A stretch of 64,000 nucleotides of DNA from the NCBI RefSeq assembly GCF_039852015.1, contig NZ_CP156627.1, forward strand, positions 1 through 64,000, written 5' to 3'. This document shows, one piece after another, positions 1-64,000 of the stretch. The notes under the pieces are model-generated. The model made no database searches and had not been told where the DNA came from. It worked only from the letters and a program-made list of their open reading frames with translations. Source of the stretch: Robbsia sp. KACC 23696 (lineage in GTDB: Bacteria; Pseudomonadota; Gammaproteobacteria; Burkholderiales; Burkholderiaceae). How positions within the stretch are numbered: the stretch's first letter is position 1; every line of letters begins with the position of its first letter. The position numbers were made by a program, and so were the translations under genes.

Positions 1-1122
1 GTGAAAATGAAACCGCTTTTCTCCCTGCTGACTGGCGCCCTGCTCGCCGCGGCCGTCATCGGGCTGGGCGCCTGCAGCAAATCGACGCCATCGAAAGACA
101 GCGCCGACGCCACGCCTGCCGCGACCGATCGCGTCGTCATCGGCGTCTATGGCGGCGATTGGGAAAAGAACATTCGCGCGGCAGGCCTGGAGCAGTACGC
201 AAAGGATAATCACCTGAGCGTCGACATCGTTCCGGGCGCCGATGCGGAATGGCTGGCGAAACTGCGCGCGGCCAACGGCAACAAGCCGCCCTACGATATC
301 GTCGTGTTCCAGCCGGACTCGGTACAGCGCGCCAGTGCCGCCGGCCTGCTGCAACCGCTGGACAGCACGCACATCCCGAATCTCGCGCATCTCTACGACT
401 CGGTGCAACAGAAATTCGTCACCGATGGCAAGACCTATGCGGCCGCTTTCAGTCTCGGTCAACTGGGCATCGCGTATCGCACCGACCTCGTGAAGACGCC
501 GCCGACCAGCTGGTTGGATCTGTGGAAGCCGGAATACAAAGGCCACGTGGCGATCTCCTCGCCGACCTATGCCGCCGGCCTGCAGTTCTTCGCCGGCTTG
601 ACGCATGCACTCGGTGGCGAGTTGAAGAACGACGCCGATGTCGACAAGACCTTTGCGAAGCTCGCGCAGTTGAAGGATTCGGCGGTGGCTTTCCCGGACA
701 GTCCGGGCGCCATCCAGACCTTGCTCGAACGGGGCGATGCCTGGGTCGTGCCTTATTGGGACGGGCGCGTCTTCGCGCTGAAGAAGACCGGTATGAAGAT
801 CGGCTTCGTCTATCCGAGCGACGGCCCGGTGGTGGGCGCCGCGAATTGGGTGATCGCCAAGGGCGCACCGAATATGGCCAACGCCTACAAGCTGGTCGAT
901 TTCCTGTCGAGCGCAGCGGTCCAGAAAGCATTCTCGGACAGCTCGCTGTATGGCATGACGAATCGTGACGTGGTCTATAGCGACGAGCTGAAGAACGAAG
1001 CGCAGACCGGCGAAGACGCCTATAAGCGCCTGATCTGGATCGACTACAGCGCCGCCACGCCGAAGTTGGCCGACTGGACCAATCGCTGGTCGCAGGCACT
1101 GGGTAGCGGCACGGCCAAATGA
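1..1122 (+). CDS. PotD-like ABC transporter substrate-binding lipoprotein
   Basis: The 373-residue protein starts with GTG at the first base of the window and opens with a lipoprotein signal peptide. The basic MKMK start is followed by a hydrophobic stretch and a lipobox (LGAC, Cys25), so the mature protein should be anchored in the inner membrane facing the periplasm. The rest reads as a type 2 periplasmic binding protein of the spermidine/putrescine group: IGVYGGDWEKN near the mature N-terminus, then PPYDIVVFQPDSV and WLDLWKPEYKGHVAI. It is the first gene of a four-gene operon and overlaps the ATPase gene by 4 bp. The substrate cannot be read from sequence; a polyamine or another small cation or organic solute is plausible. 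A second in-frame start (ATG) lies two codons in. Confidence 0.85.
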   Translation: MKMKPLFSLLTGALLAAAVIGLGACSKSTPSKDSADATPAATDRVVIGVYGGDWEKNIRAAGLEQYAKDNHLSVDIVPGADAEWLAKLRAANGNKPPYDIVVFQPDSVQRASAAGLLQPLDSTHIPNLAHLYDSVQQKFVTDGKTYAAAFSLGQLGIAYRTDLVKTPPTSWLDLWKPEYKGHVAISSPTYAAGLQFFAGLTHALGGELKNDADVDKTFAKLAQLKDSAVAFPDSPGAIQTLLERGDAWVVPYWDGRVFALKKTGMKIGFVYPSDGPVVGAANWVIAKGAPNMANAYKLVDFLSSAAVQKAFSDSSLYGMTNRDVVYSDELKNEAQTGEDAYKRLIWIDYSAATPKLADWTNRWSQALGSGTAK

Positions 1123-2252
1123 GCGCAATCGATATACGCGGGATCAGCCGCCAGTTCGGCGAAACACGCGCACTCGACCATGTCGATCTCGGCATCGAGC
1201 AAGGCGAGTTCTTCTCGCTGCTCGGACCGAGCGGCTGTGGCAAGACGACATTGCTGAACATTGTCGCGGGCTTTCTGGAGCCGTCGGGCGGCCGCATTTC
1301 CATCGGCGGGCGCGATGTGACGGCGCTGCCGGCGCATCGACGCGACATCGGCATGGTGTTTCAGAACTATGCGCTGTTTCCGCATCTGAACGTGTACGAG
1401 AACGTCGCGTATGGCTTGCGCGTGCGTAAGCTGGGAAGCGCGGCGATTCGCGAACGCGTCGCGGAAATGCTGGCGCTGGTGCACCTCGATGCCCATGCGC
1501 AGAGGATGCCGCATCAGTTGTCGGGCGGCCAGCAACAACGCGTCGCCATCGCACGCGCGTTGGCGATCCGACCGCAAGTCCTGCTGCTCGATGAGCCGCT
1601 CTCCAACCTCGACGCAAAGTTGCGCAAGGCGATGCAATCGGAATTGCGCCGGATGCAACGCGAGGTGGGCATTACGACCGTGCTCGTGACGCACGACCAG
1701 GAAGAAGCATTGAGCCTTTCCGACCGCATCGGGATTCTGGGTGCCGGGCGGCTGCAGCAGGTCGGCTCGCCGCAGGCGCTGTACCGGCGTCCGGCGAATC
1801 GCTTCGTTGCCGAGTTTGTCGGTCAGGCGAATTTGATGGCCACCGTCCCGGGGACGACACCCGGGACCCGACTCGCAAGCGATTACGCGACGCGCGACGG
1901 CGCGCCGTTGATCTTGCAAGTGCCGACGGGCATCGACGCCGACGTATTTCTGCTGCGCCCGGAGCGCATCCGCGTGACGGCAATCGGCGCATCGGAGCCG
2001 TCCCGTGCATCGGCCGACGCACCGAATCAAGCGATCGCAATCGTCGAGGAAGCGGCCTACACAGGCGCCACGCTGAGTTTGCGCGTGCGACTCGGCGGCG
2101 CGGGGCAGTTGCAATTGCAGACACCGGAGCGCGCGTTCGACGTCCTGCCCGCGATCGGTAGCACGCTCGCCTTGCAATGGCACGCCGACGACCTGGTGCC
2201 GCTGCCGGAAGCCGGGCGCGAGCGCGCATCGGCTCAGGAGCACGCGGTATGA
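1119..2252 (+). CDS. PotA-like ABC transporter ATP-binding protein
   Basis: This 377-residue cytoplasmic ATPase energises the importer encoded around it. Walker A is GPSGCGKTT (about 36-44), the ABC signature LSGGQQQR is near 133, Walker B LLLDEP is near 155 and the switch histidine is in VLVTHDQEEA. About 140 residues follow the nucleotide-binding domain and carry a TOBE-type regulatory domain, as in PotA/FbpC/MalK-like ATPases of the CUT1/POPT type. The start codon overlaps the stop of the binding-protein gene (ATGA), which indicates translational coupling. The final codons overlap the first permease gene in the same way. Confidence 0.92.
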   Translation: MSAIDIRGISRQFGETRALDHVDLGIEQGEFFSLLGPSGCGKTTLLNIVAGFLEPSGGRISIGGRDVTALPAHRRDIGMVFQNYALFPHLNVYENVAYGLRVRKLGSAAIRERVAEMLALVHLDAHAQRMPHQLSGGQQQRVAIARALAIRPQVLLLDEPLSNLDAKLRKAMQSELRRMQREVGITTVLVTHDQEEALSLSDRIGILGAGRLQQVGSPQALYRRPANRFVAEFVGQANLMATVPGTTPGTRLASDYATRDGAPLILQVPTGIDADVFLLRPERIRVTAIGASEPSRASADAPNQAIAIVEEAAYTGATLSLRVRLGGAGQLQLQTPERAFDVLPAIGSTLALQWHADDLVPLPEAGRERASAQEHAV

Positions 2253-3151
2253 GCGCAATCGACCTGCGCCGGTTCGTTCGTCCCGGCGCGCCCGGAGGAC
2301 AGCGTTTCGCCTGGCTGATGCTGACACCCAGCATGGTGTTCCTGTTCGCCTTTCTGTTATTGCCTGCCCTGTTGCTGCTCGTGCTGAGCCTGCACAACGT
2401 CGACAGCATGTTGATGGTGTTGCCGACGTACAGCCTGTCGCAATACGTCGCGGTTTTCACGACGTCGGCGTATCTCGACGCGCTGTGGACGACCATCTGG
2501 ATTGCCGCGTTGACGGCCGGCATCTGCATCCTGCTGGCCTACCCCGCCGCCTGGCTGCTGGTGTCGACGCGCAGCCGTGCGTTGCGCACCTTGCTGTATC
2601 TGATCTTGATTTCGCCGTTGCTGACGAGTGTCGTGATCCGGACGTTCGCGTGGATTGTGCTGCTGGCACAGAACGGCTTGATCAATACGACGCTGGTCAA
2701 GCTCGGCCTGCTGCACCAACCGCTGGCCCTGCTCTGGAACTTGAAAGCGGTCGTCGTGGCCTATGTCCAGGTGATGCTGCCCTTCGCGGTGCTGCCGCTG
2801 GCGACGTCGTTCGGCGAGATCCCGACGTCGTTGACACGGGCGTCCCAGAGCCTGGGTGCCGGTCCGGCCTACACCTTCTTCAAGGTGACGTTGCCGCTGA
2901 CCTTCCCCGGCATGATGAGCGGCGCCATCATCGTTTTCACGCTGGCGGCGGGAAGCTATATCACACCGCTGCTGATAGGAGGACGGCTCCAGCCGCTGCT
3001 GCCGATCACGATTTATCAGCAAGCCTTGCAGATCGCGAACCTGCCGCTTGCGGCGGCGTTGTCGCTGACCTTGCTGGTGTTGACCGCAGCGATCGCGGCC
3101 GGCATGAATACGATACAGAAACGCTGGGAGGCGCGCGTCCATGGCCAATGA
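2249..3151 (+). CDS. PotB-like ABC transporter permease
   Basis: A 300-residue inner-membrane permease of the PotB type. I chose the ATG at 2249 because it overlaps the ATPase stop (ATGA) and has GGAG at 2237-2240. The longer open frame upstream is arginine-rich read-through of the previous gene. About six hydrophobic segments are visible, with the first at residues 20-45. The cytoplasmic EAA loop reads TRASQSLGAGPAYTFFKVTLP, the contact site for the ATPase. It pairs with the next permease gene, which it overlaps by 11 bp. Confidence 0.9.
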   Translation: MSAIDLRRFVRPGAPGGQRFAWLMLTPSMVFLFAFLLLPALLLLVLSLHNVDSMLMVLPTYSLSQYVAVFTTSAYLDALWTTIWIAALTAGICILLAYPAAWLLVSTRSRALRTLLYLILISPLLTSVVIRTFAWIVLLAQNGLINTTLVKLGLLHQPLALLWNLKAVVVAYVQVMLPFAVLPLATSFGEIPTSLTRASQSLGAGPAYTFFKVTLPLTFPGMMSGAIIVFTLAAGSYITPLLIGGRLQPLLPITIYQQALQIANLPLAAALSLTLLVLTAAIAAGMNTIQKRWEARVHGQ

Positions 3152-4007
3152 CACCCGCCCTGCGGCAGCGGATGCAGATGGGGCACGCTCGCCTGCGGGC
3201 GCCGCACTTTCGCCACGTGCCGCTTTCAGTGTCGGACGCCTGTGCGCGATGCTGGCCGGCTGGCTTGTGTATGGCTTTCTATGCTTGCCGGTACTGGTCA
3301 TCGTGCTGTCCGCATTCACGCCCGACGCCTATCCAAGCTTTCCGCCCCGCAGCTTGTCCTTGCATTGGTTTCACGCCTTGTTTGCAAACCCGGACTGGCT
3401 GCGCGCGCTGGCCGTGAGCGGCTGGCTGCTGCTGATCGTGACCCCGGCCACGGTCGTGCTCGGCACCTCGGCTGCCTATGCGTTGGCACGCCTGCAGTTC
3501 CGGGGGCGCGCCGTCCTTCAGGCATTTGTCCTGTCGCCGCTGATCATTCCGCAAGTGGTGCTCGGGATTGCTTTGCTGTATGTGCTGACCGCGGCGGGAC
3601 TCGGGGGATCGTTGCTCGGGATGGCAGCCGGGCATATCGTCGTGGCGCTGCCGTATGCGGTGCGAACCGTCAGCGTCAGCCTCGCCAGCGTCGATCGTCG
3701 TCTGGAATCGGCATCGATGAATCTGGGGGCGAGCCCGGCCACGACCTTTCGCCGCGTGACCTTGCCGCTGATCAAACCGGGCATCGTCGCGGGCGCGGTG
3801 TTCGCTGCGGTCACGTCTTTCGGCGAGGTGTCGGTGAGTCTGTTCCTGACCGCTCCCGACACCGTGACGATGCCGGTACGGATCTTCACTTACATCGACC
3901 AGACCTTCGATCCGACGGTGAACGCCGTCTCGGCGCTCTTTATCGGCCTGGCGATCGTCGCGCTAGTCATCCTCGAAAAAACCATCGGGCTGACGAAGGC
4001 CCTTTGA
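3141..4007 (+). CDS. PotC-like ABC transporter permease
   Basis: The second inner-membrane permease of the importer, 288 residues. After a polar leader of about 25 residues the first membrane helix starts near residue 33. The EAA motif near residues 190-215 (ESASMNLGASPATTFRRVTLP) is typical of PotC-like subunits. The ATG lies 11 bp inside the preceding permease gene. It is the last gene of the operon; the next gene, on the opposite strand, ends 37 bp downstream. I see no clear terminator in that space. Confidence 0.9.
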   Translation: MANDTRPAAADADGARSPAGAALSPRAAFSVGRLCAMLAGWLVYGFLCLPVLVIVLSAFTPDAYPSFPPRSLSLHWFHALFANPDWLRALAVSGWLLLIVTPATVVLGTSAAYALARLQFRGRAVLQAFVLSPLIIPQVVLGIALLYVLTAAGLGGSLLGMAAGHIVVALPYAVRTVSVSLASVDRRLESASMNLGASPATTFRRVTLPLIKPGIVAGAVFAAVTSFGEVSVSLFLTAPDTVTMPVRIFTYIDQTFDPTVNAVSALFIGLAIVALVILEKTIGLTKAL

Positions 4008-4043
4008 CGGTTGCTGTTGGATGCGTTTGGCGCGTCGTATCGC

Positions 4044-5057
4044 TCAGGCGCGTTCCGGCGCCTCACGCGCCAGCCGGTTGCTCAGATCGAGGCCATACAA
4101 CAAGGCTAGAACGGTATCGAGCACCGGCGTACGGATACCGCGTTGCCGCGCCAGCGTCTGGGTCTGACGCACGATCGCGTCCACCTCCATCGGCCGCTGC
4201 AAGATCGCGTCCTGCAACATGGACGGCCGCGTATTCGAGCTGGCGGGATACAACACCGCGTCCTCCGCGGTCAAAGCCAAGCCCAGCGCCTGACCGATCT
4301 CGATCACCTCGGTACGCAATGCCGACATCAGCGCGCTGATCTGCGGGTCGCCGTTCCGGTCCTGACTCGAGAGCCGTGTCAGTGCCGACACGGTATTGGC
4401 CGTCACATTCGTCAACAGCTTGCGCCAGACTTCCAGATGGATGTCGGCATCGTTCCGCACCGGCAGACCCGACTGCGTGAAGAGATCCGTCAAAGCGCGC
4501 AGACGCTCGCTGGGGGCCCCGTCGGGGCCGAGGCGCGTCCGGTCAGGCTCGCCCAAAATGAATAGGTTGCTGCCATTGTTGAAGATCGTGCCGTCGTCCA
4601 GCACTTCGTTCGGCGAATAGACGACCGCGCCGATCACCCGTTCCGCACCGACCGTGCGCCACAGTGCGCCGTGCGGATCGACGTCCTGCAACGGCCCCGG
4701 CTCGGCATCGCGCCCGTAGGTCCACCACCACGGCACGCCATTCAGCAAGAACACCGCGATGCCGTCCGGCTTCAATGCGGCACGTAAGGCCGCCGCATGG
4801 TCCGGCACGCTTCCGGCCTTCAGTCCGATGATCAGAATGTCTTGCGGCGGGAGCGTTGCGAGATCGGTATAGACCTGCGTCGAAGTCGGATGCACGGTGA
4901 ACGTGCCGTCGAGGCCGCGCAGCGTCAGTCCCTGCTCCGCAATCCGCGCGCGTTGACGCTCGCGCACGACCAGTGAGACGTCGGCATGCCCTGCGTGCAA
5001 CAAGCGCACCGCCACATTACCGCCAACGGCACCCACGCCAAATAAGCCTACTTTCAT
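4044..5057 (-). CDS. panE: 2-dehydropantoate 2-reductase (ketopantoate reductase family)
   Basis: A 337-residue protein of the ApbA/PanE family. Family members reduce 2-dehydropantoate to pantoate with NADPH in pantothenate synthesis. The Rossmann motif is GVGAVGG at residues 7-13. NGVP carries the conserved Asn-Gly, the catalytic-lysine segment reads EVWRKLLTN, and the C-terminal signature is RPSMLQD. Length is slightly above the usual 300-310 residues. It converges with the ABC operon and the phospholipase-D-like gene lies just upstream on the same strand. Burkholderia-type genomes carry several PanE paralogues, so the true substrate may be another 2-oxo acid. The symbol reflects family rather than proven role. 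Confidence 0.82.
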   Translation of the reverse strand: MKVGLFGVGAVGGNVAVRLLHAGHADVSLVVRERQRARIAEQGLTLRGLDGTFTVHPTSTQVYTDLATLPPQDILIIGLKAGSVPDHAAALRAALKPDGIAVFLLNGVPWWWTYGRDAEPGPLQDVDPHGALWRTVGAERVIGAVVYSPNEVLDDGTIFNNGSNLFILGEPDRTRLGPDGAPSERLRALTDLFTQSGLPVRNDADIHLEVWRKLLTNVTANTVSALTRLSSQDRNGDPQISALMSALRTEVIEIGQALGLALTAEDAVLYPASSNTRPSMLQDAILQRPMEVDAIVRQTQTLARQRGIRTPVLDTVLALLYGLDLSNRLAREAPERA

Positions 5058-5088
5058 GCTGTTTCACGCTCCTTCGATTGCGCCGTCA

Positions 5089-6357
5089 TCACATTTGCGA
5101 TTCGATCGGTCGAATAAGCCATTCGCCGATTTTCTGCAGCATCGGTCGGGCGCGCCATTTCTCCATCGTGCAAGCGGTCGCACCACGCAAGTCGCTCTCC
5201 ATGACGCGCGTCATTGCCGCACCAAATTCCGGTGAATAAACGTTCAGGCTGGCTTCGTCATTGAGGTTGAAAGATCGCATATCGAAATTCGTCGAACCGA
5301 CCGATACCATCAGTCCGTCGAGGATCAACATCTTGTTATGCATCATCGTCTTTTCATACTCGTAGATCTCGACGCCAGCGGCCAGCAAGCTGCCCCACTG
5401 CCGCTTGGACGCCACGCGGATCAACATCGAGTCCGTGTATCGATCCGGCACCAGCAAGCGGATCTTGACGCCACGACGCGTGGCTTCCACCAGCGCATCG
5501 TTCATTAAGCGGTCCGGAATGAAATAGGCGGCTTGCAGATCGATCGTTTTCGTCGCAGCTGCGACCGCCAACAAATACATCAGCTGCATACTGGCGTTGC
5601 CACCGGACGGCGAACTGACGAACATGTGCATCTTGCGCGAGCCGGCTGCCGCCAGCGCCGGATAGTATTTGGCGCTGTGCAGCACCCGACCGGTCGTTTT
5701 GATCCAGTTGTCCATGAAACCGGCTTGTAGCTGCGCCACTACCGGGCCTTCGATGCGAAAGTGCATATCGCGCCAGTGCTCCGGATCCTGCGCATGGCCC
5801 CGCCATTGATCGGCAATGCCCACGCCGCCGGTAAAGCCGATCGTGCCATCGACGACGAGCAATTTTCGATGGGTTCGATTATTGAGACGCGAAACGGTGT
5901 ACCACTTCAATGGGTGATATTTTTCAACCTCGACACCGGCATCGCGCAACTCGCTGAGCAGTGACTGATCCATCTTGAAACTGCCGGCCCAATCGAGCAT
6001 CACGTGCACCGCGACGCCGGCGAGCTGCCGCTCCTTCAGCGCATCGGCAAATTCGCGACCGATACTGCCGGACCAGTAGATATACGTCTCGAAGGTGATG
6101 CTCTGCTTTGCCGCGCGAATGGCCGCCAGCATCGCCGGAAAAATCTCGTCGCCATTGTGCAGCGCGGTGATCGAATTGCCTTGCAGCATATCGGGACCGA
6201 GCATCGCGTCCATTTCCAACTCGAACTGCGGATCCTCGATGGCGTGACAGTGCCCGATGGCGTGACGAACGGCCTTCTCCGGGACCTTGAAATTCACGGC
6301 GACCATCACCGCCATCGCGGTCAAAATCGCCGTGGCGGCAATCAGCATCCAGATCAT
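5089..6357 (-). CDS. Cardiolipin synthase-like phospholipase D family protein
   Basis: A 422-residue protein with an N-terminal membrane anchor (about residues 2-24) and two HKD catalytic motifs: HRKLLVVDGTIGFTGG near the middle and HNKMLILDGLMVSVGSTN near the C-terminus. Two HKD boxes and an N-terminal anchor are characteristic of bacterial cardiolipin synthases and related phosphatidyltransferases, which join two phosphatidylglycerols or use phosphatidylethanolamine. It has one short N-terminal helix rather than the two of classical ClsA, so it is closer to ClsB or anchored PLD-like forms. It ends 32 bp upstream of the panE start on the same strand, so the two could be co-transcribed. Confidence 0.82.
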   Translation of the reverse strand: MIWMLIAATAILTAMAVMVAVNFKVPEKAVRHAIGHCHAIEDPQFELEMDAMLGPDMLQGNSITALHNGDEIFPAMLAAIRAAKQSITFETYIYWSGSIGREFADALKERQLAGVAVHVMLDWAGSFKMDQSLLSELRDAGVEVEKYHPLKWYTVSRLNNRTHRKLLVVDGTIGFTGGVGIADQWRGHAQDPEHWRDMHFRIEGPVVAQLQAGFMDNWIKTTGRVLHSAKYYPALAAAGSRKMHMFVSSPSGGNASMQLMYLLAVAAATKTIDLQAAYFIPDRLMNDALVEATRRGVKIRLLVPDRYTDSMLIRVASKRQWGSLLAAGVEIYEYEKTMMHNKMLILDGLMVSVGSTNFDMRSFNLNDEASLNVYSPEFGAAMTRVMESDLRGATACTMEKWRARPMLQKIGEWLIRPIESQM

Positions 6358-6564
6358 TCTTGCTCTCTTGGGTTCGGCCGGCGCACTATCCCACTGCGCA
6401 CGAGGACCAATCCAATATAGCGCAAAAACGGTCGGCGCCCTGTCGGCTGCCGGCTTGTGGGGCTTCAGACACCGAGGCTTGCCCCAAACGGCCGCCCGCA
6501 GAGGCTTCCGTTTGGCGGTGCATTACACTAAGGCATCGGCACCCCAGCGCCGATCTAACCATTA

Positions 6565-7446
6565 ATGCGCATTCGCGACATGCCGCCACCTTTTCCTGCT
6601 GAACAATCGTCCCTGTCCCCTTCATCTCACATTGCGCGGATGATCGAGTCGGGCGAGGCGCATTCCGTACCCGCCGCAGATGGCACGCCCATCCTCTGGC
6701 GCCGCTTCGGAAGCGGGACGCCCGTGGTCCTATTGCACGGTGGGCATGGCGACTGGATGCATTGGTTCCGCAATGTCGCGGCGCTCTCGGCCTATCGCGA
6801 AGTCTGGATCCCGGACATGCCGAATTTCGGCGACTCCGGCGACTTGCCCGTTTCGTCGTTCGCGCATTTATGTGATGCCACGCTGTCGTCGCTCGACACG
6901 CTATTGGGCGCCGGCACAGCGATCGATCTCGTCGGATTTTCATTCGGTGGCATGGTCGCGGCCGCCATCGCGACAAAGCGGCCCGTCACGCGCTTGATAC
7001 TGGTCGGCAGCGGCGGCCACCGTTCCGTCGGACGCGATCACCCCGCATTATTGAATTGGCATAAAACCGATGATGCCGAGGCGCGCATCACCATGCTCAA
7101 TGCGAACGTGAGGACCTTCATGTTCCACGACGCGTCCGCGGTCAGCCCACTTATCGAATCGATTTACGCACGGCAATGCCTTCGCACGCGCTTTCGAAGC
7201 CGTGGCTCCTGGGGCGGCGCGACGCTTCAGGATTTTCTACAGACAGCGAAAGTCAAAACCCTATTGCTGTGGGGCGACCAGGATGTCACCCTCGCCTCAC
7301 CGACCGACTATTCGGCGAAACTCCGCGAGGCACATATACGGCACGAACTCGTCCTGGTACCCGGCGCCGGACACTGGCTGCAATGCGAGGCCGCCGAGGC
7401 CGCGAACACCGCGTTTATTGCCTTTCTGCAAAATGCGAAAGACTGA
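6565..7446 (+). CDS. Alpha/beta hydrolase
   Basis: A 293-residue alpha/beta-hydrolase-fold protein with a complete apparent triad: nucleophile elbow GFSFGGM (near residue 120), an acid in LLLWGDQDV and the catalytic histidine in PGAGHWLQCE close to the C-terminus. The oxyanion-hole motif is LLHGGHGDW. No signal peptide is evident, so it should be cytoplasmic. It is divergent from the phospholipase-D-like gene, with a 207-bp intergenic region. The substrate is not predictable; members include esterases and C-C hydrolases. Confidence 0.8.
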   Translation: MRIRDMPPPFPAEQSSLSPSSHIARMIESGEAHSVPAADGTPILWRRFGSGTPVVLLHGGHGDWMHWFRNVAALSAYREVWIPDMPNFGDSGDLPVSSFAHLCDATLSSLDTLLGAGTAIDLVGFSFGGMVAAAIATKRPVTRLILVGSGGHRSVGRDHPALLNWHKTDDAEARITMLNANVRTFMFHDASAVSPLIESIYARQCLRTRFRSRGSWGGATLQDFLQTAKVKTLLLWGDQDVTLASPTDYSAKLREAHIRHELVLVPGAGHWLQCEAAEAANTAFIAFLQNAKD

Positions 7447-7670
7447 AAGCGGTCCGAATCGGTTCAATCCGTTTCTTTTATCTCGCCCTACGAAAAACGC
7501 TCGCCTAAGGGGCCCAAAGATCGCTCGGCGTACGTTCGGATCGTGCCGCCGGTGATTCGCGCCGCGCGCAGCACGATATCCGCTCACACGGCATAATACG
7601 CACACACCGCCGGGCCGTTCCTGAGCGCCTCCTGGCGCATCGCACGGTCACTGCGCCACCCGCACAAAAC

Positions 7671-8546
7671 ATGACGTCCATGAGCCAACCATCCCCTACA
7701 GTCTCGACCCCCGTGTCGCGCACCGACGCACCGGCATCGGAAGCGATCCAGGCCGCCTACTTCCAACGGTATCGCGAAGCGGTTCCGACACAGCAATGGA
7801 GCGAAACGCTGGGACTGATGCTGGACCATCGTTCGGTGCGCAGTTTTTTGTCGACGCCGCTTGCTGAAGGGACCGTCGAAGCGCTGGTTGCCGCAGCGTC
7901 GTCGGCACCGACATCGTCGAACGTGCAGGCGTGGAGCGTCGTTGCCGTCAGCGATGCCGCCACCCGCGCGCAGCTCGCGGAATTGGCAGGCGGACAGAAA
8001 CATATCGTCGACGCGCCGTTGATTCTGGTCTGGATTGCCGACCTCGCACGCGCAGACGCGATCGGCAAAGCCGCCGGTCAGCCCATGGAAACGCTTGGCC
8101 TGGCCGAGACGGGCATCGTTGCCATCGTCGATGCGATCCTCGCCGCGCAAAACGCATTGGTCGCCGCGGAGTCATTAGGCCTGGGGACCGTCTATATCGG
8201 CGCCTTGCGCAATGACCCGGCGCGTGTGGCGGCCTTGCTCGGCCTGCCGGCGGGCGCATGGGCCGTTGCCGGCCTCGTCATCGGCCATCCCGATCCGACG
8301 GTGGCAACCGCAGTCAAGCCACGGCTGCCGCAGCGCGCCGTCTTGCACCGTGAGCGCTATCATACGGACCAGCAAGCGGCCATCGCCGATCACGATGTCG
8401 CCACCGAAGCGTTCCGCGCAGAGCAAGGACTTCCGTCGCAATCATGGACCACGTTGCTCCTCGGTCGGCTTGGCCCGATCTCGGCACTGAAGGGCCGCCA
8501 TCTATTGCGCGAAACACTCGCCAAGTTAGGCGTGCCGCTGGCGTAA
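7671..8546 (+). CDS. NfsA/Frp-like NADPH-dependent flavin oxidoreductase (nitroreductase family)
   Basis: A 291-residue protein of the nitroreductase superfamily. HRSVRSFLS followed by AASSAPTSSNVQAWSVV matches the FMN-binding N-terminal half of NfsA/Frp-type oxygen-insensitive nitroreductases and flavin reductases. AAESLGLGTVYIGALRNDP is the typical second conserved block. A polar N-terminal extension of about 30 residues precedes the family core, so one of the internal in-frame starts may be used. It lies downstream of the hydrolase gene with a 224-bp gap, probably its own promoter region. Likely function: NADPH-dependent reduction of FMN, quinones or nitro compounds. Confidence 0.8.
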   Translation: MTSMSQPSPTVSTPVSRTDAPASEAIQAAYFQRYREAVPTQQWSETLGLMLDHRSVRSFLSTPLAEGTVEALVAAASSAPTSSNVQAWSVVAVSDAATRAQLAELAGGQKHIVDAPLILVWIADLARADAIGKAAGQPMETLGLAETGIVAIVDAILAAQNALVAAESLGLGTVYIGALRNDPARVAALLGLPAGAWAVAGLVIGHPDPTVATAVKPRLPQRAVLHRERYHTDQQAAIADHDVATEAFRAEQGLPSQSWTTLLLGRLGPISALKGRHLLRETLAKLGVPLA

Positions 8547-8568
8547 GTGCCATCCCGTAGAACATTAC

Positions 8569-8588
8569 GCCGGCCGGGCACGGCCGGC
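8569..8588. terminator. GC-rich hairpin between converging genes
   Basis: Arms GCCGGCCG and CGGCCGGC pair perfectly across a 4-base loop, 23 bp after the nitroreductase stop and before the stop of the converging DJ-1 gene. There is no U-run on either side, so an intrinsic terminator is only a possibility. Confidence 0.3.
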
Positions 8589-8663
8589 CGGGTCGACGCG
8601 ATGGGCCGTTCACGTTGCGGAAAGCGCCGCGCGACAAATCGTGTGTCGTCGCGTGGGAGCCCG

Positions 8664-9368
8664 TCAGCATTGGCGACGCATCGCCGCCGCAGCCTGGTTC
8701 ACCGCCGCAACGCGTAAGGCCCGGCGACCGGCATTTGCCGCGACGGCACGCTGCACAACGGCTGCCGGCGCGACAAACGGCGTTCCCGCCTTGAACGGCG
8801 GCTGCGGGTCGTATTCGATTTGCAACTGAATCTGCTGCGCGATGTCCTCACCGACTAAATCGGCGGCGACCAGCAATGCCATATCGATCCCAGCCGTAAC
8901 GCCACCCGACGTATAAATATTGCCGTCAACGGTCAACCGATCGTCACTCGGCGTCGCGCCAAACGCCGACAACAGGTCTCGCGCCTGCCAATGTCCGCCG
9001 GAACGACGACCGATAAGCAAGCCGGCCGCCCCCAGCAACAGCGAGCCGGTACATATCCCAAATATATAGCGTGCAGCCGCGGATTTCCGCGCGACGAAAT
9101 CGACCGTCGCGGCATCCAGAATGGCGTCGTCGATACCGGGACCGCCTGGCACGACGAATAGCGCGTAATCCGCGGCATGCGCAAAATCGGTGTCGGGTTG
9201 AATAATCAAGCCGCTATCGGCCCGTACAGGCGCCGTGCTTCGCGCGACGATCTCCACCCGCCAGCCGGGCAGCCGCGCGAGTACTTCGAGGGGCCCCGTC
9301 AAATCGAGTTGCGTCATGCCGGGAAGGAGCAATAATCCGGCACAGTGTGAAGGGGATGGCGTCGTCAT
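8664..9368 (-). CDS. DJ-1/PfpI family protein
   Basis: A 234-residue protein of the DJ-1/PfpI (class I glutamine amidotransferase-like) fold. The nucleophile elbow is FGICTGSLLLGAAGLL (Cys near 110), preceded by LFVVPGGPGID and followed by SAFGATPSDDRLTVDGNIYTSGGVTAGIDMAL. This is the pattern of isonitrile hydratase (InhA)-like and GlxA-type proteins without the DNA-binding domain. I use the ATG at 9368 because GGAG sits 7 bases upstream; the open frame continues about 110 codons further but crosses the divergent gene. A C-terminal arginine/alanine-rich tail is present. It is divergent from a GlxA-type regulator that shares the same fold, so the pair may act on one pathway. Confidence 0.8.
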   Translation of the reverse strand: MTTPSPSHCAGLLLLPGMTQLDLTGPLEVLARLPGWRVEIVARSTAPVRADSGLIIQPDTDFAHAADYALFVVPGGPGIDDAILDAATVDFVARKSAAARYIFGICTGSLLLGAAGLLIGRRSGGHWQARDLLSAFGATPSDDRLTVDGNIYTSGGVTAGIDMALLVAADLVGEDIAQQIQLQIEYDPQPPFKAGTPFVAPAAVVQRAVAANAGRRALRVAAVNQAAAAMRRQC

Positions 9369-9459
9369 CGATCGCTCCGTTGGATCAGGAAGAAAAGGCA
9401 CATCCATTAGACCGCGATCGGTCCTGGCAAAAAAGCCAAAAAAAGCGTAAATTCTGCCA

Positions 9460-10443
9460 ATGACGACATCGCCTCCGACGCCTCGCCACATCGCGATCTT
9501 TGTGTACGCTGGCGCCCAGCCCATCGATATTGCGGGTCCGCTGCAGACTTTCGAGACAGCGAACAAGGAAGCGGGCGGCGAGGCGTATCGATGCAGCGTC
9601 CTCTCGCAGCATGGCGGCCCCATTCGTCTCGAAGGCGGTCTGACGGTCATGACCGAGACAGCCGCCGACGACTGCGTCATCGACACGCTACTCATTCCGG
9701 GTGGCCCTGGGGTGCATCCCGCTCGCCTCGCCCCTGAGATCGTCCTGAATATCGCGCAGCTGGCGCAGCGCGCACAGCGCGTCTGCTCGGTGTGTACCGG
9801 CGCCTACCTGTTGGCTCAAGCAGGATTGCTCGATGATCTCGACATTGCCACGCATTGGCGTTCCTGCGCCGCATTGGCGAAGGAGTTTCCGCGCGTTCGC
9901 GTCAAGCCGGACCCGATCTGGATTCGGCAAGGACGCATCTGGACGTCAGCGGGGGTCACTGCCGGAATCGATCTGTCTCTCGCCATGGTGGAAAGCGATC
10001 TCGGCAGTGCGGTGGCCGCGCGGACCGCGCGTCTGCTCGTCGTCTATATGCGGCGCCCCGGCGGCCAGGAGCAGTTCAGCATGCCATTGGCAATGCAGGC
10101 GGCCGATAGTTTCGGCCCGCTATTCGATTGGCTCGATGCGAACCTGCACCGATCGATCAAAGTCGACGATCTCGCCGAGCAGGCCAATATGTCGCCCCGA
10201 ACGTTCGCGCGCCGTTTTAATGAGAAACTCGGCATGACGCCGGCCAAGGCGATCGAGGGATTGCGCCTGGAGCGCGCCCAGTCCCTGCTGTCGACAACCA
10301 GCCTGTCCCTTTCGGAAATTGCGCGCCGAACCGGCTTTGGACGGGAAACGCGCCTGCGGGAAGTCTTCGAGCGCCGCTTGACCTTGGGCCCCTCGCAATG
10401 GCGCGCGCGCTTCACCGCAACGGGCTCGGGCGCCCCATCCTGA
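9460..10443 (+). CDS. GlxA family transcriptional regulator (DJ-1/PfpI domain plus AraC helix-turn-helix)
   Basis: A 327-residue regulator. Residues about 8-190 form a DJ-1/PfpI-like sensing domain (LLIPGGPGVHP, then RVCSVCTGAYLLAQAGLLD with the elbow cysteine). Residues about 220-320 form an AraC/XylS DNA-binding domain (VDDLAEQANMSPRTFARRFNEKLG, then LSLSEIARRTGFGRETRLREVFERRL). It probably controls the divergent DJ-1 gene across a 91-bp spacer and itself. The inducer is unknown. Confidence 0.88.
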   Translation: MTTSPPTPRHIAIFVYAGAQPIDIAGPLQTFETANKEAGGEAYRCSVLSQHGGPIRLEGGLTVMTETAADDCVIDTLLIPGGPGVHPARLAPEIVLNIAQLAQRAQRVCSVCTGAYLLAQAGLLDDLDIATHWRSCAALAKEFPRVRVKPDPIWIRQGRIWTSAGVTAGIDLSLAMVESDLGSAVAARTARLLVVYMRRPGGQEQFSMPLAMQAADSFGPLFDWLDANLHRSIKVDDLAEQANMSPRTFARRFNEKLGMTPAKAIEGLRLERAQSLLSTTSLSLSEIARRTGFGRETRLREVFERRLTLGPSQWRARFTATGSGAPS

Positions 10444-10486
10444 AATGTTTAAAAAGACCCGACGTGGCGGATTCCGCGGGCGTCGC

Positions 10487-12061
10487 CTACCGCGCAGGTT
10501 GCGCTGCCACTACGTCGTCACCGGGCTTCGAGTCCGCGGCATCGGCGGCGACGTCCCATCCGCCACCGAGCGCCTTATATAAAGCCACCAGATCGGTCGA
10601 GACCGTCGCCGTGCTGTCGACCCATTGCTGCTCGCTACTCAGAACGTTTTTCTGTGCTGTCAGGACATCGAGGTAGGTCGTCAGTCCTCGGGCATAGCGT
10701 TGATTCGCGATCGCCAATGCACGCTGCGATGCCTGCACGCCGGCGGCGAGCTTGTCGCGCCGACGTTGCTCCGCGCTGAAGCCGGTCAACGCATCGTCGA
10801 CCTCTTGAAATGCGGACAGCACCGTCTTGCGATAGCTGATGGCCGCTTCCTTCTGCTGGGCATTGCGCATGGCCAGCGTGGCGCGCAAACGCCCGCCTTC
10901 GAAGATCGGCAGCGTGATACTGGGTCCTGCGCTATAGCTCCGGGCGCCCCAACTTGCCATATTCGTAAAAGCGGTAGCCTGGATGGCAACACTGCCCGAC
11001 AACGTGATCTTCGGGAAGAAATCGGCCTTTGCAGCACCGATATTGGCGGTCGCTGCGTGTAATTGCGCTTCCGACTCCCGAATATCGGGACGCCGGCGCA
11101 GCAAGTCCGAGGGCACGCCGATCGGCACACGCGGCGGTGTCATCGGTATCGCCGAGGGCTGCCGCAACTGCGCGGCAAGCGTCTGCGGATAATCGCCCAG
11201 CAACAAGCCGATCGCATTGATCAACTGCGCTTCCTGCTGTTCGAATTGTGGGATATCGGCGCCAGTGGTTTCCGCCTGGCTTTGCGCATTCGCCACATCC
11301 AGGTCCGTTGTCAGACCGTGTTGTGCACGCTCCCGCGTCAACTGCACCGTTTGCTCCGCGAACGCCAGATTCTGACGCGCCAGCGCGAGTTTTTGCTGTG
11401 TGCCGCGCAGGTTCAGATAGTCGCGCGCCACTTCGGCTGCCGTCGAAACGATCACGTCGTGGCGCGCCTCGTTCTGTGCGTCGGCCGTGGCCCCCGCGTT
11501 TTCCGCCGTGCGCCGTACCCGCCCCCATAGATCGAGTTCCCATGAAGAATCGAATCCATATTGGTACAAATTGAACGGCGGCAATCCGCTCGATGCCGAG
11601 CTTTGCGTGGGGACGCCTCCCTGGCGGCCGCCCAAACCATTGGTATCGGTCGCACTCGACGAACCGCTACCGCCAAGCAGACCGATCACGCCGTCGGCAC
11701 TCTGCAGCTCCCGCGTGTACGACGCGTTGCCATTCAACGTGGGCAGTGCATCGGCTCGCGCTTGCTTGAACTGCGCACGCGATTCCGCCACCCGCTCCGC
11801 GGCGACCTGAATGTCGAGGTTGTCATTCATCGCCCGGCTGACCAATGCCGTCAGCAATGGATCATTGAAGCTGTTCCACCATTGCGCGTCCACAGGCTCC
11901 GTGACGGGCAGGGAAGCGTCGGCATCCTGACGCGTGGCTTGTCCGGTCCAGGCCGTGGGCGCCTGCACGTCCGGGCGCTTGAAATCGGGGCCCATCGTAC
12001 AGGCGGACAGCAGGACGAGACACGTCGCCGCAGCCGGGATCAAACGTGTATTAATGGGCAT
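10487..12061 (-). CDS. Outer-membrane efflux lipoprotein (NodT/OprM family)
   Basis: A 524-residue TolC-like outer-membrane factor. I start it at the ATG at 12061, which gives a proper lipoprotein signal (lipobox LLSAC, Cys21) and overlaps the end of the upstream MFS gene by 11 bp. The longer frame has no signal peptide. Characteristic family features are GPDFKRPDVQAP after the signal, VPIGVPSDLLRRRPDIRESEAQL in the middle, SYRKTVLSAFQEVDDAL and the final block RYARGLTTYLDVLTAQ. It forms the outer-membrane channel of the tripartite pump encoded by the two upstream genes. A proline/glycine/serine-rich insertion near residues 160-185 is unusual. Confidence 0.9.
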   Translation of the reverse strand: MPINTRLIPAAATCLVLLSACTMGPDFKRPDVQAPTAWTGQATRQDADASLPVTEPVDAQWWNSFNDPLLTALVSRAMNDNLDIQVAAERVAESRAQFKQARADALPTLNGNASYTRELQSADGVIGLLGGSGSSSATDTNGLGGRQGGVPTQSSASSGLPPFNLYQYGFDSSWELDLWGRVRRTAENAGATADAQNEARHDVIVSTAAEVARDYLNLRGTQQKLALARQNLAFAEQTVQLTRERAQHGLTTDLDVANAQSQAETTGADIPQFEQQEAQLINAIGLLLGDYPQTLAAQLRQPSAIPMTPPRVPIGVPSDLLRRRPDIRESEAQLHAATANIGAAKADFFPKITLSGSVAIQATAFTNMASWGARSYSAGPSITLPIFEGGRLRATLAMRNAQQKEAAISYRKTVLSAFQEVDDALTGFSAEQRRRDKLAAGVQASQRALAIANQRYARGLTTYLDVLTAQKNVLSSEQQWVDSTATVSTDLVALYKALGGGWDVAADAADSKPGDDVVAAQPAR

Positions 12062-13580
12062 TGCTCTGCGCCCCCTTCGGCATCTTGGGCAGGAAGAAAC
12101 AGATGGGCGCCAGTACCAGCGACACGGCACCCAACAGAACGAAGACATCGAGATAACTCATGACCGAGGCCTGCGCTTCGAGCGCCGACGCAATCGTGCC
12201 GAACGAATTGGCGAATCCGTTATACGGCGTGATGTGCTCGGCCAATCGGGCATGATGAAACTGTTCGCGCCAGGCCAACTCCGTCGTCACGATCGACACG
12301 CCGAAACTACCACCGAGATTGCGCATCATATTGATCAACGCCGAGGCATTGTTGTTCTCCTTCGGCGGCACACCGACGAACTGCACGGTGGACAACGGAA
12401 TAAAGAGAAACGGCAGCCAGATGACCTGATACAGTCGTGATAAGGAAACGTCGGAAAAGCCGACGACCGCATCGATGCCGGATGCATGCAGCAGCGCAAG
12501 GCCGGTACCCACCAAAGCCATCATCACGAGCCACTTCGGCTGAACGAAACGCCCCGTGACGATCCCGGCGACCGGCATGACAAACAACGTCATCAAGCCG
12601 CCCAGCCCGAGCGTCAAGCCTGCATTGGTCGCGTCATAGCCAAGCAATTCCTGCGTAAATTGCGGCAGGATCTGCGTCGTGCTGTTGATGATGAAGCCGA
12701 ACGCGAACATGACGGTACAGCTAATCGCAAAGGCGGACGACTTGAACAACCGCAGGTTGACGATCGGTTGCTCCGTCGTCAATTCGCGAATGACCAATAA
12801 GATCAACGATATCGCGGAAATCGCCGATAGCGTGCAGATGAAAGTAGAGTCGAAGCCGTCGTCCCGCTCGAATTTGTCGAGCACGATCTGCAGACAGCCG
12901 AAACCCACGGCAATCAGAAAGAAGCCGATGTAGTCGATCCGCAATCCTTTGTCGAGCAAGGCCTTTCGTTCCTGCTTCACCAGCTTGCTGTCGCTGACGA
13001 ACATGCCGGTCAATACCAATGACAACATCCCCACCGGCAGATTGATCAGAAACACCCAGTGCCAGGAAAAATTATCGGTGATCCAACCGCCCAACATCGG
13101 GCCGATCGCCGGTGCGGTCACGACGGTGAAACCATACAAGGCAAATGCCATGGCCCGCTTTTCCTGCGGGAAGGTATCGGCGAAGATGCTTTGCTCGACC
13201 GGCGCCAGTCCGCCCCCGCCCAATCCTTGTAGCACCCGAAAGACGATCATCATCGTCAATGACGTCGAAAAACCGCAGGCAACCGAACTGACGGTGAAAA
13301 GCGCAACGCAGATCATATAGAACCGCTTGCGCCCGATCACATTTGCCAACCAGCCGCTAATCGGCAGGACGATCGCGTTGCTCACCAGATAACTGGTCGT
13401 GATATACGTGCTTTGGTCCAGGCTGGCGCCCAAGCCGCCGGCGATATGCCGCAGCGCGACGTTGGCGATCGTCGTGTCGAGGACTTCCATGAAGGTCGCG
13501 ATCGAAACGATCACCGCGATCAGCCACGGGTTGTACGATCCGGCTGCGGACCGGGGCAAGCTCGCGCTCTCGCTCGCCAT
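12051..13580 (-). CDS. emrB: EmrB-like MFS multidrug transporter (DHA2, 14 TMS)
   Basis: A 509-residue inner-membrane drug:H+ antiporter of the DHA2 family with about 14 hydrophobic segments. MFS motif A-like sequence is SGWLANVIGRKRFYMI. FRVLQGLGGGGLAPVEQSIF and the antiporter motif region TAPAIGPMLGGWITDNFSWHW are typical of EmrB/QacA. The gene starts 2 bp after the EmrA-like gene stops and its end overlaps the outer-membrane-factor gene. These three products should form an EmrAB-TolC-like pump exporting hydrophobic toxicants. Confidence 0.92.
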   Translation of the reverse strand: MASESASLPRSAAGSYNPWLIAVIVSIATFMEVLDTTIANVALRHIAGGLGASLDQSTYITTSYLVSNAIVLPISGWLANVIGRKRFYMICVALFTVSSVACGFSTSLTMMIVFRVLQGLGGGGLAPVEQSIFADTFPQEKRAMAFALYGFTVVTAPAIGPMLGGWITDNFSWHWVFLINLPVGMLSLVLTGMFVSDSKLVKQERKALLDKGLRIDYIGFFLIAVGFGCLQIVLDKFERDDGFDSTFICTLSAISAISLILLVIRELTTEQPIVNLRLFKSSAFAISCTVMFAFGFIINSTTQILPQFTQELLGYDATNAGLTLGLGGLMTLFVMPVAGIVTGRFVQPKWLVMMALVGTGLALLHASGIDAVVGFSDVSLSRLYQVIWLPFLFIPLSTVQFVGVPPKENNNASALINMMRNLGGSFGVSIVTTELAWREQFHHARLAEHITPYNGFANSFGTIASALEAQASVMSYLDVFVLLGAVSLVLAPICFFLPKMPKGAQSNAH

Positions 13581-13582
13581 GG

Positions 13583-14716
13583 CTATCGCACCGTCACACG
13601 CGGGCTGACCGACAGGCCCGGCGCCAATGACAGATGGCGCCAGTCGTCGTTATCGAAGACGATTTTCACCGGGACGCGCTGCACGACCTTGACGTAGTTC
13701 CCCGTCGCGTTTTCCGCCGGCAGGCTGCTGAAGACCGAACCGGTGCCGCGTTGAATACTGTCGATATGCGCGTGCAGATCGACATCGGGATAGGCATCGA
13801 CAGTGATCTCGACCGGCTGCCCCACGCGCATATTTGTCAGTTGGGTTTCCTTGAAGTTGGCCGTCACCCACATATCGTCCGGCACCACTGCCAGCAATGC
13901 CTGCCCCGGCGTCACGTAGTTACCGAGATTGACGGTCCGCCGCGTGACCTTGCCCGGCTGCGGCGCGCGTATCTCGCTATAGCTCAACTGAAGCTTCGCA
14001 TTGTCGACGTCGGCCTGATACTGACGAACCTGCGCCAGCGCCGCATCGATCTTCGTTTTCTGCGATGCGACCTGTGCCTCGCCGGCTTTTACGGCGTCAT
14101 TAGCGCTGTCGAGGCGCGCGACCGCACTCTTGGTGCTGGCTTGGCTTTGCTCGAGTTGCTGACGCGTGATCGCGGCCGGATCGGTCCCGGTATAGCGCGC
14201 CAGATCCTGGCGTGCCTGCGTCAGATCCGCCTGCGATACGCGCACTTGCGCCGCCTGCTGCGAAAGCGTCGCCGTCTGGTAAACGAGATCCGCCCGGGCT
14301 TGGGCAACTTGCGCCTCGGCGTTTGCTTCCTGCGCCTCCGCTTGCTCCAGCTTGACCTGATAGTCCCGCTGATCGATCCGCAGCAGCGGCTGCCCTTTTT
14401 CGACATGCTGGTTATCGGCAACCAGCAGTTCGACCACGCGGCCGCTGATCTGCGACGCGATCTGACTCTGATTGCTGTCGATAAAGGCGTCGTCCGTCGT
14501 CTCGTAATGCCGACTGTGGAGCCAATACAGCACGCAGGCCACCACGAGTACCAGCACCACAACCCCGCCGATGATTGCATTTCGACGTTTGCGTTCCGGG
14601 CTCATCGGCGCAGCCGGCTTCTGTCCGTCGTCTTGCTTGTGTCCCTCGCCGTGCGCGTCGTCGGCGTTGTTGCTATGCTGGGATTCCGCCTCGTCTGCGC
14701 TGTCACTACCGGCCAT
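13583..14716 (-). CDS. emrA: EmrA-like membrane fusion protein (HlyD family)
   Basis: A 377-residue periplasmic adaptor. A charged cytoplasmic N-terminus of about 40 residues is followed by one membrane helix (GGVVVLVLVVACVLYWL), a split lipoyl domain (ISGRVVELLVADNQHVEKGQPLLRID and later RAPQPGKVTRRTVNLGNYV) and a glutamine/alanine-rich coiled-coil hairpin. I chose the ATG at 14716 because GGAG lies 6 bases upstream; an ATG at 14722 and a TTG at 14728 are also in frame. It is the first gene of the efflux operon and faces the TetR gene across the palindrome at 14751-14777. Confidence 0.9.
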   Translation of the reverse strand: MAGSDSADEAESQHSNNADDAHGEGHKQDDGQKPAAPMSPERKRRNAIIGGVVVLVLVVACVLYWLHSRHYETTDDAFIDSNQSQIASQISGRVVELLVADNQHVEKGQPLLRIDQRDYQVKLEQAEAQEANAEAQVAQARADLVYQTATLSQQAAQVRVSQADLTQARQDLARYTGTDPAAITRQQLEQSQASTKSAVARLDSANDAVKAGEAQVASQKTKIDAALAQVRQYQADVDNAKLQLSYSEIRAPQPGKVTRRTVNLGNYVTPGQALLAVVPDDMWVTANFKETQLTNMRVGQPVEITVDAYPDVDLHAHIDSIQRGTGSVFSSLPAENATGNYVKVVQRVPVKIVFDNDDWRHLSLAPGLSVSPRVTVR

Positions 14717-14750
14717 CGCCATCTCCAAATAGGTTTTCAGGATATTCTAC

Positions 14751-14777
14751 AATGAAACGAAACGGTTTCGTTTCATT
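14751..14777. promoter_or_regulatory. Operator palindrome of the efflux/TetR divergent promoter
   Basis: Two perfectly complementary 13-base arms, AATGAAACGAAAC and GTTTCGTTTCATT, flank a single central base. The palindrome lies 35 bp upstream of the EmrA-like start and upstream of the TetR gene. Size and placement are typical of a TetR-family operator that represses both directions; binding by the adjacent TetR protein is inferred. Confidence 0.75.
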
Positions 14778-14893
14778 CTGGAAATCTGCGATAATTCATC
14801 CGAACCGAATTTTTGAGAAATGTCGTGGTGCGCCCCAATCGTTTATCTGTCGATCCCGAAACCGTCTCGACTTCGCCCTGCCCGCTGAAGTCG

Positions 14894-15547
14894 ATGTTTT
14901 CGCGAAAGGCGGGACGCCCGTCCAATGCGATGGCGGGCGATGTAGAGGAGCGTATTTTCGACGCCGCCACCGTCATTTTTCTGAGAAACGGCTTTGGCGG
15001 GGCATCGCTCGATCGCATTGCCGAGGCGGCCGGCGCGAGTAAGGCGACCGTCTATAGCCGTTTCAGTGGCAAGGAAGCGCTCTTCTCCGAGGTGGTACGG
15101 CGGAACTGCGAGCGATGCCTGCAGATGGCCTACCATCGTCAGCACGGCGTCTCGCTCGCCGAGCAGCTTATTTCGGTAACGCAGGCGATCGTTACCCGCC
15201 TCCTCAGTGACGAAGTGCTCGGTTTGATACGTATGGTGATGGCCGAAGCGCCACGCTTCCCGTCCTTGGCGAAACTCACGCGCAATGCCGGCCGCGCGCA
15301 GGCGATTCAAGGCGTCGCCTGGATGATCGTCGAGCATGCCGCATCGGTTGGCCTCGGCGCGCTACCCGCTACGGAAGGGCACGCAGCGCATGCGCTTGCC
15401 ACCCAAGTGCTCGATGCGGTGGTCTCGCCGATGCTGATGCGCGCATTGATGCACGAGGACGTCGATGTGGTGCGGGGGGACGTCTCACGGCACGTAGAGC
15501 GGACCATCGGCACCTATGCCGCGGCCGGTGCGTTGGACGATTTCTGA
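14894..15547 (+). CDS. TetR/AcrR family transcriptional regulator
   Basis: A 217-residue repressor. The N-terminal helix-turn-helix spans about residues 14-60 (ERIFDAATVIFLRNGFGGAS, then IAEAAGASKATVYSRFSGKEALF), followed by a helical ligand-binding domain matching the AcrR-like C-terminal type. I start at ATG 14894 (MFSRKAGRPS), which places the DNA-binding domain at the usual distance. Earlier non-ATG starts at 14813 (TTG) and 14825/14828 (GTG) are open in frame, so the true start is uncertain. It is divergent from the emrAB-type operon and very likely controls it. Confidence 0.87.
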   Translation: MFSRKAGRPSNAMAGDVEERIFDAATVIFLRNGFGGASLDRIAEAAGASKATVYSRFSGKEALFSEVVRRNCERCLQMAYHRQHGVSLAEQLISVTQAIVTRLLSDEVLGLIRMVMAEAPRFPSLAKLTRNAGRAQAIQGVAWMIVEHAASVGLGALPATEGHAAHALATQVLDAVVSPMLMRALMHEDVDVVRGDVSRHVERTIGTYAAAGALDDF

Positions 15548-15573
15548 GCGGCGCCTTCACGCTAGCAAAACGA

Positions 15574-15613
15574 AAAAAAGCGAAGTGACGCAATATCGTC
15601 ACTTCGCTTTTTT
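15574..15613. terminator. Bidirectional intrinsic terminator
   Basis: A 17-base perfect stem (AAAAAAGCGAAGTGACG with its complement) encloses the 6-base loop CAATAT. The A-run on the 5' arm and T-run on the 3' arm give a U-tract in both directions. It sits between the end of the TetR gene and the end of the converging small gene at 15669. Confidence 0.9.
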
Positions 15614-15668
15614 CAATGCGCTAAACCGTACGCCAGCTTATATGCGTTCGCATTAGCCGGCCGGTTCT

Positions 15669-15872
15669 TTACCAGCACTCCCGCCACTTCTGCTCTGTTT
15701 CCGCGGTGTACAAAGCCCGACCTACCGCGATGAGTACCGACAGATCCATACCCTGCAATCGCGTCGCATTTTCGGCGATCCATTTCGCCAAATCGTGCGA
15801 TGTGCCACTGGGCTGTTGGGTAAGAGGTTCCGCGTCATTGCGAAATCGCTTGCTGATGTGTACGTCGTCCAT
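15669..15872 (-). CDS. Small hypothetical protein
   Basis: A 67-residue soluble-looking protein with no signal peptide or membrane segment and no domain I recognise. It is mildly acidic in the middle and ends in WRECW. I support it because a purine-rich AGAGAG lies 4-5 bases before the ATG, its 3' end converges on a strong bidirectional terminator, and no better frame covers the stretch. Function unknown. Confidence 0.5.
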   Translation of the reverse strand: MDDVHISKRFRNDAEPLTQQPSGTSHDLAKWIAENATRLQGMDLSVLIAVGRALYTAETEQKWRECW

Positions 15873-16454
15873 TGTTCTCTCTGGCAGTCAGTCGCGTCGA
15901 GGTCCCAACGCGAGGGGAAGGGTTGATACAGCACTGATATATCGGCTTGCACACACGTTAACGGAGAGTTTGACTATTCCTTTAGGGGATTTCTTTGGTA
16001 TTTTTGGACGAAAAACTGGGAAATTGAGCGCATTTCAGTAAATATGACCGACTATTTCCCGCTATCAGTAGAAATTGTCTGGTCATTCATCAGTTGAAAC
16101 CGTGCTGAGTCATCAACGTTCAGGCAAGCGAGGTCACGCTACCGCGACGGGGTGATGACACAAGCAAATGCGGATCAGCATGCGGATGTGCCCATTCGCG
16201 CACAAGCGCCCGCCGCCCTCACCCTCGCGCCACGAAAACTCAACTAGTCATCTATATCTTTTTGAAATAAGTGTTTTCCCTTATTCAACGTATTTGCATC
16301 ACGCATTTGGAAAAATATAATTTCCACGATTTTTTTGCAGTACATAAACGTTTGATTAAATTTTCTCCGGATAGCGCCGCTATATCAGCAGATCGGCCTC
16401 GCACGGACTACAACGTGCCTGCTATTCCCTTCATTTCTTTCATCGAGAAACGGT
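15873..16454. other. 582-bp intergenic region, AT-rich in its second half
   Basis: No convincing gene on either strand. From about 16240 to 16420 the sequence is clearly AT-richer than its surroundings (runs of T and A, few GC codons). It includes a candidate sigma-28 promoter for the chemoreceptor. A 63-codon open frame at 16271-16462 has no ribosome-binding site and overlaps the chemoreceptor start, so I do not call it. Confidence 0.6.
16357..16383 (+). promoter_or_regulatory. Candidate sigma-28 (FliA) promoter
   Basis: TAAA at 16357-16360, a 15-base spacer, then GCCGCTAT at 16376-16383. This matches the flagellar sigma-28 consensus TAAA-N15-GCCGATAA at all four -35 positions and six of eight -10 positions. 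It lies 72 bp upstream of the chemoreceptor start, where such a promoter is expected. Confidence 0.45.
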
Positions 16455-18005
16455 GTGTTTAATAATCTGTCTGTCAGAACTGCGTTGACGTTGGCGACCG
16501 GCGTCTTCGTCGCGCTGGTGCTCCTTGTCGGGGGCGTCGCCTACACCTCTTTGGCATCGGGAAACGCCGCGCTGGCCTCGATGTATGCGAACGACCTCAC
16601 GGCGAGCAATGCCCTTTCCGAGACGACGGGTCTGCTATTGCGCTGCCGTTCCGCAAAGAATCGCTACGTGTCGTTGGTCATGTCAAATAACGAAGACGGT
16701 GCGGCAAAGCAATTGACGCTCGCCGGCACCTTCTGCGCGCAATCCCAAAAAGCGTGGGACGCCTTCTCCTCGGTGCCGGTCGACGCCGGCACCCAGAGTC
16801 TGCTGGACGACGCGAAAAGCAAACACCAAGCCATGATGGACAAGGGCATCATGCCCGAGTTCGACGCGTTGAAAGCGAAGGATTTCGACGGTTATGACAA
16901 GATCCAATTGCAATTCAGCAGCCCGTTGTACGGTGCATTCGATGCATTGGTAAAGCCTCTGTCCGAGTACACGGCTCAGCGCGCCAAACAACGTTACGAC
17001 GATTCGCAGCGTCGCGCACGCAATGTCAATATCCTGCTGCTCGCCAGTGCACTGATCGCCGTCATCATCGGTTTCATCGTGCGACGGGTGCTGTCGACGA
17101 CTGTCGTAGACCCGGTGAATCGGATGATCGTCGACTTCGATCGTATCTCGAAAGGCGATCTGGCGAAGCCGGTCGTGCCGCAAGGCACGAATGAGATCGG
17201 GCAACTGCAGGCCGCGCTGCAGCATATGCAGGTAGAGCTTGCGTCGACGGTCCGCGACATCCGCTCGTCGACGGAATCGATCTCGGTGGCTTCAGGCGAG
17301 ATCGCTTCGGGCAATATGGACCTGTCGAGCCGAACGGAACAACAGGCTGCCTCCTTGCAGGAAACGGCTGCCAGCATGGAGGAGCTGTCCGGCACCGTGC
17401 GTCAAAATGCCGACAATGCCCGGCAAGCCAGCACATTGGCCCTGTCCGCATCGGAACTGGCGCTGAAGGGCGACGTCGTGGTACGCGATGTCATCAAGAC
17501 AATGCAGGAAATCAACGATCGATCCGGCAAGATCGCCGACATCATCACGATCATCGAAGGTATTGCCTTCCAGACCAATATCCTCGCATTGAACGCTGCC
17601 GTGGAAGCCGCACGTGCGGGGGAAGAAGGTCGCGGATTCGCGGTGGTCGCAGGCGAAGTGCGGACGCTGGCGCAACGCTCCTCATCGGCGGCGAAAGAAA
17701 TCAAGACGTTGATCGACGCCTCGGTCGATCGCGTTCAGGCCGGTACCCAACTGGTTGGCGAAGCGGGTGCGACGATGAACGACGTCAAGACGGCCGTGCG
17801 ACGCGTCACCGACATCATGGGAGAAATTTCAACGGCGACCGACGAGCAGAGCAACGGTATCGAACAGATTTCGCATGCCGTGCAACAGATGGACGGCGTC
17901 ACGCAACAAAACGCTGCCCTGGTAGAAGAAGCGGCGGCCGCCGCGCAATCACTGGAACAGCAGGCTAGCCATCTGCGCCAGGCAGTAGCCATCTTCCAGC
18001 TCTAA
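16455..18005 (+). CDS. Methyl-accepting chemotaxis protein
   Basis: A 516-residue chemoreceptor starting with GTG. The first membrane helix is at about residues 10-32, a four-helix-bundle-type periplasmic sensor follows, the second helix is near 190-210 and then a HAMP domain. The cytoplasmic signalling hairpin contains the invariant tip [20 protein letters not shown]. Methylation-type Glu/Gln-rich helices flank it on both sides. It ends in RQAVAIFQL with no NWxxF-type CheR tether. The ligand is unknown. The gene stands alone, preceded by a candidate sigma-28 promoter. Confidence 0.93.
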   Translation: MFNNLSVRTALTLATGVFVALVLLVGGVAYTSLASGNAALASMYANDLTASNALSETTGLLLRCRSAKNRYVSLVMSNNEDGAAKQLTLAGTFCAQSQKAWDAFSSVPVDAGTQSLLDDAKSKHQAMMDKGIMPEFDALKAKDFDGYDKIQLQFSSPLYGAFDALVKPLSEYTAQRAKQRYDDSQRRARNVNILLLASALIAVIIGFIVRRVLSTTVVDPVNRMIVDFDRISKGDLAKPVVPQGTNEIGQLQAALQHMQVELASTVRDIRSSTESISVASGEIASGNMDLSSRTEQQAASLQETAASMEELSGTVRQNADNARQASTLALSASELALKGDVVVRDVIKTMQEINDRSGKIADIITIIEGIAFQTNILALNAAVEAARAGEEGRGFAVVAGEVRTLAQRSSSAAKEIKTLIDASVDRVQAGTQLVGEAGATMNDVKTAVRRVTDIMGEISTATDEQSNGIEQISHAVQQMDGVTQQNAALVEEAAAAAQSLEQQASHLRQAVAIFQL

Positions 18006-18040
18006 GCCCGCATAACGAAGCCAGTTCGCAAAGTCAGGCC

Positions 18041-18075
18041 GCGCTACCGCTTGCAACACGCGCTAGCGGTAGCGC
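18041..18075. terminator. Strong inverted repeat after the chemoreceptor gene
   Basis: Perfect 11-base arms GCGCTACCGCT and AGCGGTAGCGC with a 13-base loop, 35 bp after the chemoreceptor stop. There is no U-run, so it may be a Rho-assisted terminator, an mRNA-stabilising hairpin or a protein site. Confidence 0.4.
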
Positions 18076-18177
18076 AGGCCCGCGCCGACGCCGTTGCGCA
18101 TCGCAAGGGACCGATCGGCACAGAAAACCGATGAGACTGCAGTGCCAACGCATCTTACGTATCGCGTATCGCGCGTT

Positions 18178-18195
18178 CGCATGCACACGCATGCG
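18178..18195. repeat. Short inverted repeat upstream of the ATP-grasp cluster
   Basis: CGCATGC and GCATGCG flank ACAC, 107 bp upstream of the first ATP-grasp gene. It is preceded by a tandem CGTATCG duplication (18159-18172). This could be an operator for the cluster; no regulator is encoded next to it. Confidence 0.3.
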
Positions 18196-18302
18196 GTGAA
18201 TCGACACCCCCTATGATTGACTCACCTTCAAACGATATAAATGCCAGGACGGCGGCAGGCGCGTTTGCTTTCATGGTTTCAACGCATTTATAGGACGGTG
18301 TC

Positions 18303-19280
18303 ATGCAAATAGGAATTCTCACCAGCCCACGCGATGCGTCTGAACACTTCAATGTCGATGCTGCAGACAATCCCAAACCGTCTCTAGATCGCTATCTTCC
18401 TGAGCACCATCTACACTATATCGACATCCGAAATAGCGACTTCGAGATGGCCATGAAAGCAGTGTCGCAAAAGAACTTCGATGTCGTTGTGAATCTCTGT
18501 GACGGCGGCAATGACGAGCACATCCCGGGCATAGAGGTCGTTCGTTATCTGGAAAACGCCACAATCGCTTTTACCGGTGCTGCTTCCGCGTTCTATGACC
18601 CTACGCGAGAAGAAATGAAGCAGGCCGCCGCGAACGCGGGCGTTGCAACGCCCCGCTCCCTCGCGGTCCATTCGATGACGGAGATCACGCATCCCGTTTT
18701 ATCGACACTCGCTTATCCGCTCATCGTCAAGCACCCCCACAGTTACAACAGCATCGGACTCACACGGGCTTCCCGCGTAGTCGATGACGTGAGTATGCGC
18801 CTTGAGCTAGATCGGATGATCAGTGCGTTTGGCGGTGCCTTGATTGAGGAATTCATCGACGGTCGGGAATTCACAGTGTTGGTAACCGAGCCGCGTTTGG
18901 GCGAGGATCTTCCATGGGTATTCACCCCGCATGAAGTGGGTTTTCCCATCGGCGAGACGTTTAAACATTTCGATCTAAAGTGGAAGCACTATGCCGATAT
19001 GACGTTGCGCCCGATTGCGGATGAGACCTTATCCGGAAAATTGAAGGATGCCTCCATCGCGATCTTCCAACACCTTAACGGCAATGGCTATGCACGCCTC
19101 GATTTCCGAATGAATGCAATGTCCGATCTGATCTTCCTGGAAATAAACCCAAACTGCACGATATTCATGCCGACGTCGGAAAGCTTCGGCTGCGCAGACA
19201 CGATTCTGGCCCACGACGGCGCACACCAGAGTTTCGCTCGCCATATCCTCGATAGAGCATGCGCAAGGTCAATCATGTAA
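18303..19280 (+). CDS. D-alanine-D-alanine ligase-like ATP-grasp protein
   Basis: A 325-residue ATP-grasp protein of the Ddl-like superfamily. The N-terminal half has the pre-ATP-grasp fold (MQIGILTSPRD, then VVNLCDGG). ATP-binding lysine region YPLIVKHPHSYNSIG is near 140-153 and LIEEFIDGREFTVLV near 181-195. The metal-binding pair is RLDFRMN and LEINPNC near 265-285. With the Asp, Glu and Asn ligands present it should be catalytically competent. Such enzymes ligate a carboxylate to an amine, but the EINPNC motif differs from that of true D-Ala-D-Ala ligases, so a cell-wall role is unlikely. It heads a three-gene block with an internally deleted paralogue and a SET-domain fusion. RBS AGGACGG precedes the ATG. 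Confidence 0.8.
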   Translation: MQIGILTSPRDASEHFNVDAADNPKPSLDRYLPEHHLHYIDIRNSDFEMAMKAVSQKNFDVVVNLCDGGNDEHIPGIEVVRYLENATIAFTGAASAFYDPTREEMKQAAANAGVATPRSLAVHSMTEITHPVLSTLAYPLIVKHPHSYNSIGLTRASRVVDDVSMRLELDRMISAFGGALIEEFIDGREFTVLVTEPRLGEDLPWVFTPHEVGFPIGETFKHFDLKWKHYADMTLRPIADETLSGKLKDASIAIFQHLNGNGYARLDFRMNAMSDLIFLEINPNCTIFMPTSESFGCADTILAHDGAHQSFARHILDRACARSIM

Positions 19281-19410
19281 GCGAACGGGGTCCATCTGCA
19301 CCGTCGTCCAAATACTTCGCATAGGATGCCTTATTTTTTTCGATAGTGCACAGCTTCGGCATCTTCGTACGGATTCAACCTAATACGATTTAGGCATACA
19401 GGATGACACC

Positions 19411-19797
19411 ATGCATGTAGGAATTCTATTCAGTGGGCAAGATCCTTCGGAACACGTCACCTTGCATGACAGTGACGATGCGGAACACGATCTTAAGTGG
19501 AAGGACTGCGCGGAGATGTCGCTGTTTCCAGTCGAAGATCAGACACTATCGAAAAGGCTTCAGCTTGCCTCGATCGGAATTTTCCAGCAACTTTCAGGTA
19601 CAGGCTACGCCCGCCTCGACTTCCGATTGAACCTACTATCGGTGCTATTTTTCCTGGAGACTAATCCTAATTGTTCGATTTTCATGCCGACCCCGGAAAG
19701 TTACGGTAGCGCCGATACCATTCTCATCAACGATCGTTCTCTCCCGGCATTTGTCCATCACATCCTCGAGAGAGCACGGACCAGATCAATCGGCTGA
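19411..19797 (+). pseudogene. Internally deleted ATP-grasp paralogue
   Basis: A 128-residue open frame that matches both ends of the preceding ATP-grasp protein but lacks its middle. Residues 1-23 (MHVGILFSGQDPSEH onward) align with the N-terminus of the neighbour. From residue 27 on (DLKWKDCAEMSL, GYARLDFRLN, LETNPNCSIFMPTPES) it aligns with neighbour residues 224 to the end. About 197 residues, including the ATP-binding lysine and grasp region, are missing without a frameshift. The frame is open and has its own AGGATG ribosome-binding site, so a small protein may still be made. Divergence is moderate, so the duplication is not recent. Either a decaying pseudogene or a repurposed mini-protein. 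Confidence 0.7.
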
Positions 19798-19884
19798 AAT
19801 GGCTGACTTGATAGCTACCAGCGCACCGAACCGCCAGCGCCGAACATTTTCTTCACTGATCCAATAACCGCTTGGAGCTTGATT

Positions 19885-21792
19885 TTGAAAATAGCGATCG
19901 TCTACGATTCAGCGCATTACCCGACACCCGTCGACTTTCGCGACGCGCGTGCCGATACATCGCGCTTCCTGCGGGAACACTATGATGTCACTTTCATGGG
20001 TACGTCTCTCGCCACACTACACGACGACCTTTGTGACATTGCACAAAAGAACGTCGACAGCGTAGTCAACCTGTGCCCCATTTCCCCACCCGACCGTTCT
20101 CTTGGTCGGATGGTGCAACAAGCGTTGAAGTCCTTAGCGCTTCCATTTACCGGTGCGGATTGCCAAACCGGCCTGCTGCACGGTTCCGCGTTACGGATGG
20201 TTGCGCATTCCGCAGGGCTCGCCATCCCTAGATTCACTATTATCGACACGCTCGAGGATCTCGATACCCGCGTCGGCTTTCTAGACGCGCCCTTTCGCGT
20301 TACCTCGTTGCCACGGCTCGACACCATGCCGGGTGCCAGCGTGTCAGCGAATAACGGCAAAGTGCTCACGGAGCGGATAGCCCATTTATTACGTCCGGGC
20401 ATTAACACCCTGCTCGTCGAAGAGACAAAGACTGGCCGTATCTTCGATGTTGCTGTCGTCGGGAAGTGGGGAAAAGAACGGGTAGCGAAAGCCCTTTTGC
20501 CGCACGAATATAGCAATGCAATCGACGCACAGTCGAGTCTCACAAAAAGCGCGCACGTTGATGATCTCGCGATCGCGCGACTCCAGGAGGCGGCCGTTAC
20601 CCTCTTCCAAGCGATACCGGAGAGCGGTTACCTCCTCTGTAAGTTGCAACTCGGTGAACAGGGCGACGTCTCATTATTAGACGTATCTTTCAACGCCGAC
20701 ATCTTCAAGACGGAATCAAACGACCAAGGATCTATCTGGGATAACTGTCAGCGTCCGGTAGACGACATGTGCGGCGTCCTCGTCGGTCAAATCGAACTCG
20801 CCGTGGAACGGCATCGCAAGACCAAAAATGCGTATGAAGTGCGATTCGATCCCACGCATGGATTCGGCCTGCACGCGGCAATCGACATCTCCGAAGGCGT
20901 CGTTGTCGTGCCGGGCGAGAGTCTGAGCCTACGGCTAATCAGCAATGCGGTCGTCGAGCACGAATGGACGCAAGCCAATCGTGACGTCTTCAACCGATAT
21001 TGCTGGCCGGTGAATGCCGGCGTATCGGCATATTGGTCCGACAACCCCGCCGATTGGAAGCCGCTCAATCACTCTTGCGATCCAAACACCGTATTGACTG
21101 GACTCGATCAGGTCGCAAGACGGAACATCACGCGCGGCGAAGCGATCACCTTGGATTATGCGACGTTCTGTGGACCGACAATGACGCCATTCACGTGTTT
21201 GTGCGCGACACCCTCGTGTCGTGTCACCGTGACCGGAACCGACTACCGGCTTGCTTCGCTTCAGGATACCTATAGAGACCATTTCAGCGCGCACTTGCGC
21301 GCGTTGATAAAAGCAGAAACCGATCACAACCCGTTTTCGATTCGGCGTACGCGCTACGGCGGCGGCTTGATTGCAGGCAAGGCCTGGCATAAAGATGACA
21401 TTCTTGCACAGCTGAACTGGACCGATGCAGTCGATGCGCCTACCCGTTGGACGGTTCAGCTCGGGCCGCGGAAGCATGCGGAACTTCTGCCGCCAATTCT
21501 CTCGTGGAGCAACCATTCCTGTGATCCCAATATCGCAATGGATATCGGTGCCAACGTTGTCCGTGCACTACGTGACATCGCAAACGGCGACGATCTGGTT
21601 TGGTTTTATCCTAGCACCGAATGGAAAATGATCGAGTCGTTTCAATGTGAATGCGGTACGAAAAGCTGCCTCGGCCTGATCGATGGCGCGGAAACACTGG
21701 CCGCCGAGGTGCTTAGCCGCTACCGGCTTTCACCCAACGTCGAAGCGCATATCAGAGCGCGAGAAAAGGACACGGTCGAGGAACTGGTTTAA
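19885..21792 (+). CDS. Fusion of a degenerate ATP-grasp domain with two SET domains
   Basis: A 635-residue protein. Residues 1 to about 300 align with the ATP-grasp gene upstream (KIAIVYDS, QKNVDSVVNLC, LPFTGADC) but lack its key residues: the ATP lysine segment VKHPHS has become VTSLPR, LDFRMN has become LQLGEQ, and LEINPNC has become LDVSFNA. Residues about 318-450 and 482-600 are tandem SET modules, each with NHSCDPN (near 394 and 542) and a CxCx4C post-SET cluster (CLCATPSC near 440, CECGTKSC near 590). SET domains methylate protein lysines using S-adenosylmethionine. I start at TTG 19885 rather than TTG 19879 because GGAG is then 7 bases upstream and the N-terminus aligns with both paralogues. 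Confidence 0.8.
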   Translation: MKIAIVYDSAHYPTPVDFRDARADTSRFLREHYDVTFMGTSLATLHDDLCDIAQKNVDSVVNLCPISPPDRSLGRMVQQALKSLALPFTGADCQTGLLHGSALRMVAHSAGLAIPRFTIIDTLEDLDTRVGFLDAPFRVTSLPRLDTMPGASVSANNGKVLTERIAHLLRPGINTLLVEETKTGRIFDVAVVGKWGKERVAKALLPHEYSNAIDAQSSLTKSAHVDDLAIARLQEAAVTLFQAIPESGYLLCKLQLGEQGDVSLLDVSFNADIFKTESNDQGSIWDNCQRPVDDMCGVLVGQIELAVERHRKTKNAYEVRFDPTHGFGLHAAIDISEGVVVVPGESLSLRLISNAVVEHEWTQANRDVFNRYCWPVNAGVSAYWSDNPADWKPLNHSCDPNTVLTGLDQVARRNITRGEAITLDYATFCGPTMTPFTCLCATPSCRVTVTGTDYRLASLQDTYRDHFSAHLRALIKAETDHNPFSIRRTRYGGGLIAGKAWHKDDILAQLNWTDAVDAPTRWTVQLGPRKHAELLPPILSWSNHSCDPNIAMDIGANVVRALRDIANGDDLVWFYPSTEWKMIESFQCECGTKSCLGLIDGAETLAAEVLSRYRLSPNVEAHIRAREKDTVEELV

Positions 21793-21877
21793 AGCGCCTA
21801 CGTCATCTGGCACATATCTAAAGCACTTTCGTTTGCTTAGAATTCCAAAGGCCTTCCAACATAATGCCTGATGGGAT

Positions 21878-21913
21878 CTTTCATATCATCGCTACGACGC
21901 GGCGATATGAAAG
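21878..21913. promoter_or_regulatory. Inverted repeat upstream of the putative sulfate exporter
   Basis: Perfect 10-base arms CTTTCATATC and GATATGAAAG are separated by 16 bases and end 27 bp before the exporter ATG. The widely spaced arms suit a dimeric regulator (LysR-like spacing) or an mRNA hairpin in the leader. No regulator gene is adjacent. Confidence 0.4.
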
Positions 21914-21940
21914 CAAAGCAAGAACCATACGAGAGAGATC

Positions 21941-23416
21941 ATGGGCCATCATCCGGGCACGATAACAGAGGGGCAGCATCCACACGACGGGGCGGAAAGA
22001 GAATCGAACGCCGATAACCACGGCCGCTCGCATAACGAGGATTGGTGGGCGGTGGGTATCGGCCTCGCGTTGATCCTGCTTGCCTATGGATTGTTTTCCG
22101 CAGGCAACAGCATCAAATGGCTTGCCGTCGCACCGGCACGATGGGTTGCGCTGCCGTCGGTACTCCACGATCTCGCCGCCCACCTCGGCAACTATCTCAG
22201 TCTGTTCGTTTTATTCGCCGTCTTATTTTCCGTTTCCGCAGCGGCATTGCAGCGAAGCGCTGCCCGTTTTCTACCCGGCTTTGCCGTCGTTTTCGTCGTG
22301 TCCGCGCTGGTGTTCGCCTTCGGCGCCTGGGCCAGCGCGTCTCGATATAATCTGGAGCCACCACTGGTGGCCTTGGCATTGGGCTTATTGGTTTCCAATG
22401 TATTCGGCGTGCCGGAATGGTTGCGCCCGGCGTTGCGGGTCGAGTTCTACGTCAAGCTCGGTATCGTGCTGCTTGGCGCGACCCTGCCGCTCACCCTGCT
22501 CGGATGGGCCGGCCCGATCGCACTGGCACAAGCAAGCATCGTGTCGCTGCTGACTTATCTCGTCATTTTCTGGGCGGCACGGCGCCTCGGCATCGACAAA
22601 CGCTTTGCGGCCGTGCTGGGCGTCGGTGGCGCGGTGTGCGGCGTGTCCGCGGCGATCGCCATCGGCGGCGCGGTGCGGGCAAAACGAGAACAGCCCGCCG
22701 TGGCCATCACGCTCGTGGTGATCTGGGCGATCGTCATGGTATTCGCCTTGCCCCTCGTCTCGCATGCATTGGGGCTGCCAACCGGCGTTGCCGGCGCGTG
22801 GATCGGTACGTCGGAGTTTGCAGACGCCGCAGGCATCGCGGCGGCACAGACCTATTCCGATATCGCAGCGCACTCGGGCAATGCCATAGCGGGCGCGCCG
22901 GAGGCATCGGTCCAGGCCTTTACCTTGATGAAAGTAATCGGCCGCGATATCTGGATCGGCATCTGGGCCTTCGTGCTGGCCATCCTGGCCACCACGCGAT
23001 GGGATCGCGAAGACGCGAAAGCGCGGCGCAACCAGGACGGAGCGTCGGCCAATGACGATGATGTCGTCATCGTCACCGCATCGCCGACGCGTGAAATCTG
23101 GGCACGTTTTCCCAAATTTGTCGTGGGCTTCCTAATTGCATCCGCCCTGGTTACCTGGTTGGCCAGTCACTATGCCTTGGCCGACTATCGATCCGTGGTC
23201 ACGCCGAATTTCATCGCACCGATCGTAGCATTGCGAACCTGGACCTTCACCTTCTGCTTTCTCAGCATCGGCCTCACTACCAGGCTGAGCGATCTGACCG
23301 CCAGTGGCGTCAAACCCTTCCTGGCATTCACCGTCGGCGTGGTCGTGAACGTGATCGTCGGGTACTGGCTATCGGTGCACGTCTTCGGCGCGTATTGGGC
23401 GACGCTGGGCCAATGA
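21941..23416 (+). CDS. YeiH/UPF0324 family putative sulfate exporter
   Basis: A 491-residue inner-membrane protein with about 10-12 hydrophobic segments. The signature region GVGGAVCGVSAAIAIGGAV near residues 225-243, and EFADAAGIAAAQTYSD further on, are characteristic of the putative sulfate exporter (YeiH) family. It is longer than the usual 340-350 residues: a histidine/acidic polar leader of about 35 residues, extra N-terminal helices and a cytoplasmic loop near 360-385 (KARRNQDGASANDDD) account for the difference. RBS GAGAGAG precedes the ATG. Transport substrate is not proven for most of the family. Confidence 0.82.
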   Translation: MGHHPGTITEGQHPHDGAERESNADNHGRSHNEDWWAVGIGLALILLAYGLFSAGNSIKWLAVAPARWVALPSVLHDLAAHLGNYLSLFVLFAVLFSVSAAALQRSAARFLPGFAVVFVVSALVFAFGAWASASRYNLEPPLVALALGLLVSNVFGVPEWLRPALRVEFYVKLGIVLLGATLPLTLLGWAGPIALAQASIVSLLTYLVIFWAARRLGIDKRFAAVLGVGGAVCGVSAAIAIGGAVRAKREQPAVAITLVVIWAIVMVFALPLVSHALGLPTGVAGAWIGTSEFADAAGIAAAQTYSDIAAHSGNAIAGAPEASVQAFTLMKVIGRDIWIGIWAFVLAILATTRWDREDAKARRNQDGASANDDDVVIVTASPTREIWARFPKFVVGFLIASALVTWLASHYALADYRSVVTPNFIAPIVALRTWTFTFCFLSIGLTTRLSDLTASGVKPFLAFTVGVVVNVIVGYWLSVHVFGAYWATLGQ

Positions 23417-23742
23417 AGCTGCCCGCTCGTGTCTTGTCCATTGCACGGCTGTCGTCCCGAATGCTGACGTCGATCATCGTCCGGGAAGACCGTGCGGGCG
23501 AGATCGGTCGATGCGCCGACTGCCGCCACCGTGAACACGATCGCGCCGCCTTGGAGCGCGCGGTACCCGGACTCGCGGTATTCGGTTCCGCGTTCGGGGC
23601 GAGCGTCGGGGTGTCACGGCTCTGCCGGCGGCATGATCGCTTGACGTCGCCGCACGATCAGTGTGCGGCGTTCGAGACGGATCGTCAGGCCTGATAGGCA
23701 ACAGTCCTGGCGCATTGCGCCCACCCCGGCAAACGCCGTGCG
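23417..23742. other. 326-bp intergenic region between converging genes, with one hairpin
   Basis: Contains a perfect 8-bp stem (CGCCGCAC / GTGCGGCG, 7-base loop) at 23648-23670 that could end transcription from either side, though without a U-run. A 93-codon frame starting at 23413 overlaps the exporter stop but has arginine-rich, shadow-like composition and is not called. Confidence 0.5.
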
Positions 23743-24957
23743 TCAGCGCACCGCGTTTGCCACCGTGGCGGTGCTCACCGGCAGCAGGGCCCATGTGCCG
23801 TTGCGTACGACCAGATTGATGTTTCGTGCGCCAGACGCACGACGGGTCCTTGAATCGAAGGTAAACGTCCCAAAAATCACGCTCGGCACGTTATGCAGCT
23901 GCGCCAACGCATCCCGCACGCCACGCCGTGTCGGCGCCTGCCCGCCTTCCGCACTCTGCCGTAATGCCGCGGCGGCAATATTGACGGCGTCATAGGCATA
24001 GGCATTGAACGCATCCGGCTGCCGATGATAGCGCGCTTCGAATGCCGATACGAACCGTTGCACCTCGGGACGCTGTTCGTCCGCAAAGAAGTTGGTATGC
24101 GTCACCACGCCATCGGCCGCATCCCCGGCCAATTCGAGAAACTTTGGCGAATACACGGAACTGGTCGCGACGATCGGCAAGTCGATCCCGGCCCCTCGCG
24201 CCTGCCGGACGATCTGTGCACCGTCCGCGTAATAGGAAATCAACACGATGCCGTCGGGATGTGCAGCTTGAACGCGAACCAAGGTGGCACGGAAATCCTT
24301 GTCCAGCGGCTGATAGCCTTCGCTGTCGACGACCGTCGCGCCTAAACGCTTGGCCGCTTCCGCAAAAACATCGCGACTGGTCCTTCCCCAATCGGTATTT
24401 TGATACAGGACGGCGATTTTATGCAGCCCGCGTGAAACCGCCAGCTTTGCTACTTCCGGCTGCTCCTCGGCCTGACTCAGAGACGGACTCCAAATATAGT
24501 CCCCTCCTTTCGTGAAGTCAGGATGCGAATTCGTGAACCCTAATTGCACAAGGCCGGCGCGCTGATAGATGGGCGACGCCGCCATCGAAGCGGGGCTGGA
24601 AAAATCCCCAAGCTCGATCAGAATGCGCGCGTCGCCGACAAACTTTTGCGCGATCGTCACCGACTGACGTGGGTCGCTTTGACTATCTTCGAACGTGTAA
24701 GCCAACGGGTGTCCTTGCACGCCCCCATCCGCATTCAACGCTGCAAGCGCAAGATCGAAGCCGGCGCGCCACTGTTCCCCATACTGTGCATTGACGCCGG
24801 TCAGTGGACCACTGACCCCAAAGTAGTAAGGCTCGGCGCTTGCCGGTGCCGCTGCGGCATCGGGCGGCAGCAGAAGCGCCGCGGCGCCTCCCGCGGCGCC
24901 AACCAGTAAACCCGTTCGAGCGACGCGCCGTATCAGCGATACGATCGATGCATGCAT
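23743..24957 (-). CDS. Branched-chain amino acid-type ABC transporter substrate-binding protein
   Basis: A 404-residue periplasmic binding protein of the LivJ/LivK (type 1) family. The signal peptide spans about residues 1-35 (hydrophobic LLVGAAGGAAALLL ending AAAAPA). Mature motifs are YYFGVSGPLTGVNAQYGEQWRAGFDLAL, GHPLAYTFEDSQSDP and, later, YAYDAVNIAAAAL. I chose ATG 24957, which has AAGGAA upstream and gives a correct signal peptide. No Liv permease or ATPase is nearby, so it is an orphan that must borrow a transporter or act as a sensor. It follows the flavoprotein gene by 29 bp on the same strand, suggesting co-transcription. Confidence 0.87.
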   Translation of the reverse strand: MHASIVSLIRRVARTGLLVGAAGGAAALLLPPDAAAAPASAEPYYFGVSGPLTGVNAQYGEQWRAGFDLALAALNADGGVQGHPLAYTFEDSQSDPRQSVTIAQKFVGDARILIELGDFSSPASMAASPIYQRAGLVQLGFTNSHPDFTKGGDYIWSPSLSQAEEQPEVAKLAVSRGLHKIAVLYQNTDWGRTSRDVFAEAAKRLGATVVDSEGYQPLDKDFRATLVRVQAAHPDGIVLISYYADGAQIVRQARGAGIDLPIVATSSVYSPKFLELAGDAADGVVTHTNFFADEQRPEVQRFVSAFEARYHRQPDAFNAYAYDAVNIAAAALRQSAEGGQAPTRRGVRDALAQLHNVPSVIFGTFTFDSRTRRASGARNINLVVRNGTWALLPVSTATVANAVR

Positions 24958-24986
24958 TTTCAAGATTCCTTGTGTCGTCCTGGCTT

Positions 24987-26459
24987 TCAGGGGATGTTTC
25001 GCTGTTGATCGGACGAAGCACGGGGCGCTCCGCGCCATACCCGCGCCTCGTAGTCCGCCAACGTGAAGTCGGCCGGTATGTCGGCGGCCAGGCGTTCGGT
25101 ATGCTGCGCGATGTCGGCAAGGAAGAGGTCGCGGCTGATTCGGCGTACGACTGCAGGAATGTCGCGTTTCATGCTCGGCACATCGCCTACCGGTACGCCA
25201 GCACTGACGAAGCCGGCAGGGTTGTAGACGTGAATATCCTTCAGGTACGGTGCCTGTCCGGCATGCTTTTCGAGATATTCCAGTGCGCTACCGAGATAGG
25301 GATGCGCAGCGAGGCCTGCGTCGGCGTCGCCGGATGCCGGTGTGTACTGATCGCCCCACAGGCGAATATGGCGCGCGAAATCGGCCAGTTCGCCCCGTGC
25401 GCCCGGATCGATGTAATAGCCGGTGCCCGCGATGGCGAAGTCGAACGGGAAGCGCTCGCCCTTGACGTCGGCAGCGATCGTACCGTCAAGCACCTCCGCG
25501 CTTTCCCACTGCGCATCGAGATGGAGATGATAGGCGTCGAATTGCGTGACACGATCGATTGCGTCGCGTGGGGCGGTCGAGCCGGAGCGCTTATAGCGCA
25601 GCGCTTGCGTCCATCGCAACGCATCGGGAAGGTCCCAGTAGTTATCGTAGGCCCCCGGATAACCGCGCGCACGCGCAATGGGAACCGAGGCCAGCGCCGG
25701 CCGACGCACGAACTGCCGCACTTCTGCGGCCCCCGCTTCCAACGCGCTGGCAGCCGCATCGAACGCCGAGGCGGCGCCTCCCACCACCGCAACCCGCTTT
25801 CCGCGCAACGCCGCGAAATCGATTGCTTGCGACGTATGCATATAGAGCGCGGACGGTAGGTCTCTAAAAACATCTGGCAAGAAAGCCGCGCCATTGCCTG
25901 CCACACCATTGCACAGCAGGATTTTCCGTGCGGTTTCGACCGTGTGTTTGCCGTCTATTTCAAGATGCACACGGAAGTGCCAACCGGCGCTGTCCGTATT
26001 CGACGGCTCGATACGAACGACCTGCGTGCCATAGCGGACCGGTATGCTCAGAAAACGCCGATACCATGCGAGATAATCGGCCCAAAGCGTGCGCGGTGCG
26101 CGATCCAAGGCGTGGTACGCCGCTTCGCCAAATCGTGCCTCGAACCAGGACTGAAACCCCAAGCCGGCCAGCGCGCCCTCCGGACCGACGAGGACCTTCG
26201 GCGTACGCAGTTTGTTCATCCGCGCCCGGGTCAGCCAGACGCCCGCAAGGCCGGCGTCCGGCGCGCCGTCGACGATCGTTACCTTGCCGATGCCGGCGCG
26301 CCGTAACGCGAAAGCAAATGCACTCCCGCTTTGTCCGCCGCCGATAATAAACACATTGTGATCGATCCCCGGATGCTCCGGCACCCAGTTGTCGGGCGTC
26401 GGTCCGATCAAATCCAAGGTCCGTCGCGCTTCGATATCGTGATCCGCACTGCTCGTCAT
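24987..26459 (-). CDS. FAD-dependent NAD(P)-binding oxidoreductase (flavin monooxygenase-like)
   Basis: A 490-residue soluble protein. FAD-binding GxGxxG is HNVFIIGGGQSGSAFAFALRR near residues 34-55. A second Rossmann motif RVAVVGGAASAFDAAASAL lies near 222-240. The spacing and the FAIAGTGYYIDP segment resemble class B flavoprotein monooxygenases and related SidA/GidA-like oxidoreductases, although the BVMO fingerprint is not clear. It is first in a two-gene unit with an ABC binding protein, so the imported compound may be its substrate. Its upstream region also serves the amino-acid ABC operon on the other strand. Confidence 0.78.
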   Translation of the reverse strand: MTSSADHDIEARRTLDLIGPTPDNWVPEHPGIDHNVFIIGGGQSGSAFAFALRRAGIGKVTIVDGAPDAGLAGVWLTRARMNKLRTPKVLVGPEGALAGLGFQSWFEARFGEAAYHALDRAPRTLWADYLAWYRRFLSIPVRYGTQVVRIEPSNTDSAGWHFRVHLEIDGKHTVETARKILLCNGVAGNGAAFLPDVFRDLPSALYMHTSQAIDFAALRGKRVAVVGGAASAFDAAASALEAGAAEVRQFVRRPALASVPIARARGYPGAYDNYWDLPDALRWTQALRYKRSGSTAPRDAIDRVTQFDAYHLHLDAQWESAEVLDGTIAADVKGERFPFDFAIAGTGYYIDPGARGELADFARHIRLWGDQYTPASGDADAGLAAHPYLGSALEYLEKHAGQAPYLKDIHVYNPAGFVSAGVPVGDVPSMKRDIPAVVRRISRDLFLADIAQHTERLAADIPADFTLADYEARVWRGAPRASSDQQRNIP

Positions 26460-26852
26460 GTCGTCTCCCCTTTTCGCATCATGTCGGCCGCGCCGAAGTG
26501 CCGGACGCTATGCACGAAAGGATGATTCTAGAAGCTGCGTCATACCCGTTCTAAACAACGAATCCTTCCGTCGTTAGCAGCGTGGGTTTTAAGGAGGAAA
26601 GCTGCTTTCCATATCACGCAGCGCATCCGGCGCCGAGATCATCGCCAGAAATGGCATCGATGACAGAACATGCGCCTAGCCTGCTTGAGGCGCCATCTGC
26701 CATGCAGTGACGGGAATGCTTATGTCTATTTGTTGTTTGGTCCCTTGCGGCCGTCCTGATACCTTTGGCCGGCCATACAGGCTGCATAAGCAATGCCGTA
26801 TGACGCGTACTAGAAACATGTGATCAGGGACAGGTCCCGAAGGATAAATCGA
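26460..26852. other. 393-bp divergent promoter region
   Basis: Separates the flavoprotein gene (minus strand) from the amino-acid ABC operon (plus strand). It contains a small perfect hairpin GGAAAGC-T-GCTTTCC at 26596-26610, directly after an AAGGAGG that resembles a ribosome-binding site but has no start codon at a suitable distance. I identify no gene and no recognisable riboswitch here. Confidence 0.5.
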
Positions 26853-27671
26853 ATGAAATTGCGGCTTATAGGGGCAGCACTGGCGAGCCTGGCGTTGCTG
26901 TCGGGCGTGGCCCACGCGGATCGTTTGGACGATATCAAAAAAGCCGGAGTCTTGAAGGTTGCGGCCTTCGACAGCAATCCGCCGTTCGGCTTCGTCGATC
27001 CTAAGACTAACAAGATCACCGGGCTCGACGTGGACTATGCACAGGCCTTGGCCAGCAAGCTCGGCGTCAAGCTCGATATCCAAGCGACCAATCCCGCAAA
27101 CCGTATCGCCTTTCTGACCTCGAAAAAAGTCGATCTGGTATTGGCCAACTTCACGATCACCGACGAGCGCAAGAAGGAGATCGATTTCAGCGTGCCGTAT
27201 TTTGCCTCGGGCACACAGTTCATCGCCAAAAAGGGTGTCTTGAAAGAGCCATCGCAGTTGAATGGATTCCGCGTGGGCGCGGACAAGGGCACGACGAACG
27301 AAGCCCAGGTCAAGGCCAAATTCCCGGGTGCGACGATCGTCGCCTATGACGATACGCCGTTCGCCTTCGCCGCGTTGCGCGCCGGCACCGTTCAGGCCAT
27401 CACGCAGGATGGCCCGAAGCTGGTTGCCTTGCTGGCCAATGCGCCGGACAAGCAGAAATACGAGATCCCGCCGTTCACGATCTCCAACGATTACGAAGGC
27501 GTCGGAGTGCCGAAAGGCGAGCCGCGTCTGCTGGCTTTCGTCAACGAGACGCTGACCGGCTTGGAAAAAGACGGTCAGGCAGCCAAGATCTATGATCAAT
27601 GGTTCGGTCCGAAGAGCAAGGCACCGCTGCCGCGCCTTTATAAGATCGGCGATCCGCTGAAGTCGGAATAA
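26853..27671 (+). CDS. Polar amino acid ABC transporter substrate-binding protein
   Basis: A 272-residue periplasmic binding protein. A cleavable signal peptide of about 22 residues ends in GVAHA, and ADRLDDIKKAGVLKVAAFDSNPPFG is the standard family 3 start. KITGLDVDYAQALASKLGVKLDI and the final DQWFG are also typical. I use ATG 26853, which has AAGGA about 8 bases upstream; the frame continues 11 codons further without a signal. First gene of a SBP-permease-permease operon with no ATPase gene beside it. Glutamate/aspartate or glutamine are likely ligands, by family. Confidence 0.9.
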   Translation: MKLRLIGAALASLALLSGVAHADRLDDIKKAGVLKVAAFDSNPPFGFVDPKTNKITGLDVDYAQALASKLGVKLDIQATNPANRIAFLTSKKVDLVLANFTITDERKKEIDFSVPYFASGTQFIAKKGVLKEPSQLNGFRVGADKGTTNEAQVKAKFPGATIVAYDDTPFAFAALRAGTVQAITQDGPKLVALLANAPDKQKYEIPPFTISNDYEGVGVPKGEPRLLAFVNETLTGLEKDGQAAKIYDQWFGPKSKAPLPRLYKIGDPLKSE

Positions 27672-27687
27672 AGGGCACGATCGTTTC

Positions 27688-28464
27688 ATGCACGACTGGC
27701 TTTCGCCGCAATACCTTTTCCAGCTGATGTCCGGGCTGGAAATGACGCTGCTGCTGGCACTCGCCAGTGGCATCGCCACGACGCTGATCGGCGTCTTGCT
27801 CGGCTTATGCCACGAGACCGGCATCGACGCATTGGTGCGCCTTGCAAAAGCGTACACGCTCGTTTTTCGTAATACGCCGTTGCTGGTTCAGTTGCTGTTG
27901 TGGTACTTCGGCGTCGCCGGCGTGCTGCCCGATGCGCTGGTCACCTGGCTCAATACTCCCCATCGCGTGCTCATTCTGGGATTACCGCTGTCTTGGCCTG
28001 CTTTCGAATTCGTCGCGGGCTGGTGGGGATTGACGCTTTACAGCGCGGCTTTTATCGCTGAGGAATGTCGTGCCGGCCTAAGCGGCGTGCCCGTGGCCCA
28101 GCGACAAGCCGGGGCGGCGCTCGGCTTGACGCGCGTGCAGAACTTCCGCTTCGTCGCGTTGCCGCAGGCCTTGCGCATCGTAACGCCGGCGCTGTTCGGG
28201 CAATATATGAATCTCGTAAAGAACTCGTCTTTGACGATGGCGATCGGCTTCGCCGAATTATCGTACCAGACGCGTGCGGTCGAATCTGCCACGTTCAAGA
28301 CGTTTCAGACCTATGGTATTTCCACCGTGCTCTACATCGGCGTCATCGCATTATTGGAAGTAGCTCTGCAGTACGTGCGCCGCTATCAGCGTACGCCGCC
28401 TATCCGACAAAATGCCGCGCCTCCGCGCGACGTGGCGATCGGCGTCATCGACAATGCACGGTGA
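27688..28464 (+). CDS. Amino acid ABC transporter permease (HisMQ/GltJ family)
   Basis: A 258-residue inner-membrane permease of the HAAT type, with about five to six hydrophobic helices. YTLVFRNTPLLVQLLLWYFG and the EAA-loop block RQAGAALGLTRVQNFRFVALPQALR are diagnostic. It begins 16 bp after the binding-protein gene and its stop overlaps the next permease start (ATGA). It should form a heterodimer with the next gene product. Confidence 0.92.
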   Translation: MHDWLSPQYLFQLMSGLEMTLLLALASGIATTLIGVLLGLCHETGIDALVRLAKAYTLVFRNTPLLVQLLLWYFGVAGVLPDALVTWLNTPHRVLILGLPLSWPAFEFVAGWWGLTLYSAAFIAEECRAGLSGVPVAQRQAGAALGLTRVQNFRFVALPQALRIVTPALFGQYMNLVKNSSLTMAIGFAELSYQTRAVESATFKTFQTYGISTVLYIGVIALLEVALQYVRRYQRTPPIRQNAAPPRDVAIGVIDNAR

Positions 28465-29153
28465 TGCCCGTGCTTCCCGCCGCGATAGCGCCCCTGCTTG
28501 CCCCTATACCCTATTTGTTGATTGGCGCCTTTCCCGACGGCCCTTTGGGTGGTGCCGCGTTGACGCTGTTGCTGGCGCTGTCGTCGGCGATCACCTCTGC
28601 CATCATCGGACTGATTCTCGGCATCGCGCTCGCGATGAGCCGGTCCGTCGGACACGCGGTGCTGTTGGGCGTGATCGGCTTCTTTCGTGCCATTCCGGTC
28701 CTGATGTTGATATTTTGGGTGTTTTTCGTTCTTCCCTTGGCCCTGGGGATCGATGTTCCCGCCGGGGCGAGCGTGGTCTTCGCGCTGTCGATGATCGGCG
28801 GCGCCTATCTGGCCCACGCCGTCTACGCGGGCATTCAGGCGGTAGGCGGCGGACAGCAGCAGGCGGCCTCGTCACTCGGCTTGACGCGCGTGCAGACGAT
28901 GCGCTACGTCATCCTGCCGCAGGCTCTCAAGATCATGACGCCGTCGTTTGTCAACCAGTGGGTGTCGCTGATCAAGGATACCTCGCTCGCCTATATCGTC
29001 GGTGTACCGGAACTCTCTTTTCTCGCGAATCAGATCAATAGTCGGCTGATGGTCTATCCGCTCGAGGTGTTTCTCTTCGTCGCCCTTCTCTACTTCCTCA
29101 TCTGCACCGGATTCGGCTGGAGCGCGAGACGCTTGATTCAGCGCCTGGTTTGA
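28464..29153 (+). CDS. Amino acid ABC transporter permease (HisMQ/GltK family)
   Basis: A 229-residue partner permease. The start at 28464 overlaps the previous stop (ATGA); the longer upstream frame is read-through of the first permease gene. Typical blocks are FFRAIPVLMLIFWVFFVLP and QQQAASSLGLTRVQTMRYVILPQALK. No ATP-binding gene follows, so the ATPase of this importer must be encoded elsewhere. It is the last gene of the operon, 172 bp before the candidate effector gene. Confidence 0.9.
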   Translation: MPVLPAAIAPLLAPIPYLLIGAFPDGPLGGAALTLLLALSSAITSAIIGLILGIALAMSRSVGHAVLLGVIGFFRAIPVLMLIFWVFFVLPLALGIDVPAGASVVFALSMIGGAYLAHAVYAGIQAVGGGQQQAASSLGLTRVQTMRYVILPQALKIMTPSFVNQWVSLIKDTSLAYIVGVPELSFLANQINSRLMVYPLEVFLFVALLYFLICTGFGWSARRLIQRLV

Positions 29154-29228
29154 CCGCACCCGAAACGGCGGCCGATGCCATGGCGGATCGACGGCGATCC
29201 GAAAGGCGAGGCCGACATGCATCGATTC

Positions 29229-29289
29229 TTCGCCTGATGCGCCCTCGATTCGCATTGACGCGGTACGACAGCCGCCCAGCCGATAGTGT
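29229..29289 (+). promoter_or_regulatory. hrpII/PIP box with -10 element
   Basis: TTCGC at 29229-29233, 15 bases, TTCGC at 29249-29253, 30 bases, then TAGTGT at 29284-29289. This fits both the Ralstonia/Burkholderia hrpII box (TTCG-N16-TTCG) and the extended Xanthomonas PIP promoter rule (TTCGB-N15-TTCGB-N30-32-YANNNT). In those bacteria HrpB/HrpX-type AraC activators use this element to switch on type III secretion genes and effectors. It lies 37 bp upstream of the ATG of the 726-codon gene. Confidence 0.75.
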
Positions 29290-29325
29290 ACGCAGTCGTG
29301 ACATTGTGAGACGCCAAGACGCGGC

Positions 29326-31506
29326 ATGACGGCCGCCGGCGTGCTCCTCATTCCAAGACAGCAGGCGAAACTCATGACGAAGATTTCCGCTGGCGCGATC
29401 CACGCCGCCGACCCGATTCAAGAAAACGCCGGCCAGCCGGCTTCAGCAGCCGACATTGCCGGTGCACGCCCGCGCTCGCCGTCCCGCCGTGCGAGCAGCG
29501 ATCACGCGTCGGTGGACGCCAGTTTGCATAAGCTGCGCCGCACATCGACGGCGTCTCGTACCGAGTCGCCGGCCGGTGCACGACGGCCACGTGCGACACT
29601 GCCCGAATCGATTTCGCCGCACGACGCCGCGATTGCTGTGACGACGACGCCACCGACATCCGCGCGCAATAGCCTGTCCGGCCCCACGGCCGGCTCGATT
29701 ACGTCACACGCCGCCATGGAAGGCACGCGTGACGTAAGCCACACCGACGACACGGCCAGCGTCTCGAGTCAAGCGTCGGTCGAAGACCTCTCTCATGTCA
29801 AGCCGACGCCGACCTATCAAGGCGTCATTCCGGCCGCAGGGGCACCATGGTCGAAGGGACAGGCCCAAGTCGAGCAGGCGTGGCGCGCGATATCGAACAA
29901 GCAACAAACGCTCAGGCTCGAACTGCAATCGGGGAATGTCGATGCCGCGCGTGCGGCTCAGATCCGCCAATGCCTCGCCGTCGACCTCGCCAGCGTGGCG
30001 CCGGGAACCGCCGTCGCGCTCGCGCCGCAAGGCGACATCAAGGAACAGTACCAGGCATTTCGTGCCGCGCTTCAGATCCAGAATGCCACATTGAAAGATG
30101 GCGCATTGATCGAAATAAGCGCGAATCCGACAATGCCGACCCTTCTCCGCACGCTTACCGAAGGCAACGTTTTCCCGCACGACGCAAAAGTCGGCGAGCT
30201 TCACCCGTATGCCTTCCTGTCTGGGCTGACGCAGTTGCATGCGCCCAATGACGCGGCGCTGTCCGCAACGATGGCGCATTTGATGCACGAAATGCCGAAG
30301 CTCCAGGCCGATCTCGGTGCGGTCAGCCTGATGCATATGGAGCAACAGGTATCGCGCGATTGGCAAAGCTATATCACCTGGATCGCGAGCGCGGGCTGGG
30401 CCGCCGGCATGGGCTATCTCGCGGGACCGCAAGAGAAGTCGGTGCGCAAGGATCTCCACCTTGCCCCCGAACAGACGCAGCTCAGCGGACGGCAGGCCTT
30501 CATATTAGGCGCGGCCGACGCAAGTACGTCCGGGAACTCCGAAGCGGGCGACGCCTTGCTGATCGACGGACTGGACAAACTGAGTCATAACGAAAGCCCG
30601 GCACCCGATGCCGATGCACCGGCCAATATGACGAAGGCCTGGCTGATCGGCACCATCACCGCCTTGCCGTCCAGCTATCTCACCTACGCGAATATCTCGA
30701 AAACCGCCAAGATCATTGCAGGCCTGCCGGCGAATCTGTTGGCCGCCATCGGCGGCGCGGCGCCGCTCCCCATGACCCGTCAAAAGCGGAACGACCACAA
30801 TCTTGCCGCGTATGTCGAATCGATCAGCAACGGCATGCAAAATGAGATGAGTGCAAAGAAGGTCGGGGAATTGATCGATGCATCGGAGCGTGTCGCCACG
30901 ATGGGGCAACTGCTGCAAAAAGGCGTGGCCTGGAGCTTTGCCGGCGGCTTCATCACGTGGGCGATTCAATCGGGACATTCGCAAGGTCAGATCGTTTCGA
31001 CGATGCAGCGCCTGCTGCTGAATCCCATGGAGGCGCACGCGCTAATGGGCGGCGGTCTCCTAGGTGAGTACGTTTCCGTTCTCGGCGCCACGCGTGCGGA
31101 AAAGAATGCGAACCTCGCTACCCGCGTCAGTGCCAATGCCGCGGAGAACAAAGATACGTCGATGGACGAAATCATTGCGATCCACGAACCCAAAGTCGAA
31201 AAATATATTCAAGGCTTCGGGCGCGGTGCAGGCGATGCAATCAATGCCCTGATCAATGGCGCCGAGGATGGCACCCGCTGGGCAGCGCGCAAAGTCGGCC
31301 TGCCAGTAAAAGAACACATGCGTCATCGCATCGATTACGAACGCGTGGGCGGTGGCACGGGGGCAGATGCGCTCGAGCAGGTATCGACCCGTCGCGGGGC
31401 CGACGACCGAGGATTCGGCCAGGCCGCCGGCAGCATTCCCTTAAGCGAGCGCGATCAGACAATCGATGTGGAGCGCAACGAGCGCGATTTCCGCCCCGCC
31501 GTATAA
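29326..31506 (+). CDS. Candidate type III secreted effector, novel
   Basis: A 726-residue protein with no domain I recognise. The first 150 residues are Ser/Thr/Ala/Pro/Arg-rich and look disordered, as in type III secretion signals; there is no Sec signal peptide. The remainder is mostly helical, with moderately hydrophobic stretches (ITWIASAGWAAGMGYLAG near 345-362, LIGTITALPSSYLTY near 441-455, GVAWSFAGGFITWAI near 529-543) that might insert into a membrane. The C-terminal 60 residues are charged. A perfect hrpII/PIP box precedes it, which is the main support for an effector role. ATG 29326 is used; ATG 29374 (MTKISAGAIH) is a reasonable alternative. It stands alone between transporter operons. 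Confidence 0.7.
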   Translation: MTAAGVLLIPRQQAKLMTKISAGAIHAADPIQENAGQPASAADIAGARPRSPSRRASSDHASVDASLHKLRRTSTASRTESPAGARRPRATLPESISPHDAAIAVTTTPPTSARNSLSGPTAGSITSHAAMEGTRDVSHTDDTASVSSQASVEDLSHVKPTPTYQGVIPAAGAPWSKGQAQVEQAWRAISNKQQTLRLELQSGNVDAARAAQIRQCLAVDLASVAPGTAVALAPQGDIKEQYQAFRAALQIQNATLKDGALIEISANPTMPTLLRTLTEGNVFPHDAKVGELHPYAFLSGLTQLHAPNDAALSATMAHLMHEMPKLQADLGAVSLMHMEQQVSRDWQSYITWIASAGWAAGMGYLAGPQEKSVRKDLHLAPEQTQLSGRQAFILGAADASTSGNSEAGDALLIDGLDKLSHNESPAPDADAPANMTKAWLIGTITALPSSYLTYANISKTAKIIAGLPANLLAAIGGAAPLPMTRQKRNDHNLAAYVESISNGMQNEMSAKKVGELIDASERVATMGQLLQKGVAWSFAGGFITWAIQSGHSQGQIVSTMQRLLLNPMEAHALMGGGLLGEYVSVLGATRAEKNANLATRVSANAAENKDTSMDEIIAIHEPKVEKYIQGFGRGAGDAINALINGAEDGTRWAARKVGLPVKEHMRHRIDYERVGGGTGADALEQVSTRRGADDRGFGQAAGSIPLSERDQTIDVERNERDFRPAV

Positions 31507-31576
31507 AGCCAGGGAGCCGAAGGAAAAGGGTTCGGACGTTCAGGCCGCGCATACGCTGCACGCCCGATTCCCTTTC

Positions 31577-32398
31577 TCAATGCCCTAACGCCGCGACCAT
31601 CTCTCGGCGCATATCCGCAAAGGCATAGCTCGCGCGATCGCGCGGATACGGAAGCGGCACGTCCACGATCGTCTGCACCCGCCCCGGGTTGGCCGCAAGG
31701 ATCACCACCTTCTGACTCATATACAGCGCTTCTTCTATATCGTGCGTCACCAGGATCATCGTCACGCCTTGCGTCGACCAGATATCGCGCAATTCGTCCT
31801 GTAGCCGCAGACGCGTCAAGGCATCGAGCGAACTCAAGGGCTCATCGAGCAGCAACACATCGGGCGCCGTCACCAGCCCCCGCGCGATCGCGCCGCGCTG
31901 TGCCATGCCCCCTGACAATTGATGCGGGTATTGTTTGGCGCTGCCTTCCAGTCCGACGAGATGCAGTCGATCCCTGACCCATTGGCGTTTCGTCTGGACA
32001 TCGGCCTCGACATTGGTCAGCGCCAGGGCGACGTTCTGTTCGAGCGTCAGCCAAGGCAATAAACGGTGATCCTGAAAAACGATGCCCCGCGCCAGACTGG
32101 CACCGCGGATCGGCTTCCGATCCAGCGTGATTTCACCGTCGAATTCCGCATCCAGGCCCGCCAGAATGCGCAACAATGTCGACTTGCCGCAACCGCTGGG
32201 ACCGACGATACTGACGAAAGCGCCGGCAGGCACATCCAGCGAGATGCGGTCGAGGACCGTCTTGCTACCCGATGGCGTTCGAAAACGCTTTGTGACCTCG
32301 CGCAGATGCAGCGCGTGATGAACGCGTCGCGTCGGCAACGTTGCCGCGCCCGTCCCCCCGTCCGGTTGCGCCGGCTTTATCGCTTCGATCGATCCCAT
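31577..32398 (-). CDS. SsuB/TauB-like ABC transporter ATP-binding protein
   Basis: A 273-residue ATPase of the nitrate/sulfonate/taurine family. Walker A is GPSGCGKST near 65-73, the signature is LSGGMAQRGAIARGL near 160, Walker B is VLLLDEPLSSLD and the switch region is MILVTHDIEEAL. A polar N-terminal extension of about 30 residues precedes the domain. It is the third gene of a binding protein-permease-ATPase operon on the minus strand, 74 bp after the permease gene. Confidence 0.9.
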   Translation of the reverse strand: MGSIEAIKPAQPDGGTGAATLPTRRVHHALHLREVTKRFRTPSGSKTVLDRISLDVPAGAFVSIVGPSGCGKSTLLRILAGLDAEFDGEITLDRKPIRGASLARGIVFQDHRLLPWLTLEQNVALALTNVEADVQTKRQWVRDRLHLVGLEGSAKQYPHQLSGGMAQRGAIARGLVTAPDVLLLDEPLSSLDALTRLRLQDELRDIWSTQGVTMILVTHDIEEALYMSQKVVILAANPGRVQTIVDVPLPYPRDRASYAFADMRREMVAALGH

Positions 32399-32472
32399 TT
32401 CGCTATTCCAAAAATACTGCTTCGCGATTCTTGCGCGCCGTACGAGCGCACCCCGTACGTCCGGAAAACGGT

Positions 32473-33381
32473 CTAAGCGCTAAGCTTCCACCGCAACGCA
32501 CGACGTTGAATCGCATACATGCCCCGATCGATCGCAAAGCCGACGACGCCAATCGTGACCATGCAGACCAACAACTGATCCGTCATCAATAAAGACTGCG
32601 CGCGAAATATCAAAAAGCCGATGCCCTCTTGCCCGGCCAGTCCTTCGGCAACCACGACCATCGCCCACGCCAGGCCGGCGCTGTATCGAAGGCTGACGAT
32701 GATCGTCGGTAACGCCGAAGGAATCAAAATATGCCGCAACAGTTGCAGACGATTCAACGTCAGGACCGTCCCGAGCTCGACATGCTTCGCCTCGGCGTTT
32801 CGCATCCCCTGCAGCGTATTGAGAAATACCGGGAAGAACACGGTCTTTGCGATGACCAAGGTCTTGGCCGGTGCGCCTACGCCAAGCCACAACACGATCA
32901 AGGGGAACCACGCAACGCCTGGAATGTGCCGAATCGTGTCTAACGTTGGGCCAAAGAAGCGCTCTACCGGACGCGACAGACCGGCAGCGAAGCCCAATAC
33001 GATCGCAACGACGGCGCCGTAAACAAAAGCCTGTACGACAAGGGAGATACTGACCCAAAAATCGTGCAGGAAGGACTGATGCAGGAGCATGTCCCAAAAT
33101 GATTCGATCGTGCGTAAAGGCGTCGGCAGGAACACCGCCGGAATCCAGTGGCGCGTGCTCGCCAGTGTCCAGACACACACGATCCCGGCGGGCAGAAGCG
33201 ACGACCAGGCGAGCGCGCCAATACGCGCGATAGCCGAAACGCGCTGCGCCAGCGCACCGGACCCGCCCTCCGTCGACGACGCTCTGGCATCGCGCCCAGA
33301 AGACGCGGCTGTCGTTCGTGCGCCGTCGTGAAATGCCTCGCGCTGTGCCGCGGATTGATCGCTTAGTACGGCGCGTTCCAT
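32473..33381 (-). CDS. SsuC/TauC-like ABC transporter permease
   Basis: A 302-residue inner-membrane permease of the sulfonate/nitrate/taurine type. A polar N-terminus of about 50 residues is followed by about six helices. The loop AEAKHVELGTVLTLNRLQLLRHILIPSALP corresponds to the EAA motif of SsuC-like permeases, and GLAWAMVVVAEGLAGQEGIGFLI is a conserved family block. It lies between the binding-protein and ATPase genes. Confidence 0.9.
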   Translation of the reverse strand: MERAVLSDQSAAQREAFHDGARTTAASSGRDARASSTEGGSGALAQRVSAIARIGALAWSSLLPAGIVCVWTLASTRHWIPAVFLPTPLRTIESFWDMLLHQSFLHDFWVSISLVVQAFVYGAVVAIVLGFAAGLSRPVERFFGPTLDTIRHIPGVAWFPLIVLWLGVGAPAKTLVIAKTVFFPVFLNTLQGMRNAEAKHVELGTVLTLNRLQLLRHILIPSALPTIIVSLRYSAGLAWAMVVVAEGLAGQEGIGFLIFRAQSLLMTDQLLVCMVTIGVVGFAIDRGMYAIQRRALRWKLSA

Positions 33382-33459
33382 CGAATACTCTCCTATTGCA
33401 CTGCACGGCCGCCGCGCGCGACGCCAAGGCTTGATACGTTACGACGGCGACGATGACGC

Positions 33460-34596
33460 TTATTGATAAATCGAATATTGCCCGCCGGCGAAGAAACGTC
33501 CATCGACGAGGGCATCGATCTGCGCATCGCTCAGATGGCGTTCGGACAGAATATCGTCGCCATGGTCGACATACCACGCTTGAAACTGCTTGATCGTCGA
33601 GCGAACGTTATTCGCGTTCGGCTCACCGCCCATGAAAAAGAATTGCGACGGATCGCTGATCTGGAAGCGCGCGATATTGACTGGCACGCGGGTCTCGCGG
33701 GCGACGATCTGTGCGGCTTCGTCCGGATGCGCGAGCGTCCACTGACGGGCTTCCTGCAAGGACAGCAAAAAGGCGCGGATCGCCTCGGGATACTTGTCGG
33801 CGAAAGACCGCATCGCGAAATACGAGACGCGCCCGGCGCCATTCACATATTCGCCGTTGTCCGGGCTCCGGCCGATTACCTTGACCTGATGCGATAAATA
33901 GAGCGCCGCAGCGTTCGATGTGCCGAGATGCATTGCCGTCGCATCGATCGCGCCACTGAGTAGCGCTGCCGTCACGACACTCGGAGAATCAACCGATTGA
34001 TAGCGCACTCGGCCCTGCTTTTCCCGACTGTCCAATGGCAGACCGGCCTTCGTGAAGTCTTCGAACGGTGCAGTCCAATAGCAACTGACGCGGCTACTGG
34101 CAAATTTCTTGCCGTCGAGATCTTTGATGCTGTTGATCTGATCGTTATCGGCACGCGCCAACAGCGGCGTACGATATTTATCGGATGGCTGGGATTCCCA
34201 CACGATCACCGCATCGAGACCATTCGCGCGATGCACGACGGCCGGATAAATCATCCGCTGCGCGACGGCGATTCCGCCGCCGTTCAACTGCGCGGCCTCG
34301 GCGCCGATCATCTGCGAACTGCCCGGTGCCACCAAGGTCACCTTGTCGACACCGATTTTCGCGTATTCCTGCTTTAAAAAGCCCTTGTCCTGAGCGATCG
34401 CCGTGATGGGATCGAGCTGCAACGTGATCGATGTCAATGCGGGCTTTGCGGCAGGCGCATCCGTTGCGGCGAAGGCATAGGCGATACCGCCTACGCCTGC
34501 AGTGCCTGCAATGAGCCCGACCAAGGTGCGCCGCAGCACACGGCCCTTTTGGCGACCAATGGTCGTCCTACGTGAAGAGGCATTCAAACGAAGCAT
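33460..34596 (-). CDS. SsuA/TauA-like ABC transporter substrate-binding protein
   Basis: A 378-residue periplasmic protein of the NMT1/THI5-like (type 2) family serving aliphatic sulfonates, taurine or similar compounds. A Tat-like N-terminus is possible: a basic stretch with RR pairs (SSRRTTIGRQKGRVLRRT), then the hydrophobic LVGLIAGTAGVGGIAYAFAA. Mature features are LDPITAIAQDKGFLKQEYAKIGV and LIDATAMHLG-like segments near the centre. It is the first gene of the operon. Substrate unproven. Confidence 0.87.
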   Translation of the reverse strand: MLRLNASSRRTTIGRQKGRVLRRTLVGLIAGTAGVGGIAYAFAATDAPAAKPALTSITLQLDPITAIAQDKGFLKQEYAKIGVDKVTLVAPGSSQMIGAEAAQLNGGGIAVAQRMIYPAVVHRANGLDAVIVWESQPSDKYRTPLLARADNDQINSIKDLDGKKFASSRVSCYWTAPFEDFTKAGLPLDSREKQGRVRYQSVDSPSVVTAALLSGAIDATAMHLGTSNAAALYLSHQVKVIGRSPDNGEYVNGAGRVSYFAMRSFADKYPEAIRAFLLSLQEARQWTLAHPDEAAQIVARETRVPVNIARFQISDPSQFFFMGGEPNANNVRSTIKQFQAWYVDHGDDILSERHLSDAQIDALVDGRFFAGGQYSIYQ

Positions 34597-34833
34597 CGCG
34601 TGCAGACCCTGAAATCGACGTTGAAAGGAATAACCCTTTGAGAAAGCTTCGAAGCGTTTTTATAGAACAACGCCATCGATGCTAATTCGCACGGTAAATC
34701 ACTGTCAAAGCATCATTTCGTATATGGTCATGAGCGGCGATAATCGGCATCCCGCCTATCGTTATCGCAATTTATTCGTTTCGCCCGAATGCGGAAATGC
34801 CTAGTATCGTGCGATCAGTCAGGAGATATTGCG

Positions 34834-35193
34834 ATGTCGGAGTTGTCGCGTGGCCTATCCTCACGAAACGCATTGTCAGTCGCCCGCTTTGGCGAGGGAC
34901 GCCTGACACCGTCAAGGCGGATGACGCTGTCTTGCTGTGCACTCCTTTTCCTGACGGGTTCGATGCTGACGTCGGCGGCAAGCGCACAGACGCCCGGTAA
35001 TCAGCCATCCGTCGCGACGCCCCGCGTGGCGCCGATTTCACCCTCATCGACCACGACGCGACAAGCCGGATCCGCGCAACCGACCGCCGTCACGACGAAC
35101 GGCTCGGTCGCATCGCACGCGAACGACGCCAACGCGCTGGCATCAGAGGGCGGAAGCAGCGAGGATCTGACGTCCGACGCGCCGTGCCATTAA
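34834..35193 (+). CDS. Small exported hypothetical protein
   Basis: A 119-residue protein that starts at ATG 34834, which has AGGAG 8 bases upstream. After about 30 polar residues comes a signal-peptide core (CCALLFLTGSMLTSAASAQ) with a likely cleavage after ASA. The mature 65 residues are Ser/Thr/Ala/Pro-rich and low in complexity, with a single C-terminal Cys-His. No domain recognised. The long n-region is unusual for a Sec signal. Confidence 0.55.
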   Translation: MSELSRGLSSRNALSVARFGEGRLTPSRRMTLSCCALLFLTGSMLTSAASAQTPGNQPSVATPRVAPISPSSTTTRQAGSAQPTAVTTNGSVASHANDANALASEGGSSEDLTSDAPCH

Positions 35194-35231
35194 CAGACGA
35201 GCAATGATGTCTCGCATCGTCTGCCCCCTGC

Positions 35232-36437
35232 TCAGCGGGGCGTACCACTCTCCCGCACGATGGCACCTTTCCCCTGGCGCACCTGCGGCAACAGGGCGGT
35301 ACCCAAACCGGCGTCGCGCGGCGCCAGCGCCTTGCCGTCTTCAATGATCGGCAAGCGGTCGACGAGTTCCGGATACCACGTTGCCAGTGTCGCGCGGACG
35401 ACCTCCTGGTAGATCGCCGTCGGCGCATGAATGGCCAGATGCAAGCCCGCCATCAACGCTACCGGCCCGGTGCAATCGTGCGGCGCGAGCGGACGGCCAA
35501 ATGTCTCGGCAATCGCTGCGATCTTTCGCCCTTCGCTCAATCCACCGCACCACGTCAAGTCCAGCATGACGAAATCGAGTGCATCGGCGACCAGGAGATT
35601 GTGGAATTGACGCGCGCCCGCCAGATTTTCGCCACCGCAGATCGGCGCCCGCGTTTGCCGCCGGAGATCCGCGAGGGCCGCGACATTGTCCATTTTGGCG
35701 ATCGGATCCTCGATCCAAAGCACATCGTACTCCGCCAACGCGTTGCAAATGCGCGATGCCGCGAACGTGCCCCAGAGACTATGCAACTCGCACATGATCT
35801 CGACCTTGTCCCCAACCGCTTTCCGAATCTTGCGGAAGGGTTCGAGGCCGATCTTTAAATCCTGGAGCGTGATGTTATCGGGACTGTTCACCGCGAAGTC
35901 GTCGAAGGGCCAGATTTTCATTGCCGCATAGCCTTCCCCCACCAGGCTTTCCGCCAAGGCCCCGGCATCGCGCATGAACGCGACTTGATCGTCGTACGGC
36001 CCACTGAGCTGCTCGCCCTTGCCGATCGCACGGCGCCCCCCGGCGCTGGTGTTGTAGTCGTAGCCGGCGCACGTGTTGTACACTGGAATCGTGTCGCGCA
36101 TCGCACCACCCAAGGCCACATGCAGCGGCACGTTCTGACGCTGCCCGGCCAAGTCCCAGAGGGCAATGTCCACGGCGCTCGCCGCACGCGTCTCGGCACT
36201 GCTGCTGTTGAAGCCGACATACGGCGTCAACAGTTCGCGTGAGATCGCCGTGACGTTTTCGGCGGCGCGACCGATGATCGCCGGTGCAACCTGCTCGTGC
36301 AATACGGCTTCCACCGCCTGTGCGCCGCGGAACGTTTCACCCAATCCCGTCAGACCGTCCTCCGTTTCAATCTCCACCCAAATCAGTTTCGGCCGCTCAG
36401 GAAGACGGATGGTACGCAGTGCAGTGATTTTCGGCAT
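35232..36437 (-). CDS. Enolase superfamily acid-sugar dehydratase-like protein (MR/MLE family)
   Basis: A 401-residue mandelate racemase/muconate lactonizing enzyme-type protein. Mg ligands and acid/base residues can be placed: CELHSLWG (Glu and His on the third strand), WIEDPIAKMD, ICGGENLAG and the late APHDCTGPVALM with a catalytic His. The ExH plus late HDC arrangement resembles galactonate/mannonate-type acid-sugar dehydratases rather than racemases. The start is ATG 36437, with a GTG two codons earlier. It lies 75 bp downstream of its probable FCD/GntR repressor, and a palindromic operator straddles the end of that gene. Confidence 0.83.
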   Translation of the reverse strand: MPKITALRTIRLPERPKLIWVEIETEDGLTGLGETFRGAQAVEAVLHEQVAPAIIGRAAENVTAISRELLTPYVGFNSSSAETRAASAVDIALWDLAGQRQNVPLHVALGGAMRDTIPVYNTCAGYDYNTSAGGRRAIGKGEQLSGPYDDQVAFMRDAGALAESLVGEGYAAMKIWPFDDFAVNSPDNITLQDLKIGLEPFRKIRKAVGDKVEIMCELHSLWGTFAASRICNALAEYDVLWIEDPIAKMDNVAALADLRRQTRAPICGGENLAGARQFHNLLVADALDFVMLDLTWCGGLSEGRKIAAIAETFGRPLAPHDCTGPVALMAGLHLAIHAPTAIYQEVVRATLATWYPELVDRLPIIEDGKALAPRDAGLGTALLPQVRQGKGAIVRESGTPR

Positions 36438-36504
36438 GGCCACAGGGTCCGAGTGTTGGAAACACGATTCTCGCTACTGCGACGTGGGACGTCAAACAAG
36501 TCAC

Positions 36505-36525
36505 AAAATCTGTCAGACAGATTTT
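36505..36525. promoter_or_regulatory. GntR/FCD-type operator, copy 1
   Basis: A perfect palindrome: AAAATCTGTC and GACAGATTTT around a central A. Its core TGTCAGACA fits the TNGTNNNACNA rule of FadR-like regulators. It covers the last codons of the regulator gene and lies 68 bp upstream of the dehydratase start. The same CTGTCAGACAGATT occurs at 37329. Confidence 0.65.
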
Positions 36526-37235
36526 TCGCCGAAAAGCCGGATGATCCCCTGCTGCAAATGCGCGATCATCGCGGCGCGCGCCGCATCGGGGGCACGGTCG
36601 GCGATGGCCTCGGCAACCCGGGCATGCTCTCGCACGACGGCTTTGCGGCGTGCGTCGGGGGATTCCTCGGACAGATCGCGGACCAAGCGAATGCTGAACT
36701 GCATCGGCGCGGACAATGCGGCGATCGTATGCGCGAAAAATCGATTGCCGGTGGCGTGGGCGATGGCCACGTGAAACGCGATGTCCTGCTGAATCCCCGA
36801 TTCTCCCGCCACAAACGCGGCCTCCAACCTCCGTCGGCATTGCTGAATACGCGCCAGGTCCCCGCGCGAGCGCGCCAACGCCGCCAGGCGCGCACTTTCC
36901 CCCTCCAGACTGCAGCGAAAATCGAGAAAACGCCGGACGTCGGCGAGGCTGGCCAGCGTACCCAAGGCGATCACGGGCCCTTGTGCCCCTATCTCGGAAA
37001 CAAAGTGCCCAGCACCTTTCTTGGAATAAATACGCCCCTCCGTATGGAGGCGCGTCAAGGCCTGCCGTAACACCGGCCGCGAGACGCCGAACTGCCGCGA
37101 TAGCGTCTGCTCGCCCGGCAGCCGCGTATGAGGGGTCTTGTCGCCTTCATCCAATAAAACAATCAGCTGGGCATAGGCATGGTCGCTACGCGTGGTGGGG
37201 GCGGCGTCAGACGGGTCGATCGGCGGAGAGGACAT
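36513..37235 (-). CDS. GntR family transcriptional regulator (FadR/FCD subfamily)
   Basis: A 240-residue regulator with an N-terminal winged helix (LPGEQTLSRQFGVSRPVLRQALTRLHTEGRI, about residues 38-68) and a C-terminal helical FCD ligand domain. The FCD metal-site histidines appear in AFHVAIAHATGN and near the end in MIAHLQQG. ATG 37235 is used; the 11 extra codons upstream form a Pro/CCG-repeat read-through without an RBS. It should repress itself and the adjacent dehydratase through the paired CTGTCAGACAG sites, with an acid sugar or its product as ligand. Confidence 0.88.
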   Translation of the reverse strand: MSSPPIDPSDAAPTTRSDHAYAQLIVLLDEGDKTPHTRLPGEQTLSRQFGVSRPVLRQALTRLHTEGRIYSKKGAGHFVSEIGAQGPVIALGTLASLADVRRFLDFRCSLEGESARLAALARSRGDLARIQQCRRRLEAAFVAGESGIQQDIAFHVAIAHATGNRFFAHTIAALSAPMQFSIRLVRDLSEESPDARRKAVVREHARVAEAIADRAPDAARAAMIAHLQQGIIRLFGEKSV

Positions 37236-37328
37236 AGGCGCGTGCAACGGAGGCGGAGGCGGAGGCAAAGAAACGGTTGGCCGCTAGCGTGCGGCATTTC
37301 CAATTAAATCGACTGGAAACGCCGCAAG

Positions 37329-37342
37329 CTGTCAGACAGATT
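37329..37342. promoter_or_regulatory. GntR/FCD-type operator, copy 2
   Basis: CTGTCAGACAGATT, identical over 14 bases to the site at 36510-36523, 94 bp upstream of the regulator start. The repeat in front of both genes suggests autoregulation plus control of the dehydratase. Confidence 0.6.
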
Positions 37343-37406
37343 CTACCGCGGTCCGTCCCTAAGCCGCCAAGCGCCGTACGCGCGCAGCGCGGTTTGGCAA
37401 GCGGGT

Positions 37407-39269
37407 TCAGGCCGTCTCGAATATCGCCAGCTTCGGCGCGGACGCGAGTAGCGTACGCGTGTAATCGTGCGACGGCGCGGCATACACGGTTGGCGTAGCA
37501 CCCTGCTCGACGATACGCCCGTCCTTCAGCACCAGCACTCGGTCGCTGACGTGCGCGATCACGTCGAGGTCGTGCGAGATGAACAACACGGCGGTGCCAT
37601 GACGACGCTGCAAGGTCGTCAGCGTGTCGAGCACCTGTGCCTGCACATGCACGTCGAGCGCCGAGACCGGTTCGTCACAGACGATCAGGTCGGGCTTCGA
37701 CGCTACCGCGCGTGCAATCGCGATCCGCTGCCGCTGGCCGCCGGAGAGCGTCAGCGGATGCCGCGCCAGCACACTCGCATCCAGGCTCACCTGCTCGAGG
37801 AGGGCCACGCTTCGCTCGTGCACCGCCCGCGCGGAGAGTCGCTCTGCGCGCTGCACGTCGAACAACGCTTCCTGCAACAGCAGCCGTACCGTGTATCTCG
37901 GATCGAACGAGCCCAACGGATCTTGCGGGATGTAGCGCAGGCGCGAACGACGTTGCTGCCGGTCGCGCTCGACCGCACCGGGATGATTCCAAGATGCGCC
38001 GGCAAAATGGACGCTGCCCACATCGGGCGTCATCACACCGAGCGCGATCTTCGCGATCGTGCTCTTGCCCGATCCGGACTCGCCGACGATGCCGAGGACT
38101 TCGCCCGGCTTTACCGAAAACGACACGTCGTCGACAGCGAGAAACCGTCTGCTCTGCCCTTTCTCCGCGCCTTTTTCGGCGTAATGCTTGCCGATTCCCC
38201 GGACCGCCAAAATCGGCGCCTCGTCCGGCGCCGCATCCCCGACTGCTTGCGCCGATGTGGACGATACACGCGTCGGCGTCGGCGCGGGCAGCGGCTGCCT
38301 GACGATCCGCGCGTCGCGCGCGCCCGGGTGCGTTCCCGCCGACGGGACGATCTCGGCCGAGCGCAACGCAAAGCCGCGCGACTGCAAGGAGGGACGTGCC
38401 GCCAACAAACGCCGCGTGTACGCATGCGACGCCGAGGTCAGCACCGCCGCCGTGGGTCCGCTATCGACCACTTCGCCGTGGTGCATGACGATCACCCGAT
38501 CGGCTATACCGGAGACCAATGCCAGATCATGGCTGATCAGCAACAGGCCCACGCCCGCGCGCAGACGTTGCCGCAAGACATCCAGCACCTGTGCCTGCAC
38601 CGTCACATCGAGCGCCGTGGTGGGTTCGTCCGCGATCAGCAAGGCCGGCTGCGCCGCCATCGCCGCGGCGATCAGCGCGCGTTGCCGTAAGCCGCCGGAG
38701 AGCGCATCGGCACGTTGCCCGACGCGTTTTTCGGGACGCGACATACCCACCGCGCGCAGTAAAGCCAGCACGCCGGCCTCGCGTTCGCGCCGCGGCTCGC
38801 GACGATGATGCAGCGCTCTGGCCTCGCCGATCTCGGCGCCGATGGTCCGCAACGGGTCGAGCGATACCAACGCGTCCTGCATGACGAGTCCGGCAAAACC
38901 GCCGCGCAGCGCACGCCAATCGCGGGTACCGAAGGTCCGTGCATCGCGACCGTCGATCAGGAATCGCTCCGCATCGATGCGCGCGCCATTGCCGGCCAGG
39001 CCCAACAGGCTCCGCGCCGTCACGCTCTTGCCCGACCCCGACTCGCCTACCAAGGCGACGCATTCTCCAGCGCGCACGGCAATATCGATACCGCGCACGA
39101 CGGTCTGAGCATGCCGGGCGCGCGCGGGATCGGGAAACGCGATCGACAAATTGCGGATGTCGACCAATAGGCGCCCGGACCCTGCCGCGGACTCTCCGGC
39201 GCGGTCGAGCGCCCCGCCGCCGTCAAGGCCCTGCGCCGTTCCCGCGCTGCCTGTCTCGATATGCCTCAT
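37407..39269 (-). CDS. Fused dual ATP-binding protein of a peptide ABC transporter (DppD-DppF type)
   Basis: A 620-residue protein with two complete ABC ATPase domains, as in GsiA/YejF. Domain 1 (about 20-280) has Walker A GESGSGKSV and signature LSGGLRQRALIAAAM. Domain 2 (about 345-610) has GESGSGKST, LSGGQRQRIAIARAV and Walker B LIVCDEPVSALD. Each is followed by an oligopeptide-type C-terminal region. ATG 39269 overlaps the stop of the upstream permease gene (ATGA). It is the last gene of a binding protein-DppB-DppC-ATPase operon and energises import of peptides or related solutes. Confidence 0.93.
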   Translation of the reverse strand: MRHIETGSAGTAQGLDGGGALDRAGESAAGSGRLLVDIRNLSIAFPDPARARHAQTVVRGIDIAVRAGECVALVGESGSGKSVTARSLLGLAGNGARIDAERFLIDGRDARTFGTRDWRALRGGFAGLVMQDALVSLDPLRTIGAEIGEARALHHRREPRREREAGVLALLRAVGMSRPEKRVGQRADALSGGLRQRALIAAAMAAQPALLIADEPTTALDVTVQAQVLDVLRQRLRAGVGLLLISHDLALVSGIADRVIVMHHGEVVDSGPTAAVLTSASHAYTRRLLAARPSLQSRGFALRSAEIVPSAGTHPGARDARIVRQPLPAPTPTRVSSTSAQAVGDAAPDEAPILAVRGIGKHYAEKGAEKGQSRRFLAVDDVSFSVKPGEVLGIVGESGSGKSTIAKIALGVMTPDVGSVHFAGASWNHPGAVERDRQQRRSRLRYIPQDPLGSFDPRYTVRLLLQEALFDVQRAERLSARAVHERSVALLEQVSLDASVLARHPLTLSGGQRQRIAIARAVASKPDLIVCDEPVSALDVHVQAQVLDTLTTLQRRHGTAVLFISHDLDVIAHVSDRVLVLKDGRIVEQGATPTVYAAPSHDYTRTLLASAPKLAIFETA

Positions 39270-40183
39270 TGACCTGCTCCTCCGTATCGGCGCGAGACGT
39301 ATTTGCCGATGACTGTAAACGCGATCACGGTCAGCGTGATGGCGGCTCCCGGGAAGACACTGGGCCACCAAGCCACGCGCAGCACGTCCCGACCTTCGGC
39401 GAGCATGACACCCCACTCGGGCGTGGGCGGCTGCGGCCCCAAACCGAGAAAGCTCAATGCCGACACGGCAATGATGACGGCGCCAATATCCAACGTCGCA
39501 ATGACGGGCACCGCCGACAGGACATTCGGCAAAACATGTTTGAAAAAGGTGCGGCTCGGCGATGCGCCGAAGGTCACGGCATGGGTCACGTAATCGGCGC
39601 GGCGCACGCGCTGCGCCTGCGCGCGCAATACACGGCCGAATTTCGGGATGCCTGCGATGCCGACGGCGACCGCAATATTGACGATCCCCTGGCCCATGAA
39701 CGACACGACGAACAGGGACAGCAATATCGGCGGAAAGGCGGACAGCACATCGAGAAAACGCGAGGCCGACTCATCGACGATGCGATTGCTCAGTCCTGCG
39801 GCGAGACCGATCAGTAATCCCACGAGCAAGCTCACCGCCATTGCCGCGAGGCCGATCAATAAAGAATAGCGCGCGCCGTAGACGACGCGGGCGAACACAT
39901 CGCGTCCGATGCGATCGGTGCCGAACCAGAACGTCCCGTTAGGCGACTGCAATGCATGACCCACATCGCTGAGCAAAGGGTCGTGATGGGTGAACACGGT
40001 CGGCAGCGCCAAGACGACGAGCAGCAACGTCAGATAGGCGATGGCGACTTGCACCGGCAACGGCAACTGCAGCAGGCCATGGGCCGCAACGCCCGGTCGC
40101 GAGCGCTCGCGCACCCTTTCCGCCTGCCCGACGGCGTCGAGCATGTTACCGCTGGGCGGCGGCGTCAAAAAGCTTTTGGACAT
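39266..40183 (-). CDS. DppC-like peptide ABC transporter permease
   Basis: A 305-residue permease of the OppC/DppC type. After a polar leader of about 45 residues there are six hydrophobic segments. GTFWFGTDRIGRDVFARVVYGAR is the hallmark of DppC-like subunits, and the EAA loop is in FGASPSRTFFKHVLPN. I chose ATG 40183 because AAGG lies 6 bases upstream. Coupled to the fused ATPase gene by ATGA overlap. Confidence 0.91.
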   Translation of the reverse strand: MSKSFLTPPPSGNMLDAVGQAERVRERSRPGVAAHGLLQLPLPVQVAIAYLTLLLVVLALPTVFTHHDPLLSDVGHALQSPNGTFWFGTDRIGRDVFARVVYGARYSLLIGLAAMAVSLLVGLLIGLAAGLSNRIVDESASRFLDVLSAFPPILLSLFVVSFMGQGIVNIAVAVGIAGIPKFGRVLRAQAQRVRRADYVTHAVTFGASPSRTFFKHVLPNVLSAVPVIATLDIGAVIIAVSALSFLGLGPQPPTPEWGVMLAEGRDVLRVAWWPSVFPGAAITLTVIAFTVIGKYVSRRYGGAGQ

Positions 40184-40211
40184 GAGGCACCTTATCTCTT
40201 TTTGTCCGGCG

Positions 40212-41180
40212 TCAGTCACGCCGCAGCCGGGGATCGACAAACAGGTAGGCAATATCGAGCAGCGTCGAAATCACCACATGCACGAAAGCCGCCAACAGAA
40301 CCACCGCGAGCACGACAGGCACGTCCTGCGACGTCACCGCATCCAGCGTGACCGTTCCCAATCCTGGCCGACCAAAAAGCTTTTCCGTGATGACCGCGCC
40401 GCCCAGCAGACCGCCGATCATCCATCCGCCCAACGTCAGTACCGGCAAGAGCGCATGGCGCAAGGCATGGCGCACGCGCAGGCGCCATTCGGAGGCGCCG
40501 CGTGCGCGCACCGTGGTTGCAAAAGGTTGGGTCAGCGCCCGTTCGAGCGATTCGCGCATGACTTGCGACAACACGCCTGCCGTCGGCAGCGCGAGCGTTA
40601 CCGCGGGCAGGACGAGCGCGGAAAAACCCGCCGCGCCGGACACCGGGAACCAGTGCCAGTGAAAGGAAAAGCCGATCAACAGCAGCAAGCCCAGCCAGAA
40701 GACCGGCGTCGACGTCAGCACCTGCTCGACGGCCGATGCGCCGGCGCCCGCCCAGACACCCATCCGAGGCAGGCGACGTGCGCCCCCGCCGAATGGGTGG
40801 GCGTTGCCGCCGATGCCAGCCGTCGAGCAAGCGATCACGAACGACAGGACAATGGCCAGCAGCGCGGCTGCCGCTGCCAGCTGCAAGGTCGGCCATAACT
40901 GCGATGACAGCACCGCACTGACCGGTTGCTGCATCACGTATGACGTGCCGAGATCGCCGTGCAGCAATTGCCATAGAAAATGCCCGTACTGCCAGGGCAA
41001 ACTATGATCGAGTCCCCATTGCGCGGCGATTGCCTCACGCAGACCGGGATAGGATAGATCCCCAGCCAGCACATCTTCGATGCGTCCCGGCAAGGCGTGC
41101 AGCGCCAGGAATGTTGCCGTGGCCGCGCCCCAGAGCACGACCAGCCCGGTCAATAAACGCGTGACGATCGCTCGCAGCAT
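40212..41180 (-). CDS. DppB-like peptide ABC transporter permease
   Basis: A 322-residue permease of the OppB/DppB type. The N-terminal helix (LTGLVVLWGAATATFLALHALPG) and the block REAIAAQWGLDHSLPWQYGHFLWQLLHGDLGTSY are diagnostic. The EAA region is VRARGASEWRLRVRHALRHALLPVLT. It lies between the binding-protein gene and the DppC-like gene. Confidence 0.91.
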   Translation of the reverse strand: MLRAIVTRLLTGLVVLWGAATATFLALHALPGRIEDVLAGDLSYPGLREAIAAQWGLDHSLPWQYGHFLWQLLHGDLGTSYVMQQPVSAVLSSQLWPTLQLAAAAALLAIVLSFVIACSTAGIGGNAHPFGGGARRLPRMGVWAGAGASAVEQVLTSTPVFWLGLLLLIGFSFHWHWFPVSGAAGFSALVLPAVTLALPTAGVLSQVMRESLERALTQPFATTVRARGASEWRLRVRHALRHALLPVLTLGGWMIGGLLGGAVITEKLFGRPGLGTVTLDAVTSQDVPVVLAVVLLAAFVHVVISTLLDIAYLFVDPRLRRD

Positions 41181-41194
41181 GGTATCGCCCTTCC

Positions 41195-43033
41195 TTATTT
41201 CGAGAGCCAGAGACTGTAGGCGCTCGACGGTCCATCAAGCTCTGGCTCGAAGCTGATTCCGTGCACGCTCGACTTCGCCGCCAGATGGTAGGACGGCGCG
41301 AAGAGCGGCAGGATATACGCTTGATCGACGGCATACTGCTGGATCTTCCGCAGCAACGCTGTCCGTTCCGCGCCAACCGGCAATAGCCGCGCTCGATTGA
41401 TATCGCCGACGAGCGTTGCATCGGGGTGCGGGATGGCGTTGTACAGGAAGCCTTGATCGCCGAGCATGTCCCACAATTCCATCGCGACATCGGACGGATT
41501 GTCGGTATTCGGATAGATCGTCCAATTGCCCGTAGCTTTTTGATTCGAAAAATCGGCAGCGGTCGTGATGTGCAGCTTCAGATCGAAGCCCAGGTTTTGT
41601 CGCAGCGCCGACTGAATCGCACGGATCAGGGTATCGCGATCGTCCCGTACATACGGTTGCGGATAGCCCACCTCGATCGACAAGCGCTTGCCATCCTTCG
41701 TGCGGAAACCGTCCTTGTCGCGTTGCGTCCAACCCGCCTCGTCGAGCAAGCGGTTCGCTGCATCGATCTTATTGCCCCAACTGCCCTTCAGGGCCGCATT
41801 GTATTCGGGATTATCGGGACCGATATTCGACCACGCACGCGGCACGGTGCCGAGATAGACGCTTTTCACGATGCCGTCCAGATCGAAGCCATCTCGTAAT
41901 GCCCGGCGCACGCGGATATCACTTGCCGGGGGCACCGTGTAATTGATATTCAACGTGAACGAAGTCGTGGCGGACGGTCCCGACACATACTGGAAACCGT
42001 CTACATGGTCGAATACCGCAACGTCCGTCGGTTGCACGCCTTCGATCAAGTCGACTTGCCCCGAACTGAGCGCCCCGGTGCGAACCGACGATTCGGGCAG
42101 AAAGCGATACACGATCTGATCCAGATAAGCCGGCCCTTGATGCGGGGAACTCTTTGGTGCCCACTGATAGTCCGCATTCCGCGAGAAGCGTGCCGATTGT
42201 CCGCGTTGATACGCCGCGAACACGAACGGTCCCGTGCCGACCAGGCCCGGACCGCCGGCGCAGAGGTCTTTGTCCTCGGCCAATGCCTTGGGCGAGATGA
42301 AACCGAGTTTGACGCTCGACAGCGATTCGAGCGTTGTCGAGTCCGCTTGTTTCATCACCAGACGCACGACATAGGGTGACACCACCTCTACGCGATCCAG
42401 ATGCACCAGTAAGGATGCCGATGCCGACGTCGTGCTGATATTGGCCAGGATGTAGTCGAAGTTGGCCTTCACCGCCGCGGCGTCAAAGCGCGTGCCGTCG
42501 GTGAAATGCACATCGTCGCGCAGGTCGAGGGTGTACTGCTTTCCGTCGTCGGAAACCTGCCATGACTTTGCCAGCCAAGGCGAATAGCTGCCATCGGCGT
42601 TCTTGTAAATCAGCGAATCGATAAAGTTTCGGATAACCCAAAAGGCATTCTGCTGCGAGGCCCGGTGCGGGTCGAAACACACCGGCTCGGTCGTGACGCC
42701 CCAGGTCAAGGTGCCGCCTTTGACCGGCTGCGCGTTGCCGCCGCTCGCCGATCCGGTGGATGTCGCGGCGACTTGCGTGGTTGCTGCAGCGGAAGCGGAA
42801 GACGCCGTGGCATGGGCAGCATCATCGGACGAAGGCTGCGATTTCCCGCAGGCCGCCAAGGCCGCGGCCATCAAGACAATCGCCGTGTGCCTGCGCCATG
42901 CGATTTCCCGCACTGGCACGATGACCCATGCGCTGCCTTGCGCTGCGGCAGATCTTGAAAATCTGCCGACCGGCGCGTCGAACGGGTTCGCGTCCTGTCG
43001 ATCCGAGGTCCTGCGTGCAGCCATGATGCCCAT
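41195..43033 (-). CDS. Peptide/nickel-type ABC transporter substrate-binding lipoprotein
   Basis: A 612-residue family 5 (DppA/OppA/NikA) binding protein. The lipobox LAAC places the lipidated Cys at residue 62, unusually far from the annotated ATG. A GTG at 42913 (VREIAWRRHTAIV) would give a standard signal, so the start is uncertain. After the lipobox come a Ser/Ala-rich linker, GGTLTWGVTTEPVCFDPHRASQQ and WLAKSWQVSDDGKQYTLDLRDDVHFTDGTRFDAAAVKANFDYI, the classical family pattern. First gene of the operon; divergent from the class II aldolase gene. Confidence 0.88.
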   Translation of the reverse strand: MGIMAARRTSDRQDANPFDAPVGRFSRSAAAQGSAWVIVPVREIAWRRHTAIVLMAAALAACGKSQPSSDDAAHATASSASAAATTQVAATSTGSASGGNAQPVKGGTLTWGVTTEPVCFDPHRASQQNAFWVIRNFIDSLIYKNADGSYSPWLAKSWQVSDDGKQYTLDLRDDVHFTDGTRFDAAAVKANFDYILANISTTSASASLLVHLDRVEVVSPYVVRLVMKQADSTTLESLSSVKLGFISPKALAEDKDLCAGGPGLVGTGPFVFAAYQRGQSARFSRNADYQWAPKSSPHQGPAYLDQIVYRFLPESSVRTGALSSGQVDLIEGVQPTDVAVFDHVDGFQYVSGPSATTSFTLNINYTVPPASDIRVRRALRDGFDLDGIVKSVYLGTVPRAWSNIGPDNPEYNAALKGSWGNKIDAANRLLDEAGWTQRDKDGFRTKDGKRLSIEVGYPQPYVRDDRDTLIRAIQSALRQNLGFDLKLHITTAADFSNQKATGNWTIYPNTDNPSDVAMELWDMLGDQGFLYNAIPHPDATLVGDINRARLLPVGAERTALLRKIQQYAVDQAYILPLFAPSYHLAAKSSVHGISFEPELDGPSSAYSLWLSK

Positions 43034-43105
43034 ATTCCCGTCTCAATTTTTTGATGGTCTGACAGGATAGGGAGCGCCCTTAGATGCGCACAACGAAGGA
43101 TTTGG

Positions 43106-43167
43106 ACTAACGTTATCGCCTTTGCATATGTCGGCGCACGCACGCCTTTTCCTGATAACGTTATCGC
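43106..43167. promoter_or_regulatory. Twin palindromic sites in the divergent promoter
   Basis: TAACGTTATCGC occurs at 43108-43119 and again at 43156-43167, 48 bp apart. The second copy extends to the perfect palindrome GATAACGTTATC (43154-43165). An ACGT centre is common in LacI-family operators. The sites lie between the peptide ABC operon and the class II aldolase gene, so one regulator may control both. No LacI gene is in the window. Confidence 0.55.
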
Positions 43168-43246
43168 GATTCGTGATTTCGATCGCGGGAAAATCGGTGC
43201 TAGCCTGAAGGCACGATTCCTCACGAATGCATAAATCTCCTACGGT

Positions 43247-44101
43247 ATGAGCGCCCTTCCCTCGACTTTACCCACGTACACCAACGACATCGCGTTCGCG
43301 GACCGCGCGCGCGAACACGACGATATCCGGCACCCACCGATACGCCGCTTCTGGTTCGACGATCCACAAACACCGCGATCGATTGCCGAGGAGCGATTGC
43401 ATCGACGCCAACGACTTGCCGTCGCGTTTCGCTTATTCGCACAGAATGGGTTCGCGCATGGTCTTGCGGGTCATATCACCGCGCGGGACCCCGAATGGGA
43501 CGATCACTTCTGGGTCAATCCATTGGGTAAGCACTTCAGTAGGATTCGCGTGTCCGACCTGTTGCTGGTGAATCGGAACGGCGAGATCGTCGTGGGCGAG
43601 GGCCCGGTCAATCAAGCCGCATTCGCGATACACGCGGCGATTCACGAGGCGCGGCCGGAAGTGGTGGCAGCCGCCCATACGCATTCGCTGTACGGCAAGG
43701 CCTGGTCGACGCTCGGTCGGGAACTGTCACCGCTGACGCAGGACGCCTGCGCCTTTTATCAGGATCATGCGCTGTTCGACGATTTTCAGGGGGTCGTGCT
43801 CGATACGAGCGAAGGCGCGCGCATCGCGGAAGCGCTCGGCTCCCGCAAGGCGGTCATCTTGAAAAACCACGGCATTCTGACGGCCGGCCCGACGGTCGAG
43901 GCGGCCGCCTGGTGGTATCTGTCATTGGAAAACGCCTGCCACACGCAATTACTGGCAGAAGCAGCCGGCACACCGTCGCCGATTCCTGACGACGTCGCCG
44001 CCTTGACGCATCAACAAGTGGGCCGTCCCGGCGGCGCGCTGCATGCGTTTCAGAACTTGTACGAGGGCCTGGTCGCGGCCGAGCCCGACGTATTGGAATA
44101 G
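43247..44101 (+). CDS. Class II aldolase/adducin family protein
   Basis: A 284-residue protein of the class II aldolase/adducin N-terminal domain family. GLAGHITARDPE is the usual phosphate/substrate loop region, and Zn-ligand histidines are in AAAHTHSLYGKAW with the later LKNHGILTAG. A leader of about 60 residues precedes the domain. Family members are fuculose- or rhamnulose-phosphate aldolases, epimerases or decarboxylases; many stand-alone forms have no known reaction. Divergent from the peptide ABC operon with shared candidate operators. Confidence 0.83.
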   Translation: MSALPSTLPTYTNDIAFADRAREHDDIRHPPIRRFWFDDPQTPRSIAEERLHRRQRLAVAFRLFAQNGFAHGLAGHITARDPEWDDHFWVNPLGKHFSRIRVSDLLLVNRNGEIVVGEGPVNQAAFAIHAAIHEARPEVVAAAHTHSLYGKAWSTLGRELSPLTQDACAFYQDHALFDDFQGVVLDTSEGARIAEALGSRKAVILKNHGILTAGPTVEAAAWWYLSLENACHTQLLAEAAGTPSPIPDDVAALTHQQVGRPGGALHAFQNLYEGLVAAEPDVLE

Positions 44102-44164
44102 GCTGGAATCCAAGCCCGCCGCGGCGCATCGCGACCTCGCAGGCGGCGCGGACCTGTACCAGAA

Positions 44165-45703
44165 TCAAGCGACGCGGAACACCGACACCGTCTGGCGCAG
44201 CTTGTCGGCCTGATCTTCCAGCGAGTGGGCGGCGGCGGCCGACTGCTCGACCAAGGCGGCATTACGTTGCGTGGCATCGTCCATCTGCGCGACCGCTTGC
44301 GCGACCTGATCGATGCCGTTGCTTTGTTCCTTCGACGCCGCGGCAATCTCGCCCATGATGTCGGTGACACGCTGTACGGCGGCAATGATCTCGGTCATCG
44401 TGCGGCCGGCGTCGTCGACCAATGCCGTTCCGGATTTCACGCGCGTCACGGACGCATCGATCAGCTCCTTGATTTCCTTCGCTGCGGTAGACGAGCGCTG
44501 CGCGAGTGTGCGCACTTCGCCCGCCACCACGGCAAAACCGCGTCCCTGTTCCCCCGCGCGCGCGGCTTCCACCGCAGCATTCAGCGCCAGAATATTCGTC
44601 TGGAACGCAATGCCTTCGATGATCGTGATGATGTCCGCGATCTTCGACGAGCTTTGATTGATCCCGCCCATCGTTTCGACGACCTGCACCACGACCTTGT
44701 TGCCGCGCGAGGCGATCTCGGAGGCGTTTGCAGCCAGCGTACTCGCCTGCGTGGCATTGTCGGCATTCTGACGCACCGTGCCGGTCAACTGCTCCATGCT
44801 GGCCGCCGTTTCCTGCAAGGCACTGGCCTGCTCTTCCGTCCGCGACGAGAGATCGGTATTGCCGGCCGAGATCTCGCCGGTCGCCGACGCGATGGCATCG
44901 CTGCCTGCCCGCACGGACTTGACCGTCTCCGCGAGGCCGGTTTTCATCGTCGACAGACCTTGCAACAGCTGCCCCATCTCGTCGTTCGAATGGATCTCCA
45001 CGCGTCGCGTCAGATCGCCTGCTGCAATGGCCTGAAAGTGTTCCAGCGCCACCGCGAGCGGTGCGCCAATCGCGCGGCGCAAGGCCAGCCAGGAGTAGAT
45101 CGCGAGACCGATCCCCAAGACGATCGCGACAATGCTGGCCAATCGAATCGTCTTGAATTGATTTTCCGAAGCAAGGAAGGCCGTGTCGGTGGCATTCTGC
45201 TGGAATGCGAACAAGGCTTCGTTTGCCTGGGCGTACTCGTTGAAGCGTACCGACAGATCGGATGCGATCTTCTTCGACGTCGTTTCGTCGCCGGCCTTCA
45301 CTGCCGCCCAGCCTTCATCCAGCATGTGCTGATGCGCGTCATACGTTTGCCTGACCGCTTGCTGCAAACTCGCCTCGCCCGGCGCATTCGGCAAGGTCTC
45401 GTATGTCTTCAGCGCCTTCTCGGCTTGCGCGCGAAACGCTTTCGCTTTCTCGACGGCGGTGTCGACGCCCGAAGTCCCGATCACCATGACCGCGCGATCG
45501 TAGTTCAACCGTTCCCGTGCAACGAAGAGGTTGGCCATGCCGGCGCTCAACATGCCGGGCATCTTATTGCCGTGCGTGTCGGCGAAGGCGCTGTCGGTCG
45601 ACGACATGCCGGCCAGACCCAATACGCCGATAACGGTCATTAAAACAGCCAAAGCGAGCATGGTAATGCCGACTTTTGCTTTGATGGTGAGGCCGCTGAA
45701 CAT
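44165..45703 (-). CDS. Methyl-accepting chemotaxis protein (Tar-like)
   Basis: A 512-residue chemoreceptor. I start at ATG 45703 because AGGA lies 7 bases upstream; 18 extra codons are open further upstream. The first helix is at about residues 10-32, the four-helix-bundle sensor ([18 protein letters not shown] onward) spans about 35-190, the second helix is near 190-210, then HAMP ([16 protein letters not shown]) and the signalling hairpin [20 protein letters not shown]. It ends [10 protein letters not shown] with no CheR-tether pentapeptide. Its signalling half is very similar to the chemoreceptor at 16455, the sensor half is not. Confidence 0.93.
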
Positions 45704-46070
45704 GCTTATTCCTGCTTTCCGGTAGAAAATGGCCGCCGCAATGCGCCGAAAAAGCATGCCGCGGCAGAAGGTATGTCTCGTGATATGCCAGTCATAACGA
45801 CGTGCGGGATGGAAAGTGAAGGGTTAATCGAAAGAAAGTGCGAAACGGCACTTTTTCAGGTAAAAGCTACCGCCATTTGCCGGGACAGACTGACTGGACG
45901 TCGTTACTAAAGGCGCTATCGACAATCGTGATGACGAGCTGGTACGGCGCAGCCGGCTGTCGCAGCGCCCCCTTTCGCGTCGATTACAGTGAAATACGTT
46001 AATCTAATTGCCATACCAATAACGTGCATCCCGGCGCGCCCCATTACCAACGCCCCTTTTTAGGACATGC
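45704..46070. other. 367-bp divergent promoter region
   Basis: Upstream of both the chemoreceptor (minus) and the CDF transporter (plus). It contains a 7-bp hairpin AAAGTGC / GCACTTT with a 6-base loop and two trailing Ts at 45835-45856. This looks like a weak terminator on the plus strand but has no gene in front of it. No sigma-28 match found. No gene seen. Confidence 0.45.
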
Positions 46071-46976
46071 ATGGCTACTGAATCCCCAACCGCCATTTTT
46101 TTAGCACTGGGCGCGAACGCCTTGATCTCCGTTTGCAAATTCGGTGCCGCCGCCTTCACCGGCTCTGGCGCCATGCTCGCGGAAGCAATCCATTCGCTGG
46201 CGGACTGCGCAAACCAGTTATTGCTGCTGGTCGGCTTGCGTCACGCCAAGGAACCCTCCTCGGAGTTGCATCCGCTCGGCAACGCACGGGTCAGCTATTT
46301 CTATTCGATGATCGTCGCCTTGATGCTGTTTTTCATCGGCGGCGTCTTTTCGGTCTACGAGGGCGTGCATCGTCTTGCCCATCACGAGCCGCTTTCCTAT
46401 CCCTATGTCGCGATCATCGTGCTGCTGGTGTCGTTGGTGCTGGAAGGCATTTCCCTGCGTGGCGCGCTGAAACAGATCCGCCGCCGCAACCCGACCAAGT
46501 CGATATGGCGATGGTTTCGCGAAACCCGGCAGTCCGAGTTATTGGTGGTCACCGGCGAAGACACGGCGGCCTTGTTCGGCCTGGCCGTTGCCTTTATCGC
46601 GATTGTCGCCTCTACCTTGACCGGCAATCCGGTCTACGACGCTTGCGGGTCCATCGGTGTCGGACTGGTGCTGATGCTGGTGGCCGGCCTCGTGCTACGC
46701 GAAGTGCAGTCGATGATCATCGGCGAGTCCGCCGCGCCGGAAACCCGCGCCGAGATTCGCGCCTTTCTGACGGCACGTCCCGAAATTCGCAGCATCATCA
46801 GCCTCATCACGTTGCAATGGGGTGAGCATATCGTCGTCGCCGTGCAGGCCGAGATGATCGATTATCCGAGTGGACGCGCGCAGGTCGATGCGATCAACGA
46901 CGTGGAGACGGAACTGCAGCAGCGTTTTCCCGCGGCGCGCTGGGTGTTCTTCGAGCCTGACGTCGCACGGCAATAA
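46071..46976 (+). CDS. Cation diffusion facilitator (CDF) family transporter
   Basis: A 301-residue inner-membrane metal/proton antiporter with about six helices and a C-terminal cytoplasmic domain. The first metal site HSLAD (residues about 43-47) is intact, but the equivalent in helix 5 reads GEDTAALFG instead of HxxxD. This ED-type site recalls the ZnT9-like branch of the family. The predicted role is efflux of Zn, Co or a similar cation, but the altered site makes the metal uncertain. AGGA lies 6 bases before ATG. Confidence 0.82.
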   Translation: MATESPTAIFLALGANALISVCKFGAAAFTGSGAMLAEAIHSLADCANQLLLLVGLRHAKEPSSELHPLGNARVSYFYSMIVALMLFFIGGVFSVYEGVHRLAHHEPLSYPYVAIIVLLVSLVLEGISLRGALKQIRRRNPTKSIWRWFRETRQSELLVVTGEDTAALFGLAVAFIAIVASTLTGNPVYDACGSIGVGLVLMLVAGLVLREVQSMIIGESAAPETRAEIRAFLTARPEIRSIISLITLQWGEHIVVAVQAEMIDYPSGRAQVDAINDVETELQQRFPAARWVFFEPDVARQ

Positions 46977-47149
46977 ACCATCGCGGAACCGGCCTTTTTT
47001 CGGCGCGAAATCGCGCGTGAAGCGAAAGGCGAAAGACTTCCATGCGCACGGCGCTTCCCTTCTATCGGCTTAAATTGGCGTCTGATTAACTGCTCTCTTC
47101 TACCGCTGCGGCACCCCGCTCGCGGCGCTTCTTGATGCGTGGAGAGAGC

Positions 47150-48028
47150 ATGCCAGCCTTACCCGATACGTCGAAAAATGCCCGGATGGTCTTGACTGCC
47201 ACCTGTGCCAGCGCGCCAGGTCAAGTCGCGGCCGTGGCCGGATTTCTCGAACGGCATCACTGCTATATCGACGAATTCACCGTCTACGATGACGATCTCA
47301 GCGGGCGATTCTTTATTCGCTGTGTCTTTCATGTAGTCGATTCCGGCGAAGGATTGCCGGCCGACGTCATGCGCGAATTCGAGACCGTGGCGCGACCGTT
47401 TTCCATGCAATGGTCGATGCATCCGCAGGCGCGGCCGGCGAAGGTCTTGATCATGGTCTCGAAACTCGAGCATTGTCTTGCAGACCTGCTCTTCCGCTGG
47501 CGCATGGGCGAGCTGAAAATGGATATCGTCGGCATCGTGTCGAACCATCGCGATTTCGAAGGGCTGGCGCATCAGCACGATATCCCCTTCCACCATCTTC
47601 CCATCACGCCCGAAACAAAGGCGGCACAGGAGAGCGCGCTGCTCGGCCTGTATGAACGCTCAGGCGCGGAGCTGTTGGTACTCGCCCGCTACATGCAAAT
47701 TCTCTCTGCCGAGACGAGCCGTGCGCTCGCAGGCCGTGTGATCAATATCCACCATTCCTTCCTGCCTGGTTTCAAGGGTGCAAAGCCGTACCATCAAGCC
47801 CATGCGCGCGGCGTCAAACTGATCGGCGCAACGGCGCACTTCGTGACCGACGACTTAGACGAAGGTCCGATCATCGAGCAAGTAGTTGAACGGGTGGATC
47901 ACGCGCACAAGCCCGAGCAATTGCTCGCCACCGGTCGGGACGTCGAGTGCATCACCCTGGCACGTGCCGTCAAAGCCTTTATCGAGCGGCGCGTCTTCAT
48001 CAACGGCGATCGGACGGTCGTGCTGTAA
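47150..48028 (+). CDS. purU: Formyltetrahydrofolate deformylase
   Basis: A 292-residue PurU: an N-terminal ACT domain (VLTATCASAPGQVAAVAGFL) and a C-terminal formyltransferase-like domain. Catalytic Asn, His and Asp appear in NIHHSFLPGF and GATAHFVTDDLDEGPIIEQ. It hydrolyses 10-formyl-THF to formate and THF. The start at 47150 has GGAGAG just upstream. It sits beside the glycine-betaine island, where a dedicated PurU can return folate for sarcosine oxidase, which loads one-carbon units onto THF. It converges with the betaine-binding-protein gene. Confidence 0.92.
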   Translation: MPALPDTSKNARMVLTATCASAPGQVAAVAGFLERHHCYIDEFTVYDDDLSGRFFIRCVFHVVDSGEGLPADVMREFETVARPFSMQWSMHPQARPAKVLIMVSKLEHCLADLLFRWRMGELKMDIVGIVSNHRDFEGLAHQHDIPFHHLPITPETKAAQESALLGLYERSGAELLVLARYMQILSAETSRALAGRVINIHHSFLPGFKGAKPYHQAHARGVKLIGATAHFVTDDLDEGPIIEQVVERVDHAHKPEQLLATGRDVECITLARAVKAFIERRVFINGDRTVVL

Positions 48029-48051
48029 TCAGCAGGCACCGTAAAATGCAA

Positions 48052-48078
48052 ACGCCGCAGTCCATTCGGCTGCGGCGT
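48052..48078. terminator. Terminator between converging purU and betaine-binding protein genes
   Basis: A 9-bp perfect stem ACGCCGCAG / CTGCGGCGT with a 9-base loop. On the minus strand it is followed by TTGCATTTT, a loose U-tract; on the plus strand there is none. Best read as the terminator of the minus-strand gene. Confidence 0.6.
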
Positions 48079-48135
48079 CAGGCTTCCTCGGGTCGCGCCG
48101 CATATATCGCGGCGTCTACATAGACGTGCTGCTTA

Positions 48136-48993
48136 TTATTTCGTCCAACCGTCTACTTCGCTTTGGTGCGCCTTTATCCAATCGGCAGCGGCGGCGGCCG
48201 GCTTTTCACCCCCTTGCGTCGCGAGCATAACGCTGTCGATCTGACCCGGCTTCCACTGAAACTTTTTCAAGAAGGCGACGACATCCGGGGCTTTCTTTTC
48301 CAAGCCCAAGCCGACGACATTATCGACGTGTTCGGACTCACCGAAGATCTTTTTGGGATCGTCGAGGAACTTCAGCTTGTACTTCGCGAAGATCCAATGC
48401 GGTTTCCAGCCAGTCACGATGATCGGCTTCTTCGCTGCTTCCGCACGCGCCAGTTCGGCCGTCATGGCCGCGCCGGAACTCGGCATCAAGGTATAGCTCA
48501 GGCCATAGGCCTTGATCGCGTCATCGGTCTTCCGCATGACGCCCGCACCGGCATCGATACCGACGATGCGGCCGCCGAACTCGGCCTTCTTCCCTTCCAG
48601 ATCGGCAACGCTCGTGACGTCCGCGCTTTCTGGAACGATCAAGCCGATCTTCGCATCGTTGAAGTTCGCGCCCAGATCCTTCACGTCGGCACCGAATTTC
48701 TTGTAATAGTCCGCGTGCGTGACGGGCAGCCACGCCGACAGCGTCGCATCCAGATCGCCGCGTGCCACGCCCTGCCACATGATGCCGGCGGCGACCGGAA
48801 CCAACTGCACCGGATAGCCGAGTTCCTTCTCGATAATCAGCGCCGCCACGTTCGACGTCGCCACGCTGTCGTCCCATCCGTCCACATAGCCGATCTTGAT
48901 CGTCGGCTTGTCGGCAGCGGACGCCGCCATCGACAGGCTCAACGTCGATACCACGAGTGCCGCAAAAGCCAGTCTTTTACCGTGCGTACGCAT
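48136..48993 (-). CDS. Glycine betaine/choline ABC transporter substrate-binding protein (OpuAC/ProX type)
   Basis: A 285-residue periplasmic protein. The signal peptide is MRTHGKRLAFAALVVSTLS onward, cleaved near ASAA. KIGYVDGWDDSVATSNVAALIIEKELGYPVQLV and RGDLDATLSAWLPVTHADYY are typical OpuAC features, and tryptophans in WDD, AWLP and GWKPHW can supply the quaternary-ammonium cage. I use ATG 48993, with a second option at 49026; the rest of the upstream frame overlaps gbcB's far end and has no signal. No permease or ATPase is nearby. Orphan CaiX/BetX-like proteins in Pseudomonas share one core transporter, and the same is inferred here. Confidence 0.87.
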   Translation of the reverse strand: MRTHGKRLAFAALVVSTLSLSMAASAADKPTIKIGYVDGWDDSVATSNVAALIIEKELGYPVQLVPVAAGIMWQGVARGDLDATLSAWLPVTHADYYKKFGADVKDLGANFNDAKIGLIVPESADVTSVADLEGKKAEFGGRIVGIDAGAGVMRKTDDAIKAYGLSYTLMPSSGAAMTAELARAEAAKKPIIVTGWKPHWIFAKYKLKFLDDPKKIFGESEHVDNVVGLGLEKKAPDVVAFLKKFQWKPGQIDSVMLATQGGEKPAAAAADWIKAHQSEVDGWTK

Positions 48994-49153
48994 TGCCTTT
49001 AACCCCTTATATGTAGACCGTTTCATCACGAACCAAAGACAATTTATCCACCCATAAATTCGCCAATCTGCTTGCAGGCGACAGGCACTTGTTCGAAAAC
49101 GACTCCAATGGCGCGATACGACGCGCAATGGCATCCGGACGATCGACGCATAC

Positions 49154-50464
49154 TCACTTATCCAGCAGCAGATCCGATTTCGGCTTGCTGCAACAGAGCA
49201 GCACCATTCCCTGATCGATCTCGCGCTGACGGATGCCGCCGGCATGCTGCATGTCCACTTCGCCGCTCAGCAACTTTACCTTGCAGGTGCCGCACATCCC
49301 TTGGCGACATGAGGACGGCATCCGGACGCCGGCCTTCTTCGCGGCATCCAGCACCAGTTGATCACTGGCGCACACGATATCGCGACGGCTTTTCTCGAAA
49401 CGCACCGTGTACTGCGTTGGCACCGCGTCGGTTGGCGGGGACGTGATGCCGTCGTGTTCGAGGAAACCGAACGTCGCGTGGGGCAGCTCGACAGGCTCGG
49501 TCGAGTTGCCCGGATCGGCGAGCAGGTTTTGATCGGCGGGCGCCAAGGCGGCGCCCACATGGGCCGTTGCCAGTTGCGCGGCGACATCGACGATCGTCTC
49601 GAAAGAAAAGCTTTCCTCGTGATAGTGACGCGAATCGAATCCGGCGACCGAAAGCAGCTCGCGCACCGCTTTCATATACGGTGCGGGGCCGCACACGAAG
49701 ATCTCCCGCTCCAGGTAGTCCGGCGCGATCACCGTCAAGAGCGGTAGCGTCAGATAGCCGGTCACGCCCGACCATGCGGCCCGCGCGCCACGTCGCTCGC
49801 AGACAAAGGCACTGCGGAACTGAGTTTGGGCAGCGGCGATCGCGGCCACTTCATGTTCGAAGACGATATCGTCAGGCGTCCGAGCACTATGGACGAAGAC
49901 GATATCGCGATCTTCGGCTAGGTCGTGATACGCGCGACTCATCGACATCAGCGGGGTGACGCCCGAGCCGGCGGACAAAAAGAGATATTTTTCCGCGGGA
50001 TGACGGGCGCTGGTAAACGCACCGGCGGGACCGAGTGCGCGTACGCTGTCGCCGCGCCGCAGATGATCGTGCAGCCAGTTCGAAACGGCACCGCCCGGTA
50101 CGCGCTTCACGGTGATTGCCAGCGTGTGCGGACGCGTGGGAGAAGACGAAATCGTATAGCACCGATTCAGCGCCTGCCCATCGATCTCCAATTCGAGCGT
50201 AATGAACTGGCCCGGCTCGTAGACGAAGGTCCGCGCGGTCGGCGCGTGAAACACGAAGGTCTTCACATCGTGCGTTTCCTGCCGAACCTGCGCGCAGATC
50301 AATGTCTCCTCGGTATCGCTATGCCAGCGCGGCGCCAACGCATCCCAAAATCCGGACGATGCGACACGGTGCACTGGCGCGGAAACCGATGCGTGGCGCG
50401 ACTGTTCGGCCGCCGCGAACGCCTCCCCACTCGGGGGTGTCAACTCTATGGAATCGCGCATCAT
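49154..50464 (-). CDS. gbcB: Glycine betaine monooxygenase reductase subunit
   Basis: A 436-residue electron-transfer protein. A ferredoxin-reductase module (FAD motif LNRCYTISSSP, NAD part LFLSAGSGVTPLMSM, FVCGPAPYMKAV) is followed by a C-terminal plant-type 2Fe-2S domain (SSCRQGMCGTCKVKLLSG, last Cys pair near CCSKPKSD). It passes electrons from NADH to the Rieske oxygenase encoded 96 bp upstream. ATG 50464 is preferred, with AAGG upstream; GTG 50473 is an alternative. Together with GbcA it demethylates glycine betaine to dimethylglycine. Confidence 0.9.
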   Translation of the reverse strand: MMRDSIELTPPSGEAFAAAEQSRHASVSAPVHRVASSGFWDALAPRWHSDTEETLICAQVRQETHDVKTFVFHAPTARTFVYEPGQFITLELEIDGQALNRCYTISSSPTRPHTLAITVKRVPGGAVSNWLHDHLRRGDSVRALGPAGAFTSARHPAEKYLFLSAGSGVTPLMSMSRAYHDLAEDRDIVFVHSARTPDDIVFEHEVAAIAAAQTQFRSAFVCERRGARAAWSGVTGYLTLPLLTVIAPDYLEREIFVCGPAPYMKAVRELLSVAGFDSRHYHEESFSFETIVDVAAQLATAHVGAALAPADQNLLADPGNSTEPVELPHATFGFLEHDGITSPPTDAVPTQYTVRFEKSRRDIVCASDQLVLDAAKKAGVRMPSSCRQGMCGTCKVKLLSGEVDMQHAGGIRQREIDQGMVLLCCSKPKSDLLLDK

Positions 50465-50560
50465 CCTCGTCACCTTGAATACGGCATCGTCGTATCACCT
50501 TTTCCGCGATGCAAAGAGACCCCCAGACGGGCGGTCCGGTGTATCGCTTCGCTGCGTGCG

Positions 50561-51865
50561 TCAGCGGACCAGCGAGATCACATGCGTGTGCGATGCAGCG
50601 CTATCGTCGGTACGGTCCGGGAGCGCGTCGTATGCTTCCAGACGTCCGATATACCAGGCCGAAAACTTTTCAACCAAGCCTTCCGTAAAAGGCGAGTACG
50701 GTCCCGGTTGATACGCGCTGCTGACGATGCCGCGTTGCGAGCGCTCGACCAGCGCGCGGTCCTGGTCATTGGTCGCGCGCCAGACCGCCGTCAGATTGTC
50801 GACGTCATAGTCGACGCCTTCGACCGCATTGCGATGCACCAGCCATTTCGTCCGCACCAGCGTGCGCCCGGCGGAAAGCGGGATCACGCAAAAACTGACG
50901 ACGTGGTCGCTCATGAAGTGATGCCAGGAATTCGGCTGCGTCCAAAATGACAGTCCTCCCAGATCGGCACGCTGAAAACGGCCCAATAAGCGCCGCGACG
51001 CGACTTTGGCATCCATCGTCTGCGACTCGCCATCCCGATCCAGCGGCAAGCGCTGCGTACGGAAACCCGTCACCCTATCGTCGAGGTGATCGATTTCCGC
51101 CGAAGGCAGTTTCATCGCGTCCCATTGCGCGGTGCGTGTCGCGACGATGTCCTCGAAGTGCGTCATGCCTTCCTCGTTGTCGTCGGTACGTTGATAGCCG
51201 AAACCGTACTCGAATAAGGAGATCGTCAATTCGGGATGGTTCGCGATGCAGTGATAGCACTCGCGATTGTTCTCCATCACCAATTTCCAATTGCCTTCCT
51301 CGACGATATCGATCGACGCGGCAATCTTGCAGTCGACCAGTTCGTGCGGCGCCAGATAGGGCGTCATCTTCTCGCGCATCGCGGCAAAATCGTCGGGAGG
51401 GTCGTCGGCAAGGCAGATAAAGAGCAGTCCGCCCAGCTCCTCGAGATGCACCGTCTTGAGGCTGTGCTTGCAGCGGTCGAACGTATCGCCCATCTGCTCG
51501 GCGAACAACAGCTTGCCGTTCAGATCATAGGTCCAGCTGTGATACGGGCAAACGATATTCGACAACGAGCCCTTGCTCTCTTCGCACAGCCGTGCGCCGC
51601 GATGCCGGCACACATTATGCAATGCGCGGATCCGCATATCGTCGTCGCGGACGATCAGAATCGAATCATTGCCGATATCGACGGTGATGAAATCGCCCGG
51701 CTCGGGCACGTCCGGCGCCACGCCCACCTGGATCCAATGGCGCTTGAAGATGGCCGCCATGTCGACATCGAATAGCGCCTCGCTCGTATAAAAGGGCGCT
51801 TCGAGGGTATAGCCTTTTTCCCGCCGCGCGACCAATGCGCGAACCTCCGCCGACACCTTCATCAT
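50561..51865 (-). CDS. gbcA: Glycine betaine monooxygenase oxygenase subunit (Rieske)
   Basis: A 434-residue ring-hydroxylating-type oxygenase. The Rieske ligands are CRHRGARLC and CPYHSW (CxH...CxxH). The mononuclear iron site is MENNRECYHCIANHPEL with the two His and a downstream Asp. ATG 51865 or 51862 is preferred over the TTG-initiated frame start because GGAG is adjacent. It lies 22 bp after the EtfB-like gene and is in one transcription direction with the dgc genes. It converts glycine betaine to dimethylglycine and formaldehyde. Confidence 0.92.
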   Translation of the reverse strand: MMKVSAEVRALVARREKGYTLEAPFYTSEALFDVDMAAIFKRHWIQVGVAPDVPEPGDFITVDIGNDSILIVRDDDMRIRALHNVCRHRGARLCEESKGSLSNIVCPYHSWTYDLNGKLLFAEQMGDTFDRCKHSLKTVHLEELGGLLFICLADDPPDDFAAMREKMTPYLAPHELVDCKIAASIDIVEEGNWKLVMENNRECYHCIANHPELTISLFEYGFGYQRTDDNEEGMTHFEDIVATRTAQWDAMKLPSAEIDHLDDRVTGFRTQRLPLDRDGESQTMDAKVASRRLLGRFQRADLGGLSFWTQPNSWHHFMSDHVVSFCVIPLSAGRTLVRTKWLVHRNAVEGVDYDVDNLTAVWRATNDQDRALVERSQRGIVSSAYQPGPYSPFTEGLVEKFSAWYIGRLEAYDALPDRTDDSAASHTHVISLVR

Positions 51866-51887
51866 CTGCTCCGTATGCGACGTTTTC

Positions 51888-52676
51888 TCAGTAATCAACG
51901 AGTTGATGCTCGCGCAGATACGCCAGGATCATTTGTGCTTTTTCGACAGGACTACCTGCATTTACGACGTTGCCGCCGCGACTTTCCGTCGTGGTCGCCG
52001 ACAGCATCCGTGCGTGCCCGCTGCGCTTTTCGACTGCCGCCAAACGCACCGGCTTTGCATTGGCCGGCGCCCAGCGCCACGCGGCATGAACGCCAGACGC
52101 GGCCGCGTCGTCGCGCGTTGCCGCTCGCTGCGCCGTCACGACACGCCCGGCCTGCATGCGGGCATACGCGAAACGCGGCGTGGCTTCTGCCAAAGGATGC
52201 ACGGCGACCACGGCCGGCAACGTCGCGCTGACCGTCCGGCGCACGCCTTTCGGCAGGAACTGGCGCACCGCCACGTCGCCCCCTCGCACCGTCAGTGTCA
52301 CGGCATCCGGCACGACGCTGGCGCCTAGCCGCGACGCCAGCGCATACGGCACCATGCCGCTGGCCAGTCCGAGATCGGCACGCGATCCGGTCAAGATCAG
52401 CGTGTAGTTTTTCAAGACGTCGCCGAGGGCCGCCACTGCATCCTCGTCGTCGCCAAGCGGCATCACATTGATCCTGCCAGCGCCGAGCGCCAGGTAATCG
52501 CGCAGCGCAGGATTGCCGGGGTCGCCGGCGTGCCAGACATCGAGCGTCGCTTGCGCGCTGTCCTCGGCAACGAGTGCCAGGCCACAGGCCAATGCAGCGG
52601 CGTCGTTGCGGCTGTAACGCCAAGTCCCGCTCACCGGGTGACGCCCTATCGAGACCATTACCGCTATTTTCGTCAT
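51888..52676 (-). CDS. Electron transfer flavoprotein beta-subunit-like protein
   Basis: A 262-residue EtfB-family protein (VMVSIGRHPVSGTWRYSRNDAAAL, then KNYTLILTGSRADLGLASGMVPYALASRLG). The start overlaps the end of the EtfA-like gene (ATGA). As in Pseudomonas, the pair accompanies dgcAB and should carry electrons from dimethylglycine dehydrogenation towards the quinone pool. It ends in DAYLREHQLVDY-like residues and is 22 bp upstream of gbcA. Confidence 0.87.
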   Translation of the reverse strand: MTKIAVMVSIGRHPVSGTWRYSRNDAAALACGLALVAEDSAQATLDVWHAGDPGNPALRDYLALGAGRINVMPLGDDEDAVAALGDVLKNYTLILTGSRADLGLASGMVPYALASRLGASVVPDAVTLTVRGGDVAVRQFLPKGVRRTVSATLPAVVAVHPLAEATPRFAYARMQAGRVVTAQRAATRDDAAASGVHAAWRWAPANAKPVRLAAVEKRSGHARMLSATTTESRGGNVVNAGSPVEKAQMILAYLREHQLVDY

Positions 52677-53962
52677 GCCACGGCTCCGGCGTTTTCGTCG
52701 ATCGATGCGTCGATGTCGCGGGAGGCGCTTCGCGGTGCCGATGCGCTCGGCGCCACCGCCGACACTGCCGTTGCCGCGCTCGGTACACGCGATTGCTCGT
52801 GCGCTGTCCTTGCTGTCTCGATTACGTCGGTCAAGGCCGCGATGACGCGCTCCGCATCGTCGACGATCAGCAGATTCGCGCGTTTCGAGATGGGTGCGCT
52901 GGCGTCGGTGTTCACGGCGATCACATGCCTGCAGGACTTGATCCCCTGCAGATGCTGGACCGCGCCGGAGATGCCGAACGCGACATACACACTGGCTTCC
53001 ACTGTCTTGCCGGTCGCGCCGATTTGCTTATCGCGGGTAAAGCGACCATCGTCGACGGCCACGCGGCTCGCGCCCACCGCGGCGCCCAAGGCAACGGCGA
53101 GACGTTCCAGCGCCGACACGTCGCGTACGCCGTTGCCGCCCGCGACGATGGCATCGGCCTCTTCCAATGGCAAGCGCATCGAATCCATCGCATCGAGGCC
53201 GAGGTCGCGATAGCGCGCGGGGCGCGTGTCCGCCTTTCCGGCACCCGTTGCGAGCGCGTCGATTTCCGTCGCATCGATCCTTACGCCGCTCCCCACGAAC
53301 GGGAGTGCCGGCACGACCGCGTTGCGCGCGAGCAGAACGATGTCCGGTACCGTCCGCGATGCGAATTGGCGAGTGCCGTCCGCGTAGACGGCGACATGAT
53401 GCGCATCGATCTCGACGATCTGCGTCGCGATGGACTTCCCGGACGATGCCGCATAACGGCGTCCCAGGTCAGCCTCGCCGGCGCGATCCGGCATCAGCAG
53501 GTGCAGCGGTCGATAGCGATCGACGCAGGCGCGCAGCAACTGAACGCTGGCGTCGGGCGCGAACAGGTGCCGCTCCTTTTCGGGATACACCAGGACCCGG
53601 TCGGCACCCAGCGCGGCAACATCATCATGGCAGGCACCAAACACGATCAAGACGACCTCGGTGTCCGCATCGGCCAACAAGGCAGCGGCCGCAATGGCCT
53701 CCGCCGCATGCGCATCGAGCATGCCCCTATCGGAGTACGCCAGCACCATCAGGCTGCGTGCCGCGACTTTTTCCAACCGTGTCGGCTTGCTCGACGTCTG
53801 GCGATGGTCGTGGCGCGGACCCGCGTCGTCGTCACAAAGCGCCGCCAACGGCGTGGTGCCCAGCGTGATGCGGATCAATCCACACGGGCCGATGGTAAAG
53901 GGGCGCCGCGGCGTGATGCGCGGTGGCCTCCCGTTCGGCGCAGAATGCTGTGTCATCGTCAC
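52673..53962 (-). CDS. Electron transfer flavoprotein alpha-subunit-like protein
   Basis: A 429-residue EtfA-family protein, longer than the usual 310-320. The C-terminal FAD domain is well conserved (VDDGRFTRDKQIGATGKTV, then YVAFGISGAVQHLQG). A Pro/Arg-rich leader of about 65 residues and a low-complexity Ser/Ala tail of about 40 residues are added. It overlaps the DgcB-like gene by 4 bp and the EtfB-like gene by 4 bp, so all are translationally coupled. Confidence 0.88.
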   Translation of the reverse strand: MTMTQHSAPNGRPPRITPRRPFTIGPCGLIRITLGTTPLAALCDDDAGPRHDHRQTSSKPTRLEKVAARSLMVLAYSDRGMLDAHAAEAIAAAALLADADTEVVLIVFGACHDDVAALGADRVLVYPEKERHLFAPDASVQLLRACVDRYRPLHLLMPDRAGEADLGRRYAASSGKSIATQIVEIDAHHVAVYADGTRQFASRTVPDIVLLARNAVVPALPFVGSGVRIDATEIDALATGAGKADTRPARYRDLGLDAMDSMRLPLEEADAIVAGGNGVRDVSALERLAVALGAAVGASRVAVDDGRFTRDKQIGATGKTVEASVYVAFGISGAVQHLQGIKSCRHVIAVNTDASAPISKRANLLIVDDAERVIAALTDVIETARTAHEQSRVPSAATAVSAVAPSASAPRSASRDIDASIDENAGAVA

Positions 53963-55875
53963 TCCAAGCCCGCGGCGAACAGCTCCGCGATATCCTGCAC
54001 GTCAGGCCTTGCCCCTTGGACGCCTTCCAGCATCGCCGTGCAATTCGGGCACGCCACGGCGACGATGTCGGCGCCAACGGCGCCTGCATCCGCCATCCGG
54101 ATATTCGGGATACGCTGCGTACCCGGAATATCGGTCAACGGCGCCCCGCCGCCACCGCCACAGCATCGTCCACGCAGGCCGTGACGTTCCATTTCGACAA
54201 CGCGAATGCCGATCCCTTTCAAGACGTTCCGTGGCGCGTCGATTTCGCCGTTATAGCGGCCGAGATAGCAAGGATCGTGATAGGTGATGCGCTTTTCCGA
54301 GAGAGCCGTCGGTAACGCCGACACGACCTTGCCGGCATCCGTCAATTCCTGAATCAGCGCGGTATGATGCTGTACCGTGAAGTAAGCGCCGAACGTCCGG
54401 TACTCGTTCCGCAGGCTATGCAGCACGTGCGGATCGGCCGTGACGATACGCTTGAAATCGAATTCGGACAAGGTGGCGATCAGCGTCGTCGCACGTTGTT
54501 GGAACGTGGCTTCATCGCCGAGCCGGCGCGCGGTGTCGCCGCAGTCCGTCTCCCTCGCGCCAAGCACCGCGAAAGAAAGGCCTGCGCGATTCAGAATCTT
54601 GACCAGCGCACGCAGCGTGCGTTGATAGCGCATGTCGAACGCGCCCTCGCCAGCCAACAGCAGGACGTCCACCGGGCGTCCCGCTCGGATCTGCTGCACT
54701 TGCAGATCCACCGCCCAGTCGTAGCGTGCCGCGATGTCATGCCCGTTCGCGCTGCCGGTCTCGCGCAGATTGGCCAGCGTCTCCGGGCCTTTGCCCGGTA
54801 CATCGCCGCTAACCAGCGTGCGATTACGGCGCATATCGACGATGGCATCCACGTGTTCGATCAGCATCGGGCATTCCTGCACACAGGCACGGCAGGTCGT
54901 GCACGACCAGATCGTGTCGGCTTCGATCATCGACGCCAGCAACGGCTTGTCCGGCGCGCCATGATGCTGTCCCACCGGAATGCCGGGTGTCGGACTGCCG
55001 GCATACGCTGCATCGCTCGCACCGACCATGCCGCTGACGAAGTCCTGAATCAACTTTTTGGGATTGAGCGGCTGACCCGCGGCGAAAGCAGGACAGGCCG
55101 CTTCGCATTTGCCGCACTGCACGCAGGCGTCGAAGCCAAGCAATTGATTCCAGCGAAATTCCACCGGTTTGGCGACACCGTAATCCGCGGCCGTCAACGC
55201 AACGCGCTTCAGCGCCGTGGGTGGCACCGCGTCCCGTGCGACGGGGCCGCTTGAAAAGCGCTCCTGTCTGGGGTGAAACGCCAGATGCAGCAAACCCGCC
55301 ATCGCGTGCTTCATCGGACCGCCCGCCGCGGCGCCGAAGGTCATCGCATACGCGCCGGCGGCAATCAGTAACGCGACGATCACGGCGAGCGCGCCGGACA
55401 GCGCACCGGCCGGCAGTATCATCCAAAGGACGAGACCTGCGGCAAAGGCGCCGAGGAACCATGGCAGGCCATCCCACGGGCCTTTGGACAGGCGCGTCGG
55501 CGCCGGCTGTGCGCCATGACGACGACGCCATACGAAGAATACCCCGCCCAACATCACGAGCGCGGCCAGCAGCGTCAGCTTGTCGAGCCAGCGCGCATAC
55601 AGTGCGAAGCCGTAATTCAGGAAAACCAATGCGATCGCCATGATTGCGCCGCCTGCCGTGGCCACATGGGTTTTTGCAATATAAGGATCGCGCGCGACAA
55701 CATGGTGCAGATCGACGAAATAGCGTTTTGGCACCGTGAGCAATTGCCAGATGCGGGTCTCGCCTGCCTCACTCGCGCGCCCCGCGCGCCAGTAGCGCGC
55801 GCGACGCGCCATTGCAAAGCCCAAACTGGCAACGGACAGCCATAACAGGACGGTGATCACGTAGACGGGCGCCAT
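53959..55875 (-). CDS. dgcB: DgcB-like membrane iron-sulfur oxidoreductase
   Basis: A 638-residue protein. The N-terminal third has about five membrane helices. Then come two 4Fe-4S motifs (CVQCGKCEAACPAF and CTTCRACVQECPML) and a C-terminal CCG/heterodisulfide-reductase-type domain (CYLGRYNGEIDAP, GRCCGGGGGAPL). ATG 55875 is used, with AAGGA about 9 bases upstream and 2 bp after the dgcA stop. It probably links the DgcA flavin and the ETF pair to the respiratory chain. Confidence 0.9.
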   Translation of the reverse strand: MAPVYVITVLLWLSVASLGFAMARRARYWRAGRASEAGETRIWQLLTVPKRYFVDLHHVVARDPYIAKTHVATAGGAIMAIALVFLNYGFALYARWLDKLTLLAALVMLGGVFFVWRRRHGAQPAPTRLSKGPWDGLPWFLGAFAAGLVLWMILPAGALSGALAVIVALLIAAGAYAMTFGAAAGGPMKHAMAGLLHLAFHPRQERFSSGPVARDAVPPTALKRVALTAADYGVAKPVEFRWNQLLGFDACVQCGKCEAACPAFAAGQPLNPKKLIQDFVSGMVGASDAAYAGSPTPGIPVGQHHGAPDKPLLASMIEADTIWSCTTCRACVQECPMLIEHVDAIVDMRRNRTLVSGDVPGKGPETLANLRETGSANGHDIAARYDWAVDLQVQQIRAGRPVDVLLLAGEGAFDMRYQRTLRALVKILNRAGLSFAVLGARETDCGDTARRLGDEATFQQRATTLIATLSEFDFKRIVTADPHVLHSLRNEYRTFGAYFTVQHHTALIQELTDAGKVVSALPTALSEKRITYHDPCYLGRYNGEIDAPRNVLKGIGIRVVEMERHGLRGRCCGGGGGAPLTDIPGTQRIPNIRMADAGAVGADIVAVACPNCTAMLEGVQGARPDVQDIAELFAAGLE

Positions 55876-55877
55876 GA

Positions 55878-57941
55878 TCAAAAATCCTTGCAAAGACGCA
55901 ATGCGTCATAGATCGCTGCATGGATGTTATGCATCGAGATGCAATCGCCCACGCGGAACAGCAGAAAGCGCCCCCGGCCGAGCGGCTCGCTTAACGATGG
56001 CTGCGGTTCGGAAGCGAACAAGGCATGCACGTCGATCTGCCCGCGATTGACGGACTCGGGCTTCAACTTCCAGTACAAGGCGTCGTTGGGCGTGCTGCCG
56101 TTCTCGATGACCACCTGATCGACGGCGCGCTCCTGCAGCGCTTCGGTATATTCGTTACGCAGCACCGCGATCTTCTGGCCGTCTTCCTCGTACACCTTGT
56201 CGAGCCAAAAATTGGGCGTATGAATCACGTCCTGCGCATAGAGGCGACGATAGAAAATCGGGAATGTGGTGCCGCCCACGTCATCCGCGACCTTGACATC
56301 CGGCGTGACGATCTCGACCTGACCGCCTCGGCTCGCGATGAAATCCGCTACACCGGCACCGGCATGCGTGCTGATGCCGTCATAAACGAGCACGCGCTTT
56401 CCCGGCGCGACCTTGCCGGAGAGGATATCCCAGGCACTGACCGCGAGCCCCTCCGCCACGCCCCAGGCCGGCACCTGCTGCGTGAAAGCGCTGCCACCGG
56501 TGGCGAGGATGACGATATCGGGCTTCTCCGCCATGATCATCTTGTCGTCGGCCGCCGTCCCGAGGCGCCGATCCACGCCCAGCCGCTTCGTCTCCATATC
56601 GAACCAGCGGACGATACCGGCCATCTGCTCGCGCTGCGGCGCTTTCGCCGCCAGCAAAATCTGGCCGCCTACTTGCGCGTTTTTCTCGAAAAGCACCACG
56701 TCATGGCCGCGTGATCTGGCCACCCGCGCGGCTTCCAGCCCCGCGGGACCCGCACCCACGATCACGACCTTGCGCTTCGGGCCGGACGACGGTGCGATGA
56801 CATGAGGCATCGTCGCTTCGCGTGACGTTGCCGCGTTTTGCACGCAGAGCACGTCCTGACCGAGGTATTGTCGATCGATACAATAATTGGCGCCGACGCA
56901 TTGCTTGATTTCGTCTTCGCGACCATCGCGAATCTTGATCACCATATGCGGGTCGGCGATCTGCGCCCGCGTCATGCCGACCAGATCGATCATGCCGTTT
57001 TCAAGCAAACGCTCGGCCTGCGCGGCGTCTCGAATACTTTGGGCATGCATGACCGGCACGGACACCACGGATTTGATTCCGGCCGCCAGATGCACGAACG
57101 GCTCCGGCGGCAGCGCCATCGGCGGCATGCAATTCGCGAGCGTATTATGCGTATCCCCACCGGAGCCGATAACGCCAATGTAATCGATCAATCCCGTCTC
57201 GGACATCGCGTGCGCGATCTCTTTCAACTGCTCATGGTCGAGTCCGTCTTCGTGAAACTCGTCACCGCACATGCGCAGACCCACGCAGAAGTCGGCGCCC
57301 ACCGCTTCGCGCACGGCCAGCAACACTTCCTTGCCGAATCGCAGCCGGTTTGCAAGCGAGCCGCCCCATTCGTCGGTCCGGAAATTGGTACGCGGACTCC
57401 AGAATTGATCGATCAGATGCTGGTGCGCCGCCGAGATCTCGATACCGTCCATGCCGGCCGCTTTGACACGCTTTGCCGCCGCCGCGAAGTCGCCGATGAT
57501 GCGCTGGATTTCCTCGACCTCGATGATTTTCGCATTGCCGCGATGCACCGGCTCGCGTACGCCGGAGGGCGACATCAGATGCGGCCAGTGCTCGCCATAA
57601 TAAGATGAGCGCCGCCCCATATGCGTTGCCTGAATCATGATCTTCGCGCCGTGCCGGTGCATCGCTTCGGCGAGACGCGCCAACGGATCGACGATCTTGT
57701 CGGTCGACAGATTGACCGACTTCCACCAACCCTGCGGACTGTCGATCGAGACGGGACTGGATCCGCCGCAGATGGCCAGCCCCACGCCGCCCTTGGCTTT
57801 TTCTTCGTAATAGCGGATATACCGATCCCCAGGCAAGCCGCCGGGCTCCGCATACACCTCCGCATGCGCGGTACTGACGATCCGATTGCGCAATGTCAGC
57901 CGGTTCAGCGTCAAGGGCTTGAAAAGATGGGGATAGCGCAT
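55878..57941 (-). CDS. dgcA: Dimethylglycine dehydrogenase-type flavoenzyme
   Basis: A 687-residue protein of the trimethylamine dehydrogenase/2,4-dienoyl-CoA reductase group. An old-yellow-enzyme TIM barrel (residues about 1-340; SAAHQHLIDQFWSPRTNFRTDEWGG) is followed by a cysteine segment, then an FAD/NAD Rossmann domain (KVVIVGAGPAGLEAARVARSRGHDV). The cysteine segment reads CVGANYC and a further Cys 12 positions on: the usual second ligand (CxxC) is Ala. With DgcB it demethylates dimethylglycine to sarcosine. Located inside the operon between the small DUF-like gene and dgcB. Confidence 0.9.
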   Translation of the reverse strand: MRYPHLFKPLTLNRLTLRNRIVSTAHAEVYAEPGGLPGDRYIRYYEEKAKGGVGLAICGGSSPVSIDSPQGWWKSVNLSTDKIVDPLARLAEAMHRHGAKIMIQATHMGRRSSYYGEHWPHLMSPSGVREPVHRGNAKIIEVEEIQRIIGDFAAAAKRVKAAGMDGIEISAAHQHLIDQFWSPRTNFRTDEWGGSLANRLRFGKEVLLAVREAVGADFCVGLRMCGDEFHEDGLDHEQLKEIAHAMSETGLIDYIGVIGSGGDTHNTLANCMPPMALPPEPFVHLAAGIKSVVSVPVMHAQSIRDAAQAERLLENGMIDLVGMTRAQIADPHMVIKIRDGREDEIKQCVGANYCIDRQYLGQDVLCVQNAATSREATMPHVIAPSSGPKRKVVIVGAGPAGLEAARVARSRGHDVVLFEKNAQVGGQILLAAKAPQREQMAGIVRWFDMETKRLGVDRRLGTAADDKMIMAEKPDIVILATGGSAFTQQVPAWGVAEGLAVSAWDILSGKVAPGKRVLVYDGISTHAGAGVADFIASRGGQVEIVTPDVKVADDVGGTTFPIFYRRLYAQDVIHTPNFWLDKVYEEDGQKIAVLRNEYTEALQERAVDQVVIENGSTPNDALYWKLKPESVNRGQIDVHALFASEPQPSLSEPLGRGRFLLFRVGDCISMHNIHAAIYDALRLCKDF

Positions 57942-57998
57942 TGCTGCTCGACCTCATGAACTTCGTTTATCGGCACATCACGCAGCGATATGCCCGTG

Positions 57999-58532
57999 CT
58001 AGCCGCGCGGCGAGACGACGAACACGCAATGCCCATGGCATTCGCCGGCGCATTGGGACTCCACCGACTGCGACGCGGGCCCCCTGTTTTGCCCTTCCGC
58101 GACGGTGTCGTTGACCCAGTCCATCGCGCCCGCGAACCACCCCGCGAACATATAGCAGAGCTTGCCGCGTGCTTCCGGTTGCGCCAACACGAATGAAGAG
58201 AAATGTAGATGCACCACCGCGTGTGCACGCGTCGGATCGGATTCGACGATGGTGAACAATCCCCAACCGCGTTGCGACAAACGGTTCAAGTAGTGCGCGA
58301 ACACCGCCATGCCACTGATGCCGTGCTGCGCCGCTTCCTTGTCGCACCAGTGATAGGCCGATTTGTATCCGGCCTTGTACAGACTCTCGGCATAGACTTC
58401 CCGGCCCAACGCTTCTTCGACCGCGATATGGTTGTTCGTAAAAAAATGCCGGGGCACATACAGCATCGGCAAAGCGTCCGTCGTCCAGACACCGGTTTCG
58501 GGATCGACGTCGATTGGCAGTTGCGGTTGCAT
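57999..58532 (-). CDS. Conserved protein of the dgc operon (V4R/DUF5943-like)
   Basis: A 177-residue soluble protein without a signal peptide. I start at ATG 58532 (MQPQLPIDVDPETG); the longer frame overlaps the upstream gene. It occupies the place of the small gene between the 'dipeptidase' and dgcA in Pseudomonas gbd clusters. The C-terminus has a tight Cys/His cluster CAGECHGHC, as in V4R-type small-molecule or metal-binding domains; that assignment is tentative. Function unknown, probably accessory to dimethylglycine degradation. Confidence 0.72.
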   Translation of the reverse strand: MQPQLPIDVDPETGVWTTDALPMLYVPRHFFTNNHIAVEEALGREVYAESLYKAGYKSAYHWCDKEAAQHGISGMAVFAHYLNRLSQRGWGLFTIVESDPTRAHAVVHLHFSSFVLAQPEARGKLCYMFAGWFAGAMDWVNDTVAEGQNRGPASQSVESQCAGECHGHCVFVVSPRG

Positions 58533-58621
58533 CGCAAAAATTCCTTTTTTGGCATGAATGCTTTCGCGCACGCCCAGACCGGGCGCCGCGTGTTCGGACG
58601 GCGGAAAACCCGTTGCGCCGC

Positions 58622-59593
58622 TCAGACGGCCCAGACGTCGCCGAAGATCCGCATCCAGTTTTCGCCCATGACTTTTTTGATACGCGCCTCGCCCCAGCCG
58701 GCGCGCTGCATCGCCACCGTCAGATTCGGAAACTCGCCGATCGTGCGGATCCCTTCCGGATTGACCACCTTGCCGAATTTGGTCAGCTCGCGATACCGAC
58801 CCTTGTCGTGCGTGATCCAATCGAAGAACTCGGTCGAATAGCCTTGCGTGAAGTCCGTGCCGATGCCCACCTTGTCTTCACCGATCACATCGATGACGTA
58901 CTCGATCGCTTCCAGATAATCCTCGACCGATGCATCGATGCCCCGCTTCAGGAACGGCGCGAACATCGTCACGCCGACGAAGCCGCCCGCATCGGCGATC
59001 TCTTTCAATTGTTCGTCGCTCTTGTTGCGCGGATGTTCCTTCAAACCCGAGGGGCAGCAATGCGAATAACAAACCGGCTTCTTCGAGGCCGCAATCGCTT
59101 CCGACGACGTTTTGCCGCCCACATGCGAGAGGTCGACCATGATGCCGACCCGGTTCATTTCCTGGATTACTTCGCGACCAAAGCCGGACAGACCACCGTC
59201 GCGTTCATAACAGCCGGTGCCCACCAGATTCTGCGTGTTGTAGCAAAGCTGGACGACATTGACGCCCAGCTCCTTGAATGTCTCGATATAGCCGAGGTTG
59301 TCCTCGAAGGCGTGGGCGTTCTGGAAACCAAAGATGATGCCGGTCTTGTTCTGCGCCTTTGCCGTCAGGATGTCGGCCGTCGTCCGGACCTGCATCAGGA
59401 TGTCGCTGTAGGCGCGAATCTGCTGCTTCATCTCCGCGATGTTATCGATGGTTTTCTGAAAGCTTTCCCATACCGAGACGGTGCAGTTCACCGCCGTCAC
59501 GCCCCCTTTTCGCATATCGTCGAACACGGACTTTTCAAAGCGGGAGATATTCAGACCGTCGATGATGATGCTGTCGTCGTGCAGGGTAGACAT
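58622..59593 (-). CDS. Membrane dipeptidase (M19) family protein, degenerate metal site
   Basis: A 323-residue TIM-barrel protein of the renal dipeptidase family. The second metal site is present (VDLSHVG and CYSHCCP, each with a His), as is EHPRNKSDEQLKEIADAGGFVGV. The N-terminal zinc motif, normally HxD after IDG, reads IIIDGLNIS, and the bridging-Glu region reads FGFQNAH, so two or three ligands are replaced. It may not be a standard dipeptidase. It is the first gene of the glycine-betaine/dimethylglycine operon, as is its counterpart in Pseudomonas, where its role is also unclear. Confidence 0.85.
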   Translation of the reverse strand: MSTLHDDSIIIDGLNISRFEKSVFDDMRKGGVTAVNCTVSVWESFQKTIDNIAEMKQQIRAYSDILMQVRTTADILTAKAQNKTGIIFGFQNAHAFEDNLGYIETFKELGVNVVQLCYNTQNLVGTGCYERDGGLSGFGREVIQEMNRVGIMVDLSHVGGKTSSEAIAASKKPVCYSHCCPSGLKEHPRNKSDEQLKEIADAGGFVGVTMFAPFLKRGIDASVEDYLEAIEYVIDVIGEDKVGIGTDFTQGYSTEFFDWITHDKGRYRELTKFGKVVNPEGIRTIGEFPNLTVAMQRAGWGEARIKKVMGENWMRIFGDVWAV

Positions 59594-59871
59594 CGTGTGC
59601 TCCGCGGTGGCGTGGTCAAGTCGTGCATCTATTTTTGATGCGCCTATTCCGCGTCAATTTTCGTTTTCAGACGTGTTCTTGTCCTTTTCCGACACCGACG
59701 TCGAATTCCGGCAAGTCGCGGTTTTGGGCGCCGTGGCATGGACTCGGGATAACGGCCCGTGCGCCGTTATCCGGATTTCCCCAGGGGGCGCGTGTAAACG
59801 GCCCCCGGTGATTTTTTTCGATGGCATAGTGTGCCCAGCACGATGTAGAAGAATAATTGCCGGGACGCCCC

Positions 59872-60876
59872 ATGTCACCAGAACGCATCGCATCGCTGAC
59901 GCATTTTGCGCTGATGCCACTGCCCAATTTCACGATGATTGCGTTCGTCAACGCGATAGAAGTGCTGCGGATGGCCAACTATCTTATGGGCCGAAATATC
60001 TACCGTTGGACCGTGATCACGCCCGAGGGCGGCCCGGTCAGTGCCAGCAACGGATTGGCCGTCGACAGCATGGCGGCCGACGCGTGCGGCACGCCCGATA
60101 TGGTCTTCGTCATCGGCGGGATCGACGCGCAACGCGAGACGCGGCCGGAGCATCTCTCCACACTGCGACGCTTCTCACGGCAGGGCAGCGCGCTAGGCGG
60201 CCTCTGCACCGGCACCTATGCTTTGGCCCGCGCCGGTCTGTTAGAGGGATATGCGTGCGCCATCCATTGGGAAAATCTGTCGGCGCTGAAAGAAGAGTTC
60301 ACGCAAACCCGCTTCCTCAAGGAATTATTCGTCATCGATCGCGACCGGGTGACCTGCACCGGTGGCGTGGCGCCGCTCGATATGATGTTGCATCTGATCG
60401 CGCCGCGGGTGGGCACCGCCATCATCACGCAGATCGCGGAACAATTCATTATCGAGCACGTGCGCGATACGTCGGCCCAGCAGAAAATGCCATTGGTCGC
60501 GCGCCTGGGTTCAGCGAATAAATCGCTATTCGAAGCAATCGCCTTGATGGAAAGCAATATCGAGGAGCCGCTTTCACGCAATGCGCTGGCGAGCCTGGCC
60601 GGCATGTCGCAGCGACAACTGCAACGGCTGTTCCGGGAGCACCTTGGTGTGACGCCCACGCACTATTATCTGACGCTGCGTTTGCGTCGGGCGCGCGAGC
60701 TGCTGATGCAAACCGATATGTCGATCATGACGATCACCGTCGCCTGCGGCTTTCAATCGGCTTGCCATTTCAGCAAGTCGTATCGCGAAGCGTTCGGCAC
60801 CGCCCCCACCACGGACCGACGCCGTCAGTTGCCGAGCCTCGGCACCCTCGTCGGGGGCGTTCGCGCCGCGGCTTAG
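59872..60876 (+). CDS. gbdR: GbdR-like GlxA family transcriptional activator
   Basis: A 334-residue regulator: an N-terminal DJ-1/PfpI domain (MVFVIGGIDAQRET, then LGGLCTGTYALARAGLLEGY with the elbow Cys) and a C-terminal AraC helix-turn-helix (NALASLAGMSQRQLQRLFREHLG, then TITVACGFQSACHFSKSYREAF). ATG 59872 is used; a TTG five codons earlier is open. It is divergent from the dipeptidase-dgc-gbc operon across 278 bp, where it should bind to activate catabolism in response to glycine betaine or dimethylglycine, as GbdR does in Pseudomonas. The assignment rests on family and context. Confidence 0.85.
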   Translation: MSPERIASLTHFALMPLPNFTMIAFVNAIEVLRMANYLMGRNIYRWTVITPEGGPVSASNGLAVDSMAADACGTPDMVFVIGGIDAQRETRPEHLSTLRRFSRQGSALGGLCTGTYALARAGLLEGYACAIHWENLSALKEEFTQTRFLKELFVIDRDRVTCTGGVAPLDMMLHLIAPRVGTAIITQIAEQFIIEHVRDTSAQQKMPLVARLGSANKSLFEAIALMESNIEEPLSRNALASLAGMSQRQLQRLFREHLGVTPTHYYLTLRLRRARELLMQTDMSIMTITVACGFQSACHFSKSYREAFGTAPTTDRRRQLPSLGTLVGGVRAAA

Positions 60877-60906
60877 CGGCTATACCCGGCGCGCGTCGTT
60901 GCTGAT

Positions 60907-61557
60907 TTACGTGCGCAAAGGCGCCGCCGCATCGAGCATGATGCGCACGAAGTAATCGGCGAAACTGCGGCGAATGATCAATTCGAACGTGTCTTCGGCA
61001 GTCTGCATCAACGTAAGCGATGCTTTGAAGTAAAGGCTTTGCGCGCACTGGCCGATCGTGAAAACGCGCGGGTGCAGATCGAGCGGGCAACCGCGGGACA
61101 ACACGTCGCGCACCTGGCTGCCGCTGATATGCAGCACGGTATACCCACTGCCGACATCGGTGGCAGACGCGAAGGTCGTGCCGAATCGCGTCCGCAGCGC
61201 TTGCTCGAGCGGCGCGGCGGATGCGGCGTCGTGCGGCAGCGTCGAGCGCGCAAGCCATTCATCCGGCCCGAGCCAAAGCACATCGTGATGCGTGCCCCGC
61301 GCGACGGTATTCGGTTGCGTCGGCGGACGACAGCCGAGGATCGATTCGCTCGCCTCGACGAACACCGGATCGCGCGCATCGCCACGAATATTCACCAATT
61401 CGAGAAACGGCCGTTCGCGCAGACGGAAGACCGTCTTGTCGCGCGCCTGATCCGCGCCCAGCAATGCATCCAGCCCAACCAACGGCGACTCCTGCCACAC
61501 CCCGGCGGCCAGCGCGCGGTCGAGCACATCGGCCGTGACGTTCGACTCATTCAACAT
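60907..61557 (-). CDS. soxG: Sarcosine oxidase gamma subunit
   Basis: A 216-residue SoxG-family protein. I use ATG 61557 (MLNESNVTADV), which has AAGGAG 7 bases upstream and overlaps the soxA end. NTVARGTHHDVLWLGPDEWLAR and DVGSGYTVLHISGSQVRDVLSRGCPLDLHP are typical. It is a small stabilising subunit of heterotetrameric sarcosine oxidase. It is the last gene of a sox operon that enters the window from the right. Confidence 0.9.
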   Translation of the reverse strand: MLNESNVTADVLDRALAAGVWQESPLVGLDALLGADQARDKTVFRLRERPFLELVNIRGDARDPVFVEASESILGCRPPTQPNTVARGTHHDVLWLGPDEWLARSTLPHDAASAAPLEQALRTRFGTTFASATDVGSGYTVLHISGSQVRDVLSRGCPLDLHPRVFTIGQCAQSLYFKASLTLMQTAEDTFELIIRRSFADYFVRIMLDAAAPLRT

Positions 61558-64000
61558 GTTGCCGCGCTCCTTCACTGTCGTAAAACACCGTGCTGCTGAT
61601 CGTCGCGCTGACATTCTTGCCGTTTGCGAGCGGAATATTGACGGCGGTCCCTATCTTGTCGAGGCCGCCCTTCACCACCGCGAGCGCAATCGAACGTTTC
61701 AAGATAGGGCTGTAGTAACTGGACGTCACGTGCCCCAGCATCGGCACGATGGCGGTGGCGCCGGACATCGTCACCGGCGCGGCCGTGATTTGCGCGCCCT
61801 CGGGCAGGACCTGCTGCGAATCCGTCGTCAGTAAGCCGACCAACTGCTTGCGACCCGCCTTATTGGTATCGGATCGCGAAAGGGAACGCTTACCGATGAA
61901 GTCCTTCGACTTCGCCAGCAGACCGCCCATGCCGATATCCCCAGGGGTCATCGATCCATCGGTATCCTGGCCGACGATGATATAGCCCTTCTCGGCGCGC
62001 AATACATGCATCGTCTCGGTCCCGTACGGCGTGATGTCGTACGCCGCGCCGGCAGCCATCAGCGCTTCCCAGACCGCACGGCCCACATTGGCCGGCACGT
62101 TGATCTCGTACGCCAGCTCGCCGGAGAAGCTGATCCGCATGACGCGCGACGCCGCGCCGGCCACCGTGCCGTTGCGATAACTCATAAACGGAAACGCCGC
62201 ATTGGCAAAGTCGATATCGCTACAGACCTTCTGCAAGACCTTTCGACTATTCGGCCCAACCACCGCGAACGTGGCCCAATGATCCGTCACCGATGCCAGC
62301 CGCACCTTCAAATGCGGCCATTCGGTCTGCAGCCATCGCTCCATCCATGTCAGCACGCGCGCGGCGCCGCCCGTCGTCGTCGTCATCATGTAATGCTGCT
62401 CGGCGAGACGCACGGTGACGCCGTCGTCGAAGACCATGCCGTTCTCATCGAGCATCAGGCCATAGCGGCATTTGCCGATTTCGAGCTTGCTCCACGGATT
62501 GGTATAGACCCAGTTCAGCAACGTGGCGGCATCCGGGCCTTGGATATCGATCTTGCCGAGCGTCGAGGCGTCGAGAATGCCGACACTGCCGCGTACGGCC
62601 AGGGACTCCCGTTGAACCGCCGCATGCATCGACTCGCCATTGCGCGGGAAGTACCAGGGACGCTTCCAATTACCGACGTCCTCGAAGGCGGCGCCCGCTT
62701 CCACATGCCATTCATGCACGGCCGTTTTTCGGATCGGATCGAAGAAATCACCGTGCTCGCGACCGCTGATCGCGCCGAACGTCACCGGCGTGTAATTCGG
62801 CCGGAACGTCGTCGTGCCGGTTTCGGCAATGGTCTTTCCCAGCGCCGAGGCCAGGATCGCCATGCCGTTGATATTGCCCAGTTTGCCTTGATCGGTGCCG
62901 AAACCCATCGCCGTATAGCGCTTCACGTGTTCGACCGATTCGAAGCCTTCGCGTGCCGCGAGGAAGATGTCGGCAGCGGCCACATCGTTCTGAAAATCGA
63001 TGAATTGCTTCGGCCCACGGGTCGCCAGCGTCCGATCGCCGACCAGCCATAGGGGCAAACTTGCCGCGTCGGCACGCGCGTCCACGTGCGGCACGCGCGG
63101 GATGACGCCGTCGAAGCCCGCCGCCCGCGCTGCCGCGACACCGGCGTGCAGCGCCAAGGGCATGCTGTGCGCAAGCCTGAAATCACCGGCGCACGCGCCG
63201 ATGCTGACCTCCGGCTGAACGCTGACGCCCGGCACAAAGCACGCGGCGGCCTCATCCCATCGCGCCTTGCCGCCGGACTGGGCGAACAGATGCAGGATTG
63301 GCGACCAGCCGCCGGACATCGCGAGTAGGTCACAGTGCAGCGTGCTTTGCTGCGTTCCCAAAACGCCGCCGTTATACGGCACGATTTCGACGGCGGCGAT
63401 GCGCGTGCTCCCCCGCGCCGCCTTGACGACGCTATTGTGGCGAATCTCGATATCGCGGGCACGGCATTGTGCCGGTAGCGCGCCGCCCGACTGCGTGCCA
63501 CGCGGATCGACGACGATCACTTGTGCGCCGGCATCGCGCAAATCGAGCGCGGCTTGATACCCGTCGTCGTTGTTCGTGAACACGACGGCATTGCGTCCCG
63601 GCAACACGCCATAGCGACGGAGATAGGTCGATACCGCCGACGCCAGCATCACACCCGGCAGATCGTTGTTGCCGAATACGAGCGGACGTTCCTGCGCCCC
63701 GGTCGCCAGTACCACCCGCTTCGCGCGAATCTTCCACAGCAGCTCTCGCGACCCCTTGCGCGCGGCTAGCGGCAAATGGTCGGTCAGGCGCTGCGCCACC
63801 GTCAGGAGGTTGTGATCCTGATAACCGAAGACGGTCGAACGCGACAGGATGCGCACCTCGGGCATGGCGCGCAACGCCGCTTCGGTCGCGCCGACCCAGG
63901 CCATCGCGGGTTCGCCATCGATACGTACTGGGTGATGCAGCAAAGCGCCACCGAGTTCGGGCTGATCGTCGACCAGGATCACGCGCGCGCCGGAAGCGCC
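61547..64000 (-). CDS. soxA: Sarcosine oxidase alpha subunit (5' end beyond the window)
   Basis: About 817 codons of the C-terminal part of SoxA are visible; the frame is still open at base 64000 and the full protein is near 1000 residues. The NAD-binding region (VVLATGAQERPLVFGNNDLPGVM) is followed by a linker with TGQ-like segments (GFGTDQGKLGNINGMAI) and a C-terminal folate-binding GcvT-type domain (EWHVEAGAAFEDVGNWKRPWYFP, then GYIIVGQDTDGSMTPGDIG). The complex demethylates sarcosine to glycine, moving the carbon to THF with release of hydrogen peroxide. Completes the betaine to glycine route of this island. Confidence 0.93.
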   Translation of the reverse strand, partial: GASGARVILVDDQPELGGALLHHPVRIDGEPAMAWVGATEAALRAMPEVRILSRSTVFGYQDHNLLTVAQRLTDHLPLAARKGSRELLWKIRAKRVVLATGAQERPLVFGNNDLPGVMLASAVSTYLRRYGVLPGRNAVVFTNNDDGYQAALDLRDAGAQVIVVDPRGTQSGGALPAQCRARDIEIRHNSVVKAARGSTRIAAVEIVPYNGGVLGTQQSTLHCDLLAMSGGWSPILHLFAQSGGKARWDEAAACFVPGVSVQPEVSIGACAGDFRLAHSMPLALHAGVAAARAAGFDGVIPRVPHVDARADAASLPLWLVGDRTLATRGPKQFIDFQNDVAAADIFLAAREGFESVEHVKRYTAMGFGTDQGKLGNINGMAILASALGKTIAETGTTTFRPNYTPVTFGAISGREHGDFFDPIRKTAVHEWHVEAGAAFEDVGNWKRPWYFPRNGESMHAAVQRESLAVRGSVGILDASTLGKIDIQGPDAATLLNWVYTNPWSKLEIGKCRYGLMLDENGMVFDDGVTVRLAEQHYMMTTTTGGAARVLTWMERWLQTEWPHLKVRLASVTDHWATFAVVGPNSRKVLQKVCSDIDFANAAFPFMSYRNGTVAGAASRVMRISFSGELAYEINVPANVGRAVWEALMAAGAAYDITPYGTETMHVLRAEKGYIIVGQDTDGSMTPGDIGMGGLLAKSKDFIGKRSLSRSDTNKAGRKQLVGLLTTDSQQVLPEGAQITAAPVTMSGATAIVPMLGHVTSSYYSPILKRSIALAVVKGGLDKIGTAVNIPLANGKNVSATISSTVFYDSEGARQHVE

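What the first reader, a model, noticed from the sequence alone, without database searches (positions are those of the whole stretch)
18303..21792. ATP-grasp ligase, truncated copy and SET-domain fusion in one cluster
Three consecutive genes share the same N-terminal fold: an apparently active Ddl-like ATP-grasp protein, a short derivative, and a fusion carrying two SET methyltransferase modules. The pairing of a carboxylate-amine ligase with protein-lysine methyltransferase domains suggests a peptide- or protein-modifying system, for example making an amino-acid conjugate or tagging a protein. The distinctive EINPNC motif separates the ligase from true D-Ala-D-Ala ligases. I know of no characterised pathway of this composition.
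Basis: partly seen in the sequence, partly recalled or inferred. Interest (0 to 1): 0.8.

Follow-up and report, generated by a model that had tools for sequence, protein, structure and literature searches.

The report
Amide-ligase operon with SET methyltransferases
Three neighbouring bacterial genes look like a rearranged, partly decayed version of a conserved operon that joins enzymes linking amino acids to two methyl-adding SET enzymes, probably to build a small methylated molecule.

Summary
The genes are real and the pairing is not chance. The window holds an intact Ddl-fold ATP-grasp ligase, a 128-aa paralogue lacking the central ATP-binding part, and a fusion of a dead ATP-grasp with two different SET domains. 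In another phylum, 25 of 218 genomes of one order (it contains a MAG titled Chitinophagales) carry an ATP-grasp–SET1 fusion (gene B) with a second ATP-grasp (gene A) beside it in 25 of 25, a free SET2 gene in the same gene run in 19 of 25 (in the genome in 21 of 25; 1 of 37 control genomes), and an ABC-transporter membrane gene in 10 of 25. In trees the window's SET1 and SET2 each join their own operon family (99/96, 100/93). SET2's closest solved relative by sequence and fold is BurB, which methylates free methionine. Best reading (inferred): a small-molecule pathway in which Ddl-type ligases make an amide and SET domains methylate substrate or product, rather than protein-lysine methylation. 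Substrate and product are unknown. Caveats: the free ligase's two nearest relatives have no SET neighbour; in this genome the cluster is sporadic, low in GC and partly degenerate. Open-access literature searches found no description of the pairing in bacteria.

The parts
18303..19280 (+). Ddl-fold ATP-grasp ligase, 325 aa, apparently active (E-x-N-x-x-C clade)
19411..19797 (+). 128-aa in-frame internally deleted paralogue of the ligase (N-terminal ~26 residues + C-lobe; no central ATP-binding part)
   Evidence: C-lobe dN/dS 0.06 with dS near saturation
19879..21792 (+). fusion protein: dead ATP-grasp + SET1 + SET2 (start more likely TTG 19885)
19879..20808 (+). degenerate ATP-grasp half of the fusion, grouped with operon gene B ATP-grasps (94/78, very long branch; within a 29-row clade 99/97)
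20836..21318 (+). SET1 module (about aa 320-480), in a clade with 25 of 25 operon SET1 domains (99/96)
21319..21789 (+). SET2 module (aa 481-637), BurB-like, in a clade with the 17 operon SET2 proteins put in the tree (100/93)

Best explanation
The cluster is a rearranged copy of a conserved operon (usual order SET2 > ATP-grasp A > ATP-grasp B–SET1 > in some an ABC-transporter membrane protein) that makes a small methylated, amide-linked metabolite. Proposed steps: the Ddl-type ATP-grasp enzyme activates a carboxylate of an amino acid or short peptide as acyl phosphate and joins it to an amine (inferred from fold and conserved Mg/ATP residues). SET1, tethered to the ligase, and SET2, BurB-like, transfer methyl groups from SAM to side chains (N or S) of the ligase's substrate or product (inferred). 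In some Bacteroidota an ABC membrane protein may export the product (inferred). In the window the ligase half of the fusion has died and the free ligase next door would supply the amide-forming step; the 128-aa copy may be a remnant or a non-catalytic partner. Shown: gene content, co-occurrence, grouping of SET1 and SET2 with the operon's, catalytic-residue status, nearest folds. Not shown: any activity, substrate or product.
Against: SET1 is about as close to histone methyltransferases as to BurB (KMT2D 1e-9, BurB 3.7e-9). The tree's link of SET2 to the BurB clade is weak (85/24), and BurB's partner genes were not seen in the operon. The two nearest relatives of the free ligase lack SET neighbours and their genomes lack SET2. 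One control genome has two SET2 genes with no ATP-grasp in the 14 kb held around each. 4 of 25 operon genomes lack SET2. In the window no gene A is seen, one ATP-grasp is dead and one copy is truncated, so the pathway may be incomplete here.
Confidence: 0.55

Rival explanations
1. Protein-modifying system: the ATP-grasp enzymes add an amino acid to a protein (like tubulin-tyrosine ligases) and the SET domains methylate lysines of that protein.
For: SET1 scores as well with histone-lysine methyltransferases as with BurB; [quoted passage not shown] most characterised SET domains are protein methyltransferases (recalled).
Against: SET2 is nearest BurB by sequence and fold; the ATP-grasp model is nearest Ddl/Van ligases, which act on amino acids; no further protein or peptide gene recurs widely in the operon.
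Confidence: 0.25
2. In this genome the cluster is a decaying foreign island without present function; the operon works only in other bacteria.
For: Ligase found in 1 of 299 family genomes and 1 of 398 phylum genomes, own genome only; GC 0.50-0.56 versus 0.59-0.63 in 6 of 6 flanking genes measured; one truncated gene, one dead domain, no gene A seen.
Against: All three ORFs are open; SET1 and SET2 keep NHSCDPN and the catalytic tyrosine; ligase and short copy differ mostly at third codon positions (26, 19, 55) with dN/dS 0.06, though selection may predate the truncation and dS is near saturation. Low GC is not confined to the cluster: 15500-16499 is 0.497.
Confidence: 0.15
3. Two unrelated things: an ordinary Ddl-like ligase for a modified cell-wall or dipeptide product, next to an independent SET protein.
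For: L041 and L042 carry the ligase without SET nearby.
Against: Gene B fuses both in 25 genomes and the window fusion groups with it by SET1 (99/96) and, on a very long branch, by ATP-grasp (94/78).
Confidence: 0.05

Closest known systems
BurB, SET-domain methionine S-methyltransferase (malleicyprol / DMSP pathway)
   Same: SET2 shares its fold best of the solved structures compared, and the T-x-Q ... H, HSC-PN, Y-x-S/A-T/A-E, F-C-C-C pattern.
   Different: SET2 forms its own clade (100/93) apart from BurB, has FFYP/WFYP instead of DYA, and sits with ATP-grasp ligases.
D-alanine-D-alanine ligase (Ddl/VanA family)
   Different: Below all 23 NCBIfam cut-offs listed (e.g. 62.1 versus 243 bits); E-x-N-x-x-C motif; the genome has a true Ddl elsewhere.
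ATP-grasp amidoligase operons (Iyer and colleagues 2009, recalled; the id I tried is not held) and graspetide RiPPs (PMC8939145, search listing and abstract start only)
   Same: Operons built on ATP-grasp peptide-bond-forming enzymes.
   Different: SET-type methyltransferases; no conserved precursor peptide found.
TTLL12 (SET-like + TTL/ATP-grasp in one human protein; PMC3520985, search listing only)
   Same: SET-like and ATP-grasp-type domains in one chain.
   Different: Different ATP-grasp family (recalled) and a eukaryotic protein; no sequence comparison was made here.

Membership tests
D-alanine-D-alanine ligase | Score above the curated family cut-off (NF002378, 243 bits) | tested here: not met
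   62.1 bits; another gene of the genome scores 365.6
D-alanine-D-alanine ligase | Ddl fold with ATP/Mg residues | tested here: met
D-alanine-D-alanine ligase | Makes D-Ala-D-Ala | not testable with these tools
   No assay
BurB methionine S-methyltransferase | Closest solved relative by sequence and fold | tested here: met
BurB methionine S-methyltransferase | Lies inside the BurB clade | tested here: not met
   SET2 is a separate clade of 18 rows, 100/93; BurB, an 85-residue fragment, sits with three SETs of other loci (100/93); the two clades are linked at 85/24 only
BurB methionine S-methyltransferase | Neighbouring decarboxylase, transaminase and dehydrogenase (BurI, BurD, BurE) | tested here: inconclusive
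   No ORF family other than SET/A/B and the ABC protein recurs in more than 4 of 25 loci; only some neighbours were named by Pfam
SET-domain methyltransferase superfamily | Pfam SET above cut-off, NHSC-PN and catalytic Tyr | tested here: met
   49 bits versus 22.4; N65, H66, C68, P70, Y97 invariant in 18 SET2 rows
Protein-lysine methyltransferase | Methylates protein lysine | not testable with these tools
   No assay; nearest solved relative of SET2 is not a protein methyltransferase
Graspetide / ATP-grasp RiPP | Conserved precursor peptide gene beside the ligase | tested here: not met
   535 small same-strand ORFs near 25 loci; the largest related sets reach 3 loci
Known anti-phage defence system | Match in PADLOC-DB | tested here: not met
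   0 families for the 3 proteins at E 0.01

The most novel reading that the evidence does not exclude
SET1 and SET2 are two new families of class-V methyltransferases that act on small molecules in an amide-ligase pathway, conserved in part of the Chitinophagales and passed by horizontal transfer to a betaproteobacterium, making a methylated amino-acid conjugate or peptide not yet described. SET domains would then be a recurrent tailoring tool of bacterial metabolism rather than chiefly protein methylases.
Probability: 0.45. Interest if true: 0.85.

Novelty: new variant of a known kind. Interest (0 to 1): 0.72.

Why it matters
BurB was called a rare prokaryotic SET enzyme, natural-product methyltransferases having been known only in classes I and III (PMC7496086 passages). 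A conserved operon in which two separate SET families ride with amide ligases would suggest that small-molecule SET methylation is not a single oddity. It gives a defined unit of three to four genes to express and assay, and warns that 'protein-lysine N-methyltransferase', the name bacterial SET genes get in public records, may be wrong for some of them.

Tried and rejected
Viral collections: three scans of viral contigs and one of phage records found no relative. Plasmid records gave only distant ATP-grasps (best about 32%) and SETs matching one module. Neighbourhoods were opened for 12 hits: 4 of the 20 records and 8 of the 12; two of these carry no annotation in the stretch.

Ordinary Ddl: rejected. 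Known defence system: no PADLOC match. RiPP with leader peptide: no conserved small ORF. Tandem duplication of one SET within the fusion: rejected by the tree. Promoter and terminator scans showed nothing above chance.

An alignment of the fusion with genes B and SET2 together placed the operon SET1 on the window's SET2 and was dropped; SET2 was modelled alone. The fusion as a whole, its dead ATP-grasp half and SET1 were therefore not modelled.

Synteny: the gene after the cluster has only weak relatives in the two other genomes of the genus searched, so no empty site could be shown. The first script stopped with an error after printing most rows. The seven-row 'histone-like' background in the SET tree is small, so how SET1 and SET2 stand against all SETs is untested; BurB is there only as an 85-residue fragment. 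Bootstraps of both trees had not settled.

Controls with limits: of the 37 genomes used as 'without gene B', 18 (G1301-G1318) are shown with no match; for the other 19 (G1319-G1337), not printed there, I infer it from the handle numbers. The one control with strong SET2, G1337, is among the inferred ones. With the 18 alone it is 21 of 25 against 0 of 18, p 1.4e-8.

Full report
WHAT IS IN THE WINDOW. Three same-strand ORFs lie at 18303-19280, 19411-19797 and 19879-21792. The first is a 325-aa protein of the Ddl ATP-grasp family (E 2.8e-15). The third is a 637-aa protein with two SET stretches (E 8.8e-13); its first half is homologous to the ligase (BLASTP E 2e-12). The second, 128 aa, is the ligase with an internal deletion: about 26 N-terminal residues followed by the C-lobe, 62% identical over 101 residues.

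WHAT IS ALIVE. Across 43 aligned rows (window ligase and short copy, two MAG relatives, 25 of 25 genes B and 14 of 25 genes A) R265, D267, R269, E280, N282 and C285 are invariant. They give the signature E-x-N-x-x-C. The window fusion, which is not among these rows, has lost them. Both its SET domains keep NHSCDPN and the catalytic tyrosine region. The short copy's C-lobe differs from the ligase's at codon positions 1, 2, 3 in 26, 19, 55 sites, dN/dS 0.06; dS is near saturation and the constraint may predate the deletion.

WHO ELSE HAS IT. In its own family the ligase is found in 1 of 299 genomes, its own, at E 1e-12, and in a phylum sample in 1 of 398 at 1e-14. A class sample gave 16 other genomes of 369 at 1e-10 with Ddl-like proteins of 26-34% identity. 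The fusion protein matched 12 of 60 other relatives at E 0.001, over SET stretches only. A scan of the genome collection with two strict patterns gave three loci: L041 (Verrucomicrobiota MAG, 39%), L042 (Chitinophagales MAG, 42%) and a weak third, L043. L041 and L042 have no SET within the 15.5 and 20.9 kb held, and their genomes hold other SETs but no SET2. This counts against a fixed coupling of the free ligase to SET. In a Verrucomicrobiota sample 36 of 194 genomes matched an ATP-grasp profile at 1e-20, but only L041's own genome strongly (2.7e-135; the next 9.4e-42).

THE OPERON. A profile of the ligase family hit two more genomes of 247 in the class of L042's genome, each with two adjacent ATP-grasps. 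Reading them showed gene A, a second ATP-grasp; gene B, an ATP-grasp fused to a SET domain; and a free SET gene. A gene B profile searched in that order (218 genomes; the draw includes the Chitinophagales MAG) found 26 genomes, 25 of them with the full ATP-grasp–SET fusion, the other being the MAG itself. tblastn over the 25 loci: gene A beside gene B in 25 of 25; free SET2 in the same gene run in 19 of 25; ABC-transporter membrane protein (PF13748) in 10 of 25. In L052 SET2 lies downstream, after the ABC gene; elsewhere it lies before gene A. Genes are on one strand; A-B spacing is -86 to 116 bases, B-ABC 66 to 164.

CO-OCCURRENCE. Genome-wide, strong SET2 (E 1e-60 or better) is in 21 of 25 genomes with gene B and in 1 of 37 controls (G1337, two copies); five of the other 36 have weaker matches of 5e-20 to 6e-9. 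Fisher p is 1.4e-11. Eighteen of the controls are shown without gene B; for 19 this is inferred from handle order. With the 18 alone it is 21 of 25 against 0 of 18, p 1.4e-8. Neither is corrected for kinship, and the controls are the first handles of the draw, not a random pick. As a further control, 31 loci with other ATP-grasps of this superfamily and the two MAG ligases hold no SET at E 0.001; one is the same place as L041, so 30 distinct loci, 255 kb, and sixteen of them (L024-L039) are only 2.2-3.8 kb long.

TREES. Of 60 SET rows, the window SET1 joins 25 of 25 operon SET1 (99/96) and the window SET2 joins the 17 operon SET2 in the tree (100/93; two of the 19 had been lost by the ORF picker). 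The ATP-grasp tree (87 rows) puts window ligase, L041 and L042 together (98/95), and the dead half of the fusion, on a very long branch, with the 25 genes B (94/78); all 29 form one clade (99/97). So the window protein reads as gene B with a dead ATP-grasp, fused to SET2, next to a free sister ligase. I saw no gene A in the window's genome: L053 gene A scores 89.5 bits with the Ddl model, while the genome's third-best match after Ddl and the window ligase has 42.2.

MECHANISM. I therefore favour an amide-ligase metabolite pathway with two SET tailoring steps (0.55) over protein modification (0.25). The steps are inferred; nothing here names the substrate. In this genome the cluster looks imported and partly eroded: GC 0.50-0.56 against 0.59-0.63 in the six flanking genes measured, GC3 0.54-0.62 against 0.65-0.76, although 15500-16499 nearby is also low, 0.497.

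LITERATURE. Searches for 'ATP-grasp' with 'SET domain' plus 'operon' and 'methyltransferase', plus 'Bacteroidetes' and 'gene cluster', and for 'SET domain' with 'D-ala D-ala ligase' and 'fusion' returned no paper; a broader one returned only TTLL12. A review of bacterial SET proteins has no hit for ligase, operon, biosynthe-, Bacteroidetes or gene cluster (PMC3980110, term search only). The library is open-access only, so absence there is weak.

WHERE THE WINDOW COMES FROM. One stretch of about 2.1 kb some 5 kb past the cluster resembles Paraburkholderia and Mycetohabitans DNA at about 70% (the 12 best of 81 records listed; 10 unlisted records match other parts at 90-95%), so a Burkholderiaceae-like host is inferred, no more.

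CHECK.

Noticed in passing
L005:1423-3141 (-), 572 aa: A decarboxylase-like protein (ornithine/diaminopimelate-decarboxylase look, by eye) fused to a BurB-like SET domain (64 of 159 columns identical to the Eleftheria SET): perhaps a one-chain BurI-BurB.
   Followed up: partly
L061:3479-10258 (Streptomyces sp. SAT1 plasmid): PGM1-type peptide ligase, SET protein, lysine 2,3-aminomutase, SidA-type monooxygenase, FAD oxidoreductase and a class I tRNA ligase in a row: another ligase-SET pairing in a likely biosynthetic cluster.
   Followed up: partly
L058:1-10330 (Eleftheria terrae plasmid): A close BurB relative (65 of 85 residues identical to the BurB fragment) between a PKS and a dioxygenase/aminotransferase/aldehyde dehydrogenase set and a thioester-reductase gene: perhaps a malleicyprol-type cluster outside Burkholderia.
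   Followed up: partly
L056:3874-5786 (Rhizobium bangladeshense plasmid p7): Asparagine-synthase-like gene, BurB-like SET and SAM decarboxylase adjacent.
   Followed up: no
L060:4686-6230 (Paraburkholderia phenoliruptrix plasmid): SET-like domain inside a gene annotated as HAD-IA hydrolase, after a phosphoserine aminotransferase.
   Followed up: no
L019:1530-7011 (Thioflavicoccus mobilis plasmid): Ddl-like ATP-grasp with diaminobutyrate transaminase, SbnA and ornithine cyclodeaminase genes: likely a diaminopropionate-based metabolite cluster.
   Followed up: no
L127-L131 (Verrucomicrobiota): Tandem pairs of Ddl-like ATP-grasp genes in 5 loci, with no SET in the stretches held.
   Followed up: partly
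L146:6755-7246 and L147:6806-7297: Two SET2 genes in one genome (G1337) without ATP-grasp in the 14 kb held around each: SET2 can exist apart from the operon.
   Followed up: yes
window 29326-31506: 726-aa ORF with no Pfam match at E 0.001.
   Followed up: no
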